A DNA stretch of 39,080 nucleotides. It comes from Ruminococcus sp. (GTDB taxonomy: Bacteria; Bacillota; Clostridia; Oscillospirales; Ruminococcaceae). The stretch's first letter is position 1, and each line of letters begins with the position of its first letter. Position numbers and translations under genes: made by a program. Below the pieces are notes generated by a model. The model was not told where the DNA came from and did not search any database. It saw only the letters and a list, made by a program, of their open reading frames with translations. The stretch lies in assembly GCA_017519145.1 (NCBI GenBank), contig JAFWTA010000029.1, positions 1 through 39,080 on the forward strand, read 5' to 3'. Positions 1 to 39,080 of this stretch are shown here, one piece after another.

Positions 1-49
1 AGCTTTTAAGGCGGCGAAATAAAACAAAGCGCTCCGCAAGGGGTGAATC

Positions 50-76
50 AAAAAACAGTCCGGTGGACTGTTTTTT
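50..76 (+). terminator. Hairpin terminator of a gene left of the window
   Basis: A perfect 12-base inverted repeat (AAAAAACAGTCC, loop GGT, GGACTGTTTTTT) ends in six T, and its 5' arm gives six T on the other strand, so it can terminate in both directions. No gene is visible to its left. Confidence 0.7.
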
Positions 77-81
77 GAGAG

Positions 82-173
82 GGGACGCCCTGCAAGTGAG
101 GGCGTCCCTTGATTGAGCGGATGATAGTCACCACTATAATATGAATTTTGCGGGACGTCGAGGACGCCGTCCC
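82..173. repeat. GC-rich intergenic palindromes sharing GGGACG
   Basis: Two inverted repeats follow each other. GGGACGCCCT pairs with AGGGCGTCCC at 82-108, and GGGACG pairs with CGTCCC at 152-173. Both share the GGGACG/CGTCCC arm motif. They look like intergenic repeat units, but copy number in the genome cannot be judged here. Apart from these, the hairpin at 50-76 and the promoter at 243-271, nothing is visible in 1-327. Confidence 0.4.
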
Positions 174-242
174 CTACATTTCCAATTTTTCGCATACGCG
201 CTAAATTTTGATTTGCATTTTGTACAAAAATAATAATAGTTA

Positions 243-271
243 TTGACAAAATGCGTCTGATGATGTATTAT
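243..271 (+). promoter_or_regulatory. Sigma-A promoter of the 328-981 gene
   Basis: TTGACA at 243-248 and TATTAT at 266-271 are separated by 17 bases, about 55 bases before the chosen start codon. Confidence 0.8.
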
Positions 272-327
272 ATTAATATGTTTACGGCGTGAGCCGAATT
301 ATCTTATTTTTTCAAGGGGGAAATGTT

Positions 328-981
328 ATGAAAAAAGATTCACTGGCAGGACCTGTTATCGTCGGACTTATCCTTATAGTCCTGCTGCCCGGAGCACTTC
401 TGTTCATGGTGCTTAATGCAATGACCGTGCCTGACGGCGGTGTTCTTACGGACTGCGTTGTCACGGATTATGTCATAGCGGGCAGGACAAGCGAGGTCAA
501 TGTTGACTATGTAAACGCCGAGGGCAAAACCATCAACGCCCGTATCTCCAATGGTGTGGGAGGAAGGTCTGTTTTCGTTGGCGAGCATTACGACTGCTAT
601 GTCTATGAGGATAATCCCTTCGAGGTGTACAGAAAGCCCGACGGCGATGTTTTTCCCATAATCATGCTTCTGGGGGCAGCCGCTTCGCTTATCGCAGGTA
701 TCATACTGGTCATAAAGATGATGCTGAAACGCGGAGTTCAGGGCTATCTCATCAAGAACGGCACGCAGGGACAGTGTACAATAACCAATGTTGTCATCAA
801 GGGCGGCGGACGCGACGGCTTTACACAGTGCGTATGCGATTACAGCTTTACCGACAGCTACGGACAGATGCACACCGGCAAGCATACATTCCTGCCCAAT
901 AAGCGCGTCAGCATAGGCAATTACTTCCCCGTGATGTACGCGGAGAAAAACGGCAAGATGCTGTCGGATATAATCGAATAA
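328..981 (+). CDS. Small membrane protein of unknown function, two membrane segments
   Basis: This 217-residue protein is not assigned to a named family with certainty. The start at 328 is chosen because AAGGGGG lies 7 bases before it; an upstream GTG at 289 has no ribosome site. Residues about 7-30 form a hydrophobic segment. A mostly beta stretch with a V-V-T-D-Y-V-I-A-G pattern follows, then a second membrane segment (about 113-136), then a second beta-rich part (about 150-205) resembling the first. The layout of repeated beta segments beside membrane helices resembles DUF3592-like envelope proteins, which is an inference from appearance only. The gene is monocistronic, between its own promoter and a terminator shared with the convergent SH3 gene. 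Confidence 0.75.
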   Translation: MKKDSLAGPVIVGLILIVLLPGALLFMVLNAMTVPDGGVLTDCVVTDYVIAGRTSEVNVDYVNAEGKTINARISNGVGGRSVFVGEHYDCYVYEDNPFEVYRKPDGDVFPIIMLLGAAASLIAGIILVIKMMLKRGVQGYLIKNGTQGQCTITNVVIKGGGRDGFTQCVCDYSFTDSYGQMHTGKHTFLPNKRVSIGNYFPVMYAEKNGKMLSDIIE

Positions 982-986
982 AAGAA

Positions 987-1012
987 AAAGCTCCACAAAA
1001 GTGGAGCTTTTG
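987..1012. terminator. Bidirectional terminator between convergent genes
   Basis: AAAGCTCCAC (987-996) and GTGGAGCTTT (1001-1010) form a stem with an AAAA loop. There are T runs on both strands, and the hairpin lies between the 328-981 stop and the minus-strand stop at 1018. Confidence 0.85.
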
Positions 1013-1017
1013 TATTA

Positions 1018-1617
1018 TCAGAATTCTGTACCGAAATCCGAGATGCCGTATGCGTAATTTCCTGAGCTGTCGCAGAAGCACATCCAGCCTGTCTTGCCGT
1101 TATATGTGGTCTTTACCCAGCTGCTGTTGGCGTAATGTCTTGCATCGGTGATGACGACCACAGCGTTCCTCGGGATAGTTGTGAGAACAGTGTTGGAAGA
1201 AGCTGTTGAGCCGGGATTCTTGCGCAGACGGAGAGAACTTGCAGCTATCTTTGCAGGCCAGCCCTTTCTGAGATTGGGAAGGTAGATCCAGCCCGATCTC
1301 CAGCCGTTTGTGCATCTGATGTTTGAGGTGTAGCCCCAAGAGCCGTTTACCTTGGTTATAATGCAGTCTCTGCCGAATGAAGCAGCGCCGACGATGCCTG
1401 CGGAAGTGCTGTATGATGTACGAACATTTACTCCCGATGAAACATAGACGGTGTACTGACCCGTGCTGTAGCTTGCAGCATTTGCGTCGATCTCATTGAT
1501 AATGGAGAGGTCAACAGAAGGTGCGATCTTGGATAAGGTGGTTGGTGCGGCAACTGCTCCTAACATCATAGCAGCAGCGAGGGTGAGTGAAGTGAAGTGT
1601 TTTGTGGTGGATCTCAT
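1018..1617 (-). CDS. Secreted protein with two SH3b domains
   Basis: This 199-residue protein starts with a signal peptide: positive residues at 2-6, a hydrophobic core at about 11-24 and cleavage probably near Ala24 or Ala48. Two bacterial SH3-like domains follow at about 52-118 and 119-182. Each has the typical V-N-V-R-T-S or L-R-L-R-K-N-P-G-S opening, and both contain G-W-x-x or T-G-W-M strands. Such domains usually bind peptidoglycan or surface polymers; no catalytic domain is present, so it is probably a cell-wall-binding or accessory protein. The start is supported by GGAGG about 7 bases upstream. A strong promoter and a palindrome lie directly upstream on the minus strand. Confidence 0.85.
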   Translation of the reverse strand: MRSTTKHFTSLTLAAAMMLGAVAAPTTLSKIAPSVDLSIINEIDANAASYSTGQYTVYVSSGVNVRTSYSTSAGIVGAASFGRDCIITKVNGSWGYTSNIRCTNGWRSGWIYLPNLRKGWPAKIAASSLRLRKNPGSTASSNTVLTTIPRNAVVVITDARHYANSSWVKTTYNGKTGWMCFCDSSGNYAYGISDFGTEF

Positions 1618-1646
1618 GTAAAAACCTCCGATATTAAATTTTATTA

Positions 1647-1662
1647 TGATCCGAACGGATCA
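1647..1662. promoter_or_regulatory. Palindromic operator candidate downstream of the SH3b promoter
   Basis: TGATCCG and CGGATCA form a perfect 7-base inverted repeat around AA. It lies 7 bases downstream of the minus-strand -10 box and so covers the expected transcription start. No regulator is identified. Confidence 0.4.
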
Positions 1663-1669
1663 CATTGAT

Positions 1670-1698
1670 ATTATAACACGGCTTTCGCCTCATGTCAA
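1670..1698 (-). promoter_or_regulatory. Consensus sigma-A promoter of the SH3b gene
   Basis: Read on the minus strand, TTGACA (1693-1698) and TATAAT (1670-1675) are separated by exactly 17 bases. Confidence 0.9.
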
Positions 1699-1802
1699 TG
1701 AGGATTTGTGTCGGTTAACGAAAAAAATCGCGGTTCGGGAAAGTAACTGAATGTTTCACGGCGAAAAGTAAAATAAAAGTTCCGTTTTTTTGAAGAAAGC
1801 TC

Positions 1803-1831
1803 TTGACAAATGAGAAATAATATGATATAAT
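1803..1831 (+). promoter_or_regulatory. Promoter of the rplJ-rplL operon
   Basis: TTGACA (1803-1808), a 17-base spacer and TATAAT (1826-1831) with an extended TG at 1823-1824 form a full consensus promoter, as expected for ribosomal protein genes. Confidence 0.9.
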
Positions 1832-1849
1832 AATCAAGCTGTTGAAAAC

Positions 1850-1965
1850 AGCATCGTATTCTAAAGACAGCTGGCAGAGCGAAAGCTCAGTAAGTCCCGC
1901 CGAGGAATAGCAATCGATAGAAGTATCATTGTCCATTCTGCGCTGTCGGAATGGGCTTTTTTATT
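1850..1965 (+). ncRNA. Ribosomal protein L10 leader
   Basis: The transcribed leader between the promoter and rplJ contains the AGACAGCTGGCAGAGCGAAA-type segment and a CCGCCGAGG stretch typical of Firmicute L10 leaders, which bind the L10-L7/L12 complex and repress the operon. It ends in a short hairpin with a T run at 1933-1962, so control by premature termination is plausible. The boundaries are approximate and a covariance search was not possible. Confidence 0.8.
1933..1962 (+). terminator. Attenuator hairpin at the end of the L10 leader
   Basis: CCATTC (1933-1938) pairs with GAATGG (1949-1954) and is followed by GCTTTTTT. It sits 50 bases before the rplJ start, the position expected of a regulated terminator. 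Confidence 0.7.
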
Positions 1966-2012
1966 GCTCTCTCTGAATACGATCATAATTCATTCGGAGG
2001 TGAATACACACT

Positions 2013-2528
2013 ATGCCAAGCAATGCAGTACTCGAAGCTAAGAAGGCTAAGGTCGAGAAGCTCACCGAGATCATCAAGAACTCCGTTTCAGGCGTTCTCG
2101 TTGACTACAAGGGTATCACCGTTGAGGAGGATACCAAGCTCAGAAAGGAGCTTCGTGAGGCCGGTGTCAACTACTTCGTAGAGAAGAACACAATGCTTCT
2201 CCGTGCTTTCAAGGAATGCGGTATCGAGGGCTTTGAGGAGTCTCTCAACGGCACAACTGCTCTCGCTGTTTCTAACGACGATCAGACTGCTCCCGCAAGA
2301 ATCCTCGGTAAGTTCGCTGAGAAGGCAGGCGACGACAAGTTCAATCTCAAGGCTGGCTACGTTGAGGGTGAGGTATACGATCAGGCTGGAGTTGTTGCTC
2401 TTTCCAAGATCCCTTCAAAGGATACCCTTCTCGCACAGCTCGTTGGCTCTCTGCAGGGTCCCCTTCAGAAGCTGGCAGCTACACTCAACGCTGTTGCAGA
2501 CAAGAAGAAGGAAGAGGAAGCTGCTTAA
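2013..2528 (+). CDS. rplJ: 50S ribosomal protein L10
   Basis: The product anchors L7/L12 dimers to the large ribosomal subunit to form the stalk. The 171-residue length and the sequence fit bacterial L10: an N-terminal 23S rRNA-binding domain with K-x-x-K-V-E-K-L-T-E-I-I-K-N near residues 9-22, V-D-Y-K-G-I-T-V near 30-37 and N-T-M-L-L-R-A-F near 59-66. The C-terminal helix, rich in Lys, Glu and Ala, serves as the L7/L12 dock. GGAGGTGA lies upstream. The gene is the first of the rplJ-rplL operon and follows the L10 leader, through which its own complex probably represses synthesis. Confidence 0.97.
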   Translation: MPSNAVLEAKKAKVEKLTEIIKNSVSGVLVDYKGITVEEDTKLRKELREAGVNYFVEKNTMLLRAFKECGIEGFEESLNGTTALAVSNDDQTAPARILGKFAEKAGDDKFNLKAGYVEGEVYDQAGVVALSKIPSKDTLLAQLVGSLQGPLQKLAATLNAVADKKKEEEAA

Positions 2529-2626
2529 TAGCTGCCTGAACCTTCACTACACATCCGCGGAGATATGCTCCGCAGCTTAAATCAAACGCCCAATGGGCAA
2601 ATATTATTAAAAAGGAGATTATTATC

Positions 2627-3001
2627 ATGGCTTCTGAGAAGATCACAAAATTTGTTGAAGATATCAAGACTCTTTCAGTTCTCGAGCTTTCTGAGCTTGT
2701 AGACGCAATCCAGGAGGAATTCGGCGTAACAGCTGCTATCGCTGCTGCTCCTGCTGCCGGCGGTGCTGCTGGCGGCGCTGCTGCTGCTAAGACAGAGTTC
2801 GACGTAATCCTTGCTTCCTTCGGTGACGCTAAGATGGCTGTTATCAAGGTTGCTAAGGAAGTTCTCGGTCTTGGCCTCAAGGAGGCTAAGGAAGTAGTTG
2901 AGTCTGCTCCTAAGGCTATCAAGGAAGGCGTTTCTGAGGCTGAGGCTAACGAGCTCAAGGCTAAGTTTGAAGAGGCTGGCGCTACAATCGAGATCAAGTA
3001 A
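2627..3001 (+). CDS. rplL: 50S ribosomal protein L7/L12
   Basis: This 124-residue stalk protein recruits and stimulates translation GTPases. Visible parts are the N-terminal dimerisation region ([18 protein letters not shown], about 18-36), an Ala/Gly-rich hinge (about 37-52) and the conserved C-terminal domain with [15 protein letters not shown] and E-A-K-E-V-V-E motifs. AAAGGAGA precedes the ATG. It is co-transcribed with rplJ, and the 98-base gap between them holds no evident terminator. Confidence 0.97.
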
Positions 3002-3027
3002 TTTTAATTACTTTGATGTTTTCAGAC

Positions 3028-3055
3028 AGGACCGTACCTTTGGTGCGGTCCTTTG
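3028..3055 (+). terminator. Terminator of the rplJ-rplL operon
   Basis: AGGACCGTACC (3028-3038), loop TTT, GGTGCGGTCCT (3042-3052), then a short T-rich tail. Confidence 0.8.
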
Positions 3056-3116
3056 TCTATTGTGCTAAGCAGTGCTGCCGCTCTTTGTGGAAAATGTTTC
3101 AAAATCATCACATTTG

Positions 3117-3145
3117 TTGACTTGCACAGTGCTATATGCTATAAT
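3117..3145 (+). promoter_or_regulatory. Promoter reading into the tandem structured repeat
   Basis: TTGACT (3117-3122) and TATAAT (3140-3145) are 17 bases apart. The -10 box is also the left edge of the inner palindrome of repeat copy 1. It probably transcribes through copy 2 into the CAP-dockerin gene. Confidence 0.75.
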
Positions 3146-3373
3146 GAATGCAAAGCATTCATTATAAATTATCTGAAAGCCCTTGCAGATACGCAGATCA
3201 GAGATCTGCTCCCTGCAATCGGGAAATTATAGCATAATGCTGCGCTTATATGCTATAATGAATGCAAAGCATTCATTATAAACTATCTGAAAGCCCTTGC
3301 AGATATGCAGATCAGAGATCTGCTCCCTGTGATCGGGAAATTATAGCATAACGCATTGCCTATATACTATAAT
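3133..3373 (+). repeat. Tandem structured repeat, two full 108-base copies plus a stub
   Basis: Copies at 3133-3240 and 3247-3354 are nearly identical with a period of 114 bases. A third, 13-base start at 3361-3373 keeps the same phase. Each full copy has 11-base terminal inverted repeats (TATGCTATAAT and ATTATAGCATA). Inside are a 12-base-arm palindrome (3140-3166 in copy 1) and GCAGATC/GATCTGC (3193-3209), enclosed by a CCC-TTGCAG and CTGCAA-GGG pairing. In copy 2 the latter becomes CTGTGA, which still pairs through G-U wobbles. This block takes up most of the 443-base gap before the CAP gene; only unremarkable sequence lies on either side. Confidence 0.9.
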
Positions 3374-3444
3374 ATATTCAGATGGATATTTGCTATCGTC
3401 AGGCTTGCGGCAGCCGGAATGCTGCGAGTCAAGGAGGTTTTACT

Positions 3445-4191
3445 ATGAAAAAAATAATTGCTTTACTAAGTGCCGTGATTATGGCGGCATCACTGACAGT
3501 TTCAACAGCAGCTTCAGCGGTCTCGACAGAAATGGTGATCTCACCTGCTTCTGATAATAACGTATCAGCCATCGACACAGTGGGCTTTACAGCCGAGGTC
3601 ATCAGACTTGTCAATCAGGAGAGGGCAAACAGAGGTCTGAGGGAGTTCAGAATGTTCCCACGCCTCAGCAAGGCTGCAATGGTACGCGCCAAGGAAACTT
3701 CTGAGGTCTGGGACCACACCCGTCCCGACGGCAGAAGTATAACCACGGTCTGCGACGAGATAGGTATCGGCTGGGATCACATTGGTGAGAATATCGCCTA
3801 CGGTCATAACTCGCCTCAGGCTGTAGTGAGCGGCTGGATGAGATCCGATGGCCACCGTGCTAATATCCTCAGCACTGATTTCCAGTATATAGGCGTCGGC
3901 GTCTATGAGTCAAAGGGCATTCTTTACTGGACCCAGTACTTTATCGGTACTACCGACAACCACCCCGAAGCATATTCCGTAAAGGATTACGGCGACGTCA
4001 ACAGCGACGGAAAAGTAGATGCCGTGGATGCTTCTCTGGTTCTGGGAGATTACGCCTCGGTAATGTCGGGCAAGTCCTACACTCTCAGCTCCTCACAGAG
4101 GGCGAAGGCTGAGGTCAGCGGTGACGATCTGGTCAATGCCGTAGATGCTTCTCAGATACTCTCTCTCTACGCAAAGAGCTCCACAAGATAA
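3445..4191 (+). CDS. Secreted CAP-domain protein with C-terminal dockerin
   Basis: The start is at 3445, with AAGGAGG 7 bases before it; an upstream in-frame ATG at 3382 has no ribosome site. Of 248 residues, 1-25 are a signal peptide. A CAP (SCP/PR-1) domain spans about 50-168, with the family pattern L-V-N-Q-E-R, His91, G-E-N near Glu115 and H-R-A-N-I-L near His137. A type I-like dockerin lies at about 182-243, with two calcium-loop and helix segments: G-D-V-N-S-D-G-K-V-D-A-V-D-A and a degenerate S-G-D-D-L-V-N-A-V-D-A. The dockerin suggests docking to a cohesin scaffold outside the cell. The CAP domain may bind lipid or act on polymers; its substrate cannot be told. It is the first of three neighbouring dockerin genes. 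Confidence 0.92.
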   Translation: MKKIIALLSAVIMAASLTVSTAASAVSTEMVISPASDNNVSAIDTVGFTAEVIRLVNQERANRGLREFRMFPRLSKAAMVRAKETSEVWDHTRPDGRSITTVCDEIGIGWDHIGENIAYGHNSPQAVVSGWMRSDGHRANILSTDFQYIGVGVYESKGILYWTQYFIGTTDNHPEAYSVKDYGDVNSDGKVDAVDASLVLGDYASVMSGKSYTLSSSQRAKAEVSGDDLVNAVDASQILSLYAKSSTR

Positions 4192-4243
4192 GGCTTAAAA
4201 TCGGCAGGAACAGGCTCTGAGCGCCATCCTGCATATAAACTCG

Positions 4244-4295
4244 GGTAAGTTGCGTTTTCGGATAGGTAAGTTGCATTTTTCGGGTGGTAAGTTGC
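4244..4295 (+). promoter_or_regulatory. Three direct repeats GGTAAGTTGC at 21-base spacing
   Basis: Identical 10-base units start at 4244, 4265 and 4286, exactly two helical turns apart. The last ends one base before the -35 box of the promoter at 4297-4325. This is the geometry of an activator site. The TAAGTTGCA core resembles, imperfectly, the repeats bound by LytTR-type response regulators, which also use spacing of about 21 bases. Confidence 0.75.
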
Positions 4296-4296
4296 A

Positions 4297-4325
4297 TTGA
4301 CTTCAACTATTCCTCATGATATACT
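4297..4325 (+). promoter_or_regulatory. Promoter of the 4429-6063 dockerin gene
   Basis: TTGACT (4297-4302), 17 bases and TATACT (4320-4325) lie immediately downstream of the three direct repeats. The leader to the start codon is about 100 bases. The rest of the gap from 4192 shows only a weak hairpin (GCAGGA/TCCTGC at 4204-4232) after the CAP gene. Confidence 0.75.
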
Positions 4326-4428
4326 TTTCGTAAGTACAGGCTTTCAGTTTCTTTTGCAGTCTGTGTGCTGTTTTGGACTGCGAAGAACAGGTCTGCATAT
4401 AATCTTATATGGGAAATGAGGTATTATT

Positions 4429-6063
4429 ATGAAGGAAAGCAGAACTACCAACATCAGAGCGTTTATAAAAAGATGTAAGTGCATAATGACAGCTATGCTC
4501 ATGCTCGCTGTGACATTCGCCTTTATGCCGCCGCTGAAAGCAGTTGCAGCTGAGGGGTATTGGCTGTATCTCTGCGGAACACAGGTCACCAGTGAAAACG
4601 CTGCCGATATCATGGGGGACGGCAATTTCAGCTATGATAACGAGACAAAGACACTTACCATCAGGGGAGACCTTGAATGTAAAACCAAGATGCCGACTAT
4701 TCTGCTCAAGAACGAGATCGAGGGTCTGACTATCTACGTTGAAAAGGACTCAACTCTGTTACAGTCCTCTGTCAATCCTGTTCTTTCCATTATGGCGGAT
4801 ACGGTTATCACAGGTCCCGGAGTACTGAACGTTGAAGGCGGTATAAGGACGATCTCTGTCAACAGCTGTAAGCTCACTATCAAGGACGCAATTCTTAATT
4901 CTCTGAATTACAATGTAGATCATGCTGCGGCTGCCATAGGCGGTACAGATGCGGATTCTATGTCTCATGTGACTCCGCGGGCTGAATGTTCTCTTGAGAT
5001 CATTGATTCTCACGTTACAGCCAAAAACGAGAAGAACAAGCAGTTTTCAGCAGTTAGCGGCTTTAATAAGGAGCTGAAGTTTGAGGGCTGTGAGCCGATT
5101 GTTCCCGGCGCAAGCGAAAGGACAGTCCTGAAAACTGCAAAGGGATCCATCGTTGATGCAGGGAAAAATAATGTTCTGGATATACTTATAGAAAGATTTT
5201 ACGATCTTCAGGTCGTGGAGCAGAAGGTATACGATTCCAACAAGGACGACATACTGGGCGACGGAGTTTTCAGCTTTGATGAAAAGACCAATACTCTTAC
5301 AATAAAGGGGAATTACCAGACTGCTTCAAGCTTTTCTGTCATCCAGAATAATATAAACGGTCTGACAGTTGCCACTGCTGCTGATTCTATTGTTTCCTGT
5401 GTCAATGCATGGTTTGTTGACAATCACGGCGATATGACACTGACAACTAACGGAAAGCTCTCTGTTTTAGCGGGAGAAGTGGGTATAGGCTCATGGGCAG
5501 ATGTGGACATAAAGGACGCAGATCTGGTCATCGATGCGCAGTCAGGTGCAATTGAGGGCTTTAGCTACATGAAAGTACTGAATATAATCAATTCAGATGT
5601 CAATGTCACCAGCAAGAACAAAGAGGCTGTCACAGGTTTCGGTTGGATCGAGATCGAGGGCTGTAAGATAGTTACTCCCGAAGATGGTGTTGTTGTCCAT
5701 TATGAGCGAACAGCAGGTATTGGCGACCCTCATGGTGATTTTGTATCGGATGTGGTCATAAAGAGGTCTCAGGGCGAGACGACCACGACAACCACAACTA
5801 CGACCACTACCACCACGACTACCACTGTAAAAGACGTAAAAGCTCAGCTGTGGGGCGACGCCAACTGTGACGGCAATGTTGAGCTTGCAGACGCAATCTT
5901 CATCATGCAGGTGCTCTCCAATCCCAACAGATACACCATTACAGACCTTGGCAGAGCCAATGCCGATGTTGACAAGTCCACCGTGGGACTTACTGCAAAT
6001 GACGCCCTCTTTATTCAGGAGTATCTTCTTCATGTGAGACCTACTCTTGACCCGGATGCATAA
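4429..6063 (+). CDS. Secreted repeat protein with Thr linker and dockerin
   Basis: The 544-residue protein has an N-terminal signal sequence with the hydrophobic stretch at about 19-40 and Ala-x-Ala near 41. Two related blocks, starting at about residues 58 and 262, each open with D-I-(M/L)-G-D-G-x-F-S followed by T-(K/N)-T-L-T-I-(R/K)-G. Each continues as short beta strands of the kind seen in right-handed beta-helix carbohydrate-binding proteins. A run of 16 threonines at 451-466 forms the linker; it is written with all four Thr codons, so it is not a simple DNA slip. A dockerin follows at about 475-536 (G-D-A-N-C-D-G-N-V-E-L-A-D-A and N-A-D-V-D-K-S-T-V-G-L-T-A-N-D-A). It is probably a cellulosome-associated binding protein; no catalytic motif is visible. 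Confidence 0.9.
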   Translation: MKESRTTNIRAFIKRCKCIMTAMLMLAVTFAFMPPLKAVAAEGYWLYLCGTQVTSENAADIMGDGNFSYDNETKTLTIRGDLECKTKMPTILLKNEIEGLTIYVEKDSTLLQSSVNPVLSIMADTVITGPGVLNVEGGIRTISVNSCKLTIKDAILNSLNYNVDHAAAAIGGTDADSMSHVTPRAECSLEIIDSHVTAKNEKNKQFSAVSGFNKELKFEGCEPIVPGASERTVLKTAKGSIVDAGKNNVLDILIERFYDLQVVEQKVYDSNKDDILGDGVFSFDEKTNTLTIKGNYQTASSFSVIQNNINGLTVATAADSIVSCVNAWFVDNHGDMTLTTNGKLSVLAGEVGIGSWADVDIKDADLVIDAQSGAIEGFSYMKVLNIINSDVNVTSKNKEAVTGFGWIEIEGCKIVTPEDGVVVHYERTAGIGDPHGDFVSDVVIKRSQGETTTTTTTTTTTTTTTTVKDVKAQLWGDANCDGNVELADAIFIMQVLSNPNRYTITDLGRANADVDKSTVGLTANDALFIQEYLLHVRPTLDPDA

Positions 6064-6067
6064 AAAT

Positions 6068-6098
6068 AAAGGCTGTACCATAGCGGTACAGCCTTTAT
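6068..6098 (+). terminator. Terminator after the first large dockerin gene
   Basis: AAAGGCTGTACC, loop ATAGC, GGTACAGCCTTT. The same hairpin recurs at 7684-7714. Confidence 0.9.
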
Positions 6099-6148
6099 TG
6101 CATATTTTAACCAATTCAAACAAAAAATGTGATTATCAAAAAAATATA

Positions 6149-6157
6149 TGATATAAT
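6149..6157 (+). promoter_or_regulatory. Extended -10 promoter of the LRR-dockerin gene
   Basis: TGATATAAT is a perfect extended -10 box. No good -35 is seen 17 bases upstream (GTGATT). It lies about 60 bases before the start codon. Confidence 0.55.
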
Positions 6158-6218
6158 ATGATTGTCTTATGGATGACCTGTAAGACGGATATAGGAATTA
6201 TTTTAAGGAGGAACTATT

Positions 6219-7679
6219 ATGAAAATCAAAAGAATCATTGCTGCCATTATGGCTGTTGCCATTGTTGGGGTAAATTATGGCACAGCAGGCTATCAGTACG
6301 GTTCGGGAAGCTCTGCATTTGCCGCAGACACTGCATCCGCGGAAAATGAGGATACAGTCGAGGCTGACGGTATGATCTTCAAGGCTGTGGAGGGCGGATA
6401 TGCTCTTGACGATGTCAGCTCCGAGATAACCGATCTCGTCATTCCCGATGAGGTAAACGGCTGCCCTGTGGTCGCTGTAAAGTCGGTGGACAAGATCAAA
6501 AAGACCATTACTTCTGTAAAATTCGGAAAGAATGTAAAGACCATAGAGCCCTATGTGTTTAAAGGATGCACGACTCTCAAATCTGCTGAATTCAATGATG
6601 GACTTGAAGTAATTGGTTCAGAAGCATTTCGTCATTCCGGACTGAGTTCACCTATTGTGATCCCTGCTTCGGTCAAGGCAATCGAAGATGGTGCATTCAT
6701 TGATTGTCCTGATCTGCGGAGAATGATGATGTACTCTGCCGATTGTGAATTGGGAGACCATTTTGCTGATACTAATTTATATGGATATAAGGACTCGACC
6801 GCTGCTGCTTACGCAGAGAGGAATGTACCCAAGTTCCTCAATATTTTCCCTTCTGATGAAATGTGCAGCACATGGGATTTTTTCGATATAGAGGATAAAT
6901 CCATACCGCTCGATATTTATGTGCAGGATGGAGTACACTATTACCCCAGATCTGAGGGCGGTTATAAGGTGTTCTATACAGACGAAGACGTTACCGAGCT
7001 TGTCATACCCGATGAGGTGAACGGTTATCCTGTTGTTGAGGTAACTGACAAATTCAGCGCAGGTGAAGGGCTCTTCAAGCGCCTTACATCATTAAAGCTG
7101 GGAAAGAATATCAGGATATTAGGCACTTATGCTTTTGAAAACTGCACTAAGCTCACGGAAGTTGAACTGAATGATGCACTTGAAATAATAGGACCATTTT
7201 CCTTCAGGAATTGCCCGATAAGCACTCCTGTTGTGCTGCCTGAGTCAGTAAAGGAGATAGGGGATTACTCTTTCAATGATACTGACGGCGTGATAGATCT
7301 GACGGTTCTGTCGAAGGACTGCACTTTTGTAGGCGCAAATGTTATAAAAACAGGTATTACCGGTTATAAGGGCTCAACTGCTGAGGCATATGCCGAGAAA
7401 AACGGACTTGCATTCACAGAGATCCAAAGTGTTTCCGAAAAGCTCGGTGACACCAACTGTGACGGCAATGTTGAGCTTGCGGATGCCATACTCATTCTTC
7501 AGAGCCTTGCAAGTCCTGACATATACGGCGAACAGGGCTCATACAAAAAGCATCTGACTGCACAGGGAAAGAAAAACGGCGACGTTGACAAGTCCATAGT
7601 GGGACTTACAGCAAATGACGCTCTTTATATTCAGCAGTATCTCCTCCGTGTGAGACCTTCTCTTGAACCTGAGACATAA
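6219..7679 (+). CDS. Secreted leucine-rich-repeat (BspA-like) protein with dockerin
   Basis: AAGGAGG precedes the ATG of this 486-residue protein. A signal peptide covers about 1-35. Two similar blocks, about 68-195 and 262-400, each begin with I-P-D-E-V-N-G-(C/Y)-P-V-V. They carry LRR_5 / BspA-type repeats (L-x-L-G-K-N-I/V, G-S-E-A-F, I-P-A-S-V-K-A-I) and end in K-(D/G)-S-T-A-(A/E)-A-Y-A-E-(R/K)-N. A dockerin closes the chain at about 410-478, with G-D-T-N-C-D-G-N-V-E-L-A-D-A and N-G-D-V-D-K-S-I-V-G-L-T-A-N-D-A. The module is nearly the same as in the preceding gene. It probably mediates surface or substrate binding through the cellulosome. The shared dockerin and terminator point to duplication. 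Confidence 0.92.
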   Translation: MKIKRIIAAIMAVAIVGVNYGTAGYQYGSGSSAFAADTASAENEDTVEADGMIFKAVEGGYALDDVSSEITDLVIPDEVNGCPVVAVKSVDKIKKTITSVKFGKNVKTIEPYVFKGCTTLKSAEFNDGLEVIGSEAFRHSGLSSPIVIPASVKAIEDGAFIDCPDLRRMMMYSADCELGDHFADTNLYGYKDSTAAAYAERNVPKFLNIFPSDEMCSTWDFFDIEDKSIPLDIYVQDGVHYYPRSEGGYKVFYTDEDVTELVIPDEVNGYPVVEVTDKFSAGEGLFKRLTSLKLGKNIRILGTYAFENCTKLTEVELNDALEIIGPFSFRNCPISTPVVLPESVKEIGDYSFNDTDGVIDLTVLSKDCTFVGANVIKTGITGYKGSTAEAYAEKNGLAFTEIQSVSEKLGDTNCDGNVELADAILILQSLASPDIYGEQGSYKKHLTAQGKKNGDVDKSIVGLTANDALYIQQYLLRVRPSLEPET

Positions 7680-7683
7680 AAAT

Positions 7684-7714
7684 AAAGGCTGTACCATAGC
7701 GGTACAGCCTTTTT
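7684..7714. terminator. Second copy of the dockerin-gene terminator
   Basis: The stem and loop are identical to those at 6068-6098, with five T at the 3' side and A-rich sequence at the 5' side. It can also stop the convergent glycyl-radical operon. Confidence 0.9.
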
Positions 7715-7722
7715 GTGTGTAT

Positions 7723-7962
7723 TTACAGAGCAGAGTGGAAGGTTCTTGAAATAACGTCGTCCTGCTGCTCCTTGGTGAGCTTTACAAAGTTGACTGCGTA
7801 GCCCGAAACTCTTACGGTGAGCTGAGGGTACTTCTCGGGATGAGCCTGAGCGTCAAGGAGAGTTTCTCTTGTGAAAACGTTTACGTTGAGGTGGTGACCG
7901 CCTTTTTCAACATAGCCGTCGAGAAGCTCGATAAGGTTATCTACCTGTTTCTGATTATCCAT
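7723..7962 (-). CDS. Stand-alone glycyl-radical subunit of pyruvate formate-lyase
   Basis: This 79-residue protein matches the last part of normal pyruvate formate-lyase. It contains the G-G-H-H-L-N-V-N-V segment (21-29), H-P-E-K-Y-P-Q-L (41-48) and the glycyl-radical motif R-V-S-G-Y-A with Gly54, followed by [20 protein letters not shown] lies about 7 bases upstream, so it is translated separately. In E. coli the similar GrcA (YfiD) repairs oxygen-cleaved enzyme. Here the large subunit in the same operon lacks this region altogether, so the protein is probably an obligate part of the enzyme rather than a spare. An activating enzyme must be encoded elsewhere. Confidence 0.92.
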
Positions 7963-7988
7963 AATAGACCTCCTGTTATTATTCTGAC

Positions 7989-8010
7989 GGAACGCCTGTG
8001 ACGGCGTTCC
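7989..8010 (-). other. mRNA hairpin between the two small genes of the pfl operon
   Basis: GGAACGCC and GGCGTTCC form a perfect 8-base stem with a 6-base loop, 5 bases after the 71-residue gene and 26 bases before the glycyl-radical gene. No T run follows on the minus strand, so it is more likely a processing or stability element than a terminator. Confidence 0.5.
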
Positions 8011-8015
8011 TGCAA

Positions 8016-8231
8016 TTATTCGTCATCTTCGGGTTCAAGCTCGGTGGGCTGACAGCAGGCACCCTTTGTACCGCATACATCGGTGCTTTTCACTGTATCC
8101 ACCTTGAGACCGTCACTGCTTTCCTCCGAGACTATATTCACATGACCGCTGCCCTGTTCCATGAGCTTATCGATAAGGTCGGCAAGCTCTGACGGGTCGT
8201 CGGTCTTACCCAGCATATCAGGCGTTATCAT
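8016..8231 (-). CDS. Small Cys-containing protein, diverged relative of the glycyl-radical domain start
   Basis: This 71-residue protein is unrecognised by name. Its ATG overlaps the stop of the pfl gene by 4 bases (ATGA), which implies translational coupling. Residues about 14-35 ([20 protein letters not shown]) resemble residues 9-29 of the glycyl-radical subunit ([21 protein letters not shown]). The similarity then stops and there is no glycyl-radical motif. A cysteine cluster C-G-T-K-G-A-C-C (Cys53, 59, 60) and an acidic end follow. It may be a duplicated, repurposed fragment serving as a redox, metal-binding or scaffold partner; this is inference. Confidence 0.75.
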
Positions 8232-10336
8232 TTGTCCTCTCCTCTGAGCTTGTCAAGGTCGAGGTCGCCTGCGAACACCTCCATGTCCTTGCCGAGAGCG
8301 TTGGGGACAATGGAGAATGTGTTGGAGATACCGTCCTGAGCGTGTCTGAAGGGCAGCTTGGCTACTGATGACAGTGAAGCTACTGCGCCGTGAGTATCTC
8401 TGCCGTGCATGGGGTTAGCACCGGGAGCCAGCGGAACGCCCTGCTTTCTGCCGTCGGGTGTATTACCTGTTTTCTTGCCGTATACAACATTTGAAGTAAT
8501 GGTAAGGATAGACATTGTGGGAACGCCGTCGCGGTAGGTGTGGTGCTTTCTTACGCAGTCCATGAACTTGCGGACAACGGTAACAGCAAGCTTGTCAACG
8601 CGGTCGTCGTTGTTGCCGTACTTGGGGAAGTCTCCCTCGATCTCGTAGTCAACGACAACATTCTTGGCAACACCTGTTACATTGCCTGCCTTGTCCTTTA
8701 TCTCCACATCCTTGCGGATGGGCTTTACCTTAGCGTACTTGATAGCTGAGAGAGAGTCGGCAACAACAGAGAGACCTGCGATACCTGTTGCGAAATAGCG
8801 CTTTACATCTCTGTCGTGGAGAGCCATCTGGAGTCTCTCATAGCTGTACTTATCGTGCATATAGTGGATAACGTTGAGGGTGTTGACATAGAGACCTGCC
8901 AGCCACTCCATCATATCCATGTATTTCTCCCAAACGTCGTCGAAGTCGAGGTACTCGCCGTCAACAGGTCTGTACTTGGGACCTACCTGAAGTCCGAGGC
9001 GCTCGTCCACACCGCCGTTTATAGCGTAGAGCAGGCACTTTGCAAGGTTTGCTCTTGCGCCGAAGAACTGCATTTCCTTGCCCACTACCATTGAAGATAC
9101 GCAGCAGGCGATAGCGTAGTCGTCGCCGTGGATAACACGCATCATATCGTCATTCTCGTACTGGATGGACGATGTTCTTATGGAAATCTTAGCGCAGTAT
9201 TCCTTGAACTTTCTCGGGAGCTTTGTGGACCAGAGAATGGTCATGTTGGGCTCGGGAGCAGTTCCCAGATTTTCGAGGGTATGGAGGTAACGGAAGCTGT
9301 TCTTTGTTACCATGTGATTACCGTCAACGCTTACGCCGCCGATGGACTCTGTGATCCATGTGGGGTCGCCTGAGAACAGTGAATTGTACTCGGGAGTACG
9401 GGCAAATTTGACGATACGGAGCTTCATGATGAAGTGGTCGATGAGCTCCTGAGCCTGTTCCTCGGTGAGTATACCGCGGTCAAGGTCGCGCTGGATGAAG
9501 ATATCGAGGAATGTGGAAGTTCTTCCCAGTGACATAGCCGCACCGTTCTGCTCCTTTACAGCAGCGAGATAGCCGAAGTAGAGCCACTGAACGGCTTCCT
9601 TGGCGTTTGCGGCAGGCTTTGAGATATCATAGCCGTATATCTCGCCCAGCTTTTTAAGCTCCTGAAGGGCTCTTACCTGCTCGGCAAGCTCCTCGCGGAG
9701 ACGGATATTCTTTGAAGTCATTCTCACAAGAGAGGTCTCGATCTGGTGCTTCTTGTCCTCGATAAGGAGGTCAACGCCGTAGAGAGCAACACGGCGGTAG
9801 TCGCCGATGATACGGCCTCTGCCGTAGGCGTCGGGGAGACCTGTGAGTATAGCCGAATGACGAGCAAGTCTCATCTCGGGGGTATAAGCGTCAAAAACGC
9901 CCTGATTGTGAGTTTTTCTGTACTTGGTGAAGATCTCTACTACCTCTGGGTCTACCTCGTAGCCGTACTCCTTGCAAGCCTGCTGAGCCATTCTGATACC
10001 GCCGAAGGGCTGGAGAGAACGCTTGAAGGGCTTGTCGGTCTGGAGACCTACGATCTGCTCGAGATCCTTATTGAGATAGCCTGCACCGTGGGAGGTAATT
10101 GTAGAAACGATCTTGGTGTCCATATCGAGGACTCCGCCTGCTTCTCTTTCCTGACGGGAGAGATCCATGACCTGATCCCAGAGCTGTTTTGTAGCTTCCG
10201 TGGGGCCTGCGAGGAAGCTTTCATCGCCTTCATAAGGAGTGTAATTTTTCTTTATGAAGTCTCTAACGTTTACGGAAGTGGTGCTCCAGCGGCCTTCATT
10301 GAAGCCGTCCCATTCCTTTGGCCATGTATTGATCAT
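8228..10336 (-). CDS. pflB: Pyruvate formate-lyase catalytic chain lacking the glycyl-radical domain
   Basis: The enzyme converts pyruvate and CoA to acetyl-CoA and formate in anaerobic fermentation. The 702-residue chain matches pyruvate formate-lyase from the N-terminus (W-x-G-F-x-x-G-x-W) through the active-site pair Cys411-Cys412 in I-A-C-C-V-S-S-M. The following [16 protein letters not shown] and N-T-P-D-G-R segments are also present. It ends shortly after [16 protein letters not shown]. The family is usually about 740-760 residues and carries its own glycyl-radical C-terminus; that part is encoded as a separate protein at 7723-7962. AAAGGAG lies 9 bases before the start. It is the first gene of the operon. 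Confidence 0.95.
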
Positions 10337-10372
10337 AACACATTACTCCTTTGATTTTTATTGTCTAAGGTA

Positions 10373-10401
10373 ATATTACCACATTGTTTAATTTTTGTCA
10401 A
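10373..10401 (-). promoter_or_regulatory. Promoter of the pfl operon
   Basis: On the minus strand, TTGACA (10396-10401), a 17-base spacer and TAATAT (10373-10378) lie 37 bases before the start codon. In the 341-base gap to the next gene the only other signal is the terminator at 10475-10521; 10522-10677 shows nothing recognisable. Confidence 0.8.
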
Positions 10402-10474
10402 TCTCCGTATTAACCACGGGCAACTGAAAAAAGCCTGTTTTCGTTTTATCAGATTACAAAGTCGGCTTTTCTTG

Positions 10475-10521
10475 AAAAAACTGCCGAATAACTTCGACGG
10501 TATTTTGAAGTTTTTCGGCAG
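10475..10521 (-). terminator. Terminator downstream of the AI-2E family gene
   Basis: Read on the minus strand, CTGCCGAAAAACTTC pairs with GAAGTTATTCGGCAG (14 of 15 positions) and is followed by TTTTTT. It lies 157 bases after the stop at 10678, which leaves a long 3' untranslated stretch. Confidence 0.85.
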
Positions 10522-10677
10522 CTGCTCTGATGGTGAGTATCAAAAAATTATGAACTTGTTTGGCTTATTTGTGCATTTGACAGATTTTGGCTTCCGGCAG
10601 GAAATTATCTGCTGTAAGCTGATCTGCGGACAACTGAATGGTTCTCTGAATACTGATATTTTGTTCGGATCTGCGTA

Positions 10678-11889
10678 TTACTTTTTCTTGGCTGATGCTT
10701 TTGGGGCATTCTTTGGCTTTTTGGCAGGCTTCTGCGGCTTTTCTTCCTCGTTGTCGGGAGGGGAGATGCCAAGCTCTGCTTCTTTTTCCTCAAGTTTTAC
10801 GAATGCCAGCTTATACAGGGTAGCTGTCAGCGGTACGCCCATTATCATACCTAAGACACCAAACAGTCCGCCGCCCACAGTAACAGCGGCAAGGGTCCAT
10901 ATACTGGGCAGACCGACTGTTCCGCCCACTACCTTGGGGTATATGATATTTCCCTCGAACTGCTGGAGTATCAGCAGGAAGATAATGAATATCAAAGCCT
11001 GCATGGGGCTCTCTGTAAGGATGATGAAGGCACTTATGCCTGCGCCGAGGAAGGCTCCGACTATGGGGATGAAAGCTGTGACGCCCACGAGGGTTCCGGA
11101 CATAGCGGCATAGGGGAGCTTCAGTATCTTCATGCCGATGAAGCAGAGAGTTCCGAGGATTATCGCCTCTACGAACTGTCCGATGAAGAAGCTCCGGAAG
11201 GTCTCGTTGGCGGTTTTGAGTACGCGGCCCAGCTTCCTGTTGAACTCATCGCTGAACCACAGCTTCCTCAGACGGCGGCTGTCCTTAATGAGCTTATCCT
11301 TTCTGAGAAGGAGATAAACAGCGAAGATAAGTCCCAGAACGAGGTTCGTGACCGCGGATGTCAGCCCTCCTATTATGCCCACAGCAGAGCTGAGTATTCC
11401 TGCAACTCCCGAGGTGAGCAGCTTTGAAGCCTTTTCGGCGATGTTTGCCCAGTCGAATTCCACCGTGCTTATCTGCTCCTGTATCTCGGGGTACTCCTTG
11501 AGCTTCCCGATGATGAAGTCCTTTGACTTGGTGAAAGCAGGCGGTATCTCGTCATACAGCACTCCGAACGCCGAGGCTATCTCGGGGACGACTATATACA
11601 TTATAAGTATGATTATGGCAATGGTGATGGCAAATGAAGCTGCCAGACAAACGGGACGCCGTGATTTTTTTACGAATTTTGAACTGCTTTTCGGGAAGTA
11701 GTGCTTCTCGAAGAAGTTCATGATGATATTGAAGATGTAAGCTATCATCAGTCCCATGATGAGGGGCTTCAGCGCACCCAGCACTACCGACAGAAAGCTT
11801 ACGAAAACCGCGAAATTCTGACTTATGACGCATACTGCGATAGCCAGAAATGCAATGAAAATATAGCGCTTGATCTCTCTTTTTTCCAT
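10678..11889 (-). CDS. AI-2E family membrane transporter
   Basis: The 403-residue protein has a clustered set of about seven to eight membrane segments, starting at about residues 8-50. A soluble loop lies at about 95-150. The conserved family core falls at about 265-345 (A-x-x-x-G-x-L-x-G-V-x-A-F-I-P-I-V-G-A, then P-K-V-V-G and G-L-F-G-V-L-G-M-I-M-G-V-P). Members export small molecules or exchange ions, and the substrate of this one cannot be told. The C-terminal 40 residues form a Lys/Pro/Ala-rich cytoplasmic tail. The GGAGGG site is 23 bases from the ATG, with a small hairpin between them (11895-11907). The gene is transcribed alone. Confidence 0.88.
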   Translation of the reverse strand: MEKREIKRYIFIAFLAIAVCVISQNFAVFVSFLSVVLGALKPLIMGLMIAYIFNIIMNFFEKHYFPKSSSKFVKKSRRPVCLAASFAITIAIIILIMYIVVPEIASAFGVLYDEIPPAFTKSKDFIIGKLKEYPEIQEQISTVEFDWANIAEKASKLLTSGVAGILSSAVGIIGGLTSAVTNLVLGLIFAVYLLLRKDKLIKDSRRLRKLWFSDEFNRKLGRVLKTANETFRSFFIGQFVEAIILGTLCFIGMKILKLPYAAMSGTLVGVTAFIPIVGAFLGAGISAFIILTESPMQALIFIIFLLILQQFEGNIIYPKVVGGTVGLPSIWTLAAVTVGGGLFGVLGMIMGVPLTATLYKLAFVKLEEKEAELGISPPDNEEEKPQKPAKKPKNAPKASAKKK

Positions 11890-11918
11890 AATGAGCCGAA
11901 AAACGGCAAGTTCCCTCC
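11887..11918 (-). promoter_or_regulatory. Unusual ribosome site with a hairpin in the spacer
   Basis: On the minus strand GGAGGG (11913-11918) is followed by AACTT, then the 13-base hairpin GCCG-TTTTT-CGGC (11895-11907), then TCATT and ATG. If folded, the hairpin shortens the spacing from 23 to about 10 bases, which is normal. Confidence 0.5.
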
Positions 11919-11938
11919 GATCATATCTCTGTGATTTT

Positions 11939-11967
11939 ATTATACATTATATAAGTGCATATGTCAC
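11939..11967 (-). promoter_or_regulatory. Promoter of the AI-2E family gene
   Basis: On the minus strand, GTGACA (11962-11967), 17 bases and TATAAT (11939-11944). A second possible pair starts at TTTACA (11971-11976). Confidence 0.55.
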
Positions 11968-12003
11968 CACTGTAAATGTTAAATTTATGTGAACATTTGG
12001 TAC

Positions 12004-12032
12004 TTGACCGCCGCTGTCATTCGTGGTATAAT
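12004..12032 (+). promoter_or_regulatory. Promoter of the VWA-PP2C operon
   Basis: TTGACC (12004-12009), 17 bases and TATAAT (12027-12032) with an extended TG at 12024-12025. The transcript leader holds a GCAGGG/CCCTGC hairpin near 12069-12087. Confidence 0.85.
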
Positions 12033-12128
12033 GTATATGATTATACTGATCACAATAAGACGGTGCCCGCAGGGAAATACAGCCCTGCACGGCTTCCGCA
12101 GAACAATATATGAACGGAGGATATAATC

Positions 12129-12866
12129 ATGCCGGGTTTAGACGATTACGCACCTGCTGTCAGAAAGGTCATGACGCTTTTCTATGTCATCGACACTTCG
12201 GGAAGTATGCAGGGAAGCAAGATAGGACAGGTTGAATCTGCTCTTGAGGAGGTAATGCAGACATTACAGGAAATAAGCGACGAGAGCGATGATGCCGAGA
12301 TCAAAATTGCCGTTCTGGAGTTCTCCACAGGCGCTTCATGGGTCACACCCGAGCCTGTTTCTCCCGAGGGCTACCGCTTCAAGACCTTTGAAGCCTGCGG
12401 TGTTACCGACTTAGGCGCCGCCTGCAAGGAGCTTGACAAGAAGCTCTCACGAAATGAATTCCTTCAGACTGCCGCAGGCGCATATCCGCCTGTAATACTC
12501 CTTTTCAGCGACGGCGGTCCCACAGATAACTGGGAGAGCGGACTTGACGCCCTCAAGAAGAACAACTGGTTTAAGCGCTCCATCAAGATAGCCTTTGCTA
12601 TCGGTGAAGACTGCGACAAGGACGTTCTTGCACGCTTCTCGGGAAGCTCCGAGACAGTTCTCGATGTCAAGAACAAGGATCAGCTCAGACTTATGATCGA
12701 AAAGGCCAGCGTTATCACCAGCGTGTTCGCCAGCCATTCAAGCACTGTTGACAGCGATACAGACCCCGTTGAGATATCAAAGAAGCTTGCAGAGGACGTT
12801 CAGACCCAGACAAATGACGCTCTCAGCGACGCCAATACCGCCGACTGGGACGAGTCGGACTGGTAA
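12129..12866 (+). CDS. VWA-domain protein, TerY-like
   Basis: The 245-residue cytoplasmic protein is almost entirely a von Willebrand factor A domain (about 12-200). The metal-ion site D-T-S-G-S (Asp22, Ser24, Ser26), a central G-V-T-D-L-G and F-S-D-G-G-P-T-D are intact. The type is that of TerY in tellurite-resistance and stress systems, where VWA proteins act with a PP2C phosphatase and often a kinase. A Ser/Asp-rich tail follows and ends in W-D-E-S-D-W. GGAGG precedes the start. The PP2C gene follows after 9 bases, so the two are one operon. No kinase gene is next to them in this window. Confidence 0.88.
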   Translation: MPGLDDYAPAVRKVMTLFYVIDTSGSMQGSKIGQVESALEEVMQTLQEISDESDDAEIKIAVLEFSTGASWVTPEPVSPEGYRFKTFEACGVTDLGAACKELDKKLSRNEFLQTAAGAYPPVILLFSDGGPTDNWESGLDALKKNNWFKRSIKIAFAIGEDCDKDVLARFSGSSETVLDVKNKDQLRLMIEKASVITSVFASHSSTVDSDTDPVEISKKLAEDVQTQTNDALSDANTADWDESDW

Positions 12867-12875
12867 GGTGAGCCT

Positions 12876-13913
12876 ATGGAGAAACTTAATTCCTTCGCTC
12901 AGACAAGCGTTGGTGCTTCACATCTCAGCAGGGATATAGTATGTCAGGACAGCTCGCTCTGTGCAGACCATGAGACCTATTCCTTTGCGGCTGCGGCGGA
13001 CGGTCACGGAAGTCCCTGCTATCTGCGTACAGAGAGAGGCTCGAAATTTGCTGTGGAGTGCGCTGCCGAGTGCGTTGCCGAGTTCCTCGACAGCCTCGAG
13101 GACGCCGCGGAGGTGCTTGCAGACGAGCGTCAGCGTCAGCAGCTTTTCAATCAGCTCTGGCGGAGCATCATCGCAAGATGGCACGACAAGACCGAAAAGG
13201 ACTTTACGGACGAGCCCTTCACCGAGGAGGAGCTTGACCGTATACCCGATAAATTCGCCCATTACCGCGAAAGGTATGCACAGGGCGAATACATAAGCGC
13301 ATACGGAACTACACTGCTGTTTGCAGCTGTTACCGAGGACTATGCCTTCGGCGCTCAGATAGGCGACGGCAAATGCGTTGTCATCGACAGCGACAGCAAT
13401 GTGACAGCTCCCATACCCGACGACCCGCGCTGCTATGAGAATGTTACCACATCTATGTGTCAGGACGATGCAGCTCTCTCCGCAAGGTTCTTCTACCTGC
13501 CCAAGGGAATGCTGCCTGCTGCGGTATTTCTCTGCACGGACGGCGTTGAAAATTCCTACTGGAACGAGGAGCAGCTCTTCGGATTCTTCCGCGGACTGGC
13601 TCTTACTATGGTGGAAAACGGCATGGAGGAGGGCGTCCGTCAGCTTGGCGAGTTCCTGCCTGCTATGACAAAGAAGGGCAGCGGCGACGATGTTACCTGC
13701 TCGGGTATCATCTCCATGAGCAAGCTCAGCTCCTGCTCGGACGGTATCCGCGAGGACTTGGCGGCAGCAGCTCCCATTGTGGAGGAGCCCGTGCCCGAGG
13801 ATATCGTTTACGACGATGAGACTTCACAGCAGGTAGTAACTGACGTTATGCCTGCGGAGACCGATACTACCGTGGAGGCTCCCGATGAGCCTGAGTCGGG
13901 CGAGCAGCCCTGA
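12876..13913 (+). CDS. PP2C-family protein phosphatase
   Basis: The 345-residue protein carries the metal-binding motifs of PPM/PP2C phosphatases: A-D-G-H-G with Asp42, Y-G-T-T-L near residue 145, Q-I-G-D-G near 168, C-T-D-G-V near 222 and G-D-D-V-T near 267. It should remove phosphate from Ser/Thr. The last 60 residues are acidic and Pro-rich and probably unstructured. It starts 9 bases after the VWA gene with AAGGTGAG upstream. Pairing of VWA and PP2C proteins is known from TerY-type phosphorylation modules, in which the VWA protein may recruit the target. Confidence 0.9.
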   Translation: MEKLNSFAQTSVGASHLSRDIVCQDSSLCADHETYSFAAAADGHGSPCYLRTERGSKFAVECAAECVAEFLDSLEDAAEVLADERQRQQLFNQLWRSIIARWHDKTEKDFTDEPFTEEELDRIPDKFAHYRERYAQGEYISAYGTTLLFAAVTEDYAFGAQIGDGKCVVIDSDSNVTAPIPDDPRCYENVTTSMCQDDAALSARFFYLPKGMLPAAVFLCTDGVENSYWNEEQLFGFFRGLALTMVENGMEEGVRQLGEFLPAMTKKGSGDDVTCSGIISMSKLSSCSDGIREDLAAAAPIVEEPVPEDIVYDDETSQQVVTDVMPAETDTTVEAPDEPESGEQP

Positions 13914-13936
13914 TCCTATGTTTATATAGCAAAACT

Positions 13937-13970
13937 GCCCCGAAGCATTTACAGCGCTTCGGGGCTTTTT
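13937..13970 (+). terminator. Terminator of the VWA-PP2C operon
   Basis: GCCCCGAAGC (13937-13946) and GCTTCGGGGC (13956-13965) form a 10-base stem followed by TTTTT. Confidence 0.92.
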
Positions 13971-13974
13971 GATC

Positions 13975-14095
13975 AAGTTGAGAGTTGAAAGTGGAGAGTT
14001 GAGAGTTAAAGTGTTCGCTTCACTTATATTATTCAGATCCTGTCGCCGAAGGCGACACCTCAACTGTCAACTCTAAACTCTGAACTCTCAACTTC
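13975..14095. repeat. Inverted arrays of 7-base units around a GC hairpin
   Basis: The left arm (13975-14010) consists of 7-base units such as AGTTGAG, AGTTGAA and AGTGGAG. The right arm (14058-14095) is its complement type (AACTGTC, AACTCTA, AACTCTG, AACTCTC). Between them is a perfect GTCGCC-GAA-GGCGAC hairpin (14042-14056). The array occupies a large part of the 358-base gap between the PP2C gene and putP; the remainder holds only the putP promoter. Confidence 0.8.
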
Positions 14096-14198
14096 CAAAA
14101 CCTGTCACGGTGCACAAATTGGGACGGCTCTTTTTGTGAGTTATGACATGGGAGGGCTCCGAAAAGACGGAAAATAAGCAAAAAACAGCTTTCCCGTA

Positions 14199-14227
14199 TT
14201 GACTAAGCTCCGAAATTGTTCTATAAT
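14199..14227 (+). promoter_or_regulatory. Promoter of putP
   Basis: TTGACT (14199-14204), 17 bases and TATAAT (14222-14227). Confidence 0.85.
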
Positions 14228-14271
14228 AAAAGTTAGCTATTACCCCAAAAATCTACAAAAAGGAGTAAGTC

Positions 14272-15810
14272 ATGAACACAACAGACATCATCATTCTTGG
14301 AACGATAATCGCCTACCTTGTAGGTATGGTACTGGTTGGTATCGGCTTTTCAAGAAAAAACGAAAACGTCGGGGACTTCTACCTGGGCGGACGTAAGCTG
14401 GGACCACTGGTAACTGCCATGAGCGCAGAGGCTTCCGATATGAGCAGCTGGCTCCTTATGGGTCTCCCCGGAGTCGCTTACCTCACAGGCGGAGCTGAGG
14501 CAGGCTGGACCGCTATCGGTCTTGCCGTCGGTACATACCTCAACTGGCTCATCGTCGCAAAAAGGCTGAGAGTTTACAGCCAGCACTGCGGCGCTATCAC
14601 TATCCCCGATTTCTTCTCTCAGCGCTATAAGGACAAGAGCAGGGTGCTCATGGGAGTTTCCGCGCTTATAATCCTCATCTTCTTCGTGCCCTATACCGCT
14701 TCGGGCTTCTCAGCCTGCGGAAAGCTTTTCAGCTCGCTTTTCGGCTGGGACTACCACATTGCTATGATAGTCAGCGCGATCATCATCATCTCCTACACCT
14801 GCACAGGAGGCTTCCTTGCAGCAAGTACCACCGACCTTATCCAGAGTATCGTTATGACTGTGGCACTTATCAGTATCGTCATATTCGGTATCAACTCAGC
14901 AGGGGGCTTCGACAAGGTCATCGACAATGCTGAGTCCATAAAGGGCTACCTCTCACTGAGCCATATCCACAATGTGGAGACAGGCGGCGCTGACAAGTAT
15001 AACGCACTGACCATAGCTTCTCTCCTTGCATGGGGACTCGGCTACTTCGGTATGCCTCATATTCTCCTCCGCTTTATGGCTATCAAGGACAAGAACAAGA
15101 TAAAGACCTCCAGAAGGATAGCTTCCGTATGGGTAGTTATCTCAATGGCTATCGCTATCTTCATCGGATTTATCGGCAACGCCCTCAGCAAGAGCGGCAA
15201 GCTTGAGGCTCTCGACGGAAGCAACTCCGAGAAGGTAATAATCAAGATCTCACAGTATATGAGCGAGCACCACGCAGGACTTGCCGTCATCGCAGGTCTG
15301 GTATTCGCAGGTATCCTCGCCTGCACCATGTCCACCTCTGACTCACAGCTCCTTGCAGCTTCCTCCTCAATGTCGGAGAACATACTCAAGGGCGTATTCA
15401 ATGTGAAGATGAGCGACAAGGTGTCAATGCTCACCGCAAGAATAGTTCTTCTCGTTATCGCAGTTCTCGGCGTAGCCCTTGCATGGGACGCTGACAGCTC
15501 CGTATTCAGAGTAGTTTCATTCGCGTGGGCAGGCTTCGGCGCTACCTTCGGACCCGTTATGCTGACAGCCCTTTTCTGGAAGCGTTCCAACAAGTGGGGC
15601 GCTATGGCAGGACTCGTTGTCGGTGCGGTAATGGTATTCGTATGGAAGTTCGCAATAGCTCCCATGGGCGGCGTACTTGCCATATATGAGCTTCTTCCCG
15701 CATTCGTATGCGCACTGGCTGCAATAATCATCGTATCTCTCGTCACAAAGGCTCCCGATAAGGAGATAACAGCGGAGTACGACGAAGTAACAGCAGGACT
15801 TAATAAGTAA
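14272..15810 (+). CDS. putP: Sodium/proline symporter
   Basis: This 512-residue inner-membrane protein of the sodium:solute symporter family imports proline with sodium. About 12-13 membrane segments are visible. Family landmarks are G-D-F-Y-L-G-G-R near residues 34-41, S-A-E-A-S-D-M-S-S-W near 51-60, G-Y-F-G-M-P-H-I-L-L-R-F-M-A-I near 258-272, and the sodium-site region with S-T-S-D-S-Q-L-L-A-A-S-S near 351-362. The length is close to the E. coli protein (502). AAAGGAG lies 8 bases before the ATG. It has its own promoter and terminator. Another amino acid substrate cannot be fully excluded. Confidence 0.93.
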   Translation: MNTTDIIILGTIIAYLVGMVLVGIGFSRKNENVGDFYLGGRKLGPLVTAMSAEASDMSSWLLMGLPGVAYLTGGAEAGWTAIGLAVGTYLNWLIVAKRLRVYSQHCGAITIPDFFSQRYKDKSRVLMGVSALIILIFFVPYTASGFSACGKLFSSLFGWDYHIAMIVSAIIIISYTCTGGFLAASTTDLIQSIVMTVALISIVIFGINSAGGFDKVIDNAESIKGYLSLSHIHNVETGGADKYNALTIASLLAWGLGYFGMPHILLRFMAIKDKNKIKTSRRIASVWVVISMAIAIFIGFIGNALSKSGKLEALDGSNSEKVIIKISQYMSEHHAGLAVIAGLVFAGILACTMSTSDSQLLAASSSMSENILKGVFNVKMSDKVSMLTARIVLLVIAVLGVALAWDADSSVFRVVSFAWAGFGATFGPVMLTALFWKRSNKWGAMAGLVVGAVMVFVWKFAIAPMGGVLAIYELLPAFVCALAAIIIVSLVTKAPDKEITAEYDEVTAGLNK

Positions 15811-15817
15811 GACTAAA

Positions 15818-15840
15818 GGCGGACAATGTCCGCCTTTTTT
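15818..15840 (+). terminator. Terminator of putP
   Basis: GGCGGAC, loop AAT, GTCCGCC, then TTTTTT. Confidence 0.92.
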
Positions 15841-15856
15841 ATGCCTTGAGAAAACG

Positions 15857-15870
15857 GTGACAAATGTCAC
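15857..15870. promoter_or_regulatory. Palindrome upstream of the lipoprotein gene
   Basis: GTGACA-AA-TGTCAC is a perfect 6-base inverted repeat located 46 bases before the likely -10 box (TGATAGAAT, 15913-15921) of the next gene. It could be a regulator site; none is identified. Confidence 0.35.
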
Positions 15871-15956
15871 TTGATAAATTACAAATAACGCCTTAAACAA
15901 ATCATAAAAACGTGATAGAATAAGAACAAACCAATAACACGAAATGAGGTGTGTTT

Positions 15957-16754
15957 GTGAAAAAAACTTTTAGAAGGTGCAGTCTTATTCTTATAACAGT
16001 GTTAGTACTTGTGTTTACAACGGGGTGCTTCCCGACGAAGGAGGAAACAAAAAGAGGTGAGAAGCTTTGCGAAACAGCGAAAAAAGCTGCTGATGAGTAC
16101 ATAAGCAATAAATACAATGTGATACCAAAGACAGGTAAGGCAGAAAACTATTATGACGACTCTGTGAATTTATTTGAGCCTGCAAAATACTCAAATGCTG
16201 TAAAAGTCAACATGACCGTAGGCGGAAAGGAGGTTTTTGTTCTGGCATTAGTATCATCAGGTGGAATGACAGTCCGCTGTCGTGACAGTTATCAGAGCGA
16301 TAAAATAAAAGCTGCCATGGAAGATTACTTCAGAAACAAGCTCGATGGTGCAGAAGAGGTTTATATTTACGACTTTTGGACACCATTGGATCGTGGGCAC
16401 GTAGATGCCTGTTTCAGCGAGTATTATGACGGAACTAATATCACGGCTTTTATAAGCAGCAATTATGTTATAGGTGCCTTTTACATAAACAAGGACCTCT
16501 CGGACGAAAAGAGATTCGAGGTGTTTGATGAGCTTGAAAACTGCAATATAAGGTATGTTTCATTTAAGTCATGTGAAGCATATGAAACTGCGATGAAAGA
16601 TGAGGATTTTCTTAAAGCAGTAAGGAATGGTATTGATATTGATACATATAGCGAGTATCTTGAGTGCTATGGGAAATACAGTAAAAAATACAGAGAAGGC
16701 AACGAATACAGAGAATACTCCGCAGCATATGCAGAGGAGCAGAACACAGGCTGA
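15957..16754 (+). CDS. Lipoprotein of unknown function
   Basis: The start is the GTG at 15957, eight bases after GAGG; the GTG at 15951 is too close to it. Of 265 residues, 1-23 are a lipoprotein signal with a lipobox ending T-T-G-C (about 21-24), so the mature protein should be anchored on the outer face of the membrane. The remainder is soluble, rich in Lys, Glu and Tyr, with no motif I recognise. It seems to be a single alpha/beta domain (about 35-205) followed by a charged helix. Base composition is more AT-rich than putP. The gene stands alone, between the putP terminator and the next promoter. Confidence 0.8.
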   Translation: MKKTFRRCSLILITVLVLVFTTGCFPTKEETKRGEKLCETAKKAADEYISNKYNVIPKTGKAENYYDDSVNLFEPAKYSNAVKVNMTVGGKEVFVLALVSSGGMTVRCRDSYQSDKIKAAMEDYFRNKLDGAEEVYIYDFWTPLDRGHVDACFSEYYDGTNITAFISSNYVIGAFYINKDLSDEKRFEVFDELENCNIRYVSFKSCEAYETAMKDEDFLKAVRNGIDIDTYSEYLECYGKYSKKYREGNEYREYSAAYAEEQNTG

Positions 16755-16831
16755 AAGCGCTTTGCAGGTGTTAGCCAAGTGTCTGATTGAGTCGGATATT
16801 GTCGGACGAAAAAATAATTGTGAGTACCCTC

Positions 16832-16860
16832 TTGACAAATCGGAACAGATGTTCTATAAT
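16832..16860 (+). promoter_or_regulatory. Promoter with an embedded LexA-like box
   Basis: TTGACA (16832-16837), 17 bases and TATAAT (16855-16860). The spacer holds the palindrome GAACAGATGTTC (16843-16854), which fits the Gram-positive LexA core GAAC-R-N-R-Y-GTTC. A repressor bound there would cover the promoter. The following leader of about 150 bases contains hairpins at 16924-16945 and 16961-16972 and no convincing gene. Confidence 0.75.
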
Positions 16861-17012
16861 ATAATCACAAGGAATAGAACAATAGTTCGCAAAGCTATCT
16901 TAACATTGCCTGCGTTATTTCTGACGCCGTTTCCGCTTGCGGCGTGAAAGCGCAAGGGTGCAGCCTTAGCTGCTTCGTGCTTCTTTATTTCATTTTTAAG
17001 GGGGCAATTTTC

Positions 17013-17225
17013 ATGACAGAACTTATCAGCAACTACACTCACAGCCGCGCGCTGGTCAGACAGCGTATCACCGAGCTCTCACAGCTCCGCAGAAAGCTTC
17101 TCGACTGCGGAGACAGCCGCAGGGCTCAGGAGCTTGACCTTGACAGGCGCATACGCCTGCTCTATGAGGAGCATGGGGAGCTCCAGCAGGTCATCGCACA
17201 CCTTACCTCGTACAGGAGGGGATAA
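17013..17225 (+). CDS. Small coiled-coil protein of unknown function
   Basis: The ATG at 17013 follows AAGGGGG by 8 bases; an upstream in-frame GTG at 16944 would add a Cys/Phe-rich extension without a ribosome site. The 70-residue product is strongly charged and helical, with heptads through about 10-65 (R-Q-R-I-T-E-L-S-Q-L-R-R-K-L-L and R-R-I-R-L-L-Y-E-E-H). I do not recognise the family. The next gene, a sigma region 4 protein, begins 4 bases after its stop, so the two probably act together. It is the first gene behind the promoter with the LexA-like box. Confidence 0.75.
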   Translation: MTELISNYTHSRALVRQRITELSQLRRKLLDCGDSRRAQELDLDRRIRLLYEEHGELQQVIAHLTSYRRG

Positions 17226-17229
17226 GGCT

Positions 17230-17523
17230 GTGGCAAAACGTGATACCTACTCAGACTCATTCACAGGCGAAGCTGACAGAGGCATTAGACTTATCCTCGG
17301 TCTCGATGACGACGAGGACGGGTCAAGGGTACGCCGTGTGATGTTAAAAATTATTAATAATGAGCTTACCCCGAGACAAAAAGAGATAATTATGCTATAC
17401 TATTTCAAGGACATGGACACTGTAACTATCGGAAAAAAGCTTGGAGTGTCTTCTCAGGCGGTCTGCGCTGTCATGTCCCGTGCGAGACTGAAGCTTTACA
17501 GATTCTTGCAGTACTATATTTGA
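17230..17523 (+). CDS. Sigma-70 region 4-like helix-turn-helix protein
   Basis: The start is the GTG at 17230, 9 bases after AGGAGGGG; the longer open frame upstream overlaps the previous gene and lacks a site. The 97-residue product has an acidic N-terminal half. Its C-terminal domain is of sigma-70 region 4 type (about 47-92): L-T-P-R-Q-K-E-I-I-M-L-Y-Y-F followed by I-G-K-K-L-G-V-S-S-Q-A-V as the DNA-recognition helices. Region 2 is missing, so it is not a complete sigma factor. It is probably a DNA-binding regulator of the phage or mobile-element type. The decarboxylase gene starts 10 bases downstream. Confidence 0.85.
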   Translation: MAKRDTYSDSFTGEADRGIRLILGLDDDEDGSRVRRVMLKIINNELTPRQKEIIMLYYFKDMDTVTIGKKLGVSSQAVCAVMSRARLKLYRFLQYYI

Positions 17524-17533
17524 GGTGCTTTTT

Positions 17534-18868
17534 ATGGAAACTCCTGTTTATGACTTTCTTGTTGATTATGCGGAGAAAAACGGTCTCCGCGCACATATGC
17601 CAGGGCATAAGGGCAGGTCGCCCGAAAACAGACTGGCGGAGCTTTTCAGGCTGGATATCACCGAAATCGCAGGTGCGGACAGCCTCTTTGAGGCTGACGG
17701 CATTATCGCCCAAAGCGAGAGGAACACCGCCGCGCTCTACGGCAGCGCTGCCGCTGCCTTTTCCGCAGGCGGCTCCACTCTTTGTATACAGGCTATGCTC
17801 GCCATTATGAAGATGGAGGGAAGACGCATTATCGCTGCCAGAAACGTTCACCGCGCCTTCCTCAATGCTGCTGCGCTGCTGGGACTTGATGTGCAGTGGG
17901 TGCTTCCTCACTACAGCGGCGGTATCCTGTCGGGCGAGCTTGCGCTGCCCGACGTGGAGGCGGCTCTTGCCGCCTCCACTGAGCCAGCCTGCCTCTACGT
18001 TACGTCACCCGACTACACAGGCAGGCTGGCGGATACCGCCGCGCTGGCGGAGTTATGTCACCTTTACGGTGCAAGGCTCATAGTGGATAACGCTCACGGT
18101 GCTCATCTTGCCTTTTTTGAAAAGAATATCCACCCCATAGCTCTGGGAGCCGATCTGTGCTGTGACTCTGCACATAAAATGCTTACTGCTCTTACGGGAG
18201 CGGCTGTGCTGCACACCTCCCGTGAGGAGTATGTGCCGCTGCTGAAGCAGGCAATGAGTCTGTTCGGCTCCACAAGCCCGTCCTATCTTATAATGGCTTC
18301 ACTGGATCTTTGCAACCGATATATCGCCGAGGGCATCCGAGGCGATATCGCCGCGGCGCTGCCGCGGCTGGCGGAGCTGAAAAGCAGCTTCGCGGGAAGG
18401 CTGCTCTTTGCAGAGGGAGACCCCTTTCACATTACGGTCAGAACTGCCGAAAGCGGCTTCTGCGGCACTGAGCTGGCAGATCTTCTTCGCAGCAGCGGCG
18501 TTGAGTGTGAATACGCCGACGATGAACTGCTTGTACTGCTGATGTCTCCTTTTTCCGATGAGTGCGACTTCCGGCGGCTTCGCACCGCGCTGGAAAGCGC
18601 GGTGTCGGGAGCTTCTGTGAGGGAAAAGGTACACCGTGACATCAGGGTGAAGCTCCCGAGGATGGCTTGTGCCATCCGCGAAGCCGCCTTTGCGCCTGCG
18701 GAGGAGATAGCGGTGGAGAAGGCGGAGGGAAGAGTCTGTGCTTCGGTAAAGGTGCCCTGTCCGCCTGCGGTGCCCATAGCGGTCAGCGGAGAGATAATTG
18801 ACAGGGACTGCATGGAGATATTCTGCCAATACGGCATAAAGACCGTGCTTGTTGTCAGGGAGCGATAA
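17534..18868 (+). CDS. Orn/Lys/Arg decarboxylase-family PLP enzyme
   Basis: The 444-residue enzyme is a short, YaaO-like member of the fold type I basic amino acid decarboxylases, which make polyamine precursors or cadaverine from Arg, Orn or Lys. The family mark M-P-G-H-K-G lies at about residues 21-26. Further motifs are G-S-T near 79, D-N-A-H-G-A-H near 184-190 and the PLP lysine in D-S-A-H-K-M-L-T-A near 212-220. The C-terminal third (about 300-444) is the small accessory domain. The start at 17534 is preceded by GAGGTG; the GTG at 17525 is inside that site. It may be transcribed with the sigma-like gene. The substrate cannot be read from the sequence. Confidence 0.9.
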   Translation: METPVYDFLVDYAEKNGLRAHMPGHKGRSPENRLAELFRLDITEIAGADSLFEADGIIAQSERNTAALYGSAAAAFSAGGSTLCIQAMLAIMKMEGRRIIAARNVHRAFLNAAALLGLDVQWVLPHYSGGILSGELALPDVEAALAASTEPACLYVTSPDYTGRLADTAALAELCHLYGARLIVDNAHGAHLAFFEKNIHPIALGADLCCDSAHKMLTALTGAAVLHTSREEYVPLLKQAMSLFGSTSPSYLIMASLDLCNRYIAEGIRGDIAAALPRLAELKSSFAGRLLFAEGDPFHITVRTAESGFCGTELADLLRSSGVECEYADDELLVLLMSPFSDECDFRRLRTALESAVSGASVREKVHRDIRVKLPRMACAIREAAFAPAEEIAVEKAEGRVCASVKVPCPPAVPIAVSGEIIDRDCMEIFCQYGIKTVLVVRER

Positions 18869-18872
18869 GGTA

Positions 18873-18901
18873 TTGCAATTTCAGGGCTTATGTGGTACAA
18901 T
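18873..18901 (+). promoter_or_regulatory. Promoter of the DUF1292 gene
   Basis: TTGCAA (18873-18878), 17 bases and TACAAT (18896-18901) with an extended TG at 18893-18894. Confidence 0.75.
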
Positions 18902-18931
18902 TAGATATATTATTATAGCGGAGGTGCTGTT

Positions 18932-19243
18932 ATGAGCGATATTAACGATAAAGAGCTCGACGAGCTTGAAAACGAAGAGGAGATAGAGAACTACATCACC
19001 CTTACGGACGATGACGGCAACGAGGTCTCATTTGAGATAATCGGCACTGTCGAGTATAAGGACCACCTTTACGGTGTGCTTCTGCCGTGGGACGATGAGG
19101 ACGACGAGGTAGTCATTCTGGAGATAATCCCCGGTGAGACTCCCGACGAGGACGATTTCGTTTCTGTTGACGATGACGAACTTCTCAATGAGGTCTTCGA
19201 GGAGTTCAAGAAGAACTACGACGGCGAATACGAGTTCGAGTAA
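18932..19243 (+). CDS. DUF1292 acidic protein
   Basis: The 103-residue, very acidic protein has the pattern of the Firmicute DUF1292 (YrzB-like) family: I-T-L-T-D-D-D-G-N-E-V-S-F-E near residues 22-35, Y-K-D-H-L-Y-G-V-L-L-P near 42-52 and V-V-I-L-E-I near 62-67. The function is unknown. GGAGGT precedes the ATG. A small CGCAC-AAAA-GTGCG hairpin (19247-19260) follows the stop and may act as a weak terminator. Confidence 0.85.
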   Translation: MSDINDKELDELENEEEIENYITLTDDDGNEVSFEIIGTVEYKDHLYGVLLPWDDEDDEVVILEIIPGETPDEDDFVSVDDDELLNEVFEEFKKNYDGEYEFE

Positions 19244-19299
19244 AAACGCACAAAAGTGCGGAGTTTATACAGAAGCTTTAGCCATAGTATTTCTGATTT

Positions 19300-19350
19300 A
19301 GTTGAAAGTTGAGAGTTGAACACAATAACTATTCACTAATCACTATTCTC
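19300..19350. repeat. Short array of 7-base units
   Basis: AGTTGAA, AGTTGAG, AGTTGAA (19300-19320) belong to the same heptad family as the array at 13975-14095. They are followed by ACTATTC, ACTAATC, ACTATTC, a second heptad type. Confidence 0.65.
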
Positions 19351-19365
19351 TATTTATAATAAAAT

Positions 19366-19395
19366 GCCCCTGAGCGTTTTGTAACACTCAGGGGC
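19366..19395. terminator. Terminator of fbp, probably bidirectional
   Basis: GCCCCTGAG (19366-19374) and CTCAGGGGC (19387-19395) form a 9-base stem, with T-rich sequence on the minus-strand exit. Confidence 0.8.
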
Positions 19396-19402
19396 AAAAT
19401 AT

Positions 19403-21319
19403 TTACTTTATAGTGCCTGCCTTGTAGGCTTCCAGAAGCATACGCAGGTCGTTTATCTTGTCCAGTATCTCCTCGCCCTTGTCAGTGTCGGAGATATTTG
19501 CGCGGCGGTCAAGCTTCTCAACAAGGCGGATAGTGGGGGTATTACCGCTCTCGCCTGCTACAAATGGCTTGTGCTCCGCAAGATTGAGACTGTGCGAGTC
19601 ATAAATAAGAGTATAGCCTGCTATCCCCGTGGTGGACTGGTATGCCTTTGAAATGCCACCGTCAATGACAAAGAGCTTTCCGTCAGCCTTGATGGGACTC
19701 TCGCCGTTCTTTATCTTTACGGGAACGTGACCGTTGATGATATGTCCCTTTTCGGGATCGAGTCCGAAGTGCTCCAGCAGTGACATACATACCTCAGCCT
19801 TCTCGGAAAAGGTGTAGTAGGCGTTGTAGTTCTCGGTGTGGAGAGACTTGTCCTCAAGGAGTGCCCTTTCAAAAAACGCCATCTTGTCCTTGCCGTAAAG
19901 GGGAGACCTTGCGCCGCACCACAGATACCACATGAAATCGCCTGCGTACTCCTTATCCTCGCCGCTGCTGAAATATGCCTGATTTACCAGCTCGCCCAGC
20001 TTGTCCAGAAGAGCCTTTCCCGAGTACCTTTCACCCTTTATTCTGACGCTCTGGAGTCCGCCGTTTTCGTCCATGGGTATACAGCCGTGGAACAGAAGAT
20101 TGTTGTTGCAGGTCTTGTACATTGCACCTTTTGCATATATGAATCGGATGTGCCGCTGAAGCTTCTCGCTGTGTCGGAACGATGCCTTCAGCACCTTCAT
20201 TAGCTCCGCTTCGCCCTCGGTGAGGGACAGGGGAGACTCAGGGGCGACCGTAGGAAAGCTTCTGTCAAGGAGACTGTGTTCCTTGCCGTTTACCATGACC
20301 GTGCCGTTTATGAAGTCAGTCCTGCCGAAAAGGTCGCGGTCGGACATCTCCCACTCGGGATGCTTGGCAATGAGCTGTCCCTCCAGCTTCATCTGAATAA
20401 CGGTTATCGCCTTGTGCATTTTCGCTGCCAGCTTCAGGTCAACAGGGTCGTAGATGTTATCATCGAGGGCGTTGGGCATATAAAGCGCACAGTCGTCGTT
20501 CTCATAGGTCTCTGCCGCAAATACAGCCAGTGCGCGGAGATTGAGTCCGTAGCCGTCCTCAAGTACGTCGAAATTGTTGTACCTCATGGCTATTCGTATG
20601 ACATTGGCTATGAGCACGGAATTTCCCGCAGCTGCTCCCATCCATGAGATATCGTGATTGCCCCACTGTATGTCAACATCGTGCATCTTCATCAGCTCGT
20701 CCAGAATGATGTCCGCACGCGGACCTCTGTCAAAGATGTCACCGATAATGTGGAGCCTGTCGATACATACCGACTGTATAAGCTTGCACAGCGAGATTAT
20801 AAAGGTCTCGGCAATGCCTGTGTCGATTATTGCACTGATTATCTCGTCATAGTAGTAGTCCTTGTTAACGTCATCGGTGACGTTGAGAAGCTCGTCCAGT
20901 ATGTATACCATGTCCTCGGGGATACGCTTTCTGATACGGGAGCGTGTGTACTTTGCCGATACGGTCTCGCATACCAGTATGAGGCGGTAAATGCTCAGCC
21001 GCTTCCATTCGTCGGAAAGCTCGCCGCTGACGGTCAGGCGGCTTATCTCCTTTTCGGGATAGTATATGAGCTCCGCAAGCTTTTCGCGGTCGGCAGCCGA
21101 TACGGTCTTGCCAAGAACAAGGTCTATCTTTATTTTTATCATGCCCGATGCGCTTCTCAGCATATGCAGAAAGGCTTCGTATTCTCCGTGCATATCACTG
21201 AAAAAGTATTCCGTTCCCTTGGGAAGGCTTCTTATTGCCGAGAGATTGATTATCTCGCTGGCAGCGCTCTCTATTGTAGGGTACTCCTTGGCAAGGAGTC
21301 TCAGGTACTTCATGTCCAT
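19403..21319 (-). CDS. fbp: Class III fructose-1,6-bisphosphatase
   Basis: The enzyme hydrolyses fructose 1,6-bisphosphate to fructose 6-phosphate in gluconeogenesis. The chosen start gives 638 residues, close to the Firmicute Fbp (about 640-670). Calcineurin-like metal motifs are clear: S-D-M-H-G-E-Y near residue 41, I-I-G-D-I-F-D-R-G near 191 and W-G-N-H-D near 221. The start at 21319 is preceded by GGAGTG. The longer frame starting at 21352 would begin only a few bases after the -10 box and has no ribosome site. It is transcribed alone from the promoter at 21358-21386. Confidence 0.93.
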   Translation of the reverse strand: MDMKYLRLLAKEYPTIESAASEIINLSAIRSLPKGTEYFFSDMHGEYEAFLHMLRSASGMIKIKIDLVLGKTVSAADREKLAELIYYPEKEISRLTVSGELSDEWKRLSIYRLILVCETVSAKYTRSRIRKRIPEDMVYILDELLNVTDDVNKDYYYDEIISAIIDTGIAETFIISLCKLIQSVCIDRLHIIGDIFDRGPRADIILDELMKMHDVDIQWGNHDISWMGAAAGNSVLIANVIRIAMRYNNFDVLEDGYGLNLRALAVFAAETYENDDCALYMPNALDDNIYDPVDLKLAAKMHKAITVIQMKLEGQLIAKHPEWEMSDRDLFGRTDFINGTVMVNGKEHSLLDRSFPTVAPESPLSLTEGEAELMKVLKASFRHSEKLQRHIRFIYAKGAMYKTCNNNLLFHGCIPMDENGGLQSVRIKGERYSGKALLDKLGELVNQAYFSSGEDKEYAGDFMWYLWCGARSPLYGKDKMAFFERALLEDKSLHTENYNAYYTFSEKAEVCMSLLEHFGLDPEKGHIINGHVPVKIKNGESPIKADGKLFVIDGGISKAYQSTTGIAGYTLIYDSHSLNLAEHKPFVAGESGNTPTIRLVEKLDRRANISDTDKGEEILDKINDLRMLLEAYKAGTIK

Positions 21320-21357
21320 TCTATCACTCCATTCGGGTAAATGTACGTTCATTGTAA

Positions 21358-21386
21358 ATTATACCACAGACAGGGGAGAAAAGCAA
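21358..21386 (-). promoter_or_regulatory. Promoter of fbp
   Basis: On the minus strand, TTGCTT (21381-21386), 17 bases and TATAAT (21358-21363) with an extended TG. Confidence 0.75.
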
Positions 21387-21400
21387 TCTCCGCACATAAT

Positions 21401-21430
21401 AAAAAAGGCGTCTGCCGTATGGCAAACGTC
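21401..21430 (-). terminator. Second terminator hairpin after tRNA-Leu
   Basis: On the minus strand GACGTTTGCC pairs imperfectly with GGCAGACGCC around ATAC and is followed by TTTTTT. It backs up the hairpin at 21451-21479. Confidence 0.6.
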
Positions 21431-21450
21431 TTAGGAGCCGGTATATAAAC

Positions 21451-21479
21451 AAAAAAGCGGTTTAGTTTCCTAAACCGCT
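21451..21479 (-). terminator. Terminator of tRNA-Leu
   Basis: On the minus strand AGCGGTTTAG and CTAAACCGCT form a 10-base stem around GAAA, followed by TTTTTT. It lies 4 bases after the tRNA CCA end. Confidence 0.9.
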
Positions 21480-21482
21480 CCT

Positions 21483-21567
21483 TGGTGCGAGTAATGGGAC
21501 TTGAACCCATACGTCTCTCGACACACGCCCCTCAAACGTGCCTGTCTGCCTATTCCAGCACACTCGC
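21483..21567 (-). tRNA. tRNA-Leu(GAG)
   Basis: An 85-base type II tRNA with encoded CCA. The acceptor stem begins GCGAGTG. The anticodon loop TTGAGGG gives anticodon GAG, a long variable arm is present, and GGTTCAAGTCC forms the T arm. Confidence 0.95.
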
Positions 21568-21586
21568 ATTTCGTGACTGCTTTAAT

Positions 21587-21615
21587 ATTATATCAGATAT
21601 CGAAGCGCTTGTCAA
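21587..21615 (-). promoter_or_regulatory. Consensus promoter of tRNA-Leu
   Basis: On the minus strand, TTGACA (21610-21615), 17 bases and TATAAT (21587-21592). Confidence 0.9.
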
Positions 21616-21676
21616 GCTTTTTTTGAAAAAAATTTCAGATTTTTTTAGTTAACATAAAAAATAATATATTGCCCTA

Positions 21677-21705
21677 TTGACTTTTACTTCCCATTGCTGT
21701 ATAAT
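21677..21705 (+). promoter_or_regulatory. Promoter of tRNA-Thr
   Basis: TTGACT (21677-21682), 17 bases and TATAAT (21700-21705), 15 bases before the tRNA. Confidence 0.88.
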
Positions 21706-21719
21706 ATTATTTGTCGGTT

Positions 21720-21795
21720 GCTGATGTGGCACAGTCGGTAGCGCAACGCCTTGGTAAGGCGTAGGTCGTCGGTTCAAGTCCGATCATCAGCTCCA
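21720..21795 (+). tRNA. tRNA-Thr(GGT)
   Basis: A 76-base tRNA with encoded CCA. GCTGATG pairs with CATCAGC in the acceptor stem, and the anticodon loop TTGGTAA gives GGT (Thr). Conjugative-element genes begin about 320 bases downstream, so its 3' end may be an attachment site, though no second core copy is present in the window. Confidence 0.95.
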
Positions 21796-21825
21796 TAATG
21801 GTGGAACTATTTAGATCCACAAGAA

Positions 21826-21854
21826 AAAACTCCCGAATTTTCGGGAGTTTTTTT
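21826..21854 (+). terminator. Terminator of tRNA-Thr
   Basis: AAAACTCCCGA and TCGGGAGTTTT form an 11-base stem, followed by more T. Confidence 0.9.
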
Positions 21855-22026
21855 GCTTTTGAAAAGACGAGATTTTAAGGTGTAACTGTAGATCCCAAAC
21901 AGTAAAAATACGACTTGAACGCGTCAAAAGGCGTTTTGAGTGCTGATACAAAGGCAGTCAGAAATAAAAGTACGGAAAAGCTCAGAAAATAGCCGAAAAC
22001 CAAATATAGAATTCTTAACCGATTTC

Positions 22027-22077
22027 AAAGCCGATTTTGTTGGTTTCTCACAGAAACCATACAAGGTCGGCTTTTTT
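22027..22077 (+). terminator. Long hairpin terminator before the element's first gene
   Basis: AGCCGATTTTGT-TGGTTTC pairs with GAAACCATACAAGGTCGGCT across about 19 positions with G-U pairs, around TCACA, and is followed by six T. It would shield the element from tRNA-Thr transcription or act as an attenuator for ardC. Confidence 0.85.
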
Positions 22078-22118
22078 GCATATATACATACTTTTATAAT
22101 ACAAGGAGGTCGATAATA

Positions 22119-23114
22119 CTGGCATGGAAGAAAAAGCTCACGCCGCAGCAGAAAGCCGAATATAAGGCTGAAAAGCGTGAGGAAATGCAGAATTTATTCA
22201 AAAAGATCGATGACGGAGTTAAGGCTGTTTTCGAGTCTGATAGCTACAAGAAATGTCTGCGATATATGAGCAAGTTCACAAACTATTCCGCAGGCAATTG
22301 TATTCTTATTATGCTCCAGAAGCCTGATGCAAGCCTTGTGGCGGCATTCGGCAAGTGGAAGGAGCTCGGCAGGACTATCAACAAAGGAGAAAAAGGCATA
22401 GCCATACTTGCCCCTATGTCCTTCAAGAACATAGAACTTAATGAGCAGCCTGTAAAGGACAGCAGTGGTAATCAGGTATACAATGCTGACGGCTCAGAGA
22501 AAAAGGAAAAGGTCGAGGTCGAGCAAACATCGATTGGCTTTAAAAAGGTATATGTGTTTGACGTATCCCAGACCAGTGGCGAACCGATACCCGAATACGT
22601 CCATGAGCTGAATGAGACTGTCGAGGACGAACAGGTTGAAGCTGTTATAAATGCTGTCCACGATATAACAGGTCTGCCCGTGGATTTCGAGAATATAAAA
22701 AGCGGTGCAAAGGGATATTACAGCTACGGCGAGCAGCGTATAGTGATACAGGAGAATCTCAGCGGCGCACAAGCCATTAAGACCGCCATTCACGAATGTG
22801 CTCACGCCCTGCTGCACGATCCAGACAAAAAGCTCCCAACGGCGAACACTTCCCGAAGCGATAAGGAAGTCCAAGCCGAATCAGTGGCATATATAGTGGC
22901 TTCGAGGTACGGCATAGATACAAGCGACTACAGCTTCCCATATATAGCCTCATGGAGTCATGGAAAGCAGCTTGAACAGCTCAACCGCTTCCTTAATGAG
23001 ATACAGGAGACTGCGAGAACGATATGTGATGCCATAGATACTGAGCTTCAGGTTTTATCCGAAAAACAAACAGAGGAGCAGACCGAGGACGAGTGCTTCG
23101 GCCTTGCTATGTAA
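22119..23114 (+). CDS. ArdC-type antirestriction protein with zincin metallopeptidase motif
   Basis: Conjugative ArdC proteins protect incoming DNA and bind single strands. In the known plasmid case the protein is moved into the recipient. The preferred start is the CTG at 22119, eight bases after AGGAGGT. It gives 331 residues opening with A-W-K-K-K-L-T; the first in-frame ATG (22185) has no usable site. The N-terminal ArdC domain (about 25-155) contains N-Y-S-A-G-N and G-E-K-G-I-A-I. The C-terminal zincin domain carries H-E-C-A-H at about 225-229 and a downstream Glu in Q-A-E-S-V-A-Y. The protein ends in an acidic stretch plus F-G-L-A-M. A TATAAT at 22095-22100 without a good -35 may be its promoter. 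It is the first gene of a long packed operon. Confidence 0.88.
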   Translation: MAWKKKLTPQQKAEYKAEKREEMQNLFKKIDDGVKAVFESDSYKKCLRYMSKFTNYSAGNCILIMLQKPDASLVAAFGKWKELGRTINKGEKGIAILAPMSFKNIELNEQPVKDSSGNQVYNADGSEKKEKVEVEQTSIGFKKVYVFDVSQTSGEPIPEYVHELNETVEDEQVEAVINAVHDITGLPVDFENIKSGAKGYYSYGEQRIVIQENLSGAQAIKTAIHECAHALLHDPDKKLPTANTSRSDKEVQAESVAYIVASRYGIDTSDYSFPYIASWSHGKQLEQLNRFLNEIQETARTICDAIDTELQVLSEKQTEEQTEDECFGLAM

Positions 23115-23126
23115 GGAGGAATATTT

Positions 23127-23828
23127 TTGATAGGCATTCTTATAAAAAACAATGGAAGAACGCTATTCACAGGTCTGCCAAAGGAAACCGAAAAACTTGA
23201 AAAACAGCTTGCAGGTATCGGTCTGAACATTCCTTTGAAGGCGATAAACCTCTCGAACCATAATGATATAGGTTATGAGGTGCAAATATTTGCACAGGAT
23301 AAGCTTGATAATGAAATAGCTTCAAGAATAATTCTGCATGATAATATCGGACAGCTAAATGACGTACTGACATATGTCTCCAAAAGAAATGCCGATGAAA
23401 TGTATGATAGAATTTGTGAAAGCAGTGCTGAAACTATCTCAGAGCTGTATAGAGAGTTAATTGCTCCGCCAAAAATAGATAATAATCACGCAATAGAGCT
23501 TCAAACAGTTAAAGCTCCCATTACAGAAAGCGAAAAAAGGCTTCTCGACACCATATCGAGATTAGCTGACAGGATAGCCACATTCGCACATCTCGGTTAT
23601 AAGGATTTTACTATTGATGATGTTCTGAAAGAAATTGACTGTGATTTTGAGGATATAAAGGGAATGATACGCGACTCAGCGGCTGAATTGCTGAGAGCAA
23701 AGCCTGATATATCATCAGTAGAGGTGAGCAGTCTTGACACGCCCTTTCAGCCTGAGCTGACCGTTACAACAGAAGAAACACAGGATACGACCGCTGATAA
23801 TGAAGAAATCGGCGGTCTTTCTTTATGA
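23127..23828 (+). CDS. Conjugative-element protein of unknown function
   Basis: The TTG start at 23127 follows AAGGAGG by 7 bases, 12 bases after ardC. The 233-residue product is not recognised. Residues 1-110 form an alpha/beta part (L-I-K-N-N-G-R-T-L-F-T-G-L-P). Residues about 135-195 look like a helical bundle with S-E-K-R-L-L-D-T-I-S-R-L-A-D-R, and an acidic, Thr-rich tail ends in I-G-G-L-S-L. That ending resembles the tail found on five other proteins of this element. Position and tail suggest a role linked to ArdC, perhaps in establishment after transfer; this is inference. Confidence 0.75.
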   Translation: MIGILIKNNGRTLFTGLPKETEKLEKQLAGIGLNIPLKAINLSNHNDIGYEVQIFAQDKLDNEIASRIILHDNIGQLNDVLTYVSKRNADEMYDRICESSAETISELYRELIAPPKIDNNHAIELQTVKAPITESEKRLLDTISRLADRIATFAHLGYKDFTIDDVLKEIDCDFEDIKGMIRDSAAELLRAKPDISSVEVSSLDTPFQPELTVTTEETQDTTADNEEIGGLSL

Positions 23829-23841
23829 TCGGAGGTCAACT

Positions 23842-24294
23842 ATGAAATTTGTAAAACTAAAGCTCTTTTCACCGATAATGGTAAAGGGAGAAGCACCATA
23901 CGAAAATCCGTGGGACGGCGGCGACGATTACCGCATCCTTATCGAGCGAGAAAAGAAGAAATGCAGGAATGAAATATATGTAAGTTCTTATAATGCACTT
24001 ACTCCTGTTTCTCTTCCGCAGTTCTTTGAACGCCGCATTTATTCCGCAGTCCCTGCTGTAGAGGAAAAGGACGGACGTCTTATGCTTTGCCTGAACTGCG
24101 AGAGTTACCGTACACTTTCGGAATCAGAGATCGACGAACTTTGCGGTTGGTGGGAGAATACAGTTGTTGAAGCAAACGAGAGACTTCGCAAAAAGCAGAT
24201 AAAAACCAAGAAACTCGGCAGGATAATCATATATCTGTGGTTTATGAACGGGTGGGCTATAGAGCCCATATTTCCTGCCATGCAAAGGAGCTGA
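23842..24294 (+). CDS. Conjugative-element protein of unknown function
   Basis: The start at 23842 has GGAGGT 6 bases upstream; the open frame from 23800 overlaps the previous gene. The 150-residue product opens with M-K-F-V-K-L-K-L-F-S-P. It contains G-E-A-P-Y-E-N-P-W-D-G-G-D-D-Y near residues 17-31 and ends in a basic helix with a hydrophobic stretch I-I-I-Y-L-W-F-M-N-G-W (about 131-141). I cannot assign a function. Similar small proteins sit next to ArdC genes in Firmicute elements, as far as the arrangement suggests. Confidence 0.7.
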   Translation: MKFVKLKLFSPIMVKGEAPYENPWDGGDDYRILIEREKKKCRNEIYVSSYNALTPVSLPQFFERRIYSAVPAVEEKDGRLMLCLNCESYRTLSESEIDELCGWWENTVVEANERLRKKQIKTKKLGRIIIYLWFMNGWAIEPIFPAMQRS

Positions 24295-24298
24295 TATT

Positions 24299-24568
24299 AT
24301 GAGAATACCAAGCAGAAATGAAGTTGAAAGCTATCGCAGCCGTTATCCTGCAGGAACAAAAATATGCTGCGACAATATGTCAGAAGATCCAAGACCTGTA
24401 CCGCCCGGTACAACTGGAACTGTGATAGGCGTTGATGATATGTGCAGCATTTTGGTTAGGTGGGATAACGGTCAAGGACTTTCCCTCGTTCCCGGAGTTG
24501 ACAGCTTTCATGTCATATCTCAGGAAGAAAGCCAGTCAGAAGCTCATGACATGGGTATGCAGTTATGA
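24299..24568 (+). CDS. DUF4314 protein
   Basis: The 89-residue protein shows the DUF4314 pattern: Y-P-A-G-T-K-I-C-C-D-N-M, P-V-P-P-G-T-T-G-T-V-I-G-V-D-D, then I-L-V-R-W-D-N-G-Q-G-L-S-L-V-P-G-V-D. It is a small SH3-like beta fold common in conjugative elements, of unknown function. AAAGGAG lies 8 bases before the ATG. It ends in an acidic stretch plus M-G-M-Q-L, and its stop overlaps the next start (ATGA). Confidence 0.85.
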   Translation: MRIPSRNEVESYRSRYPAGTKICCDNMSEDPRPVPPGTTGTVIGVDDMCSILVRWDNGQGLSLVPGVDSFHVISQEESQSEAHDMGMQL

Positions 24569-24912
24569 AAGTAAACGCTGCAGAGGAAAGCTTCGAGCTT
24601 ATGGAGCTTTTCGGACAGACAGTCCTTTTCACAAACATGAGAGTTGATCGCAGTACCGTTCCCGAAGGCCTTTACGTTTACGATGTAAGGGACGAGGACT
24701 GTACAGGTGAGATATGTGAGATAAAGCCGTCTGTAATGGTCAACCACTGGGGAACGATTATCTGCAAAGAGCCTTTTGAGATGGACGAAGTCTGGCACAG
24801 CAAATTCGTTGATAAGGGCGATTATTGGTATCTCGGAGATACTGCAAAGCTCGATGAATTCATAAATACGGACTATTCTGAGGAACAGTCCGAGGGAATG
24901 GAGATGACATAA
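24565..24912 (+). CDS. LPD28-like small protein
   Basis: This 115-residue protein resembles the LPD28 domain found inside large polyvalent proteins of phages and conjugative elements: L-F-T-N-M-R-V-D-R-S-T-V-P-E-G-L-Y-V-Y-D-V-R near residues 21-42 and V-N-H-W-G-T-I-I near 59-66. Here it stands alone. It has no Shine-Dalgarno site of its own; the 4-base overlap with the DUF4314 gene implies coupled translation. It ends in S-E-E-Q-S-E-G-M-E-M-T, again the shared tail type. The role is unknown. Confidence 0.8.
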   Translation: MKVNAAEESFELMELFGQTVLFTNMRVDRSTVPEGLYVYDVRDEDCTGEICEIKPSVMVNHWGTIICKEPFEMDEVWHSKFVDKGDYWYLGDTAKLDEFINTDYSEEQSEGMEMT

Positions 24913-25482
24913 ATGGCGATAGAAAAGATAACAACAGCGCAGCTCCGAACTATGAATGACAAAGAAGGACTTGTTATTCAAGGCTGCGGCGGCGACCTGC
25001 AGGAATGGGTAGACGGACTCAACGAATCGCTTAATGAGGATGGTATACTGCTGAACGGCAGTCGTTTTGAAAGCGGATATGTTTTCAAAAATGACGGCGT
25101 TACCTGTGTTTACTTCCCATTTGACAGCGTGAACTGTGATATAGGAAAAATTGCGGCATGGCGGATAAAAACACATAGCCTGTTCTGTGGTACATGGTTC
25201 ACAGATTATGTCAATAACCGCCTCGGTGGGTTTGCCGAGGAAGTACAGAAGAAAAAGCCGCCTTGTCCACTTGAAAATGAGGACGGTAATATCTTTAACG
25301 TTATGGGACTTGCCGCAAAAGCTCTCCGCAGGGCAGGTATGTCTGAAGAAGCAAAAGAAATGTGCGAAAAGGTTACTCATAGCGGAGACTATTATCAGGC
25401 TCTTGGCGTGATAATGGAATACGTTGACGTTAGTCCTGAAAATAGCGAGGACGAGGAATTCGGCATGGAGATGTCAAACTAA
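24913..25482 (+). CDS. Conjugative-element protein of unknown function
   Basis: The 189-residue protein begins directly after the previous stop. Visible parts are an N-terminal helix-rich segment (T-A-Q-L-R-T-M-N-D-K-E-G-L-V-I-Q-G-C-G-G-D, about 8-28), a beta part with G-V-T-C-V-Y-F-P-F (about 58-66) and W-R-I-K-T-H-S-L-F-C-G-T-W-F near 77-90, then a helical C-terminal part. It is Cys-rich (seven) without an obvious metal site. It ends S-E-D-E-E-F-G-M-E-M-S-N, one of the clearest copies of the shared acidic tail. I do not recognise a function. The 145-base gap that follows shows nothing beyond a short GC hairpin. Confidence 0.75.
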   Translation: MAIEKITTAQLRTMNDKEGLVIQGCGGDLQEWVDGLNESLNEDGILLNGSRFESGYVFKNDGVTCVYFPFDSVNCDIGKIAAWRIKTHSLFCGTWFTDYVNNRLGGFAEEVQKKKPPCPLENEDGNIFNVMGLAAKALRRAGMSEEAKEMCEKVTHSGDYYQALGVIMEYVDVSPENSEDEEFGMEMSN

Positions 25483-25627
25483 ACCTATCCCAGCGGCTGA
25501 AAAGCTGCTGTTAATATATATATTTCAAAAACAGCGACGGCTCGGCAGAAATACTGTCAATCTCGGAGCAATAAAGGGGGAATGAAATATGGATACGTCC
25601 TGATAACCTTTGAGGGAAGGAGGTCGT

Positions 25628-25825
25628 ATGCAGACACGCAAAAGATACGAAAAAGCAAGTGTTACACTTAATGGAACTGTACCGTCAATGCTGAAAAGAG
25701 CAAAAACGGTGCTTTCCTGCAAGCAGTACAGCGAGCTGTGTTTCGCCGTCAATGAGGCGGCAGACTATACTACAAAGAAAGGAATGATATCAGCCTGTTT
25801 GCAGGCGAAGAAGAATAATACTTAA
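25628..25825 (+). CDS. Small basic protein of unknown function
   Basis: The 66-residue, Lys-rich product starts at 25628 with AAGGAGG 3 bases upstream. It contains V-T-L-N-G-T-V-P-S-M-L-K-R-A-K-T-V-L-S-C-K-Q-Y (about 12-34). It is probably a small DNA- or RNA-associated protein of the element, judged only by charge and position. A terminator-like hairpin follows at once. Confidence 0.6.
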   Translation: MQTRKRYEKASVTLNGTVPSMLKRAKTVLSCKQYSELCFAVNEAADYTTKKGMISACLQAKKNNT

Positions 25826-25869
25826 AGCCGCTTGTCGGGAGCAGAAATGTTCTATGCAGGCGGCTTTTT
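25824..25869 (+). terminator. Terminator-like hairpin between the small gene and dam
   Basis: AAAGCCGCTTG (25824-25834) pairs with CAGGCGGCTTT (25857-25867, one G-U), followed by T. It overlaps the last codon and may split the operon before the methylase. Confidence 0.65.
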
Positions 25870-25904
25870 CTGTTTCCGACGCTTTAGCGGCGGAAAGGAG
25901 GCGT

Positions 25905-26738
25905 ATGAACAGTTTCATGTCATGGGTGGGAGGTAAGAAATCTCTCCGAGACAAGATAATAATACGTTTTCCGCTTAACTATGGGCGGTATATAGAAGTT
26001 TTCGGCGGTGCAGGCTGGGTGCTTTTTCATAAAACACCTGAGAAATTTGAGGTTTTCAACGATGCCAACAGTAATCTTGTAAACCTTTATCGCTGTGTAC
26101 GCAGAAACGCCAGAAAGCTCATATACAAGCTCATGTTTATGATAAATGCCCGTGATGATTTTCGCTGTATCGTGCAGCAGCGCAGGAGAGGTCTTTTCGC
26201 CCGATTCCGTGACTATGACAGAGCCGCGAAATTCTATTACCTTATTCAGTACAGCTATGGTCATAAAACAGACCAATACTGCTGCCGTCCGGTTTCAATG
26301 TGGAAGAAATTTCCCCTTATTGAAAGAGCCGCAGAAAGGCTTCAGTCTGTTGCTATCGAGAACAGGGACTTTGAGGAACTCATAAAGCTCTATGACCGAC
26401 CTGACAGCTTCTTCTACTGCGATCCGCCGTATTACGATACGGAGAGCTTCTATAAAGATGTGGACTTCAAAAGAGAGGATCACATTCGCCTGAGAAATAC
26501 CCTGCTCGAATGTGAGGGCAAGTTCCTTGTATCATACAATGACTGTCCTGAGATAAGGGAGCTGTGGGATATCCCCGGTATATACATTGAGGAAGTTATC
26601 AGACCGAATAATCTTGCGCTCAGGTATGAAAGCGGAGCTGAATATCATGAGGTGTTTATCAGCAATTACGATACGTCCGAAAGGCGTAATTTAAACCGTC
26701 AGTTGTCATTTCTTGACGATGACGAGGAAGGATACTAA
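25905..26738 (+). CDS. DNA adenine methylase (Dam/D12 class), solitary
   Basis: This 277-residue enzyme should transfer methyl groups from S-adenosylmethionine to adenine N6. Order of motifs: M-S-W-V-G-G-K-K (5-12) for cofactor binding, Y-I-E-V-F-G-G-A-G (29-37) and the catalytic D-P-P-Y (173-176). No restriction enzyme gene is next to it, so it is an orphan methylase, probably protecting the element's DNA or regulating it. The start at 25905 lies only 3 bases after AAAGGAGG; the ATG at 25917 is an alternative. The C-terminus is acidic (D-D-D-E-E-G-Y). The recognition sequence cannot be read from the protein. Confidence 0.92.
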   Translation: MNSFMSWVGGKKSLRDKIIIRFPLNYGRYIEVFGGAGWVLFHKTPEKFEVFNDANSNLVNLYRCVRRNARKLIYKLMFMINARDDFRCIVQQRRRGLFARFRDYDRAAKFYYLIQYSYGHKTDQYCCRPVSMWKKFPLIERAAERLQSVAIENRDFEELIKLYDRPDSFFYCDPPYYDTESFYKDVDFKREDHIRLRNTLLECEGKFLVSYNDCPEIRELWDIPGIYIEEVIRPNNLALRYESGAEYHEVFISNYDTSERRNLNRQLSFLDDDEEGY

Positions 26739-26740
26739 TA

Positions 26741-26950
26741 ATGAAAAAGATAATTCACACTATCGGCTTTGTTGAAGATAACGATGATATTGTTATCATG
26801 GGCATTATACACGAAGCCAATACAGCAAATGTCATACGTCTTGTTCTCAGCGAGGAAGATGTAACAGTACAGCAGCTTGAGGGAAGAACGGCTATTCCCG
26901 AAATATCCCCCGATTTCATAAGCAGTATATTAAAGGGCGATGCTTCATGA
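26741..26950 (+). CDS. Small protein of unknown function
   Basis: The 69-residue product starts 2 bases after dam with GAAGGA 8 bases before the ATG. It alternates short beta strands (I-I-H-T-I-G-F-V, D-I-V-I-M-G-I-I, V-I-R-L-V-L) and ends in a helix. No family is recognised. Its stop overlaps the next start (ATGA), implying translational coupling to the DUF3849/YodL protein. Confidence 0.7.
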   Translation: MKKIIHTIGFVEDNDDIVIMGIIHEANTANVIRLVLSEEDVTVQQLEGRTAIPEISPDFISSILKGDAS

Positions 26951-28344
26951 GCTTTGAGTTTCTGTACAAACACAGCAGAGCCGATGCCGTAGAAATGGAC
27001 GAGCTTGAAAGGTGGAAGTTAAGCTATAAAGCCAACTGCGAGTGCAAGGAAGCTATCGAAAAGGCTATAAGGGAGCATTTCGACGGTATGTACCTTGACA
27101 GGGAATGCGTCAATGAGGTATTTTCCGAGTACGGTTATGACCGTACAATGTGGGTACTTGCGGCAACTATCTGCTGTAAAGACTATGACGGACGTTTCTC
27201 AAATTCCAATAAGGAATGGGCAAAAGGAATAATAACCTCAAATATTCCCACAGATGAAATGCGAAGATACGCTGTAGACAGTCACCCTGCTGTACTTGAT
27301 GGCTTCACATCAGAAGTGCGGAAGCAGTATAAGGCTCTCGGACTGCTCGATAACAAAAAATGCCTATCAGATGATAAGGAATACGCAGAAAAGCTCCTTA
27401 TTCTCAAACCGACTACACTCAAAGATGAGTTCCGCAGACCGTTCTTTCAGTATTTCTATGCACAGAGCGGCTTTGGCTGTTATCCTGATAAGCTGGGCGG
27501 TAAGGTATTCGGCAGATTTCTCGCCGACGGCGAAAACGGACAGTTCCGCCGCAGCGACTTCTTAGGAGTTGCTGATCCGGAGAAGCTGCCGCAATGGGCG
27601 CAGAAAAGGCTTGAACAGCTTACTGCTCCGAAAATGCGGATAAGAGTATTCCAGATAGATGACAGCCTTGACTATAACAAGCATAAGTTCATGAGCTATG
27701 ACCATGTTATGAAAAAAGGCGGAGTTGACTCACTCATCTATCGCCAGGTATATGGAGGGATAGTAAACTGTTCGGATATTGAATCAGTTTTTGCTCTATG
27801 TAATACTAACCCTCCTCCCGGATACTGCGGTCATTCACTGTCAGTATCGGATATTGTGGAAATAGAGGACGGCGATAATTTTGGCTTTTATTACTGCGAC
27901 AGCATCGGATTTAAGAAAGTTCAATTTGATATTGAGCAGACCGATCACATGGAAATGCTGCACGTTCTCATTATCGAAAACGGGAAAGATCCATATGAAG
28001 CAGAGATACGCGATGAGCTGAAAGCAAAGCAGAGCGTGGTCGGCGGTCTTATCGAGCCTGTATATTTTTCCGACATTAATGAAGCTCTCATTTACTGTGA
28101 CGAGGAATTTCTGCTCAAAAACTATGAGCCTAACCGCAGAGTCGGAGATACGATAATCCACGGTACTTTTATGGTCATAGGCAACGGAGTAAACTCTCAT
28201 GGCGAAATGACTGATTTTTCGCTTACAGATGATCAGATCGAAGATTTCTCTGAAATGTTCAAATATCCGCTCATATACATGACAAAGGAAGAGCTTGCAG
28301 AGGAACAGACAGAAGAACCTGACGAGAGCATTTCTCAGACTTAG
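26947..28344 (+). CDS. DUF3849 / YodL-like / DUF3846 fusion protein
   Basis: The 465-residue protein joins modules known from polyvalent proteins of conjugative elements. A DUF3849-like part (about 16-100) has E-R-W-K-L-S-Y-K-A-N and A-I-R-E-H-F-D-G-M, ending K-D-Y-D-G-R-F-S. A middle region of unclear type spans about 110-230. A YodL-like part (about 235-335) has I-R-V-F-Q-I-D-D-S and Y-R-Q-V-Y-G-G, ending G-H-S-L-S-V-S-D-I-V. A DUF3846-like part (about 340-430) has L-H-V-L-I-I-E-N-G-K-D-P-Y and G-T-F-M-V-I-G. Such proteins are thought to act early in the recipient cell. No catalytic site is evident. It starts by coupled translation. Confidence 0.82.
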   Translation: MSFEFLYKHSRADAVEMDELERWKLSYKANCECKEAIEKAIREHFDGMYLDRECVNEVFSEYGYDRTMWVLAATICCKDYDGRFSNSNKEWAKGIITSNIPTDEMRRYAVDSHPAVLDGFTSEVRKQYKALGLLDNKKCLSDDKEYAEKLLILKPTTLKDEFRRPFFQYFYAQSGFGCYPDKLGGKVFGRFLADGENGQFRRSDFLGVADPEKLPQWAQKRLEQLTAPKMRIRVFQIDDSLDYNKHKFMSYDHVMKKGGVDSLIYRQVYGGIVNCSDIESVFALCNTNPPPGYCGHSLSVSDIVEIEDGDNFGFYYCDSIGFKKVQFDIEQTDHMEMLHVLIIENGKDPYEAEIRDELKAKQSVVGGLIEPVYFSDINEALIYCDEEFLLKNYEPNRRVGDTIIHGTFMVIGNGVNSHGEMTDFSLTDDQIEDFSEMFKYPLIYMTKEELAEEQTEEPDESISQT

Positions 28345-28357
28345 ACAGGAGGCTGAT

Positions 28358-28495
28358 ATGAAAGAAGAAATATTTATACCGTCTCCCCTTGCAGAGCAGC
28401 TTAAAAAGGCTGCTGAGGAACAGGGGCTGACAGCAGACGAGATCGCTGAAAGAGCAATAAGAAATTTTATTAACAGGAGTGATAGTAATGGCTGA
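28358..28495 (+). CDS. Very small ribbon-helix-helix-like protein
   Basis: The 45-residue product starts at 28358 with AGGAGG 7 bases upstream. After a short strand (E-E-I-F-I-P-S) it has two helices (L-A-E-Q-L-K-K-A-A-E-E-Q-G-L-T and A-D-E-I-A-E-R-A-I-R-N-F-I). This fits a minimal CopG/Arc-type ribbon-helix-helix DNA-binding protein. It overlaps the next, larger ribbon-helix-helix gene by 8 bases and may form a regulatory pair with it. Confidence 0.7.
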   Translation: MKEEIFIPSPLAEQLKKAAEEQGLTADEIAERAIRNFINRSDSNG

Positions 28496-29066
28496 GGAAA
28501 AGAAAGGTATCACCGTAAAGATAGATGCCGATTTACACGCAGAAATTCGTGAGTTCATTGAAGCCAACGGAATGACAATGGCTGATTTCGTTTCAAAGGC
28601 GTTATACAATGAACTGCACCCGAAGATTCAGCCGCAGGAGGTGAAAAATATGGGTCCCACAAGAACAATGGCGTTCCAGATGCCGGAAGATATGTTCCAG
28701 AGGCTGAAAGACTATCTGCACCGTCACGGCATTACGCAGAAGGAGTTCGTTCTCGGTCTCGTAGAAGCTGAGATCAGGAGAGATGAGGAGCTTATCAATG
28801 CTCAGAATGCTGCAAAGCTCGATGAAGCAGCCGAGGACGAAGAACCTGACTATGAAGAATCAGAGGGCGAGAGCGAGGAACTCAACGATGAGGAATCCGA
28901 GGACGAAGATGAAGAGCTCGACAATGAAGAATCAGAGGACGAGGACGAAGAACTCGACGATGAGGAATCAGAGGACGAGAGTGAAGAACTCGGCAATGAA
29001 GAATCCGAGGGCGAGGACGAAGATCTCAGCGAAGAACAGGACGAGGATTTTTCAATGGCAATGTAA
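28488..29066 (+). CDS. Tandem ribbon-helix-helix protein with acidic repeat tail
   Basis: The start at 28488 is 8 bases after AGGAG. The 192-residue protein has two ribbon-helix-helix units: about 7-47 (G-I-T-V-K-I-D-A-D-L-H-A-E-I) and about 57-100 (T-R-T-M-A-F-Q-M-P-E-D-M). Together they could form a full DNA-binding unit from one chain. From about residue 115 on it is almost only Asp, Glu and Ser, in repeats of about 12 residues (E-E-S-E-D-E-D-E-E-L-D-N and variants). It ends D-E-D-F-S-M-A-M, the shared tail. The acidic part may mimic DNA or keep the protein soluble and exportable. It is probably an autoregulator of the element operon. Confidence 0.82.
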   Translation: MAEEKKGITVKIDADLHAEIREFIEANGMTMADFVSKALYNELHPKIQPQEVKNMGPTRTMAFQMPEDMFQRLKDYLHRHGITQKEFVLGLVEAEIRRDEELINAQNAAKLDEAAEDEEPDYEESEGESEELNDEESEDEDEELDNEESEDEDEELDDEESEDESEELGNEESEGEDEDLSEEQDEDFSMAM

Positions 29067-29212
29067 GCTGTAATAACAGCGAAATACCGCATTTGTCCCA
29101 CAGGTCAAAAAACAGCGGCTCGATTTGGTGGTTAGGTCGATTTTTCGGCAGAATCATAGACATTCCTGAATATTTGTGGTATGGTGATGAAAAACACAAA
29201 GGGGGTATGGCT

Positions 29213-29962
29213 ATGAAAGAAATAACCGCCATTTTAGCACTTTTAATGCTGCTTACAGGCTGTGGACAAATAACGGATATACGCGAAAGTCCGTCCACCC
29301 AAAACGAGACTTCTACAGTATCGGCAGAAGAAAAAATGATAAACTCAACTTCTGTCACCACTATTACTGCAACAGTAACAACAACAGCAACCGTACAGCC
29401 AACAACTGCGGTGAAACAGGAAACAACAGTAACCGAAACAATGTCTGTCAGAACTGCAGAAGCGGCTGTGTCGTGCGAAGAGGTGACGAGTACCGATAAT
29501 ACCACCAAAGCCACAGAACCGCCGCAAACGGCAACGTCAGCGGCGACAGTAACGATACCCGTTACAACTGCACAGCAGGCAGCTCCGCCGATAGCCGTAA
29601 CAGAGCCGATAACCGAGCCAAAGCTTCTTCTTCCTAATGACGGAACTGACTACGGCAAGGCTAAAGCTGTGTATGAATATATGAGGCAGAATGGAAACGG
29701 TACTTGCGTTAATCACGCTTGCATGACCTATAAGCTATGCTGTGATAACGGGCTGCAATGCTGCCTTGCGTGGACGGACGCAGGTATGTACGGTCACGTT
29801 GCAAATATCGTGAATGTTGACGGTATATGGTATGTTCTTGATACTGAGGGCGGATATTTCCTCGACTACAATTACTGCTTTACCGAGGTCGTTGATATTG
29901 ACGGCAATCATATTACAGACAGCCGTATCATCAGCGATATGAGCTATGATGAACTGCATTAA
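29213..29962 (+). CDS. Lipoprotein with Thr-rich linker and transglutaminase-like domain
   Basis: The start at 29213 is 7 bases after the GGGGG site. The 249-residue protein has a lipoprotein signal ending L-T-G-C (about 14-17), then a long Thr/Val/Ala/Pro-rich linker (about 30-140). The C-terminal domain (about 145-249) has the Cys-His-Asp layout of transglutaminase-like enzymes: G-T-C-V-N-H-A-C-M-T-Y near 165-175, then G-H-V-A-N-I-V near 192-198 and W-Y-V-L-D-T-E near 204-210. It may act as a cysteine peptidase or crosslinker on surface proteins. It lies next to the large adhesin. The 146-base gap before it contains no gene I can support. Confidence 0.8.
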   Translation: MKEITAILALLMLLTGCGQITDIRESPSTQNETSTVSAEEKMINSTSVTTITATVTTTATVQPTTAVKQETTVTETMSVRTAEAAVSCEEVTSTDNTTKATEPPQTATSAATVTIPVTTAQQAAPPIAVTEPITEPKLLLPNDGTDYGKAKAVYEYMRQNGNGTCVNHACMTYKLCCDNGLQCCLAWTDAGMYGHVANIVNVDGIWYVLDTEGGYFLDYNYCFTEVVDIDGNHITDSRIISDMSYDELH

Positions 29963-29981
29963 TATACATAAGGAGTAAAAT

Positions 29982-32900
29982 ATGATCAATTTTAAAAATA
30001 GAATAAAGAAGATCGGCGCAGGGATAATGGCAAGTCTCTGCGCTGTTTCATTGTTCAGCACTTCAATCGGCGGAACTCTTTCCGCGGGTGCTGCAATGAC
30101 AACTGAAAATACAGCCTTCCCGACAGCAGATGAGGTCATCGCAGAAGCTGCAACTCTGCTCGGCTCTCCCTACGGCTGGGGATATAAAGGCTATACAGGA
30201 GTTTACTATCAGGACAGCTATAGTCCGCTCGATCTCGACTATGTACGGAATCAGGGCGTTGACTGCTCGGGACTCCTCTACTATACGCTCACCCACCTCG
30301 GATATTCCACAAACGGATTTTCGTGGAATAATCCTGTGCCTGTGGATACTCCACACTGGCTGAGTGTCAATGATAACTGCACTATCACTTACAACGGCAT
30401 TACCTCAAAAATAGACGTGGAGAAGTCCAATATCCCATATACGGAGCGTCCCTATTGGGAATGTGCAGACGGCTCGACCATTTCCGCAGGCTCTATGGTA
30501 ATAGCTCAGAATCCCTACGGCGAAGATCACTCTTGGATATATATGGGCGAGTTTGACAGCAGAAATGACGTTATCGCCTACCTTGAAAGTATTGGGGTTA
30601 ACAGTGCATATATCAGCAGCAGAACAGTCGGTGACGGAAACGGCGATGGCGGCACTCACTGGCGTATCGAATCCAACGGCTCGGAGGGCTGCGTTATCAA
30701 TAACCGTACAGACGGAAAAAGCTCTGCTGCGCTGAATATGACTGCGTTCCGTGTTACTCAGAATGACGTTAAGTTCACCATTACAAAGGTTCTGAGCACC
30801 GACAACAGCGTTAAGATAAGCGGCGTAAGCAGTATAGACGGTTCAAAGGCAGTATACGGCGTATATACTGATAAAGACTGTAAACATAAGGTCGGAGAGA
30901 TAACCATAGGAACTGACGGAACAGGCTCGATAAAGCTGCCCAACAAGCAGTATTATGTCAAGGAGATATCCGCACCGAAAGGCTATGACCTTTCCCCCGA
31001 TGTTGTGGCTCTGAAAGCAAACGGCAACGTCAATGTTGAGGAAGATGTGACAAGCGGTAAGATAACAATAAATAAGACTGCCGAGGACGGAGTTATTGCT
31101 GACCGCGAGTTCCAGCTCACATGGACTGACGGCGGCAGAAAACATACCAAGAACGCCAAGACAAATTCAAGCGGCGTTGCCGTTTTTGATGGACTGCACG
31201 TTTATGATTTCAGCACCAAAGGTGCGATAAACTATACTGTTTCCGAAGTCAATACCGACTCGAAATATGTAACGCCAAAGTCACAGGACGTAACGTTCAC
31301 AAGCGGAAATGCCGACCTTACAGTCGGAGTAAAGTTTGAGAATCGCCTCAAGAAGTTCAAAGCAGAAGTAAAAAAGACCGACAGCGAGAATAGCACTGCA
31401 CAGGGCAATGCAACTCTATCAGGTGCAACTTACGGACTTTATCGTGACGGCGAAAGAATAGCCACATATACAACGGACGAAAATGGTCACTTCATTACTG
31501 ACGAGTTCATCTGCGGCAATTACACTCTTCAGGAGCTTACACCTTCACAGGGCTACCAGCTCAATGATACCATTTATAAGGTCGGCGCAGAGCCTCAGAA
31601 TTACAAAGTTGAAGTGACCCCAATTTCCCTCGGCGTTACCGAGGACGTTATAAAGGGAAGGATCGCTCTCATAAAGCACAGCGATGACGGTACAACAGGT
31701 ATCGAGACTCCCGAAAGCGATGCAGAATTTGAGATATTCCTCAAGAGCGCAGGCAGCTTCAATAACGCAAAGGAAACTGAGCGTGACTATCTCACTACAG
31801 ACGAAAATGGCTTTGCTCAGACAAAGGAGCTTCCATACGGCACGTATACCGTTCATCAGGTCACAGGCTGGAAAAATACTGAGTTTGTGGAGGACTTCGA
31901 TGTTATTATTGACGAAAACGGCAAGACATATCAGTATATTCTCAATGACGCGGTTATCTCCGCAAATATAAAAATAACTAAAAAGGACGCTGAGACAGGC
32001 AAGGTAATTCCAGTTTCTGGCGTTGGCTTCAAGATATGGAGCGTTGACCGCGGCGAATACATTTCACAGACCATTAACTACCCCGAAGAAACAACTCTCG
32101 ATACGTTCTATACCGATGAGAACGGCACATTAATGCTCCCGAAAGAGATTGCCTACGGTGAGTATGAGCTCCATGAGATGAAAGCTCCCACAGGATATTT
32201 CCTCGATAATGAGCCTGTTCCTTTCACAGTTGACGGCTCTGAAAAAACTATCGAGGTCGAGAAATATGATACTCCGCAGAAAGGAAAAATATCTATTTCC
32301 AAGCGCGGCGATGTTTTCAAGAGCGTGACTGCTGCGGACGATAAGTATACTCCCGTTTTTGAGGAAAGCGGTCTCAGCGGAGCTGAATTTGAGGTAAGAG
32401 CCGCTGAGGACATCTATACCGCAGACGGCACTCTCAGAGCAACCAGCGGCGAAGTAGTTGCCTATCTTATCACAGACACAAACGGCTATGCTGTTACAGG
32501 AGAACTGTACCTCGGCAAGTATACTGTTACCGAGAAAAAAGCTCCTGTGGGATATGTGCTTAACAGCGAAGAAAAGCTCGTTGAAATTACCTATGCAGGA
32601 CAGGAAGTCGCAGTCTGCGATGCAGTAAACAGCAGTTTCATCAACGATTATCAGGGCGTTGATATCCACCTTGAAAAGTTCATGGAGCATGATGAGAAGT
32701 TCGGTATCGGCGATAAGGACGAGTACAAGAATGTGACATTCGGACTGTTCGCTGCGGAAGATATTACTGCTGCAGATAGTACTGTTATCCCCGAAAACGG
32801 CTTGATATCAACTGTAACTCTTGGAGAGGACATGACTGCACACTTTGAGAAAAAGCTGCCGTTCTCTCGCTATTATGTACAGGAGATCGCAACCGATGAG

Positions 32901-33791
32901 AGCTATATGCTTAACGGCGAGAAATATCTTGTGAATTTCGAGTACATGGGACAGGAGCAGACCATAGTTGACATAGACTGCGGCACCTTTTTGAATAACC
33001 TCAAGCGCGGCAGTGTATCGGGCAAAAAGGTCAATGAGAAGAACGAACCTCTCGAAAAGGCTGTATTCGGACTTTTTGCAACAGTTACCACCGAGTTTAC
33101 CGCTGAAAATGCATTGCTTACAACTGAGTCTGACAAGGACGGAAAGTTCGGCTTCACTGACATTCCCCACGGCGAATATATCGTTAAGGAAATAGCTGCT
33201 CCCACAGGATATATTTTGTCGGACAAGCAGTATGAAGTCAACATTTCTGAGGACGGAGATGTTGTGGAGATAACCGCCGAAAACCGTCCTGTTTCTGTTT
33301 CCATAAGCAAAACGGATATTTACGGAAAGGAACTGACGGGAGCGAAAATGCAGCTAATAGACGTAGAAGGCAAGGTCATTGACGAGTGGACTTCAGGTGA
33401 TGAGGCTCACATTATTTCAAATATTCCCTACGGCACATATACGCTCAAGGAGATTGCTGCGCCTGACGGCTATGTTATCGCTACCGATATACAGTTCACG
33501 ATTGATGAAAATGGCAGCGTTACCGTTGACGGCGTTAAGGCTAACGCTTACAATTCAGACGGAGTACCCTGCATAACAATGGTCGATAAGGCTGTTGATA
33601 AGCCTACTGCTCCACCGCCTACAGGTGATGCAGGAAGAAATCCGCTGGGACTTGCAATGATAATTGTTGGGCTTTGCGGCGTTTTCTATGTATCCTACAA
33701 GTACAGAAAAATGACAAAGGGAAAAGATATGCCTGATAACAAGTATTCCGAGCTTTGTCCAGACTTTGTTGAGGGCTCAAAAAATGAATAA
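29982..33791 (+). CDS. Large surface protein: NlpC/P60 domain, SpaA repeats, PPTGD sorting signal
   Basis: The 1269-residue protein has a signal peptide (about 1-38). An NlpC/P60-type hydrolase domain follows (about 45-235), with catalytic Cys95 in V-D-C-S-G and His183 in E-D-H-S-W. Then come about nine SpaA/Cna-B-like domains, recognisable by eight endings of the type Y-x-V-x-E-x-x-A-P-x-G-Y-x-L. Such domains often form internal isopeptide bonds. The C-terminus has P-P-T-G-D (1212-1216), a membrane segment and K-Y-R-K, followed by an unusually long 25-residue cytoplasmic end. It is probably a wall-anchored adhesin that aids mating contact, with peptidoglycan-cleaving activity at the tip. AAGGAG precedes the start. 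The sortase gene overlaps its end. Confidence 0.92.
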   Translation: MINFKNRIKKIGAGIMASLCAVSLFSTSIGGTLSAGAAMTTENTAFPTADEVIAEAATLLGSPYGWGYKGYTGVYYQDSYSPLDLDYVRNQGVDCSGLLYYTLTHLGYSTNGFSWNNPVPVDTPHWLSVNDNCTITYNGITSKIDVEKSNIPYTERPYWECADGSTISAGSMVIAQNPYGEDHSWIYMGEFDSRNDVIAYLESIGVNSAYISSRTVGDGNGDGGTHWRIESNGSEGCVINNRTDGKSSAALNMTAFRVTQNDVKFTITKVLSTDNSVKISGVSSIDGSKAVYGVYTDKDCKHKVGEITIGTDGTGSIKLPNKQYYVKEISAPKGYDLSPDVVALKANGNVNVEEDVTSGKITINKTAEDGVIADREFQLTWTDGGRKHTKNAKTNSSGVAVFDGLHVYDFSTKGAINYTVSEVNTDSKYVTPKSQDVTFTSGNADLTVGVKFENRLKKFKAEVKKTDSENSTAQGNATLSGATYGLYRDGERIATYTTDENGHFITDEFICGNYTLQELTPSQGYQLNDTIYKVGAEPQNYKVEVTPISLGVTEDVIKGRIALIKHSDDGTTGIETPESDAEFEIFLKSAGSFNNAKETERDYLTTDENGFAQTKELPYGTYTVHQVTGWKNTEFVEDFDVIIDENGKTYQYILNDAVISANIKITKKDAETGKVIPVSGVGFKIWSVDRGEYISQTINYPEETTLDTFYTDENGTLMLPKEIAYGEYELHEMKAPTGYFLDNEPVPFTVDGSEKTIEVEKYDTPQKGKISISKRGDVFKSVTAADDKYTPVFEESGLSGAEFEVRAAEDIYTADGTLRATSGEVVAYLITDTNGYAVTGELYLGKYTVTEKKAPVGYVLNSEEKLVEITYAGQEVAVCDAVNSSFINDYQGVDIHLEKFMEHDEKFGIGDKDEYKNVTFGLFAAEDITAADSTVIPENGLISTVTLGEDMTAHFEKKLPFSRYYVQEIATDESYMLNGEKYLVNFEYMGQEQTIVDIDCGTFLNNLKRGSVSGKKVNEKNEPLEKAVFGLFATVTTEFTAENALLTTESDKDGKFGFTDIPHGEYIVKEIAAPTGYILSDKQYEVNISEDGDVVEITAENRPVSVSISKTDIYGKELTGAKMQLIDVEGKVIDEWTSGDEAHIISNIPYGTYTLKEIAAPDGYVIATDIQFTIDENGSVTVDGVKANAYNSDGVPCITMVDKAVDKPTAPPPTGDAGRNPLGLAMIIVGLCGVFYVSYKYRKMTKGKDMPDNKYSELCPDFVEGSKNE

Positions 33792-34626
33792 GAAGAATAT
33801 ACTTCGCATAGCGGCGGCTGTTTCAGCCGCCCTCCTCTTAGGAGGCTTCTATGTCTATTTCAAGGACGATATTGCACAGGATAAGGCTGAGAACGATCTG
33901 CTCCCGTTTAAACCGATAATGGTTTCACAGGGAACTCTCGACGAGATAACCGATGACCTTATGGAGACAACTGCGGCAGACACAACAGCGGTAAACGTCA
34001 GATATACAACCGCAAATGAAGCTCCTGTTACTGCATCGGATACTATCCCTGACGAGGTGCGCCATAGTCTTATGGAGTCGGCACAGTCGCTGAATGAAGC
34101 CTATCCCGATGTTATCGGTTGGCTGTACATACCGAATACGAACATATCCTATCCTGTTACTCAGGGCAGAGATAACGAATATTATCTGTCCCACGCCTAT
34201 GACGGCAGCAGCCTCAAAGCAGGAACTATCTTCCTTGACTGCCGCTGCGAGAACAGGTTTATGAATCCTGTGAATATCCTTTATGGTCACAGCATGAAAA
34301 ACGGTACGATGTTTGCAGGAGTGCTTAACTTCGCAGACAGCAGCTACTTTGAAAGCCACAGATACGGCTGGCTGGCTACGCCCGAAACCGTATACCGCAT
34401 AGACTTTTTCTCATGCGCCAAGACCGACTGCAACGATGAGCTGTATGACGGCAATACTCCTATATCGGAGTGGATACCGCATATATGCGAAAAATCGGTA
34501 GTGCTGAAAGAAACAGAGTACGCTGACAATGACAGGTTCATATCCCTGTCAACGTGCAGCTATGAATTTAAAAATGCAAGGACTGTCCTCACGGGCAGAC
34601 TTGTTGAAATGACTGGAGGTCGATAA
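33784..34626 (+). CDS. Class B sortase
   Basis: The 280-residue membrane-anchored transpeptidase has a basic N-terminus and one membrane segment (about 8-26), a low-complexity stem (about 45-90) and the sortase barrel. His169 lies in Y-G-H-S-M, Cys258 in L-S-T-C-S and Arg266 in N-A-R-T-V-L-T-G. The L-S-T-C-S-Y-E-F context and a helix-rich insertion before the Cys fit class B. It overlaps the adhesin gene by 8 bases, with GAGGG 9 bases before its ATG, so the adhesin with its PPTGD motif is the likely substrate. Confidence 0.92.
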   Translation: MNKKNILRIAAAVSAALLLGGFYVYFKDDIAQDKAENDLLPFKPIMVSQGTLDEITDDLMETTAADTTAVNVRYTTANEAPVTASDTIPDEVRHSLMESAQSLNEAYPDVIGWLYIPNTNISYPVTQGRDNEYYLSHAYDGSSLKAGTIFLDCRCENRFMNPVNILYGHSMKNGTMFAGVLNFADSSYFESHRYGWLATPETVYRIDFFSCAKTDCNDELYDGNTPISEWIPHICEKSVVLKETEYADNDRFISLSTCSYEFKNARTVLTGRLVEMTGGR

Positions 34627-34627
34627 A

Positions 34628-34969
34628 TTGAAGAAAAACATCAAAAGAGCCCTCGCCTGTGAGCTTGCGGCAGTAATGACATTTATGAATTTCGCAGTAA
34701 TGAACGCTCATGCCGAGGGCGATGTTGCAGGAGCTGTAGAAAGCACCTGGAATCAGGCAAAGGGACAGATAAAGACCATAACCAACAATGTCATTTTCCC
34801 TGTTATAGACGTTGTGCTTGCTATACTGCTGTTCATAAAGATCGGTCTGCTCTATATGGATTATCGAAAGCATGGTCAGATAGAGTGGACTCCTGCGGCT
34901 ATTATTTTCGGCTGTCTTATCTTTTCGCTGACTGCGCCGCTGTATATATGGAATATCGTTAATATATAA
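34628..34969 (+). CDS. DUF3852-like conjugation membrane protein
   Basis: The TTG at 34628 follows GGAGGT by 6 bases and the sortase stop by 1 base. The 113-residue protein has a signal sequence (about 8-28, ending A-H-A), a short amphipathic part with W-N-Q-A-K-G-Q-I-K-T, and two membrane helices (about 56-77 and 90-110) joined by Y-R-K-H-G-Q-I-E-W-T. This is the pattern of DUF3852 proteins, small VirB2/TrbC-like proteins of Firmicute conjugation machines. It is the last backbone gene before the AT-rich island. Confidence 0.78.
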   Translation: MKKNIKRALACELAAVMTFMNFAVMNAHAEGDVAGAVESTWNQAKGQIKTITNNVIFPVIDVVLAILLFIKIGLLYMDYRKHGQIEWTPAAIIFGCLIFSLTAPLYIWNIVNI

Positions 34970-34984
34970 CGGTGGGCGTATCTC

Positions 34985-35013
34985 TTGACTTTTCTAACGA
35001 TAATAGGTATAAT
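34985..35013 (+). promoter_or_regulatory. Upstream promoter in front of the HNH-ATPase island
   Basis: TTGACT (34985-34990), 17 bases and TATAAT (35008-35013). A small hairpin GATGT-GTA-ACATC followed by a T-rich stretch lies at about 35029-35057, so it may make a short RNA or be attenuated. Confidence 0.6.
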
Positions 35014-35123
35014 ATGTAGATAACTGAGGATGTGTAACATCTTCGTTTTGATTTTTAGTATATTAGCCATCTTTAATTGGAGTTTCAATAATAAAATTAG
35101 TGTAAATATTAATATCTATTATA

Positions 35124-35152
35124 TTGACTAATTGTTCTACTTGGTATATAAT
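35124..35152 (+). promoter_or_regulatory. Main promoter of the HNH-ATPase operon
   Basis: TTGACT (35124-35129), 17 bases and TATAAT (35147-35152), 34 bases before the first start codon. Confidence 0.85.
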
Positions 35153-35185
35153 ACAATTTGAAGTATTGTATATTGAGGTGATAAA

Positions 35186-35929
35186 ATGTCGAATAAAGCT
35201 GCTATATCTTCAAAAGATCAAAGGAAGTTACATACTAAAAGTGGAAATCGCTGTGCTATGTGTAAAACAATATTAGTTGAGACAAATAAGGATTCTTCAC
35301 CTTGTATTGGTGAAAATGCACATATTTATGGTGAAAAAACTGGCGCTGCTCGATATGATGCCTCAAAACTAGATAGTTTTGTAAATAGCGAAGCTAATTT
35401 AATATTCTTATGTTGTAATTGCCATAAAAAGATTGATACAGAGAGTGAAGCGTATCCAGCTGAGGAATTATTTAAATTAAAAGAGAAGCATGAAAAGTGG
35501 GTTGTTGAACAACTTGAACAAGGAGTGATTTCATATACTTTTGCAGAATTGGAAGTTTTGGCAAATTATTTGATTAGATCTTATAAATCTACTTGCCTTA
35601 GTCCTTCATATTCTCTGTTAAAAATAGACGAAAAAATAAAAAAGAATTCTTTACAAGAATTTCAACAATATATTACTATGGGATTGTCTAGTAGTGCTAT
35701 TATTGAAGATTACCTTAACAGGCATCCTGATACATCGTTTCCTGCTAAATTAACAACTATAATGGCTCAGAAATATAGAGAATTAAAGGGGCAGAACAAG
35801 AATTCTGATGATATATTTTCTGAATTGTGGGACTTTGCAAGTGGTAATAATAGTGAGTTTCATTATAAAGCAGCAGGTCTCGGAATACTTACATATTTTT
35901 TTGAAAAATGTGAGGTGTTTGAGAAATGA
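35186..35929 (+). CDS. HNH endonuclease, effector of the three-gene island
   Basis: GAGGTGA precedes the ATG. The 247-residue protein opens with an HNH nuclease domain (about 10-100): a zinc-binding C-x-x-C at Cys23/Cys26, His46 in N-A-H-I, Asn71, and a second C-x-x-H-type cluster at L-C-C-N-C-H-K-K-I-D (Cys76, Cys77, Cys79, His80). The C-terminal half (about 110-247) is helical with no known motif. It probably couples the nuclease to the partner ATPase, as C-terminal domains of ABC-3C effectors do. Predicted activity is cleavage of DNA on activation. Codon use is markedly AT-rich. Its stop overlaps the next start by 4 bases. Confidence 0.85.
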   Translation: MSNKAAISSKDQRKLHTKSGNRCAMCKTILVETNKDSSPCIGENAHIYGEKTGAARYDASKLDSFVNSEANLIFLCCNCHKKIDTESEAYPAEELFKLKEKHEKWVVEQLEQGVISYTFAELEVLANYLIRSYKSTCLSPSYSLLKIDEKIKKNSLQEFQQYITMGLSSSAIIEDYLNRHPDTSFPAKLTTIMAQKYRELKGQNKNSDDIFSELWDFASGNNSEFHYKAAGLGILTYFFEKCEVFEK

Positions 35930-36153
35930 TTTTACCAGATAAAAATATTAAATTGGAATATTCACTTTTGAATTGTGGTGCAATTATTTTAATGGAACTC
36001 ATTGAGCCTCAAACGCTATCATTATTATGGGATAAAGTTAAAAAAAGCAAGTTTATAGTTAGTTATGAAAAATATTTATTAGTGCTTGACTATTTATATA
36101 TGATTAAAGCTATTGAACTAAAAGACGGCTTGATTGTGAGGTGCAAAAAATGA
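35926..36153 (+). CDS. Middle component of the ABC-3C-like system
   Basis: The 75-residue protein is translated by stop-start coupling (ATGA) at both ends. It contains K-L-E-Y-S-L-L-N-C-G-A-I-I-L (about 9-22), S-K-F-I-V-S-Y-E-K-Y-L-L-V-L-D-Y-L-Y-M-I (about 41-60) and a short C-terminal strand. This looks like a small winged-helix fold. Small helical or winged-helix middle proteins linking nuclease and ATPase are the mark of ABC-3C operons. Assignment to a particular middle-component family is not possible here. Confidence 0.72.
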   Translation: MILPDKNIKLEYSLLNCGAIILMELIEPQTLSLLWDKVKKSKFIVSYEKYLLVLDYLYMIKAIELKDGLIVRCKK

Positions 36154-37913
36154 TTCATTCCATAAAAAGTAATAATAAGAACTTTAAACCTGTAATATTT
36201 CATAATGGATTTAATGTCATTTTAGCCTCAAGAAATCATAATAATGAAAACGAGGAAAAAAGAACTCGCAATGGTGCAGGAAAGACAACACTTATAGAAA
36301 TAATACATTTCTGTTTGGGTGCTAAAGTTGATTCCAACTCCGTGTTTAAAAATGATAATTTAAAAGGATGGTCTTTTAAATTAGAGTTAGATATTGATGA
36401 TGTAGTTTATACCATTGAACGTTTTACAGACAATCCAAACAAGCTGTATATAGCTCCGTATAGCAATTCATCATGTTTTGACTGTAAATATGATAAAATA
36501 AAGAAGCAATATTATGTGTCTCCAAACTCTTTTAACAAGGTAATGTTAAAAGAATTTTATGGAATATCGACTGATGATAACTTTCAAGACTGTATTCCGT
36601 CTTTTAGAGAATTAATTTCGTATACAATTCGAAGAAATATTGATGGATATAGAAAAGCATTTGAATATTATCCGAAACAAAAAGCATCAAGTGTACAGAT
36701 ATGTAATTCATATTTTCTTAATTTAAGCATGAATTACGCTGGACAGTTTCAAAAAATCAAAGAGCGTAAAAAAGGAATAGAGGATTATAAAAAAGCAGCT
36801 AAAACAGGAGTTATTGGCGATTTTAGTTTGAACATAGGTGAATTAAGTACTGAAGTCATAACACGGCAAAAAGATGTTGATTCATTAAAAAAACAATTGG
36901 ACAAATTTCAAGTTCATCCGCAATACGAAGAAATATCAAAAGAAGTTAATTCTCTTACGGACGAAATACATACACTAACTAATACACTTGTATTAAGAGA
37001 ACAGTTATTAGAAAGATATGAAAAAAACTATGAGCAAGAGAAACCAGAACTACCTATTGAAGAAATAAAACAAATATATGACGAAGCTGGAGTGTTGTTC
37101 AAAGATTCTATTATTGTACCTTTATCTGAAGTTATTGAATTTCATAAATCACTCGTTGAGAATAGAGAAGAATACTTACGTAATGAAATAAGTTATCTTC
37201 ATAAGGAGATTTTCGAAATAAAGAGCAAAATTGAAAGTTTAAGCAATCGACGATCTGAAAAAATGCTTATTCTAAAGACACATGGAGCTTTAGCTGAATA
37301 TATCCTTATTCAGGATCGATATGCAGAATCAAAACAGCTTTTGGAAGATGCTAAGAAGCGGTTAGAATCTGCAGAGTACATTGAAGATAGCAAAAGCAGA
37401 TTAAAAATTGAAAACCAAGAACTGTTGTTAAAATCACGGCAGGATTACAATGAGCGTATGAGAGTACGTGAAAAAGCAGTGTCTTTATTTAAAAGCAATA
37501 CGGAATACCTGTATCCTGAATCTGGAACCTTAACAATAGATTTAAAAGAAACAGGCTATTCCTTTGGTGTTGAAATAAAGAATGCAAGAAGTCAAGGTGT
37601 AAACTACATGAAGGTTTTTTGCTATGACATTGTATTAACTGAATTGGGACATGATAGAGAACAATATCCTGATTTTTTAATTCATGATAGCACTATTTTT
37701 GATGGAGTGGATGAACGTCAGGTGGCAAGAGCTTTAATGCTGGCACAACAAAAAAGCATCGACCTCGGTATTCAATATATTTGTCTGCTCAATTCTGATA
37801 TGATACCATATCAAGAATTTGATGATGAATTTAAATTACAATTTGATAATAGTGTAGTCTTACAGATTTCTGATGACCAAGAAAACGGCGGACTGTTAGG
37901 TATACGCTTTTAA
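36150..37913 (+). CDS. DUF2326-type ABC/SMC-like ATPase
   Basis: The start at 36150 is 6 bases after GAGGTG and overlaps the middle gene by 4 bases; the GTG at 36141 lies in the ribosome site. The 587-residue protein has a Walker A motif N-G-A-G-K-T-T (41-47) near the N-terminus. A middle part of about 180 residues follows, then a long coiled coil (about 210-440). The C-terminal ATPase half has Walker B and D-loop features in D-F-L-I-H-D-S followed by F-D-G-V-D-E-R-Q (about 512-528). This is the layout of DUF2326 ATPases, related to Rad50/SMC and RecN. It is the presumed sensor or motor that controls the HNH nuclease, perhaps by sensing unusual DNA ends or phage structures. Confidence 0.87.
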   Translation: MIHSIKSNNKNFKPVIFHNGFNVILASRNHNNENEEKRTRNGAGKTTLIEIIHFCLGAKVDSNSVFKNDNLKGWSFKLELDIDDVVYTIERFTDNPNKLYIAPYSNSSCFDCKYDKIKKQYYVSPNSFNKVMLKEFYGISTDDNFQDCIPSFRELISYTIRRNIDGYRKAFEYYPKQKASSVQICNSYFLNLSMNYAGQFQKIKERKKGIEDYKKAAKTGVIGDFSLNIGELSTEVITRQKDVDSLKKQLDKFQVHPQYEEISKEVNSLTDEIHTLTNTLVLREQLLERYEKNYEQEKPELPIEEIKQIYDEAGVLFKDSIIVPLSEVIEFHKSLVENREEYLRNEISYLHKEIFEIKSKIESLSNRRSEKMLILKTHGALAEYILIQDRYAESKQLLEDAKKRLESAEYIEDSKSRLKIENQELLLKSRQDYNERMRVREKAVSLFKSNTEYLYPESGTLTIDLKETGYSFGVEIKNARSQGVNYMKVFCYDIVLTELGHDREQYPDFLIHDSTIFDGVDERQVARALMLAQQKSIDLGIQYICLLNSDMIPYQEFDDEFKLQFDNSVVLQISDDQENGGLLGIRF

Positions 37914-37955
37914 TGAAAGAGGGTAGTATTTACAATACTACCCTCTTTCATTTAA
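37914..37955. terminator. Strong terminator closing the HNH-ATPase operon
   Basis: A perfect 17-base inverted repeat (37914-37930 and 37934-37950, loop TAC) starts at the operon stop, with a TTTAAC end. It may work in both directions and marks the right side of the island. Confidence 0.85.
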
Positions 37956-37991
37956 CACTACATAAAAAATATATTTATGGAGAAAACAAGA

Positions 37992-39080
37992 ATGCCATAC
38001 ATTGCATTTACAGAAGAACAAAAGCAGACCGCCAACAACGTTGAATTAGCAGAATTCCTGCGTATGCGCGGCGAAAAACTTGAACGTGCAGGGCGCGAGT
38101 ACAAGCTCATATATACCGACGGCGGCGGTAAGCATGACAGCATAACCATGTCAGGCAACAGATGGTTCGACCATAAGGCTCAGATAGGCGGCGGAGCTAT
38201 AAAGTTCATGCAGTATTTCTACGGTATGAACTTCGTAGATGCAGTTCACAGCTTGCTTGGATATACGGTTGAACCACAGCAGCACAGTCCTCCGCATAAA
38301 GCGGAGACAGCAGAAAAGAAACAGGAATTCAAACTCCCCGAAGTCAACACTGATATGCACAGAGTGTACGCTTACCTCATAAAACAGCGGCATATAGCTC
38401 CTGAGATAATCACTCATTTTGCAAAGGCTCATACTCTCTATGAGGATAAAGAGCATCACAATGTTGTGTTCGTAGGATTGGACGAGAACGGTGTTCCAAG
38501 ACAGGCAAGCAAACGCTCCGCTACAACTTACGGAAACAGCTTCAGGATTACTGTAGGCGGCTCTGACACCAGATACAGCTTCGGTCATTTCGGCACTTCA
38601 AACAGACTGTATGTCTTTGAAGCTCCCATTGATATGCTAAGTTTCATAACGCTGTATCCCGATAACTGGCAGGAGCACTCATATATAACTCTGAACGGCG
38701 TATATGAGCATCCGCTGATAGGTGCGCTTGAAACACATGATAATTTACAGCAGATATGCTTTTGTACCGATAATGATGAGGGCGGTATCGATGGATATGA
38801 GCGCCTCAGAGATATCATTATGGAACAAGGATACATGGATATACATAGATGCGCTCCCGAATACAAGGACTGGAACGAGCAGCTCAAGGCGTTGAACGGC
38901 GAGGACGCGCTCCCTGCTGTTCCTCACTTCCGAAAGAATAAGTATTATGAGATAGCCGAAAGCCTCAGAGAGCTTACCTTTAACCCTTACGGCTTTATGA
39001 ATGAACTGCGAAAGGCGTATAGGAACGGCGACATTATTTTTATGACCGAGCTTGCAATAACAGGCTCGGTCTTCTATTTG
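37992..39080 (+). CDS. DUF3991 / Toprim primase-like protein (cut by window end)
   Basis: The open frame runs 363 codons without a stop to the right edge. GGAG lies 9 bases before the ATG. The N-terminal part (about 15-92) matches DUF3991, with W-F-D-H-K-A-Q-I-G-G-G-A-I-K-F and F-V-D-A-V-H-S-L-L-G. A Toprim domain follows (about 195-285) with L-Y-V-F-E-A-P-I-D-M-L-S-F, the metal-binding Glu motif, and C-F-C-T-D-N-D-E-G-G, the D-x-D-like site. Such proteins are primase- or nuclease-like and often lead into relaxase/helicase or polyvalent proteins of conjugative elements. GC content returns to the element's usual level here. Confidence 0.85.
   Translation, partial: MPYIAFTEEQKQTANNVELAEFLRMRGEKLERAGREYKLIYTDGGGKHDSITMSGNRWFDHKAQIGGGAIKFMQYFYGMNFVDAVHSLLGYTVEPQQHSPPHKAETAEKKQEFKLPEVNTDMHRVYAYLIKQRHIAPEIITHFAKAHTLYEDKEHHNVVFVGLDENGVPRQASKRSATTYGNSFRITVGGSDTRYSFGHFGTSNRLYVFEAPIDMLSFITLYPDNWQEHSYITLNGVYEHPLIGALETHDNLQQICFCTDNDEGGIDGYERLRDIIMEQGYMDIHRCAPEYKDWNEQLKALNGEDALPAVPHFRKNKYYEIAESLRELTFNPYGFMNELRKAYRNGDIIFMTELAITGSVFYL

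Follow-up and report, generated by a model that had tools for sequence, protein, structure and literature searches.

A candidate C-terminal sorting signal, specific for element type, on unrelated antirestriction and establishment proteins of a Ruminococcus conjugative element

Six genes on the plus strand of the window, by which we mean the whole 39,080-nucleotide stretch analysed, encode proteins with a common type of C-terminus, in which an acidic linker, some 10-20 residues long, leads into 3-6 final residues that are rich in Met, Gly and Leu and often end in Met or Leu. The ArdC protein (22119..23114; ArdcN and Peptidase_M78), whose ORF starts with a CTG at 22119 and has its first listed ATG at 22185, carries this tail at 23046-23111 (EEQTEDECFGLAM, ending EDECFGLAM). 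It is followed by a protein at 23127..23828 (hereafter the 23127 protein; tail 23760-23825, ending DNEEIGGLSL), whose counterpart in the related element G081 has the C-terminus DEEIGGLSL, a DUF4314 protein (24299..24568; PF14192, 2.3e-26; tail 24518-24565, ending EAHDMGMQL) and an LPD28 protein (24565..24912; PF18843, 1.8e-28; tail 24868-24909, ending SEEQSEGMEMT). In the protein at 24913..25482 (the 24913 protein) the core extends to EYVDV and is followed by the tail at 25432-25479 (SPENSEDEEFGMEMSN), with EDEEFGMEMSN as its final residues; neither this protein nor the 23127 protein matches a Pfam family over the cut-off. The sixth, a ribbon-helix-helix (RHH)-type protein (28488..29066), has a long and extremely acidic tail (28830-29063) that closes on DEDFSMAM. 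All six endings, as listed in the initial annotation, were found in the sequence at their positions, and its claim that the recognisable domains belong to different families holds for ArdcN, DUF4314 and LPD28, which score over the Pfam cut-off. Its name "tandem RHH" stands less firmly: RepB-RCR_reg is the sole Pfam match of that protein, and the RHH label is the annotator's own. Beyond the six, a protein with DUF3849, YodL and DUF3846 domains (26947..28344, plus strand) bears a weaker tail (28300-28341, ending EEPDESISQT), and a DUF3991/TOPRIM protein (37977..39080, plus strand) runs off the contig end, so that its tail lies outside the sequence; its counterpart in G081 ends in ETEAVLAFG.

We formalized the tail as [GS][LM]x[LM] lying no more than 3 residues from the end, preceded by at least 5 D/E in 18 residues. 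This pattern is present in 6 of the 18 listed ORFs of the element and in none of 307 ORFs of at least 80 aa sampled from the rest of the genome (357,747 bases; 1/307 if the acidic condition is dropped), so that the tail does not occur at the same rate in the sampled proteins outside the element. The associated Fisher probability of 1.2e-8 is partly circular, because the rule was derived from these same six tails, and the independent evidence comes from other genomes. In a set of 80 related loci, 262 of 1515 ORFs match a strict tail rule, and 20 sequence clusters contain at least two strict-tail members, including ArdA-like, DUF4314, LPD28/Api92, YodL, SpoVG and RHH proteins. The tails are therefore spread over unrelated families, and most orthologues in related elements retain them, which disposes of the concern that they might be lacking there. 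The RHH cluster is tailed in 22 of 23 members and the cluster of the DUF3849/YodL protein in 20 of 53, and known or likely recipient-acting functions among the bearers are represented by ArdC, ArdA, LPD28 and HipA-like proteins. Among other families in these loci, strict tails were found on 0/51 C5 methylases, 0/10 VirB4 proteins and 0/4 coupling proteins; 3 of 60 D12 methylases match, which counts against a cargo tag. Of 142 dereplicated tails, chosen by a rule that required hydrophobic residues and not Met specifically, about 50% close with Met and 14% with Leu, and positions -3 to -5 are enriched in Met. Tail rules A2 and A3 postdate inspection of the related-locus tails.

Comparison of the same families in different contexts, counted as distinct ends, amounts to a natural experiment and gives the strongest evidence of the analysis: it revealed that the tail depends on the type of element and is absent from phage copies save for one GGACT end. 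In the 24913 family the acidic-Met tail is present on 46 of 70 ends from genome loci without a PF03432 relaxase mark, on 0/6 from PF03432 loci, all six of which are ER or DR, and on 0/15 from phage loci. In DUF4314 proteins it is present on 38/48 ends from unmarked genome loci, on 0/44 from phages and on 0/29 from other viral loci; the copy in the sole PF03432 locus has a basic end, and phage copies end where the core ends. For GGACT proteins the counts are 7/12 in unmarked loci, 0/4 in PF03432 loci (4/4 ending in ER or DR) and 1/64 in phages. More generally, several of the same domains carry in PF03432-relaxase elements a basic stretch ending in -E-R, -A-R or -R-R. In loci marked as neither PF03432 nor phage, the related rule is failed by 31 rows of the 24913 family: 29 are acidic and either differ in their end letters or have K/R near the end, and two are basic, namely L144, which has no known context, and L206, which is a PF03432 region and was counted as such in the comparison of this family.

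The same division is seen from the relaxase side. From 20 + 20 relaxase regions, L186 (2.8 kb) and L204 (0.5 kb) were removed before counting. The 20 kb that precede each of 19 MobL genes hold 381 ORFs, of which 58 bear the acidic tail and 1 ends in ER or DR, and upstream of 19 PF03432 genes the corresponding figures are 0/224 and 14/224, with chromosomal control stretches giving 1/324 and 0/324; the genomes in this comparison were reached via 24913 homologues, and only a class-level MobL sample is independent of the tailed family. In that sample 13 of 235 ORFs match over 15 regions, with matches in 6 regions and none in 9; some appear to be chance matches (DEEYMDCSV in L210, L220 and L222), and in L219 two tails were missed by the rule. 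The strict tail is likewise absent from 2 of the 19 MobL regions and from 4 of 7 in a further set. Hence, at the level of sequence the tail is specific for the kind of secretion machine, and MobL is not sufficient for tails, because several MobL regions have none. An -ER end is missing from 13 of the 19 PF03432 regions. Neither of two fully read MobL relaxases carries the tail. A search of plasmids for DUF4314 gave no match, and the complete MobP3 plasmid CP141730.1, which has a related coupling protein, carries no tag, the rule being matched by 1 of 27 proteins read from it, a chance-like ParB. The second, basic code fits Ruminococcus albus 7 plasmid pRUMAL02 (MOBP by PLSDB typing), in which 6 of the 12 proteins read have basic Arg ends.

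As to the machine itself, related tailed elements encode a PF02534 protein, a TraG-like P-loop protein, MobL (PF18555) and also VirB4, so that in these relatives a shared C-terminal feature occurs on unrelated proteins linked to a type IV secretion system (T4SS). A search of the 65-contig assembly from which the window derives found no MobL and no coupling protein of PF02534, and the machine of the window's element is presumed to be like that of G081, where the genes for MobL, the coupling protein and VirB4 come after the TOPRIM gene. The coupling proteins beside MobL have net charges of -2 to +16 (14 rows) versus -23 to -3 (16 rows) beside PF03432, a contrast of one clade with another that includes duplicates (L042/L409 look the same, as do L122/L383 and L128/L384), with links to relaxases assigned by eye and 8 coupling proteins of unsettled relaxase link (-35 to +9) left out.

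We propose that the tail is probably a machine-specific C-terminal sorting signal. In a group of elements with MobL relaxases it would label a set of antirestriction and establishment proteins for export by the T4SS that the element itself encodes. It would most likely be read through binding to the VirD4/TraG-type coupling protein, and the tailed proteins would thereby be directed into the recipient along with the DNA. The initial annotation had suggested a T4SS or coupling-protein signal, and the fact that tail type tracks the conjugation system lends it indirect support, although docking to the relaxosome or to some other partner encoded by the element would fit too. Its premise that plasmid ArdC travels to the recipient does not hold generally, as ardC of R388 has to be expressed in the recipient and is dispensable in the donor, according to the abstract of PMC7213743.

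The compact packing of genes in these elements raises the question of whether the acidic, Gly and Met codons might merely reflect the next gene's Shine-Dalgarno sequence and start codon where these overlap the 3' end. A Shine-Dalgarno-like sequence indeed lies in the last 8 codons of 70 of 254 distinct tails, and GGA accounts for 56% of Gly codons in tails versus 30% in gene bodies; the ribosome-binding site of the next gene shapes part of the tail letters. However, for 84 of the 254 tails the next listed ORF is over 60 nt away, and in such tails Met is still last in 69% of 42 rows. In the window, the Shine-Dalgarno sequences of the genes following ArdC and the 23127 protein sit 3' of the stop codons, and no gene lies close downstream of the RHH gene. 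Nor does packing explain why these domains have basic tails in PF03432 elements and no tail in phages. As sole cause it is thus refuted, and we consider this artefact very improbable, while retaining it as a modifier of tail letters. Basic tails were likewise examined for start-stop overlap: 12 loci chosen for them (255 ORFs listed, duplicates included) yield 58 distinct proteins ending in ER, DR, RR, KR, AR or SR. For 36 of these the next ORF overlaps or is no more than 5 nt away, for 13 it is more than 30 nt away, and the Arg codons vary. A separate candidate, an element-specific "dialect" of tails, was dropped. It had appeared in the initial run (0/1000 permutations) and after dereplication with the last 8 residues (0/2000), the controls being null except for the -16..-9 stretch in the first, non-dereplicated run, and it was lost under Shine-Dalgarno control, with z of 0.7 on exclusion of tails with Shine-Dalgarno-like 4-mers (48 pairs, low power) and 1.4 in tails separated from the next ORF by over 60 nt (27 pairs, low power).

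The remaining alternatives differ in what, if anything, would read the tail. Hydrophobic C-terminal residues are classical features of degrons and docking sites, and a host protease, sliding clamp or other host protein might recognise the tail and confer a short life or a localisation. We give this only a small chance: acidic and basic codes coexist, split by element type, in the isolate genome of Merdimmobilis hominis An559 (L091 and L368) and in one MAG (L362 and L146), which argues against a host factor as reader; the same domains are tail-less in phages, and the clamp motif QLxLF and the Pro-Phe end are each found on 0/6 tails. Marginally less probable still are generic acidic tails that keep DNA-binding proteins off DNA or soluble with no specific reader, a role suited to bearers that bind or mimic DNA (ArdC, ArdA and the RHH protein with its extreme acidity) and at odds with the terminal Met and Leu preferences of the 142 dereplicated tails and with the replacement of the acidic tail by a basic one in PF03432 elements. 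The likeliest of the rivals, though still unlikely, is docking to a different partner encoded by the element, for instance the relaxosome or a scaffold bound to DNA. The tailed proteins would then assemble on the DNA in transfer or cooperate within the donor, and the coupling protein would not read the tail; tails that track element type are compatible with this. Transfer of several maintenance proteins by pED208 required engagement of the relaxosome with TraD (in the part of PMC8406263 that we draw on), and the RHH fold, tailed here, is that of auxiliary relaxosome proteins known in MOBL systems (from sections of PMC5675868). Yet no shared partner beyond the T4SS and relaxase was identified, and GGACT, HipA-like and SpoVG proteins are tailed though without an evident role on DNA.

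Returning to the proposed sorting signal, a close parallel is the Legionella Dot/Icm system, in which, according to part of the text of PMC7251119, many unrelated cargo proteins carry an acidic block, the E-block (EExxE), followed by a hydrophobic extreme C-terminus, as in the terminal residue of RalF, with a basic patch of DotM as proposed E-block reader. The tails combine both signals, having an acidic block and a hydrophobic terminal residue, a resemblance of working rather than of membership: here they belong to a conjugative element of Gram-positive Clostridia with a bacterial recipient, the end is Met/Gly-rich, and the relatives' machine is of the PF02534/VirB4 type. Signals of Agrobacterium VirB/D4 and part of the F conjutome are similarly C-terminal, charge-based and common to unrelated cargo (as far as the relevant portion of PMC11288057 goes); the -ER/-R tails found with PF03432 look like such positive signals, while the window's tails are of opposite charge and not net positive. 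The related tailed elements share their relaxase family (PF18555) with the MOBL systems of the pLS20 family, for which the passages used make no mention of an acidic-Met cargo tag. Polyvalent proteins of conjugative elements and phages, which are held to accompany DNA, also contain LPD28, ArdC and metallopeptidase domains (in sections of PMC5512222), and LPD28, ArdcN, DUF6782/M78, DUF3849 and YodL matches are found in Pfam searches of the window's element; unlike in polyvalent proteins, the domains are here on separate proteins that have the tail in common. The main text of PMC5512222 does not contain the terms "C-terminal tail", "C-terminus" or "DUF4314". An open-access literature search for proteins sent to recipients by Gram-positive conjugative elements, and for their signal, found none. 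The single-stranded DNA-binding protein SSB likewise has an acidic run with a hydrophobic end that serves as a docking peptide, but its last residues are Pro-Phe, which end none of the six tails.

With about even confidence we extend the proposal to Gram-positive conjugative elements at large, which would use a machine-specific C-terminal address code, acidic-Met for one group of MobL machines and basic-Arg for PF03432 machines, for a cohort of up to a dozen establishment proteins per element, the tag being swapped between element types and left off phage copies. If true, such a code would allow the proteins that an element injects along with its DNA to be predicted from sequence. For Clostridia it would yield a list, open to testing, of the antirestriction and establishment proteins injected, assign many LPD and DUF proteins one shared role, and open the specificity of coupling proteins in tailed elements to direct testing.

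The left part of the element lies inside the window, running from its first gene, ArdC (22119), which follows a tRNA-Thr gene (21720-21795) by about 320 bases, to a DUF3991/TOPRIM gene cut at the contig end (39080). The six acidic-Met tails reported in the initial annotation, on ArdC, the proteins starting at 23127 and 24913, DUF4314, LPD28 and the RHH protein, are present exactly as described there. The pattern [GS][LM]x[LM] no more than 3 residues from the end, combined with at least 5 acidic residues in the preceding 18, is found in 6 of the 18 ORFs listed for the element and in 0 of 307 ORFs (357,747 bases) from the rest of the same genome, bearing out the expectation that other proteins would not carry the tail at a like rate. 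ArdC has an apparent CTG start at 22119 after AAGGAGG, with the first ATG listed at 22185. The D12 methylase (25854-26738) is without a tail and ends in NRQLSFLDDDEEGY; near the C-terminus of related methylases QLSFLD or QLTFLE recurs, which resembles a sliding-clamp binding motif. Between the RHH and TOPRIM genes, 29174-34626 holds genes labelled by eye as lipoprotein-like, SpaA-pilin-like and sortase-like.

Neither the MobL relaxase nor a PF02534 coupling protein was found in the 65-contig assembly of the window's genome, and hence the secretion machine of this element has to be deduced from relatives. The closest element found, a complete one on contig C5 of the related genome G081, contains a 24913 counterpart of 92% identity; downstream of its TOPRIM gene it has a PF02534 coupling protein (1.5e-43), a TraG-like P-loop/VirB4 protein and a relaxase of the MobL family (PF18555, 2.9e-30). 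It bears the tail on ArdC, the 130578 protein, DUF4314, LPD28, 24913 and RHH, and weaker forms on YodL (EEPDEGISQI), TOPRIM (ETEAVLAFG) and ArdA (ETEELGACLT); its coupling protein, VirB4, relaxase, D12 methylase and remaining listed proteins are without it. No genes comparable in size to those at 29174-34626 in the window are listed between its RHH and TOPRIM genes. A second element, on contig C4 of genome G047, has 12 tailed proteins including ArdA, HipA-like, SpoVG and LPD28/Api92, and in the order-level relatives G154 and G187 several proteins end in TMGGM or MGGM.

The sharing of tails is wider than was initially seen. We used the best 80 of 234 genome loci from a 24913-family scan and clustered their 1,515 same-strand ORFs after removing the last 18 residues of those longer than 70 aa, so that the clusters are not driven by the tails. 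The strict tail rule selected 262 of the 1,515 ORFs, with at least two members in 20 clusters: 24913 (47/77), DUF4314 (40/47), RHH (22/23), SpoVG (27/34), LPD28/Api92 (19/31), ArdA-like (20/39) and YodL (20/53) proteins are among them. In the same loci it selected 3 of 60 D12 methylases and no C5 methylases (0/51), VirB4 (0/10) or coupling proteins (0/4). Of 142 dereplicated tailed proteins about 50% end in Met and 14% in Leu. Further inward, Met is frequent at positions -3 to -5, Gly is so at -2 and at -6, and from -7 to -17 Glu/Asp predominate.

The same core domains end differently in different types of element, as seen in three families when distinct ends are counted and phage loci are defined by an adjoining terminase or portal. 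1) The 24913 core terminates in a conserved EYV; in PF03432-relaxase loci the family ends in ER/DR (6/6; acidic tail 0/6), in phage loci it stops about 3 residues past the core (acidic tail 0/15), and in the remaining genome loci 46 of 70 follow the strict rule. Among 31 rows that fail a related rule, 29 show an acidic extension with different end letters or K/R close to the end. 2) DUF4314 has the acidic tail in 38 of 48 genome cases, 0 of 44 phage-marked and 0 of 29 other viral loci, and its one case in a PF03432 locus has a basic end. 3) GGACT has the acidic tail in 7 of 12 genome cases, ER/DR in 4 of 4 PF03432 loci, and in phages a single match in 64, due to a core helix. The search of the full-length 24913 protein gave no Pfam family; its C-terminal part also occurs alone, as an approximately 80-aa protein, and near the terminase gene in phages (window 25250-25482; comparison loci L021 119-364, L025 1492-1737 and L161 9995-10183). 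At L144 (1502-2170), a locus without an assignable relaxase type, a 24913-family protein has the basic tail KKRERARRGHENVLRR. Two viral-collection contigs without a terminase mark carry acidic and hydrophobic ends (L282 6001-6474, EEGFQFEFE; L157 9770-10258, DEDEQFGIKME); these could be conjugative elements placed in that collection by error.

Many different proteins of PF03432 elements, presumably Tn1549-like, display a second C-terminal code, a basic stretch followed by -ER, -AR or -RR (L152 454-14660; also loci L122, L128, L141, L201, L245 and L368). In L152 such ends are found on 9 of 29 listed ORFs, including GGACT, DUF3846, DUF4240, SAM synthetase, DUF7768, HipA-like, amidoligase and the PF03432 relaxase. 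On the Ruminococcus albus 7 plasmid pRUMAL02 (L412, 6590-24275), 6 of the 12 proteins read have basic Arg tails, including ArdC/YodL.

With regions picked by their relaxase, the 20-kb stretches preceding 19 MobL genes have the acidic-Met tail on 58 of 381 ORFs (17 of 19 regions) and an ER/DR end on 1 of 381; upstream of 19 PF03432 genes the figures are 0 and 14 of 224, the latter confined to 6 regions, and in chromosomal stretches 1 and 0 of 324. The Fisher tests on these counts take no account of relatedness. A second set of regions, picked to contrast MobL with PF03432 within genomes, gave acidic tails on 4 of 84 ORFs (7 MobL regions, 4 without any) versus 0 of 143 (13 PF03432 regions). Both codes can be found within a single genome, as in the isolate Merdimmobilis hominis An559 (acidic at L091, basic at L368) and in a MAG (acidic at L362, basic at L146). 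MobL occurs in 13 of the 196 genomes of a class-level sample selected independently of the tail; beside 15 MobL matches in it, the tail rule is followed by 13 of 235 ORFs. Clear cases lie in L210-L213 and, judged by eye, in L219. As only part of the MobL regions contain tails, MobL marks the group containing them and does not by itself predict them.

The ribosome-binding site of the next gene shapes some letters of the tails but is not what produces them: of 254 tails, 84 are separated from the next ORF by more than 60 nt, and in 42 dereplicated tails at this distance Met is still final in 69%. Tails of unrelated proteins of one locus at first appeared more alike than expected; this likeness faded once those with Shine-Dalgarno-like sequence were removed, at low power.

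A candidate reader of the tail is the coupling protein, whose net charge is -2 to +16 when linked to MobL (14 rows) and -23 to -3 when linked to PF03432 (16 rows), a few duplicate rows being included and 8 proteins without an assigned relaxase link left out. The Walker motifs flank a block of marked difference, where residues 249-291 of the G081 protein have a charge of +2 versus -8 to -11 in three PF03432-linked examples. From its position this block is expected to be the site of the all-alpha domain, which, as reported in PMC7434980, recognises the cognate relaxosome together with accessory proteins. The contrast would point to the partner, and being one clade against another is suggestive only.

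The anatomy of the acidic tails, an acidic block and then a terminal hydrophobe, corresponds to a combination of two Dot/Icm signals (PMC7251119), and the basic tails of PF03432 elements are similar to known C-terminal type IV secretion signals of positive charge (PMC11288057). Neither tag was found described on Gram-positive conjugative cargo in the portion of the open-access literature covered; because most subscription papers fall outside that search, the evidence that both are novel is weak. The comparisons show, at the level of sequence, a link between tail and secretion machine, from which we infer the transfer of the tailed proteins and the identity of the reader protein. Most likely, the tail is a machine-specific C-terminal signal, a mark by which the proteins bearing it would be co-transferred.
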